Virus record (IMG/VR): IMGVR_UViG_3300037847_002657
Coordinates: 1 to 20,150 of that record
DNA length: 20,150 nt
DNA from: a virus
Direction: 5' to 3' (one strand)
The position numbers were made by a program, and so were the translations under genes. This document shows positions 1 through 20,150 of the stretch, in pieces (the first letter of the stretch is position 1; the number at the start of each line of letters is the position of its first letter). The notes under the pieces were generated by a model. The model made no database searches, was not told where the DNA came from, and saw only the letters and a list, made by a program, of their open reading frames with translations.

Positions 1-408
1 CCAGCCGCTGCTAGCAATGTCCTGAGATTCTATTTTGTAACGGACTTGCAAGTAGCTGGTACCTGCAGGTGTTGATGAACTTGAGCTAGATGTACGGAAA
101 AACTTTCTGAAACCTTTGTCGTAAGGAGCCTCGCTTGGTCCTAATGATTGCTGGGAATCAGTAAACGTTCCGGTGCCTAGATTTACGTCTCTGCCGAATC
201 GATCGACACAGTTGTATCCATTGCTGGTACCAGATGCGCCGCGTTGGGCTACCTGACAGGCTCCGTTCACCACAAGATTTCTGCTGCTTAACGCACCGGC
301 AGTCGGCATCTGTAAGCCGTCAACGGTAACGTGACCAGAGTTATCTAGCTGGATGCCACCGTTAGCGGTTGAGATGTGCTCTAGTTTATTCGCTTTGATT
401 GTGCTCAT
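1..408 (-). CDS. Fibre-like virion protein, N-terminal part (cut by window edge)
   Basis: This reading frame is open from an ATG at 408 to the left edge, giving 136 residues without a stop; the C-terminus is outside the window. Its ATG overlaps the stop of the preceding fibre gene as ATGA, which suggests translational coupling. The protein starts MSTIKANKLEHISTANGG, and at residues 47-70 has the stretch NLVVNGACQVAQRG followed by GYNCVDRF. As I recall, this signature (NG-x-x-QVAQRG ... VDRF) is common in fibre or appendage proteins of marine phages, often ahead of a carbohydrate-binding-like beta domain. A Ser-rich linker lies near residues 109-115. The role as a receptor-binding or tail appendage protein is inferred from this signature and from its position after three fibre genes. 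I see no catalytic motif in the visible part. Confidence 0.7.
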   Translation of the reverse strand, partial: MSTIKANKLEHISTANGGIQLDNSGHVTVDGLQMPTAGALSSRNLVVNGACQVAQRGASGTSNGYNCVDRFGRDVNLGTGTFTDSQQSLGPSEAPYDKGFRKFFRTSSSSSSTPAGTSYLQVRYKIESQDIASSGW

Positions 409-421
409 TCTGCTGCCTCCA
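402..421. repeat. 20-bp direct repeat, left copy, at fibre gene junction
   Basis: These 20 bases are identical to 1673-1692. The repeat covers the ATGA overlap between two fibre genes and the codons for the final LEAAE residues upstream of it. The bases beyond it (coding ARVTA) are similar but not identical. Confidence 0.9.
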
Positions 422-1679
422 ATGCTGTTACACGCGCCAGCAAGTCGGCGTTCTGTGTTTCTAGGGTTTCAATCTTGGCACTAGCCTCTTGCAATGCTTT
501 TACAAGAACAGGAATAAATGCTCCTGGTGCAACTGTTTTGTATTGAGGATCGTCACCAGTAAAATCAGATGGCAGCGGAGCAATTCCAACTGCTTCAGGA
601 AACGCTTGTTCAACTTCTTGAGCGATAAACCCAAGTTGATTTGTGCCTTCGTTATATGTTTGATCTTGCCTCCAGTCAAAACGAACAGGTCGCAACTGGT
701 TAATTACTGCAAGTCCGTCTTCTGAGTCTCTGATGTTTTCTTTTAACCTTTCATCAGAAGCAGACTGTACTGTTGTATTTGTAGCATAAATATTGCCATC
801 GCCATTAACCTTGAATCGCATTGTAGTTCCCGCACCACCAAGCGCTCCATGATTAGTTTCGACCAAGATCAAATTATCGCCTGAGCTATTTCTGCCTGTA
901 GTGACAAGCAAATGATTTGATGAGCCGGTATTAGTTGAGTTTGCGTTTAATGCCCAACCACTACCGGTTACGGCTCTAAATTGGTGACCAATACTGGCAT
1001 CCCAGGTAGCAGTTGATCCAGCTATCAACCGCCCAGAGCTATCGATTCTCATCCGCTCTTGGACGGTTTCATTGGGAGAGCCGTTATTTGGTTTTGTGTG
1101 AAATGTAAGACTTCCACCCCAATTAGAAACAGTTTCTGCGCTTATCCCACCAAGAGACGCATTTTCTGAGGTGTTAGCAGAGTTATGTACTCTGAACCTG
1201 AGCATATCTACATCATTGCCACCGGCCGCTGAAGTTAGTTTTGTCAATGAAACATCACCATCTTTCACTTGCACCAAGTAGCCGTCTTGGTTAGTTGTTG
1301 TGTTCACCAACAACCGTCCATCGGGATCGATGCGGGCGGCTTCAGTAGCACCACCGCTTTGAAAAATAATGCTATTGTCTTCTGGACTTGAATTTAGGTA
1401 GAGATTGTTGTCTGTGTCTATATGAACAACTCGGCGTGCCGTACCACCGGTATTTTCAATAAGCAAACCTGTGTTATTGGCGAGTTCAATGCCAGAGCTG
1501 GTTTCGACCATGCTGGAGTATTCCAGCTCGCCAGCAGTACCAGCGTTTTTAACAAATTGATTAGCAGATCCCGCCGAGGTAGGCAGGGTCAGCGTAATAT
1601 CGCTACCAGTCGGGCTGGTATCGGCGGGAGCCTGTAGATTGACGCTCCCGTCTGTACTTCCTTTTAGTTTAATGCTCAT
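405..1679 (-). CDS. Tail fibre protein with C-terminal S74 intramolecular chaperone (424 aa)
   Basis: This is a putative receptor-binding fibre. The N-terminal half has beta-rich repeats of the form RID-x-x-GRLL (residues about 116-124 and 210-218), typical of trimeric fibre shafts. The C-terminal 117 residues are a peptidase S74 / endosialidase intramolecular chaperone domain. Its SDERLKENI motif starts at Ser308, the expected autocleavage point before Asp, and the following Lys is the expected dyad partner. The later GFIAQEVEQAFPEAV segment is also typical of S74. A heptad helix ends in LLARVTALEAAE. In this family the chaperone drives trimerisation and is then cut off; that it cuts here is inference. 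The ATG at 1679 overlaps the stop of the upstream gene (ATGA), and its own stop overlaps the next ATG the same way. The last residues match those of the upstream fibre gene, and a 20-bp repeat marks both ends. Confidence 0.88.
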   Translation of the reverse strand: MSIKLKGSTDGSVNLQAPADTSPTGSDITLTLPTSAGSANQFVKNAGTAGELEYSSMVETSSGIELANNTGLLIENTGGTARRVVHIDTDNNLYLNSSPEDNSIIFQSGGATEAARIDPDGRLLVNTTTNQDGYLVQVKDGDVSLTKLTSAAGGNDVDMLRFRVHNSANTSENASLGGISAETVSNWGGSLTFHTKPNNGSPNETVQERMRIDSSGRLIAGSTATWDASIGHQFRAVTGSGWALNANSTNTGSSNHLLVTTGRNSSGDNLILVETNHGALGGAGTTMRFKVNGDGNIYATNTTVQSASDERLKENIRDSEDGLAVINQLRPVRFDWRQDQTYNEGTNQLGFIAQEVEQAFPEAVGIAPLPSDFTGDDPQYKTVAPGAFIPVLVKALQEASAKIETLETQNADLLARVTALEAAE

Positions 1680-1692
1680 TCTGCTGCCTCCA
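1673..1692. repeat. 20-bp direct repeat, right copy, at fibre gene junction
   Basis: This is an exact copy of 402-421. Together the two copies bracket the 424-residue S74 fibre gene. A crossover between them would remove that gene and leave a correct ATGA junction to the next one. Confidence 0.9.
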
Positions 1693-3031
1693 GTGCGGTA
1701 ACTCGGGCTAGCAGATCATTGATCTGAGCCTGTTGTGCTGTGTTCTGCGTTTCAAGTGATTCAATCCGAGTCTGTGCTTCTTGCAATGCTTTGATTGCCA
1801 TCCACATCATCTGCTGTTCTTTAACACCCTTGCGTATTACTTCAGCAACAGCAGGCGTGACAACGTTGCCATCTTCATCAAGAACTGCATCTTGAGCTGA
1901 TTGCTTGACCCAGTCAGTCAGAACTTCTGGGCAGTGCTCTTCAACTTGCTGTGCAATAACGCCATAACGGAGATCGTCGTTATCATCGTCTTCGTTGTAA
2001 TGAAATTTTTTAATATCCCAGCTTTTTACCTTGTCCCATTTAGTTTCAAGGTTGACAATGTTTTTCTTTTCGCGTTGATCGGAAAGGTTAGAGCTATTGT
2101 TATGATAGTAGTGTAGACCACCATTGCTGGAAACTCTAAATCTTGTCCCGTTAGAATCGTTTCCTTGTAGATATGAGTTACCAGAGTTATTAGGGGAATT
2201 CCTGTAGTTAATAAGAATACCTTCGTGTTCGCTAGCGGCTCCAGAATTATGGGTCACGATCATGGTCCAGCCATTGTCATCGCTGGTGAACTCATGCCTT
2301 GCGCTGTCCAAATCGGCTACGCCATTCGTGCTATGTGTAATTCTTGTCCCAGCTTTGACATATCCTCTTTTGTTAATTCGGAACCGCTCGGTCGGGCTGC
2401 TTGAAGAATTAGGCGTTGTTAAAATTGATAATCTGCCTGGATGATCATTATTGCCAGCGCCGCCGTCACAAGCACCTTTAATCTCTGCAAAGTCATTACC
2501 AGCGTCATCTGTGAAAGTGATAATACCTAAGCTCGCGCCAGTACTCATCTCTGAGGCGGATTGACCACGCGCCAATCCCAATACGGCTGGACCACTGGCG
2601 TTAGTGGTATTGCCCTGAATAAAAACAGGAGCTTCAGAGCCTTCACCAGTAGTTGGCGATCCAGTTTTGTTCACCAACAATCGCCCTGTTGAGTCAAAGC
2701 GTGCATGTTCCGTGTCATTAGTGCCAAACAACAATGCATGATTGCTAGCAGTTTTTATAATCCCACCGTCACTATGCGTCCGAACAACAAAGGTATGCGA
2801 ATTATTATCAGTAAGCTTTAGTCCATGACCAGTTGAGCCATCTAGGTGAAGAGTATCGTCAGGCGCTGAGGTGCCAATGCCAAAACGCCCCGCACTATCA
2901 ACCGTTGCCCTGGTGCTGCCACCAGTAACCAGCTTTACCTCATTACTCCCACACTGCAAACCCGTATCTGTGTCAGCGCCGGTAAACGCTGGGTTTGCTT
3001 CTGTATTAGTACCGTCAATTTTTACAGTCAT
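1676..3031 (-). CDS. Tail fibre protein with C-terminal S74 intramolecular chaperone (451 aa)
   Basis: This is a second fibre with an S74 domain. The frame can also be opened at a TTG at 3037 that overlaps the stop of the previous gene. I prefer the ATG at 3031 (MTVKIDGTNTEANPAFTG), two bases after that stop; neither has a clear Shine-Dalgarno. The N-terminal part has repeats such as ATVDSAGRFGIGTSAPD and ARFDSTGRLLVN, which suggest a beta-structured trimeric shaft. The S74 domain starts near Ser317 with SDQREKKNI, the autocleavage motif, continues with YGVIAQQVEEHCPEVL, and contains a longer insertion (VLDEDGNVVTPAVAEV) than the neighbouring gene. The C-terminal coiled coil ends in NDLLARVTALEAAE, almost identical to the next gene. 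The two proteins differ over most of their N-terminal halves, which suggests exchange of receptor-binding modules around a kept chaperone. Confidence 0.88.
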   Translation of the reverse strand: MTVKIDGTNTEANPAFTGADTDTGLQCGSNEVKLVTGGSTRATVDSAGRFGIGTSAPDDTLHLDGSTGHGLKLTDNNSHTFVVRTHSDGGIIKTASNHALLFGTNDTEHARFDSTGRLLVNKTGSPTTGEGSEAPVFIQGNTTNASGPAVLGLARGQSASEMSTGASLGIITFTDDAGNDFAEIKGACDGGAGNNDHPGRLSILTTPNSSSSPTERFRINKRGYVKAGTRITHSTNGVADLDSARHEFTSDDNGWTMIVTHNSGAASEHEGILINYRNSPNNSGNSYLQGNDSNGTRFRVSSNGGLHYYHNNSSNLSDQREKKNIVNLETKWDKVKSWDIKKFHYNEDDDNDDLRYGVIAQQVEEHCPEVLTDWVKQSAQDAVLDEDGNVVTPAVAEVIRKGVKEQQMMWMAIKALQEAQTRIESLETQNTAQQAQINDLLARVTALEAAE

Positions 3032-3033
3032 AA

Positions 3034-4737
3034 TCAAACAATAGTCCAGGTAGATCCAGAGGGTACGGTGACAACGGCTCCAGAATTAACCGTCAGCGGG
3101 CCGGCACTAATGACGTTTTTACCAGTACCAATGGTGTAAGAAGTAGTAATTGTGTTGTCATGTTCGACAGCCCATTGGTCGTTTCCACCACCAGAAGCAC
3201 CGCCTGCAAACCCCCAGCTGAGGTTGCCGTTGAGATCAGAGATGATTGCCTTGCCAGCAACGTCTGGCATCCCTGTGGGGAGAGTGAGGGTGTAATTAAC
3301 ATCAGTACCCCCAGATTGATCCAACACAGTTGGACCCGCAATAGCGATATAGTTTTGAGTACCAGACCCTCCTAAAGCAGGAGGAGCTTCAAAAAAACGA
3401 AGTTCTTCTGCAGGGTTGAAAGTAACGTCACCAGTGAGTGTTCCACCACTAATTGGAAGAGCGCTCAGGCTTGAGGCAGTCAGCGTGACTGCACCCGTTT
3501 GACCATTAACAGAGTCGACTTTCGTTTCAAGCTCGGTCTCAAGCTCCTGGAGAGCAGCTTTAACACTGATGCTATCGCTGATAGTTGAACCGGTGAACGC
3601 ACCAAGGTGTGTACTGTTCAGTGGAAGACCTGATAGCGTTGCTGCATCGACTGTATTTTGGCGAGTGATGTCAACATAAGGTGGGTATCCATAGCGATCA
3701 TCAGGATCGTTTGCATTGTAATTAACAAAGTTCCATTTCTGAGCACTACTGCTGTAGAGAATGTCTACAAAGATACCTGAATCACCAACAAATCCAGTAG
3801 GGACACCCTGGACAGTGCTTGTTGTTTGGATGCTTGTAGAGTCAACTACACGGACAGCATCGTTGTTGGAAGGGTTTGACGGGATTGCTGCAACATTGGC
3901 AATTTCTACAAACAAATAGGCAGCCTGGACCGCAGCTGATGCAGCGTTTGCCGTAGTAACAGCGTTCGAAGCATTTGTCGATGCTGTGTTTGCTGTACTT
4001 AGTGCAGTACTTGCATCAGTTGCAGCAGTATTAGAAGTACTTAAAGCTGTAGAAGCGTTAGCAGAGGCACTATTTGCTGTAGTGACAGCATTCGAAGCAT
4101 TTGTAGACGCTGTATTTGCTGTGGTAGATGCAGCGTTAGCGGTAGAAACAGCACTACTGGCGTCAGTAGATGCCTGAGTAGCTGTTGCAGAGGCTGTATT
4201 TGCAGTAGAGACAGCAGTAGCTGCGTCTGTAGCCGCCTGGGAGGCATCTGCGGCTGCAGAAGCGGCGTCTGCAGCAGCTTGAGTGGCGGAAGTTTGTGCA
4301 GAGGTGACAGCAGCCTGCGCTGTATTAGCAGCAGAAGTAGCACTAGCTGCTGCAGTTTGGGCTGCAGTGGTTGCGATCTGTGCTGCATCAGCTGCAGTCT
4401 CAGCTCGCTCAGAGATCGCGTCAGCTTCCTGGGTAACAAAGAGAATCTGTTCGAAGTTATCGTTTAGATCCTGTGCGCGAATAGCAGAACCTGGGAAGAA
4501 GGTAGCTTTTGGAGAATCAACGGTCGTATTGCGGTAGATACGAATTGCAGCACCAGACGCAGGTGCTGTAGTGAACTCAATAGTAGTACTGTTGGCCAGG
4601 GCGTATGCAGTTGTAGCGACAGTGACAGCGTCAATAGAGACTTCAATGTCAGTCGCTTCGATATATTCAAATGTAAATGAAAAGAGGACGGTCGAACCGT
4701 CCCCTGTATAAGTATTCTCAATAATTGGGGCCGTCAT
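3034..4737 (-). CDS. T7 gp17-like tail fibre protein (567 aa)
   Basis: This is the main tail fibre, joined to the tail by its N-terminus. Residues 1-105 fit the T7 tail fibre N-terminal family: the opening ENTYTGDGSTVLFSFTFEY, the IRIYRNT strand, and a conserved AQDLNDNFEQ segment near residue 90. Residues 105-272 are a low-complexity Ala/Ser/Thr/Asn shaft with a clear seven-residue period, probably a trimeric coiled coil. A globular region follows (about 275-350, with FVGDSGIFVDILY), then VNGQTGAVTLT and an ISGGTLTGDVTF segment as in many fibre distal domains. The C-terminus GPLTVNSGAVVTVPSGSTWTIV is a motif I associate with the ends of cyanophage fibres. It has no S74 domain, unlike the next two genes. 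It begins 2 bases after the gp16-like stop. The N-terminal attachment domain makes the assignment firm; the receptor is unknown. Confidence 0.9.
   Translation of the reverse strand: MTAPIIENTYTGDGSTVLFSFTFEYIEATDIEVSIDAVTVATTAYALANSTTIEFTTAPASGAAIRIYRNTTVDSPKATFFPGSAIRAQDLNDNFEQILFVTQEADAISERAETAADAAQIATTAAQTAAASATSAANTAQAAVTSAQTSATQAAADAASAAADASQAATDAATAVSTANTASATATQASTDASSAVSTANAASTTANTASTNASNAVTTANSASANASTALSTSNTAATDASTALSTANTASTNASNAVTTANAASAAVQAAYLFVEIANVAAIPSNPSNNDAVRVVDSTSIQTTSTVQGVPTGFVGDSGIFVDILYSSSAQKWNFVNYNANDPDDRYGYPPYVDITRQNTVDAATLSGLPLNSTHLGAFTGSTISDSISVKAALQELETELETKVDSVNGQTGAVTLTASSLSALPISGGTLTGDVTFNPAEELRFFEAPPALGGSGTQNYIAIAGPTVLDQSGGTDVNYTLTLPTGMPDVAGKAIISDLNGNLSWGFAGGASGGGNDQWAVEHDNTITTSYTIGTGKNVISAGPLTVNSGAVVTVPSGSTWTIV
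3922..4425 (-). repeat. Degenerate heptad-coding repeat in the fibre shaft
   Basis: Within the gp17-like gene this stretch codes for residues 105-272, almost only Ala, Ser, Thr, Asn, Asp and Gln. From residue 175 the heptads can be written one under another (AVSTANT, ASATATQ, ASTDASS, AVSTANA, ASTTANT, ASTNASN, and so on), with near-copies two or three heptads apart. At DNA level 3953-3997 and 4079-4123 are near-identical 45-base copies, exactly 126 bases (six heptads) apart. This suggests growth by slippage or unequal recombination, with the heptad phase kept. Confidence 0.8.
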
Positions 4738-4739
4738 AC

Positions 4740-7700
4740 TCAGTTTCCGAAGTTAATTAACTCGTCATATCGACCTTTCCCTTGCAACTGTTTTCTGTAG
4801 CGGGCGGCTTGTAGGCGTCCACCAAAGTCATCAGTCTCTTCACGGGGTAAGGAGGCGTATTGGCTTGCGGCACGTAGGCGTGATTGTGAGATCATCCTGG
4901 TGATTGATTTATACCAGAGCTGCTCAGAGCGCGGTGCGGTGATTCCCTTATCGACAGTCTTCTTCCACTCTTCTAGTTGACGTTGGAAATCACGGCTTCG
5001 CATGAGTTTCTCAAGGCGGCCATGCAGATTGCCCTTGGCCACCAGGCGGTTGATACCAGCGCGGTCCTCAGCACTCAACTCAAGGCCTTTATAGGTGTCA
5101 CCAAAGTCAGTGCGGGTGTCGATTTGAAGCTCACCAAGCTTGTCAATCACATAGTCACTGTTGTCCTGGGAGATGTTGAACGGTAGAAACTGGTTAGCGA
5201 AGTGGAAAAGGATGCCAGGATCCTTCGTATCGATCTTGCGCTGACCAGTAAAAATATCAACAGCGGACTCAGCGCCACTCAGGTAGTTACCACCGGGCCA
5301 GCTGCGGGTTAGTGAGGCCTGGAGTTCGTTGTTAAACTCATAGACATCAGGAGCCAGAGCCTTAGCCATCTGACGACGAAGGCCAGAGAACGGGATAAAA
5401 GTGTTGAGAGCGTTAAGACCTTCGCGGGCAAAGTTGACGTTACCCACGGTTTGAGGGTTTAGATAGCCAATAGCGGTCTGCAAGCCTTTCATGTAAGAAC
5501 GCTCGAAAACTGCTTTAGCAAAGGTGTATTGCAGCTGAGAAACCAACCTGTCATACTCACCCGCTTTTAGATATGGAGCAGCGTGCTGAAGATCAGCAGC
5601 AGCCGCAAACATCACGTTGAGGGGTTCGATAGAGGCATAGGAAACCCACTTGTCACCGATTTTGATTGACTGAGGTTGGTTACTTTGAAGCCAGATTTTG
5701 CGAAGCTCAGGGTCAGCAGGACCGTTGCCAGTAAGGTTGCCAGCTGCAGCAAAACCGAAACCAGTAGCCAGTACGCCATAGCCGATGGCTACACGTCCTT
5801 TGAGCATTGCCTTGGCCGCCTCATCGGTACCGCTACGGATGTCCTGTGCTTCTTTAAGAAAGCGGTTAATGCCAGGCGTATAGGTGCCGGCATAGACCAT
5901 TAGGTTATGAGGAGTACGGACAAAGGGGACGGCGTATTTTGTCAGCGGGTTGCTATCCAGAAGGTCCGAAACTTGCTTTGCTACCCCTTCTAAGTCTTGT
6001 TGGAAGGTTTGTTCTTTAGCGATACGCAGAAGACCGTCATCCTTAACTTCACCATTGACAATTTTGTCTTGTGCAATCTTTGCGTACTTATCAGGGTCAA
6101 ACTTGAGAGTGCCTGTTTCAGACAAGGTTTCCATCATTGTCTGACGCTTAAGCTCGATACGAGCGTTCAAGATTTTGAAAAAGTCATCACCTGCAGCCAA
6201 TGCACGAGTAGGTGCATTCAAAACTGCATTGGTGTGCAACATATCGAGAAAGTTGGCAGCACGCTTTTCAGAGTCAGTTGTTGCACCTTGCTTTAGCAGC
6301 TCAAGGCCCCGGGCGACTTCGCTTTCATGCACCTCGAACTTTGCGCCACCTGCGGGAGTACCTGTCGACCATGCCTTGCCACCTGCAGACAGTGCCTCGG
6401 AGAATGAGTCAACAACAGCAGATAGAGAAGAAATCGATGCTTTAGCAGCATTGATATCACCACTCATTGCTTGACCGATAGCCATGGCCGTAGGGCGCAG
6501 AACCATCGTTGACAAGTTGCCAATCGCGTTACGGGCGTGAGTGATGGGACCCGAAAGCATCGAGTTGTACATCACTTTGATCATGGCCTTACCACCAAGC
6601 TCACGGAACAGCATCTGAACAGTCATCTGCTTAAGCGGATCACCGTCAGCCATGGCGAGGCCCTGGGCGAGGTCTTGGAAGTCCTTAATGGACTGAGGGT
6701 CACCCTCCTCGAGCTTGCCCCTCATGTTCTCGAAAGTTTTGTCAATCTCACCGAGCTCACGACCAAGCTTGGCTCGATCAATTTTTATGGGGCCAGCCTG
6801 GAATGATTGCAGACCAGAGGCGTAGTGGACAGAGCTCTCCTTATACATACGGGAGAGGCCGTGGAGTCGGTCAATGATTCCGTTTGCCTGGGCAAGTGGT
6901 AGCTCACGGCCAGAGGCAACTAGATCGAGCGAGTTACCAGCTAGGTCATTTAGCTGCATACTCAGATCGGTGATAATCGTCCGAGCTGCAAAAATACCTT
7001 CACGCGACAAAAAGGTTTCATCACCAATGCTGCCCTTCATGTCGTCAAAGGTTTTTAGAGCTTCCTCAGCAGAAAGCTCCTCAGCACCTAGAAAACGTCG
7101 AATGACATTAAAGGACTTGGCTATTGTCTCTTCGTTGCTTTGACCAAGTCGGCGGGAAATCTCATCCACGTCGATGCGTGAGTTGAGTGCGCTTAAAGTT
7201 CTCCTAAGACCATCAGCTTCTTCAACTGACGAGGCTACTGCTGTCATTTTCTTGACAGCTGCATCCGTGAAGAGTGACTTAGTAGATCGTCCGTTGGTTG
7301 CTCCTTCGAAGCCTTCGACAGCTTTCTGGCTTACAGCTACGTCTTCAACAGTGTTGGACGTAATTCGCGCAGCTTTTTCATCTACTTCAAAGCGGGGGGC
7401 ACGATCAGGAGAGCCTCCATAGACAACATCCTGGGTTTCACGAAGGATGCGCGTCTGGGCTGGTGTCATATCAAGGCCAGCATCTACAAGAGTTAGCTGC
7501 CGAGGTCCTGTTGCGGTGAGGTCGAGTTCAGTTTGAACTGGGTCAATAGAGGTATCGACTTCACGGGGGCTTGTAATACGGTCAGCCACCTTCGGGTCAA
7601 AGATGACAATCTCCTCTAGTGAGTTGTCACTGTCATACAGGCCTTTAACTCGTACACCGTCAAAATCCTTAGCAAAAACCTTTGATAGAGCATCGCCTGG

Positions 7701-9068
7701 CTGCTCAAAAGCATCGATGTCTACATACTTTTTGAGCTCTTCGAGGGAGAGTGTTTTGAGCTTGATATCACCTGCACGGCCGACAAGGACTTCTGGACCG
7801 TATTTTTTAGCGAGATCTGATGATGGTGAGAAGTACACACCGTCTCCAAGAGGATGAGAGCCTCCACTAGAAACCCTAAAGCCCCCAACTTCGATCTTTC
7901 CTTTGCTGTAAGTTCCGTGATAGATGCCGTCAGGGATCTCTTCAGACTCCCTGATAGCCCTTTTCATGGACTCCAATTCGGTCTGTACTTCTTTAACGTG
8001 ACGATCGAGAACTTCTTCGGCGTGAGCTTTACGTGCGGTAAGGCTGGTATTGCGCTTTTTGAAAGCCTTATCAGCACGGCGCATAGTGCGAATAGCACCG
8101 AGGACTTCGCCTAGTGCATCTACACCCAAACCAAGAACACCACCTTCAGCCATTGCCAGGAGCTTTGCTTCCCAGGGGTTGCTGCCCTCATCGACGCTCA
8201 TAGCGGCGACGAGAGGACCTAGGACGGGAGAGTCATGCTCAATGCCAAACAACTCGGCAGCCTGCTGAACCAAGGTGCCATCTTCTGAATCAGTGACGAT
8301 CAAGTCAGCCAGCATGGAGCGTGGCTGTGCAGCTGCAAGACGTTGCGCCCGGGCAGCAAAAGTACGGCCAGCGGGACCCGAGGCTCCGAGGCCGGGGATC
8401 TTTTTAAGGCCAAACATTGCAGTGTGCAGCTTGAAGCCACCACGTACTAACTTGCCAATCGCAGTGCGGTTTTCACTGACAGTAAAATTCCAATTTGCAC
8501 GCTCATATTCATCTCCATAGATGTCGTCTTCTTCCGAGGCAATGCCCAGCCAGGTTTTGGCGGTATCCCCGATAAGTTCGCCAGTATTTAGAGTCTGATT
8601 GATTGCATCAAGACGACCACCAAGAACAGCACGGACACCTTCAGCAAGGATATCTTCTGATTGGTTGATCTCGCTCTGCCGTTCTTGGAACCTTCTAGTG
8701 CCCTCTTCACGAACATCAGCACGGTCAGAAGCAATCTGTTCGCGTGTGCGTTGGTCACCTTGAAAGGTGTTGTCAATAAAGTCACGGACACCAACAGCGA
8801 TATCCTCCATAAAGCCACCTTCGCGGGCACGCTGGCGTTCAGCCTCCCGCTCAGGATCATCGAGGTATTCTTGGCGTTCAGCTGCTAATGCGTTTTCTCT
8901 TTGTTGTTCAGCTTCTTCTTGGGCTTGCGCCTCCTGCATAGCAAGAGGCAGAGACAGTTGATAGTCAGATTGTTGTTTTGCAAGTGATGCAGCCGCAGCC
9001 GCTTCATCTATTTCAGGGTTGGACAATTCGAGGTCGTCAAGACCTTCAAAACTTGGAGTCTGAGTCAT
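4740..9068 (-). CDS. gp16-like internal virion protein with ADP-ribosyltransferase-like domain (1442 aa)
   Basis: This is the largest protein and sits just before the fibre, the position of T7 gp16, an inner core protein ejected to build the conduit across the envelope. Residues 20-145 are highly charged and probably helical. Residues 380-498 look like an ADP-ribosyltransferase fold: IYHGT with His384, GDGVYFSPSSDLAKKYG with Tyr412, and LEEIVIFDP with Glu485/Glu486, the order and spacing of H-Y-E type transferases such as those inside phage polyvalent proteins. Residues 820-900 and 1040-1075 (KYAVPFVRTPHNLMVYAG) are a long helical region recalling other large podoviral ejection proteins. A hydrophobic segment lies at about 1093-1111. 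I see no N-terminal lytic transglycosylase, which T7 gp16 has. T7 gp16 is 1318 residues. The start ATG at 9068 follows the gp15-like stop by 28 bases. Virion role is confident; enzyme activity is inferred from motifs. Confidence 0.85.
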   Translation of the reverse strand: MTQTPSFEGLDDLELSNPEIDEAAAAASLAKQQSDYQLSLPLAMQEAQAQEEAEQQRENALAAERQEYLDDPEREAERQRAREGGFMEDIAVGVRDFIDNTFQGDQRTREQIASDRADVREEGTRRFQERQSEINQSEDILAEGVRAVLGGRLDAINQTLNTGELIGDTAKTWLGIASEEDDIYGDEYERANWNFTVSENRTAIGKLVRGGFKLHTAMFGLKKIPGLGASGPAGRTFAARAQRLAAAQPRSMLADLIVTDSEDGTLVQQAAELFGIEHDSPVLGPLVAAMSVDEGSNPWEAKLLAMAEGGVLGLGVDALGEVLGAIRTMRRADKAFKKRNTSLTARKAHAEEVLDRHVKEVQTELESMKRAIRESEEIPDGIYHGTYSKGKIEVGGFRVSSGGSHPLGDGVYFSPSSDLAKKYGPEVLVGRAGDIKLKTLSLEELKKYVDIDAFEQPGDALSKVFAKDFDGVRVKGLYDSDNSLEEIVIFDPKVADRITSPREVDTSIDPVQTELDLTATGPRQLTLVDAGLDMTPAQTRILRETQDVVYGGSPDRAPRFEVDEKAARITSNTVEDVAVSQKAVEGFEGATNGRSTKSLFTDAAVKKMTAVASSVEEADGLRRTLSALNSRIDVDEISRRLGQSNEETIAKSFNVIRRFLGAEELSAEEALKTFDDMKGSIGDETFLSREGIFAARTIITDLSMQLNDLAGNSLDLVASGRELPLAQANGIIDRLHGLSRMYKESSVHYASGLQSFQAGPIKIDRAKLGRELGEIDKTFENMRGKLEEGDPQSIKDFQDLAQGLAMADGDPLKQMTVQMLFRELGGKAMIKVMYNSMLSGPITHARNAIGNLSTMVLRPTAMAIGQAMSGDINAAKASISSLSAVVDSFSEALSAGGKAWSTGTPAGGAKFEVHESEVARGLELLKQGATTDSEKRAANFLDMLHTNAVLNAPTRALAAGDDFFKILNARIELKRQTMMETLSETGTLKFDPDKYAKIAQDKIVNGEVKDDGLLRIAKEQTFQQDLEGVAKQVSDLLDSNPLTKYAVPFVRTPHNLMVYAGTYTPGINRFLKEAQDIRSGTDEAAKAMLKGRVAIGYGVLATGFGFAAAGNLTGNGPADPELRKIWLQSNQPQSIKIGDKWVSYASIEPLNVMFAAAADLQHAAPYLKAGEYDRLVSQLQYTFAKAVFERSYMKGLQTAIGYLNPQTVGNVNFAREGLNALNTFIPFSGLRRQMAKALAPDVYEFNNELQASLTRSWPGGNYLSGAESAVDIFTGQRKIDTKDPGILFHFANQFLPFNISQDNSDYVIDKLGELQIDTRTDFGDTYKGLELSAEDRAGINRLVAKGNLHGRLEKLMRSRDFQRQLEEWKKTVDKGITAPRSEQLWYKSITRMISQSRLRAASQYASLPREETDDFGGRLQAARYRKQLQGKGRYDELINFGN

Positions 9069-9096
9069 CTAAGAAATGAGACCCCGCAGAGCCTCT

Positions 9097-11814
9097 TTAA
9101 GAGAACATTTTTGCAATGCGGACGAGCTGAGCTTTCGTAGCATTGCCGGTTTCAAGCAACCGGGCGTGTCTTACGATTGCTTTCTCGTTCATTGATGCGT
9201 AGGTTTTGGGACCTACCCATTGACCGATGCCACTGGTGGCAGTACGGAGTAGATAAAGAGCTAAAGCATCTTGCACTTGAGGCACGAACCGAGTATTCGG
9301 ATCGATGCCTGATTTCTCGACAAGACTGCGAAGAGTTGAGCCGATAAACTGATAACGACCAACGGCGTGTAAGCGGCCTTGGTCACGCCACTGAGTATTC
9401 GTCATAGAGCCATCATCAGACTGAAGATCCATGATTTCCTGAATAGTCAAAGAGGTCAGCTCACGGCCACCATGCTGAGACATCTGACTAAAGCGTCCTG
9501 AGTACATACCCAGCTCTTTGCCAGTTGAATGGCCATCATCGGCGCCATATTGGTTCACAGCGTCATAACCGCCAACGCCGTCGGACTCATAAGTTCCGAT
9601 AACATCTAGGGCCGCCTGTTCGAGTTTCTCAGGCGTAGGGAGTTCAGCCAGACTGGGGATCCCTTTGTATTGCTGTTCGCGTACATAGCTCTTCAGGTCT
9701 ACGTTGATACCGTATGCCTGGCCCTGTTGTTCCAGTAGAACGCGGGGGCTCATGTTTCCAATAGCACCGGCAATAACTTTGACGCGGTCGGGGAGGGCTG
9801 CCTCGCCACCTTGTCGGTAAAGGTCAGCGTACTGCTCAAGCTCTTTACGGTTAAAAATGATGTCACTAACAGGATTAAAGTTATTAGTTTGGTCATCATC
9901 AGTATTATTGAAGTTTGCTTGCTGAAAGTCAAACGTGCTCAATCCTCGGAAGTCACGAATACGTCGACCTGTCTTTTCGCTTGTTCGATAAACCATCTTT
10001 GCCAAGTTTACCGATGGAGTCTCGCTAAACGTGTATTGATATTTGACACCATTCGCCTCGGCACCTTTTTGCCCGTTCTCGATTTCAGTACTAATAGCTT
10101 GCTGCCGTGATTCAATAAACTGGGAGATCTGACCAGACGTTGCTTCGGGATTGAGGCGGATGAAGTTCATAGCCTCTCGAGTAATCCTGCGCTGGATATC
10201 ACCTTCGATAGCAGCGTTCTCATCCCTAGAGCCACCCAGGAGGTTCTCATTTGAACCGAAGCGGGCTTCAGTAGCAGCCTTAGCCAGACGTTTGATGTCA
10301 GATTCGTAGGGCTGAATTGCCTTCTTAAGTTCAGCGGCCTCATTGCCGACAAGCTTGCTGAGCTCGCTGTGTTGAGTAGTGTTGATGATCCCAGACTCAA
10401 AAGCATCACGGACGTCGTCCTCATCGAGTTGACCTTGCTGCGCCTGGTCCATGAGGAGGTCGAAGGCAACATCAGAGTCAGAGGTACCGCCACTGAGGAT
10501 GTCCTTCTCAAAAGCGAATGCGTCCTTACCACCTAGTTCACGAGCTAAGCCGATGTACTTCTCTTCGACTGCACGGATCTTGTCGGGATCAGCCCCTGCC
10601 TCGATCAACTCGCGGTAGCGGGCTTCCTTGTAACCGTTAAGGGTCTCAGTTTTAACGCGGTCCCTACGGACGTTGTCGTTGTGAATGCGGTCTAAGAATT
10701 TGTCCTTAGAATCACGGATCAATTGTCCGGTGGCACCTTTACCTAAGGTGTGACCTGTAGCAAGAGTGTGCTTTTCAAGGGCATCGTAGTCAGCCATGCT
10801 GCCATTTTCTTCGATAGCAGTAAGTACACTTTGCAAAGCACCTTTAGATGCTTGTCCCTTAGTACGGCCACCTACGCCGACAAGTCCTGCATAAGCTTCT
10901 TCAAAAAGGGTTACGGGGCTTTCGCCAGCAAGGACTCCATCAATCACAGCACCATTGACGTTGTCTAAGGCTTCCTGCTCTTGGGCAGCGCGGATGTTTT
11001 GTAGACGCTCACGGATAATTGCATCAGAAGCCCTAGCTGTTGCAGGAATCAAATTGCGTTGAACCACAGCTCGGTTCATGAATTCGATTCCAGCAGACGT
11101 AGCGAACTCACGTTTTGCGATAGCATCGGCAGCACGAAGATCTGCTTCTGTCTCTGCTGTTCTAGGAGTGAAGGTTGTCCCGTCTGGACGGACGATGACA
11201 ACATCGCTATTCATGAACTCGTTCAAGAAGACGCCAATGCTTTGGGAAGCTTGGTATCCGTTTTGGCGCTGAACGTTTACAGTAATGCCTTGCTTTTGTG
11301 CAGGAAGGTGCAGCTCTTGCTGTAAGCCCTTATCCCCTTCTGCAGTTTCGACAGTTGCTTGACCAATGGCAATTTGCTGCTCACTGAACAAAGCTGCACT
11401 ATCCGCAGCCTCTTGAGCTTGAGGTGAGATTTCACCGAGCGAATAACCATCTAGAGGGCTGTTGTAGTATGCGTCTAGTTCACGTTGATATAACTCAGCT
11501 TCATTCTGCTCTTCAAAACGTAATTTTGCGGCTTTTACAGCAGTTTGAGAAAGAGCGAGAAGACCCTTAACAGTGGTCTGTTGAGCTTTTAAATTTGCTC
11601 GTTCAACTGCTTGCTGAGCATTAAGAACAGCAGATTCTAGAGCTTGATCCCGTTGATTGATTTGAATCTCACGGTTTACATTCGCTACTTGTTGTTTTGT
11701 ACGTTGAGCTTCCTGGTTGGAAGTGTCAATAGCAGCAATAGGATTAAAGCCACGGCTCTGGAGAGAACTTTCGTAGTTATCACCATATTGCTCAGAGGTA
11801 TAAATACGAGCCAT
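9097..11814 (-). CDS. gp15-like internal virion protein with C-terminal lysozyme/transglycosylase-like domain (905 aa)
   Basis: By position between gp14-like and gp16-like genes, and by its long helical make-up, this is the equivalent of T7 gp15, a core protein ejected into the periplasm (T7 gp15 is 747 residues). Residues 30-130 are Gln/Ala/Glu-rich and helical. From about residue 735 there is a separate globular domain of the lysozyme-like superfamily: VIGTYESDGVGGYDAVNQYG with candidate catalytic Glu743, then AVGRYQFIGSTLRSL (819-822 = GRYQ), a motif also seen in phage muramidases and transglycosylases of the lambda R type. This would open the murein locally during DNA entry. In T7 that activity is at the N-terminus of gp16, so the hydrolase has a different carrier here. 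The ATG at 11814 is 3 bases after the gp14-like stop. Structural role is firm; the exact hydrolase family is less certain. Confidence 0.87.
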   Translation of the reverse strand: MARIYTSEQYGDNYESSLQSRGFNPIAAIDTSNQEAQRTKQQVANVNREIQINQRDQALESAVLNAQQAVERANLKAQQTTVKGLLALSQTAVKAAKLRFEEQNEAELYQRELDAYYNSPLDGYSLGEISPQAQEAADSAALFSEQQIAIGQATVETAEGDKGLQQELHLPAQKQGITVNVQRQNGYQASQSIGVFLNEFMNSDVVIVRPDGTTFTPRTAETEADLRAADAIAKREFATSAGIEFMNRAVVQRNLIPATARASDAIIRERLQNIRAAQEQEALDNVNGAVIDGVLAGESPVTLFEEAYAGLVGVGGRTKGQASKGALQSVLTAIEENGSMADYDALEKHTLATGHTLGKGATGQLIRDSKDKFLDRIHNDNVRRDRVKTETLNGYKEARYRELIEAGADPDKIRAVEEKYIGLARELGGKDAFAFEKDILSGGTSDSDVAFDLLMDQAQQGQLDEDDVRDAFESGIINTTQHSELSKLVGNEAAELKKAIQPYESDIKRLAKAATEARFGSNENLLGGSRDENAAIEGDIQRRITREAMNFIRLNPEATSGQISQFIESRQQAISTEIENGQKGAEANGVKYQYTFSETPSVNLAKMVYRTSEKTGRRIRDFRGLSTFDFQQANFNNTDDDQTNNFNPVSDIIFNRKELEQYADLYRQGGEAALPDRVKVIAGAIGNMSPRVLLEQQGQAYGINVDLKSYVREQQYKGIPSLAELPTPEKLEQAALDVIGTYESDGVGGYDAVNQYGADDGHSTGKELGMYSGRFSQMSQHGGRELTSLTIQEIMDLQSDDGSMTNTQWRDQGRLHAVGRYQFIGSTLRSLVEKSGIDPNTRFVPQVQDALALYLLRTATSGIGQWVGPKTYASMNEKAIVRHARLLETGNATKAQLVRIAKMFS

Positions 11815-11817
11815 TTC

Positions 11818-12483
11818 TTATGCGAAAGAGGGGATTTCTAAGCCTGCAAGTCCATAGGGATCCAGAATCGGAGCTTGCGTGGGTGCTGAGGTCCGGCTAA
11901 AGGCCTGATTTGCAGCACTTTGTGCTTGATCAAATGCAATGTCTTGTGCGATAGCGCTTTGAAGATCTGCACTTTCGACAGAAGCATTCTGCTGAGCTTG
12001 TGCAAACCCTGCCTGGCGGTCAGCGTCAAGAGACAGCAAACCTACAGACTGACCAGTTGCTCCAGAAGCAAGGATTTTACCTTGTGTGCCAATTGACTTA
12101 GCAAGAATTGCCTGTGATTTGAATGAAGCTTTTACCCGTGCATCTTCTCTTTTTGCCTGCTCTTGTACATAAGTTTTATTGACAGCTTTATTAAAATTGT
12201 CGAGATTTTTGTAGTAGGCAAGTGTAGAAGCTTGCTCCTCTCTCACTCGGCCTTGCTGTTCCGTCAAAGCCCGTTGATTAGCAAGTCGAGCACTCTCAGC
12301 CCTTTGGCGTGTTTGCATCTCCATTTGAGTGCGGGCCTGGGCGGCCTGCATCTGGGCTGCTTGCTGACCTTGAGCAATGCTAGCGACAGTGCTAACTGCG
12401 CTAATCGCGAGTCCGATATTTGTGGCTAAGGCTGCTGATTTGGCCGCCACAGTTGCAGTGGCGCCAGCGGTTACTACACACAT
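11818..12483 (-). CDS. gp14-like internal core protein (221 aa)
   Basis: This small internal virion protein is equivalent to T7 gp14 (196 residues), the outermost core protein, which is ejected first and is thought to form a pore in the outer membrane. The N-terminal 40 residues are Ala/Val/Ile-rich and hydrophobic (residues 10-37, with NIGLAISAVSTVASIA). They are followed by a long Gln/Ala/Arg helix (about 38-90) and a second Ala/Gln-rich part (residues 135-200). This hydrophobic-then-helical layout and the gene position fit gp14. It overlaps the upstream gp13-like gene by 10 bases, with the ATG at 12483 inside the last codons of that gene, and is followed 3 bases later by the gp15-like gene. 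The assignment rests mainly on order and composition. Confidence 0.82.
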   Translation of the reverse strand: MCVVTAGATATVAAKSAALATNIGLAISAVSTVASIAQGQQAAQMQAAQARTQMEMQTRQRAESARLANQRALTEQQGRVREEQASTLAYYKNLDNFNKAVNKTYVQEQAKREDARVKASFKSQAILAKSIGTQGKILASGATGQSVGLLSLDADRQAGFAQAQQNASVESADLQSAIAQDIAFDQAQSAANQAFSRTSAPTQAPILDPYGLAGLEIPSFA

Positions 12484-12923
12484 AGTTTTACTATTTCTAA
12501 GTAGGGCAGGTGTTGCGGACCACTAGGAACAGACCTGATAGCCTTAAAACCGAGCATCCGCAGTAGTTTGTGGTGATACAGGTTCCTGGCGTCTGCAAGG
12601 TTCCAGAGGAGGCGATAGTTGCGCTGTTCTTGTTTAAGCCAACGTTTTGCATGGCGTACAAATGTGTGTGGGTTTAGTTCGACAGCAGGCGTACAAATCA
12701 TCCAGATTTGACCCTTGATATCGGACTCCTTAACAATCCCAGCAACGCCTGCGATCTCGCCTTCAGTATTAAAGAAGGAGACCGCAACGTCGCTTATGAG
12801 AACACTGAAAACGAGGGCTATAGGCGAGTGGCCCAAACCCTCGATTTCTTGGCGATCTTCTGGTCGAAGATTTTTGGCAACTTGCACCGCGTCCTGCACA
12901 GTGGCAGTGCGGATGTGATTCAT
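12474..12923 (-). CDS. gp13-like virion-associated protein, GNAT-like (149 aa)
   Basis: It lies between tail tubular protein B and the gp14-like gene, where T7 has gene 13 (138 residues, needed for virion maturation). The beginning MNHIRTATVQDAVQVAKNLR is the usual first strand and helix of a GNAT acetyltransferase-like fold. Later there are EGEIAGVAGIV (residues about 54-64), GQIWMICTP (about 71-79), and at the end RLLWNLADARNLYHHKLLRMLGFKAI, which resembles the T7 gp13 C-terminal half (LWN ... FLKTIGA). I do not see the Q/R-x-x-G-x-G/A acetyl-CoA loop of active GNAT enzymes, so an active acetyltransferase is doubtful. The start ATG at 12923 overlaps the stop of the upstream gene by one base (TAATG), which implies coupling. 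Confidence 0.75.
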   Translation of the reverse strand: MNHIRTATVQDAVQVAKNLRPEDRQEIEGLGHSPIALVFSVLISDVAVSFFNTEGEIAGVAGIVKESDIKGQIWMICTPAVELNPHTFVRHAKRWLKQEQRNYRLLWNLADARNLYHHKLLRMLGFKAIRSVPSGPQHLPYLEIVKLCV

Positions 12924-15900
12924 TAGATAGGCGTAATGCCTCGGTTGTTGTAATGACCTTCCCAGCTATAACCAGTAATGGCTGAGGGGAATGGGTCGAG
13001 AGCGTTGATGGTGGTTTTTACAATATCTCCGCGACTCATCACAGGTATGGTCTGCGTAGAAATCTCATTTATAGGTGCTTCGTCTGCGTCATAAACGTTA
13101 GAGCGCGTCATGTCTGCGTCTAACTGTTGTTGGTTATATCCGAGCTTGTCGATGATGATTTCATATCGACCTGAGTAGTAGAGATCCAGGTGGAGCAACG
13201 TGACAGTGGGAACGTTTACACGGTCAGCTTTACCTTCTTGAGTTGTGAAAATAGAAGGCAGTGTCACAGTTGCGGTGTATTGAACCCCCAGCACCCAGTC
13301 AGCAGTAAGTAGATCTGTATTTACAATGACATAGTAGTTGTTGTTTACAGAATCATACTCTGGGAAAACCCTACGGAATGTAGACCTAAAATTACCTGAG
13401 GTCACAACCACATTGTAGGTTGCCTCGAAGAACAAGATGCTATCAGGAACAATAATTCTAGTATTGAGAGCATCTTCAACAGAAGTTGTTAGCGTAGATC
13501 CAGCAACAGAAGCATCGAGACGAGGCGTGAACTTTGAAAAACCAACGTCAATAGGAGCTTCATCAGGATCATCTACCAGTTCTGATTTAACGAGAATATG
13601 TTTATCATCTCCTGCTTTCAGGATAATATAGGAGAGATCATCTTCAGTTGCGAACATGTCAACTGAGCCTGGATACTCCCATTTAGTCCACCCAGCTAGC
13701 TGCCTTTCATCACCTTGGTTAAAGAACTTGAAAACATAGACAGTAGGGGTTTTGTCGCCAAATAACATCATATTATTATTTGGCATGACCTCGCCCCATT
13801 CAAAACCATTAGGAAGGTACTCAGGGATTACTCGTGTAATATCAGCAACAACCGGTCGGTTATCTACAGAATCGATAGCCATCTCCATTACCTTTGAATA
13901 TGTTGCACTCTCTGAAACAAATGCAACACTTACGCCAGAATTGAGTGGCCGAACTTTAGATTTATAAAAATAGTTCGAGATCTCTTTCATCTGAATAGTA
14001 GCGCTCGAAAATGCTATCTCATTCGAGCTCATCAGAAATTGACTGAATTCTGCAAATAGAATCAGACCTTTAGGTGACGGTACAGCAGCCTTAAGAATAG
14101 CTGGCTTAGTTGAGCTAGCGGTCATATCAATCGGATCTGCGTCACTAACAGCGATCGCAGAATTCACAAAGAAATTGAAATAATCACCCGGCTGAGACAT
14201 GATCACAGCATCCTCAGAAAGGAAACCTAAACGATTGTTAAAGAAGAACATATCGTTAATAGTCCGTCCAACAAAGGACGGCTCTGGGTTGCTGGTTTCA
14301 TCACCCACTTCACGGCCTTCCCATCCACCTAATGCAGAGGTTGACGTAAGAGCATCAAGCGTAAATGTCCCATCAGCTTGACGGACAAGCGCGTGAGGCA
14401 TTGTGGAGGTGTTCAGATTTGTTTTGATACCAGGGGCTACCGTTTCTTCCCAACTACCAGCACCTGGGACACCAGGAGCCTGCGTAGTAAATTTAACGTA
14501 GTAATCATCAGCTTCAGCCTCTTCAGTATTAGATACTTTCAACACCATGCCATCCCAGCCTTGCTCGGGTAGCTTGGAAATATCACGAGCAAACCCTTTG
14601 ATAGCTCGCATAGCACTATTGACAGTACCACCACGTGTCGAGACGTTAAAATCACCACCACTTGAACGAGTGATTTTAATTACAGGACCAACATTCTCAG
14701 CTGTAAAACCAGAAAGGTTGTTGATGTCGCCAGTAAGGTTTGTTGTAACTTGCGATAAGTTTAATGCTCCAGACGATGTATCCGCTGGCGTTGTAAATGT
14801 TGCGGTACCTAGACTGTTATAAGCATAAGTAAACCTTTCTTTAGTAACTCGGACTGTGAAAGTTTTACCTTGCAACGTTACTTGGACAGTGTCGCCTTTA
14901 CGCCAGCCAGAGCCACCATTTTGAAGGATTGCATCAGCTTGGTAGCGTGAGCGGTAGTGTGCATCTGACTCAATACGTTTTGTTGTTCGAACAATTCTAA
15001 TAACAACGCCATTCGACAAAGTGACGTGATCTCCACGTGGGTTATTATCGCGGAAGCCGAACTTTGAACTTTTTACATATACTCTGTAGGACCTACCACG
15101 ACCATAAGACGTAAGTCCTCTAAGTATAAGGGTGCCATCCCCATAAACATCAAGGTTATCAAAAGTAGGGCGACTGGCCTCATTGACGACCCTAACTTCT
15201 TGGATTTTATATTCTGTGTAGTTGCCGCCTACAAGGTGAGCAGAGCATTGATTGACAAGTCTGAACTGAAGGCCCGTTTTACTCGAATCAGTTGCGTGGG
15301 TTACAGAGTAGTTTTGAGCACCCACTGCTGAGCAGACACCACCGTCTTTTACTTCATACGAGCCGGGGACTACCTCGATACCTGAAGCTTGATAAACTTT
15401 AGAGGGGGATGCACCAGCATCATTGATATCAATGTTGTAGGTAGTGTTGTATGAAACCTGATTAATTACTACTAATGCCTCGTTATCACTTACAGTAGAT
15501 TCATCAGACGACATGGTCACCTGAGTATTTCTGTTTGCTAGAAGCGTATAGTCAGCAATAGTCAAATTAGTGACGTCATCACCTTCTGCATCTGAAAAAT
15601 ATGTAGTGGCTGAACTACCAAGTGTTACTGTCCGCTCAGTTCCAGTGTTAAGGTCCCACACACGTAGGCGGAAGCCACTGGTATCTCGATACATACAAAC
15701 GGCGTACCGTTCATTGTTGTCTCGGAAGATAGGAAACCACTTAGCCTCAGGAGGTATGCCAGTTGCTAGCTCTGCAGTGAATTCAGACCCAGGACGTTTG
15801 CGGCATCCAAAGGTCGGATCCAGGTAAACGTTTTCAGCTGCTCGCACTTGACCAGGCAGCTTGACGGGATCAGGTTGTTGCGAGACCCCACCCAATAGAT

Positions 15901-15928
15901 TTGGGATTTTCTGTGAAATAGCTGCCAT
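12923..15928 (-). CDS. Tail tubular protein B, T7 gp12-like nozzle (1001 aa)
   Basis: This forms the distal nozzle of the short tail and meets the fibres and the host surface. The N-terminus MAAISQKIPNLLGGVSQQPD, with PGQVRAAENVYLDPTFGCRKRPG soon after, is the characteristic start of the T7 gp12 family. Residues about 575-660 (TINDMFFFNNRLGFLSEDAVIMSQPGDYFNFF) are also typical, the 'NRL-x-F' strand followed by a 'S-x-x-GDYFNF' segment. It is longer than T7 gp12 (794 residues). The extra length seems to be beta-rich regions between about residues 150 and 520, which may be additional nozzle domains. The ATG at 15928 follows the tail tubular protein A stop by 5 bases, and the stop overlaps the gp13-like start by one base. 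Confidence 0.95.
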   Translation of the reverse strand: MAAISQKIPNLLGGVSQQPDPVKLPGQVRAAENVYLDPTFGCRKRPGSEFTAELATGIPPEAKWFPIFRDNNERYAVCMYRDTSGFRLRVWDLNTGTERTVTLGSSATTYFSDAEGDDVTNLTIADYTLLANRNTQVTMSSDESTVSDNEALVVINQVSYNTTYNIDINDAGASPSKVYQASGIEVVPGSYEVKDGGVCSAVGAQNYSVTHATDSSKTGLQFRLVNQCSAHLVGGNYTEYKIQEVRVVNEASRPTFDNLDVYGDGTLILRGLTSYGRGRSYRVYVKSSKFGFRDNNPRGDHVTLSNGVVIRIVRTTKRIESDAHYRSRYQADAILQNGGSGWRKGDTVQVTLQGKTFTVRVTKERFTYAYNSLGTATFTTPADTSSGALNLSQVTTNLTGDINNLSGFTAENVGPVIKITRSSGGDFNVSTRGGTVNSAMRAIKGFARDISKLPEQGWDGMVLKVSNTEEAEADDYYVKFTTQAPGVPGAGSWEETVAPGIKTNLNTSTMPHALVRQADGTFTLDALTSTSALGGWEGREVGDETSNPEPSFVGRTINDMFFFNNRLGFLSEDAVIMSQPGDYFNFFVNSAIAVSDADPIDMTASSTKPAILKAAVPSPKGLILFAEFSQFLMSSNEIAFSSATIQMKEISNYFYKSKVRPLNSGVSVAFVSESATYSKVMEMAIDSVDNRPVVADITRVIPEYLPNGFEWGEVMPNNNMMLFGDKTPTVYVFKFFNQGDERQLAGWTKWEYPGSVDMFATEDDLSYIILKAGDDKHILVKSELVDDPDEAPIDVGFSKFTPRLDASVAGSTLTTSVEDALNTRIIVPDSILFFEATYNVVVTSGNFRSTFRRVFPEYDSVNNNYYVIVNTDLLTADWVLGVQYTATVTLPSIFTTQEGKADRVNVPTVTLLHLDLYYSGRYEIIIDKLGYNQQQLDADMTRSNVYDADEAPINEISTQTIPVMSRGDIVKTTINALDPFPSAITGYSWEGHYNNRGITPI

Positions 15929-15933
15929 AAGAA

Positions 15934-16527
15934 TCAGAACCGATATGCGGCATCAAAGGGTCGATAGGAGGGGATATTGAGGTTGTCTTCAGTACCAAGG
16001 AAGTTGTAATCACCTTGCTCTGTTTCATACTCAAGCATTGCTGCACGAGCTTGCGCTTCTTCCCGCTCGCCAAACCTGACAGCTTCGCTAGATCCAACAG
16101 CACGGCCTGCATACAAATTAGCAGCACGCATAGTGACATATTGCTTAAATGCTTCAGGCATGTCATCGAACTCAACTAACCAGATGACATCAGCTTTTAC
16201 TTGATCATCAAAGTTATAGGTGTGGTCACGCTTGTTATATAGTTTGCCTTCGCGGATAACTACATCTAAACGAGACGTGCGGCTAGAATCTAGTTGGAGT
16301 ACGTTGGCAGGAATTGCAATCTTCTTAGCTGTGTCTGGAGTGAAAGGGTAGGCCCGCTCAGTGTTGTAGGTCCAACCCTCAGATTGCACTGAGTTTGTGA
16401 CCTCATCCAACACGTTTGCAGCCATAACAACCATAGGGTTGTCATTATCAATTGTAGTGACAGGAGCCTGTCCCACATTGGAAAGAACGACGTTGACAGC
16501 GGCCAGTTTCGTTAGTTTTGTTGCCAT
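15934..16527 (-). CDS. Tail tubular protein A, T7 gp11-like adaptor (197 aa)
   Basis: This is the adaptor ring between portal and nozzle, where the fibres also attach. Length is equal to that of T7 gp11 (196 residues). The N-terminus TKLAAVNVVLSNVGQAPVTT, followed by a VLDEVTNSVQSEGWTYNTER stretch (residues 39-58), and the later FDDMPEAFKQYVTMRAANLYAGR (about 120-142) are hallmarks of the family. The ATG at 16527 lies 61 bases after the capsid stop, and that gap contains a strong stem-loop. It is co-directional with and closely followed by tail tubular protein B. Confidence 0.95.
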   Translation of the reverse strand: MATKLTKLAAVNVVLSNVGQAPVTTIDNDNPMVVMAANVLDEVTNSVQSEGWTYNTERAYPFTPDTAKKIAIPANVLQLDSSRTSRLDVVIREGKLYNKRDHTYNFDDQVKADVIWLVEFDDMPEAFKQYVTMRAANLYAGRAVGSSEAVRFGEREEAQARAAMLEYETEQGDYNFLGTEDNLNIPSYRPFDAAYRF

Positions 16528-16549
16528 TAGTTTTCTAGGGAATGGGGAG

Positions 16550-16580
16550 CCCCGAGGAGCCTAAATGAAGGCTCCAGGGG
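16550..16580 (-). terminator. Stem-loop between capsid and tail tubular A genes, possible terminator or processing site
   Basis: Directly after the capsid stop there is a perfect 7-bp stem (GGAGCCT / AGGCTCC, loop of 6), extended past small bulges by CCCC / GGGG. It stands exactly where T7 has its late terminator T-phi, between gene 10 and gene 11. There is no run of T after the stem on the minus strand, so it is not a standard factor-independent terminator. It may be a partial terminator for a phage RNA polymerase, an RNase processing site, or a 3' end protector of the abundant capsid mRNA. Confidence 0.55.
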
Positions 16581-16588
16581 TATAAATA

Positions 16589-17503
16589 TCAGGTGTTCAA
16601 GAATGCACCAGCCACAGAAGTGCGGAGAGAACCACACCCCATAGCGAGCTTCCCGACAATCAAATCACCGGCATATTGGACCCTGAAGTCCGCCGAAGTT
16701 GTCTCCACAGAAGGAGCAATAGACTGGACAACGCCAGCTGCTTCACGGTGGAAAAGAAGACCACAAGTGCTCTTCCGGATTGAGATACCGGCAATGCTGT
16801 AGAGGCCCTCACCGCTGTTCAGGGAGCCCTGAGTGGAGCCCAGGTCGCGGTTCAGGATTCCGGTGTCCACAGAGGACACGAGCGAGTGGTACTGACGGGG
16901 GTTCAGCACAGCCACGCGGCCTTCCTGAGGAGCGTTGCGCTCGTCGAGGACACTGGCGGCCTCGAAGAAGCCGTCCACAAGTGCCTGAGCGTTGTACTGG
17001 TTACCAGCACCAAGCTGCACACGGAAGCCACCAGGCTCACCGGTAACAGCAGAAGCTTCAGCAGAAGCGAGAGTCAAAACACGAGCAATCCGCTCATCGT
17101 AATGTTTGGCCAAGGCCTCGCCAATTTGCTTACTGATTTCGCTTCTGGCTGACCACTGGCTGAGAATTTCGTCAAGCTCGTATACAAACTGGCTAGCAAC
17201 GAGCAAGTCGTCCATGACGATTGTTTTCTCATTGCTCTTGATACCAGCGTCCCCAAGAATAGGGGTCCCAGGTGTATGATAGCCCGCACTGAGCTTACCA
17301 GTCAGCAAGAACTGTTTTGATTTCGCTCCACGCAGATCATAGCTGCGAACAAGACCCTTGAAGATCGATGCAGAGTTGAAGGCGTTGAACACCTCGCCAC
17401 TGAAAACCTTCAGCGCAGTAGCGTATTTAGTCGCGTAATTAGCGCCTGTAATGTCACTATTATTGACGGCGTTTTGGCCGACAATGTTTGCAATGTTTGC
17501 CAC
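16589..17503 (-). CDS. Major capsid protein, T7 gp10-like (304 aa)
   Basis: This is the shell protein of the icosahedral head (HK97 fold in this family). The sequence shows typical segments of T7-like capsid proteins: LKVFSGEVFNAFNSASIFKG (residues 32-51), FLLTGKLSAGYHTPGTPILG (65-84), VMDDLLVASQFVYELDE (95-112), and GRVAVLNPRQYHSLV near residue 200. At 304 residues it is shorter than T7 gp10A (345). The start codon is GTG at 17503: an in-frame TAA lies 36 bases upstream with no ATG between, so no longer version is possible. No clear Shine-Dalgarno precedes it (only AGAAAA). The first codons contain a tandem 9-base repeat giving ANI-ANI. A 425-base gap with RNA structure precedes the gene, and a stem-loop follows it. 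This fits the need for separate, high expression. Confidence 0.93.
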   Translation of the reverse strand: MANIANIVGQNAVNNSDITGANYATKYATALKVFSGEVFNAFNSASIFKGLVRSYDLRGAKSKQFLLTGKLSAGYHTPGTPILGDAGIKSNEKTIVMDDLLVASQFVYELDEILSQWSARSEISKQIGEALAKHYDERIARVLTLASAEASAVTGEPGGFRVQLGAGNQYNAQALVDGFFEAASVLDERNAPQEGRVAVLNPRQYHSLVSSVDTGILNRDLGSTQGSLNSGEGLYSIAGISIRKSTCGLLFHREAAGVVQSIAPSVETTSADFRVQYAGDLIVGKLAMGCGSLRTSVAGAFLNT

Positions 17504-17601
17504 TTTTCTAAAAGTAGAAGGGATGAATGGTCGGTCTTAGCGATCATTTCCTTTTCAGTGAAAGTTGTCCTGCGTACAGGGCTTCCTCCTACTTTGGTTA
17601 A

Positions 17602-17638
17602 ATCTTATTTAGACCTAGGTTGTAACACAATCGATTGT
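17602..17638 (-). promoter_or_regulatory. Possible sigma70-like promoter overlapped by two palindromes
   Basis: On the minus strand TTGTGT (17630-17625) and TAAGAT (17607-17602) are separated by 17 bases, weakly resembling -35 and -10 boxes. The -35 part lies inside the perfect palindrome ACAATCGATTGT (17627-17638), and the spacer holds ACCTAGGT (17613-17620). It is about 100 bases before the capsid start. T7-like late genes are usually read from phage polymerase promoters, and I cannot recognise one here, so this is only a candidate. Confidence 0.2.
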
Positions 17639-17664
17639 CGCCGAAATAAGGGTCGGACGCGCCC

Positions 17665-17693
17665 AAAAGACAGGGGAGGAATCGAACCTCCCT
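17665..17693 (-). other. tRNA T-arm-like element (tRNA 3' remnant or mimic)
   Basis: On the minus strand GGGAGG-TTCGATT-CCTCCC forms a 6-bp stem with a seven-base loop that fits the T-arm consensus GGTTCGANTCC. It is followed by CTGTCTTTT, where an acceptor strand would be. I could not find a matching 5' acceptor strand (AGACAGG or a wobble form) at a suitable distance. A possible anticodon-like loop upstream (CCGGAAA) lacks the invariant T33. It is therefore not called a functional tRNA. It may be a degraded tRNA, an attachment-site-like tRNA 3' fragment, or a tRNA-like RNA structure in the capsid leader. Confidence 0.4.
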
Positions 17694-17800
17694 TCGCACC
17701 AGCTCTGTCAGACACCCCCGCTTTCCGGACAGGGGTTCCTTAAACCATCCTTCGGGTTATACAACCGGAAGTGCCGATATTAGATGCCTCGGGTGGGCAA

Positions 17801-17854
17801 TCAGCGGACGCGCTTGATGTACTTAACGCCGCGATAGGTGAGGGTAACAGACAT
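17801..17854 (-). CDS. Possible micro-protein resembling the start of DUF4278 (17 aa)
   Basis: An ATG at 17854 opens MSVTLTYRGVKYIKRVR. An in-frame upstream ATG at 17875 would give 24 residues. The core LTYRG-V-x-Y is, as I recall, the hallmark of DUF4278, a small domain of unknown function frequent in cyanobacteria and their phages. There is no clear Shine-Dalgarno before either ATG. It lies in the gap between scaffold and capsid genes. It is too short for statistical support, so the call depends on the motif only. Confidence 0.35.
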   Translation of the reverse strand: MSVTLTYRGVKYIKRVR

Positions 17855-17928
17855 GATTAAAGAAGATAATCCCATGCGCGTTCCAGCCTTGGGTATCCCG
17901 TCCCTCTGTAGGGATGAACGTACTTTAA

Positions 17929-18726
17929 TCAGAGCAAGTCTGGGCTCCTGGAGAGCTTTTCTTCAACGTCAGCGCGGAATGCTGGGTCTCGTTCATATCG
18001 AGGATCCCCGATATCTGCCACCAGCTCCGCGTGGCTTCTGTAGCCCTGCACCCTCGGTGCGGACTTAGAGCCCGTGACCATTGGGGCCTCGTAGCCTTCA
18101 GCCGCTTTGTAGCGATTGTTAAGAGCTTCCACTGCAAACTTAACTGCAGCGGCACTGCCACCACTGGTCACTTCGTTATATGAGTCGATCTCATCTTGTG
18201 AAAGGTTTGAAGCTGCCCACTGGACCATCGACTGATAGGCAGATTCACCACCCACCGAGTCATAGATTGACTGGGCTTCAACTTGCACAGCCACTTGCTG
18301 TTGGTTCTTGCTGTAGAACTCCACATAAGCCTTAATCAGGTCTTTGGAGTCCATTTTGCTGAGCTCTTCGATGGTCTCGTCTGAGAGCTCGCCATTGGCG
18401 TACTCCTCAGAAGCCCTGGTCAGCGTAGCCTCAGTTGGTGGCACCTCGGGGGTCTCCTCCTCCGTAGGCTCTTCTTTGTCCTCTACAGGCTCATTTTCTT
18501 GGCTTTGGGACTGTTTCTTTTCAAGCTCTTGGTAGGCCTTCAGGAGGTCTTCCTGGCTGCGGAACTTACCGCCGATGAGCTCGTTTGACTCCTCAGCGCG
18601 TTGGAACTGGCGTTCCTTGTCCTCTTGTGCAGCTTCTGCAAGCTTTTCACCGATTTCTAGGGCTGCCTGCTCAGCAGCCTTTGATTCATCAGAGCGCTCG
18701 GGTGTTGGGTCGAATTCGCGTGGCAT
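17929..18726 (-). CDS. Scaffolding (capsid assembly) protein, T7 gp9-like (265 aa)
   Basis: This is the internal scaffold on which the capsid protein assembles and which leaves before DNA packaging. It sits between the portal group and the capsid gene, as in T7 (gp9, 307 residues). The composition is acidic and helical. Residues 1-110 are rich in Glu, Gln and Lys, with LIGGKFRSQEDLLKAYQELEKK at about 50-71, a segment very common in T7-like scaffolds. An acidic linker with EEPTEEETPEVPP follows. The C-terminal part (AELVADIGDPRYERDPAFRADVEEKL, about 232-257) also matches the usual scaffold end, where capsid binding takes place. The ATG at 18726 follows the small upstream gene by 4 bases. Confidence 0.9.
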   Translation of the reverse strand: MPREFDPTPERSDESKAAEQAALEIGEKLAEAAQEDKERQFQRAEESNELIGGKFRSQEDLLKAYQELEKKQSQSQENEPVEDKEEPTEEETPEVPPTEATLTRASEEYANGELSDETIEELSKMDSKDLIKAYVEFYSKNQQQVAVQVEAQSIYDSVGGESAYQSMVQWAASNLSQDEIDSYNEVTSGGSAAAVKFAVEALNNRYKAAEGYEAPMVTGSKSAPRVQGYRSHAELVADIGDPRYERDPAFRADVEEKLSRSPDLL

Positions 18727-18730
18727 GTTT

Positions 18731-18973
18731 TCAGTATTCGATAACTCTCACGCCTTGGCGTGGGCGTACTTTGGGCTTGGCGTTTTTGTCATACTTACCA
18801 GCTGAACTGGTCGGGCTGACCTTTGGCTTGATGCTGTAGTCGATCTCCTTGGCTGGTTCGAGTTCTTCTGGCAGCCAAGCGTCATTTACCGGGGTGGTTG
18901 GGTCATTGGCCTTGAACTGGCCGTCAGAGGTCCGCGCCCGCTTGCGGCGGGGGGCCGGCTTCTTGTCCGTCAT
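18731..18973 (-). CDS. Small basic protein between portal and scaffold (80 aa, function unknown)
   Basis: I do not recognise a family. The N-terminus MTDKKPAPRRKRARTSDGQF is very basic, followed by a Pro/Lys-rich, probably disordered body and a short end VRVIEY. It starts inside the portal gene, overlapping its last 50 bases in another frame, and stops 4 bases before the scaffold ATG. The tight fit between two essential genes and the low-complexity but non-shadow composition support a real gene. A role in head assembly or DNA binding is only suggested by context and charge. Confidence 0.75.
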   Translation of the reverse strand: MTDKKPAPRRKRARTSDGQFKANDPTTPVNDAWLPEELEPAKEIDYSIKPKVSPTSSAGKYDKNAKPKVRPRQGVRVIEY

Positions 18974-20150
18974 TTGCTTGTTGGAGTAGTTGTTCGCCTA
19001 CTGGGCTTTTTGCCAGCTGGCCGGCCTGTCCCACCAGGGATTGCATGAGGCCTGTTTGCTGAGCTTGTTGGGCTTCTTCGGCCATCGTCTCGGGTGACTT
19101 GACCAGGTTGAGCGTGTCGATACCTGATGCAGCTGCAAGCCGTTTCAGGAACTCTGTGGGGTCAATGAACTGGGCCAGGGCTTCAGGCCCCATGGCTTGG
19201 CCCACGGTTTGCATGAACTCCACCAAGGCGGCCCGGTCCTCACCACGGCCAACACCGCCCAGGCCGGCCACCACGGTCGGCATCACCAACCCTTTAGGTA
19301 AAGAAGGGAGCTGCTTTTTGCGCTGCAAAAGGTGCAGTTTTCTGTTGAGATAAGGATTGAGAAGCTCAACAGTCAGAGCGCCATAGATTCCCGAAAGTTG
19401 CCGATCGAGTTCCATGCGGGTCTGGTTGACCTCAGTGGCCGTGGTGCGCTCCGATTGGCGGACATTCAGGATCAGGAAGGCGTCACTGATCCGTTGGGTC
19501 AGGTCGGCGATCATCCGCTGAACAGTCGCGAAGTCGGCGGTCTTGCCCACCTGGACCACGCTGACGTCCTCAGCACGGCCTTGGATTATCGAGCCAGTGT
19601 GAGCTTTGGCTAGTGATTGTGGTTTGGTAGTCGCCGAGGGGCTGACCATAAACACCACCTTTGCCGCTGCTGCAGAGCCCTCGACCATTGCACGGGTCAG
19701 AGCGTTGAGCGATGTGAGATCGCCGAAGAACTCCTCGACACGGCCACGGCCGTAGCTTTCGCTGCCGGTACCTCCGACCACATTGAAGCGGAGGGGGAGC
19801 CATGGGGTGTGCTTAAGGGGGCTAGTGGACTGAGAGCCTGGAATTAGTTTTCCGTCACACTCTTGGTGCCATCTGTGTTGGCCATCCTCGAGCTTCACGC
19901 AGGTGTAGACCTCTGCATCGTTGTGTTTGCTGCTGTAGGCGACACCCAGCTTCGGGCCGTCTTCTCCTACTGCGTTGGGTTGCTTGTCCTGTTTCTGGAA
20001 CTCCGCAGGCAACAGGGAGCGATCCACCACCTCTTTAGTGATGATTTCCAGGACTGTTCCTTCGCCGTCACGGTCGACGACGTAGCGGTCTAGCGGGTAG
20101 ACCTTTAGGGCTTTCTTCCCGGCGAACACGAGGGTGTTGCCGGTGACGAT
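18924..20150 (-). CDS. Portal (head-tail connector) protein, T7 gp8-like, C-terminal part
   Basis: This is the dodecameric ring at the packaging vertex through which DNA enters and leaves. The frame is open from the right edge, so the real start is outside; 408 residues are visible, and T7 gp8 has 535. Conserved parts seen include GRGRVEEFFGDLTSLNALTR, NVRQSERTTATEVNQTRMEL and LSGIYGALTVELLNPYLNRK, which match the T7 portal stretch with ERVTAEEV followed by LGGVYSILSQELQLPL. The C-terminal tail is Gln/Ala-rich (from about 80 residues before the end), as in portal barrel ends. The stop at 18924 lies inside the next gene, which overlaps it by 50 bases. Confidence 0.95.
   Translation of the reverse strand: MVTGNTLVFAGKKALKVYPLDRYVVDRDGEGTVLEIITKEVVDRSLLPAEFQKQDKQPNAVGEDGPKLGVAYSSKHNDAEVYTCVKLEDGQHRWHQECDGKLIPGSQSTSPLKHTPWLPLRFNVVGGTGSESYGRGRVEEFFGDLTSLNALTRAMVEGSAAAAKVVFMVSPSATTKPQSLAKAHTGSIIQGRAEDVSVVQVGKTADFATVQRMIADLTQRISDAFLILNVRQSERTTATEVNQTRMELDRQLSGIYGALTVELLNPYLNRKLHLLQRKKQLPSLPKGLVMPTVVAGLGGVGRGEDRAALVEFMQTVGQAMGPEALAQFIDPTEFLKRLAAASGIDTLNLVKSPETMAEEAQQAQQTGLMQSLVGQAGQLAKSPVGEQLLQQANDGQEAGPPPQAGADL

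What the first reader, a model, noticed from the sequence alone, without database searches (positions are those of the whole stretch)
7575..7931. ADP-ribosyltransferase-like domain embedded in an ejected gp16-type core protein
Residues 380-498 of the 1442-aa protein carry, in order, IYHGT (His384), GDGVYFSPSSDLAKKYG (Tyr412) and LEEIVIFDP (Glu486). This is the order and spacing of the H-Y-E class of ADP-ribosyltransferases, including those found in phage polyvalent proteins. The gp16-type protein is expected to be ejected into the host with or before the DNA. T4 Alt, a head-packaged ADP-ribosyltransferase, modifies host RNA polymerase in this way, but I know of no such domain in T7 gp16 itself. 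This would be a way for a T7-like phage to modify host proteins before any phage gene is expressed. The domain is a discrete insert between an N-terminal helical part and the conserved ejection body.
Basis: partly seen in the sequence, partly recalled or inferred. Interest (0 to 1): 0.8.

Follow-up and report, generated by a model that had tools for sequence, protein, structure and literature searches.

The report
ADP-ribosyltransferase module in cyanophage ejection protein
A large core protein that a T7-like cyanobacterial virus probably shoots into its host carries, as a swappable insert, a PARP-like enzyme domain with its catalytic residues intact, so the virus may chemically modify host molecules before any viral gene is switched on.

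Summary
The minus-strand gene 4740-9068 encodes a 1442-aa protein at the gp16 position of a T7-like (cyanopodovirus-type) late region. Residues 380-498 carry His384, Tyr412 and Glu486 in H-Y-E ADP-ribosyltransferase (ART) order. Pfam ART-PolyVal matches only the first half, below its curated cut-off, but five other gp16-type proteins (phages P60 and S-CBP42, three IMG/VR lineages) carry the same domain in the same slot. A profile built without the window finds it at E=3e-9; the best of 2000 shuffles scores 7 bits against 40. H, Y and E are invariant at about 27% identity. The profile's solved-structure matches are overwhelmingly PARPs and exotoxin-A-type ARTs, and one homologue passes Pfam's PARP cut-off. 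The closest relatives (40-52% identical) lack the insert. In P60 and S-CBP42 the domain is 76% identical while the ejection body is 37%, so it seems to move as a module. AlphaFold models were too poor to test the fold. Catalysis, target and cytoplasmic delivery are inferred. ARTs in ejected phage proteins were already described, including an N4-like podovirus: this is a new carrier of a known kind. No sequence homology to T7 gp16 was detected.

The parts
4740..9068 (-). gp16-position internal virion (ejection) protein, 1442 aa
   Evidence: ORF; PHROG 6651 internal virion protein over residues 99-1436, E=4e-145; tblastn to cyanopodovirus internal virion proteins
7575..7931 (-). ART-like domain, residues 380-498
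   Evidence: Pfam ART-PolyVal E=2e-5, below cut-off; profile of four other phages' domains hits it at E=3e-9, 40.3 bits vs 7.4 best shuffle
7485..7970 (-). whole variable slot (about residues 367-528); nearest relatives resume alignment on either side and have no ART here
   Evidence: blastp and alignment with L121, L010, L001 (S-TIP28), L122
7917..7919 (-). codon of His384 (IYHGT), first catalytic-motif residue
   Evidence: invariant in alignment A6
7833..7835 (-). codon of Tyr412 (GDGVYF), second motif residue
   Evidence: invariant in A6
7611..7613 (-). codon of Glu486 (LEEIVIFDP), third motif residue
   Evidence: invariant in A6
7596..7598 (-). codon of Asp491 (FDP), alternative third residue of the H-Y-D reading
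   Evidence: invariant in A6 and in the K-Y-E relatives
7968..8819 (-). N-terminal helical part (residues 84-367) shared with ART-less relatives
   Evidence: blastp to L121, L010, L001, L122
4743..7487 (-). conserved ejection body (residues 528-1442)
   Evidence: 41-52% identity to L121 and S-TIP28; alignment A1
9097..11814 (-). gp15-position protein, 905 aa, with endolysin-like C-terminal part
   Evidence: phrog_19560 virion structural protein; phrog_1200 endolysin over residues 712-839
11818..12483 (-). gp14-position internal virion protein
   Evidence: phrog_15746 internal virion protein, E=1.2e-57
12474..12923 (-). gp13-position protein
   Evidence: phrog_308 internal virion protein, E=3.3e-37; weak Pfam Phage_T7_Gp13
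3034..4737 (-). tail fibre (gp17 position), directly downstream
   Evidence: phrog_32829 tail fiber, E=3.6e-94

Best explanation
The segment is an H-Y-E ADP-ribosyltransferase domain of the PARP/ART-PolyVal kind, inserted as a movable cassette between the N-terminal part and the ejection body of the gp16-position protein of a T7-like cyanopodovirus. Proposed working: the protein is packed in the head core and ejected with or before the DNA; the ART domain refolds on the host side, binds host NAD+ (His384 and Tyr412 holding it, Glu486 activating) and transfers ADP-ribose to a host macromolecule, most likely a protein, helping early takeover or blocking defence before phage genes are expressed. 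Shown here by sequence: domain identity, conserved triad, same slot in several phages, patchy presence, purifying selection in relatives. Inferred: fold, activity, target, and delivery to the cytoplasm.
For: Pfam ART-PolyVal match. Leave-one-out profile E=3e-9 and shuffle control. H, Y and E among 18 invariant columns in five gp16-type ARTs at 26-30% identity to the window. Profile versus PDB: all matches with E<=0.2 are PARP-type or exotoxin-A-type ARTs (similar). Homologue L123, same slot, passes the Pfam PARP cut-off even as a whole protein (27.4 bits vs 26.7). Domain dN/dS 0.16-0.24 among P60, S-CBP42 and L100. P60/S-CBP42 domain 76% identical vs body 37%, highest in a sliding comparison. 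At least five gains or losses on the gp16 tree. Gene order as in T7. T7 ejection proteins enter the cell, with the C-terminal part of gp16 modelled in the cytoplasm (PMC8954989).
Against: Both structure models are of low confidence (pLDDT 42 and 44) and gave no ART match. The window's domain is short (about 119 aa; relatives about 150-170) and the most divergent of its set; the Pfam match is partial and below the curated cut-off. In T7 the N-terminal 228 residues of gp16 stay in the periplasm, where NAD+ is expected to be scarce; which side residues 380-498 reach is unknown. A related domain in MPP-C cyanopodoviruses keeps Tyr and Glu but has Lys for His and is still conserved, so the fold may persist without this chemistry. 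No virion or infection data were available.
Confidence: 0.66

Rival explanations
1. It is an ART-fold domain that hydrolyses NAD+ or modifies nucleic acid (host RNA, tRNA, DNA or NAD-capped RNA) rather than host protein, for example to upset NAD-based defence.
For: H-Y-[EDQ] ARTs act on protein or nucleic acid, and viral ARTs act in NAD-centred conflicts (PMC9503650). Nothing in the sequence identifies the acceptor.
Against: The closest solved relatives by profile are mono-ADP-ribosylating PARPs and exotoxin-A-type enzymes that modify protein (their chemistry from general knowledge).
Confidence: 0.2
2. It is an ART-fold relic: catalytically dead in this phage and kept as a spacer or scaffold part of the ejection protein.
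For: The window domain is short and divergent; ART-less relatives at 40-52% identity do without it; an H-to-K version is stably conserved in MPP-C phages.
Against: H, Y and E are all kept although most other columns changed; low dN/dS in relatives; a mere spacer would not need the catalytic residues.
Confidence: 0.17
3. The domain works in the producing cell or inside the virion (for example modifying capsid or host proteins late), not after ejection.
For: The gene is in the late structural block, so the enzyme is made late in infection in a cell with NAD+.
Against: Placement inside an ejected core protein rather than as a free gene; head-packaged T4 Alt acts after ejection (PMC9503650).
Confidence: 0.12
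4. The motifs are a chance resemblance in an unrelated ejection-protein segment.
For: Partial, sub-threshold Pfam match; no fold match with low-confidence models.
Against: Leave-one-out profile and shuffle controls, conserved triad in the same slot of other proteins, above-cut-off PARP match of a homologue.
Confidence: 0.03

Closest known systems
ART-PolyVal domains of phage polyvalent proteins (Pfam PF18760; prototype: Roseovarius Plymouth podovirus 1 vRNAP, PMC5512222)
   Same: ART domain embedded in a large, head-packaged protein predicted to be injected; His and Tyr motifs of the same type; podovirus ejection protein as carrier
   Different: Carrier is a T7-like gp16-position protein rather than N4-like vRNAP; third residue looks PARP-like Glu486 with Asp491 also present (paper: H-Y-D); Pfam score below cut-off; single enzyme domain recognised rather than many
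PARP/PART catalytic domain (Pfam PF00644)
   Same: YHGT, GxGVYF and E-x-[IV]-x-[FY]-D motifs in order; homologue L123 above the curated cut-off; profile finds PARP10/12/14/15 structures
   Different: The window domain itself gives no PF00644 match; about 119 aa against a 199-position model
T4 Alt (Alt/VIP2 clade)
   Same: Head-packaged ART ejected with the genome; proposed early action on the host
   Different: R-S-E active-site class and separate protein; parallel of function only (PMC5512222)
T7 gp16 (internal virion protein D)
   Same: Gene order, size class and predicted role as ejected core protein
   Different: No sequence similarity detected by profile comparison; T7 gp16 has an N-terminal transglycosylase, whereas here an endolysin-like part is on the gp15-position protein
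gp16-position proteins of Synechococcus phages P60 and S-CBP42
   Same: Same protein family, same slot, same H-Y-E ART domain
   Different: Their domains have extra residues between the Tyr and Glu motifs; deposited only as 'internal virion protein'

Membership tests
H-Y-E ADP-ribosyltransferase (PARP/ART-PolyVal group) | Sequence-profile homology to the group | tested here: met
   ART-PolyVal E=2e-5 though below the curated cut-off; family profile hits PARP and exotoxin-A-type structures; homologue L123 above PARP cut-off; leave-one-out E=3e-9
H-Y-E ADP-ribosyltransferase (PARP/ART-PolyVal group) | Catalytic His, Tyr and Glu/Asp in order, conserved among homologues | tested here: met
   His384, Tyr412, Glu486 (and Asp491) invariant in A6
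H-Y-E ADP-ribosyltransferase (PARP/ART-PolyVal group) | Split beta-sheet NAD-binding fold | tested here: inconclusive
   AlphaFold models pLDDT 42 and 44; strand/helix order fits but no reliable fold match
H-Y-E ADP-ribosyltransferase (PARP/ART-PolyVal group) | NAD-dependent ADP-ribosyl transfer | not testable with these tools
   needs an assay
Pfam PF18760 ART-PolyVal | Score at or above curated gathering cut-off (31.2 bits) | tested here: not met
   25.8 bits on the slice, 17 on the whole protein
Polyvalent protein (PMC5512222) | Large virion-ejected protein combining two or more effector domains | tested here: inconclusive
   one enzyme domain recognised; the rest is ejection body
T7-type gp16 ejection protein | Position between gp15-type and tail-fibre genes in a T7-like late block | tested here: met
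T7-type gp16 ejection protein | Detectable sequence homology to T7 gp16 | tested here: not met
   hhalign probability 0.6%; no T7 record among the listed tblastn hits; no gp16 structure found by profile
Cyanopodovirus internal virion protein (PHROG 6651) | Near full-length profile match | tested here: met
   E=4e-145 over residues 99-1436
Ejected virion protein | Present in virion and transferred into the cell | not testable with these tools
   inferred from T7 and P-SSP7 literature (PMC8954989)
T4 Alt/VIP2 ART clade | R-S-E active site | tested here: not met
   H-Y-E motifs instead

The most novel reading that the evidence does not exclude
Cyanopodovirus gp16-type ejection proteins are delivery vehicles with an exchangeable cargo slot: an active, PARP-like mono-ADP-ribosyltransferase can be plugged in or lost between closely related phages and reaches the cyanobacterial cytoplasm before the genome is transcribed, so that host proteins (for example RNA polymerase or a defence protein) are modified at time zero. 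Other phages fill the same slot with other, unidentified domains.
Probability: 0.35. Interest if true: 0.72.

Novelty: new variant of a known kind. Interest (0 to 1): 0.52.

Why it matters
If active, T7-like cyanophages would have a pre-transcriptional weapon comparable in role to T4 Alt, in phages of ecologically major hosts. Cultured members (P60, S-CBP42) carry the same domain, so activity and delivery can be tested directly. It also marks the gp16 slot as a place where phages swap cargo domains, which gives a way to find other effectors and bears on whether ejected core proteins carry enzymes into the cytoplasm.

Tried and rejected
Structure prediction of the domain twice (4 and 11 sequences): mean pLDDT 42.1 and 44.1; Foldseek and VIA-align gave only unreliable hits (TCTP, KH domains) and no ART; treated as no evidence either way. 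Single-sequence search of solved structures found nothing. Direct IMG/VR scans with the window protein or its domain alone found no relative; alignment-based scans worked. A bacterial and archaeal genome scan found no relative, so the source of the domain is unknown. Homology of the family to T7 gp16: not detected. Search for enzyme domains in the slot of SS120-1-type and other long gp16-type proteins: no convincing Pfam match. ParB-like and zincin-like segments that I thought I saw by eye in the P-SCSP1u protein gave no Pfam support and are not claimed.
Full report
What is there. The gene runs on the minus strand from 9068 to 4740 and encodes 1442 aa. It matches PHROG 6651, internal virion protein, over residues 99-1436 at E=4e-145. 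Reading the minus strand, the window holds portal, scaffold, capsid, two tail proteins, a gp13-type protein, gp14-, gp15- and gp16-position internal virion proteins and a tail fibre, which is the T7 order (T7 record). The nearest named relative is Synechococcus phage S-TIP28, about 40% identical. The record is a 20,150-base virus contig, so host and rest of the genome are unknown; a cyanobacterial host is inferred from the relatives. A profile comparison with T7 gp16 itself found nothing, so 'gp16' is a statement of position and role.

The domain. Pfam ART-PolyVal matches residues 381-425 at E=2e-5 in the isolated slice but below the curated cut-off. Aligning cyanopodovirus gp16-type proteins showed the same kind of domain in the same slot of P60 and S-CBP42, and scans of IMG/VR added L092, L100/L097 and L123. 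In the alignment of the window, L092, L100, P60 and S-CBP42, 18 columns are invariant; they include H, Y and E, at 26-30% identity to the window; L123 keeps all three. A profile built without the window finds the window protein at E=3e-9 among all ORFs fetched, and scores it 40.3 bits against at most 7.4 for 2000 shuffles. The family profile's matches to solved structures are led by PARP10, PARP15 and PARP14, then exotoxin-A-type ARTs, at E=0.004-0.05; with 11 sequences the top hits are again PARPs. Each such E-value is modest, but the consistency is telling. L123 exceeds Pfam's PARP cut-off both as slice (30.1 bits) and as whole protein (27.4; cut-off 26.7). The motif E-x-[IV]-x-[FY]-D has the form I recall around the catalytic Glu of PARP1; that comparison is from memory. 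The 2017 polyvalent-protein paper gives H-Y-D for its ARTs, and Asp491 of the FDP motif is also invariant here, so the third residue is Glu486 or Asp491.

Modularity. The four closest gp16-type relatives (L121 52%, L010 49%, S-TIP28 and L122 41% over the body) align on both sides of the slot and lack the domain. On a quick tree of 76 gp16 bodies, presence of the H-Y-E domain needs at least five changes (L010 and L121, which are cut at a contig end, are not in this tree). P60 and S-CBP42 are 76% identical in the domain but 37% in the body, and the domain is the most similar stretch in a sliding comparison. Conservation, exchange, or both could produce this; exchange is my preferred reading. Pairwise dN/dS in the domain is 0.16-0.24, with synonymous sites close to saturation. 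Other long gp16-type proteins have unidentified inserts in the same slot.

Related cases. P-SCSP1u and its kin (MPP-C cyanopodoviruses) have a 2563-aa protein after the tail and other late genes; for a relative, P-SCSP1a, two genes were suggested as internal virion proteins from size and place (PMC9860041). The P-SCSP1u protein contains a segment that matches the ART profile (profile comparison E=9e-15) but with Lys for His in all nine relatives aligned, Tyr and Glu kept. A different ART-PolyVal type (YHGSPY...GYGLYFAE, Asn at the Glu place) sits near the N-terminus of gp16-like proteins of other phages (L155, L156, L193, L162); L156 passes the ART-PolyVal cut-off. So ejection proteins of this kind have probably acquired ART domains more than once.

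Fold test. The predicted strands coincide with the YHGT, GVYF, DGVRV and EEIVIFD motifs, as an ART would require, but fold searches gave nothing reliable. This test remains open.

Mechanism. In T7, gp14, gp15 and gp16 are ejected; gp16 residues 1-228 line the periplasmic tunnel and the C-terminal part is modelled in the cytoplasm (PMC8954989). In P-SSP7 the core disappears on attachment and a tube appears in the envelope (same source). The window's ART lies at residues 380-498, just after the most hydrophobic stretch (311-329), which would fit a position near or past the inner membrane, but topology is unknown. The most likely action is ADP-ribosylation of a host protein soon after ejection. 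The gp15-position protein has the endolysin-like part, so the N-terminal part of this gp16 need not be the wall-cutting part.

Known or new. Head-packaged, injected ARTs are established (T4 Alt) and predicted widely in polyvalent proteins, including the vRNAP of an N4-like podovirus (PMC5512222); a 2022 survey reports ARTs in only about 3% of podoviruses and discusses head packaging at length (PMC9503650). My literature searches of the open library found no report of an ART inside a T7-like gp16-type protein; P60 and S-CBP42 entries say only 'internal virion protein'. Absence in that library is not proof. I file it as a new variant of a known kind.

Noticed in passing
L095:7971-8519 (P-SCSP1u) and L101-L120: MPP-C cyanopodoviruses carry an ART-like segment in a giant late protein with Lys in place of the catalytic His, conserved across all relatives aligned; may be an inactive or altered ART.
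   Followed up: partly
L155, L156, L162, L193, L173 (N-terminal parts of gp16-like ORFs): A second, different ART-PolyVal type (YHGSPY..GYGLYFAE) near the N-terminus of gp16-like proteins of other podovirus lineages, with Asn at the Glu position in those aligned.
   Followed up: partly
window 9097-11814: gp15-position protein has an endolysin-like C-terminal part (phrog_1200), so the wall-cutting activity seems to sit on gp15 rather than on gp16 as in T7.
   Followed up: partly
L002, L013, L018, L024, L100 (slot region of the gp16-type proteins): Large inserts of unknown kind in or near the same slot (proteins of 1700-2000 aa); no convincing Pfam match in those scanned; possible other cargo domains.
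   Followed up: partly
window 405-1679 and 1676-3037: Two consecutive tail-fibre-like genes after the gp17-type fibre, with similar C-terminal parts resembling intramolecular chaperone domains (by eye).
   Followed up: no
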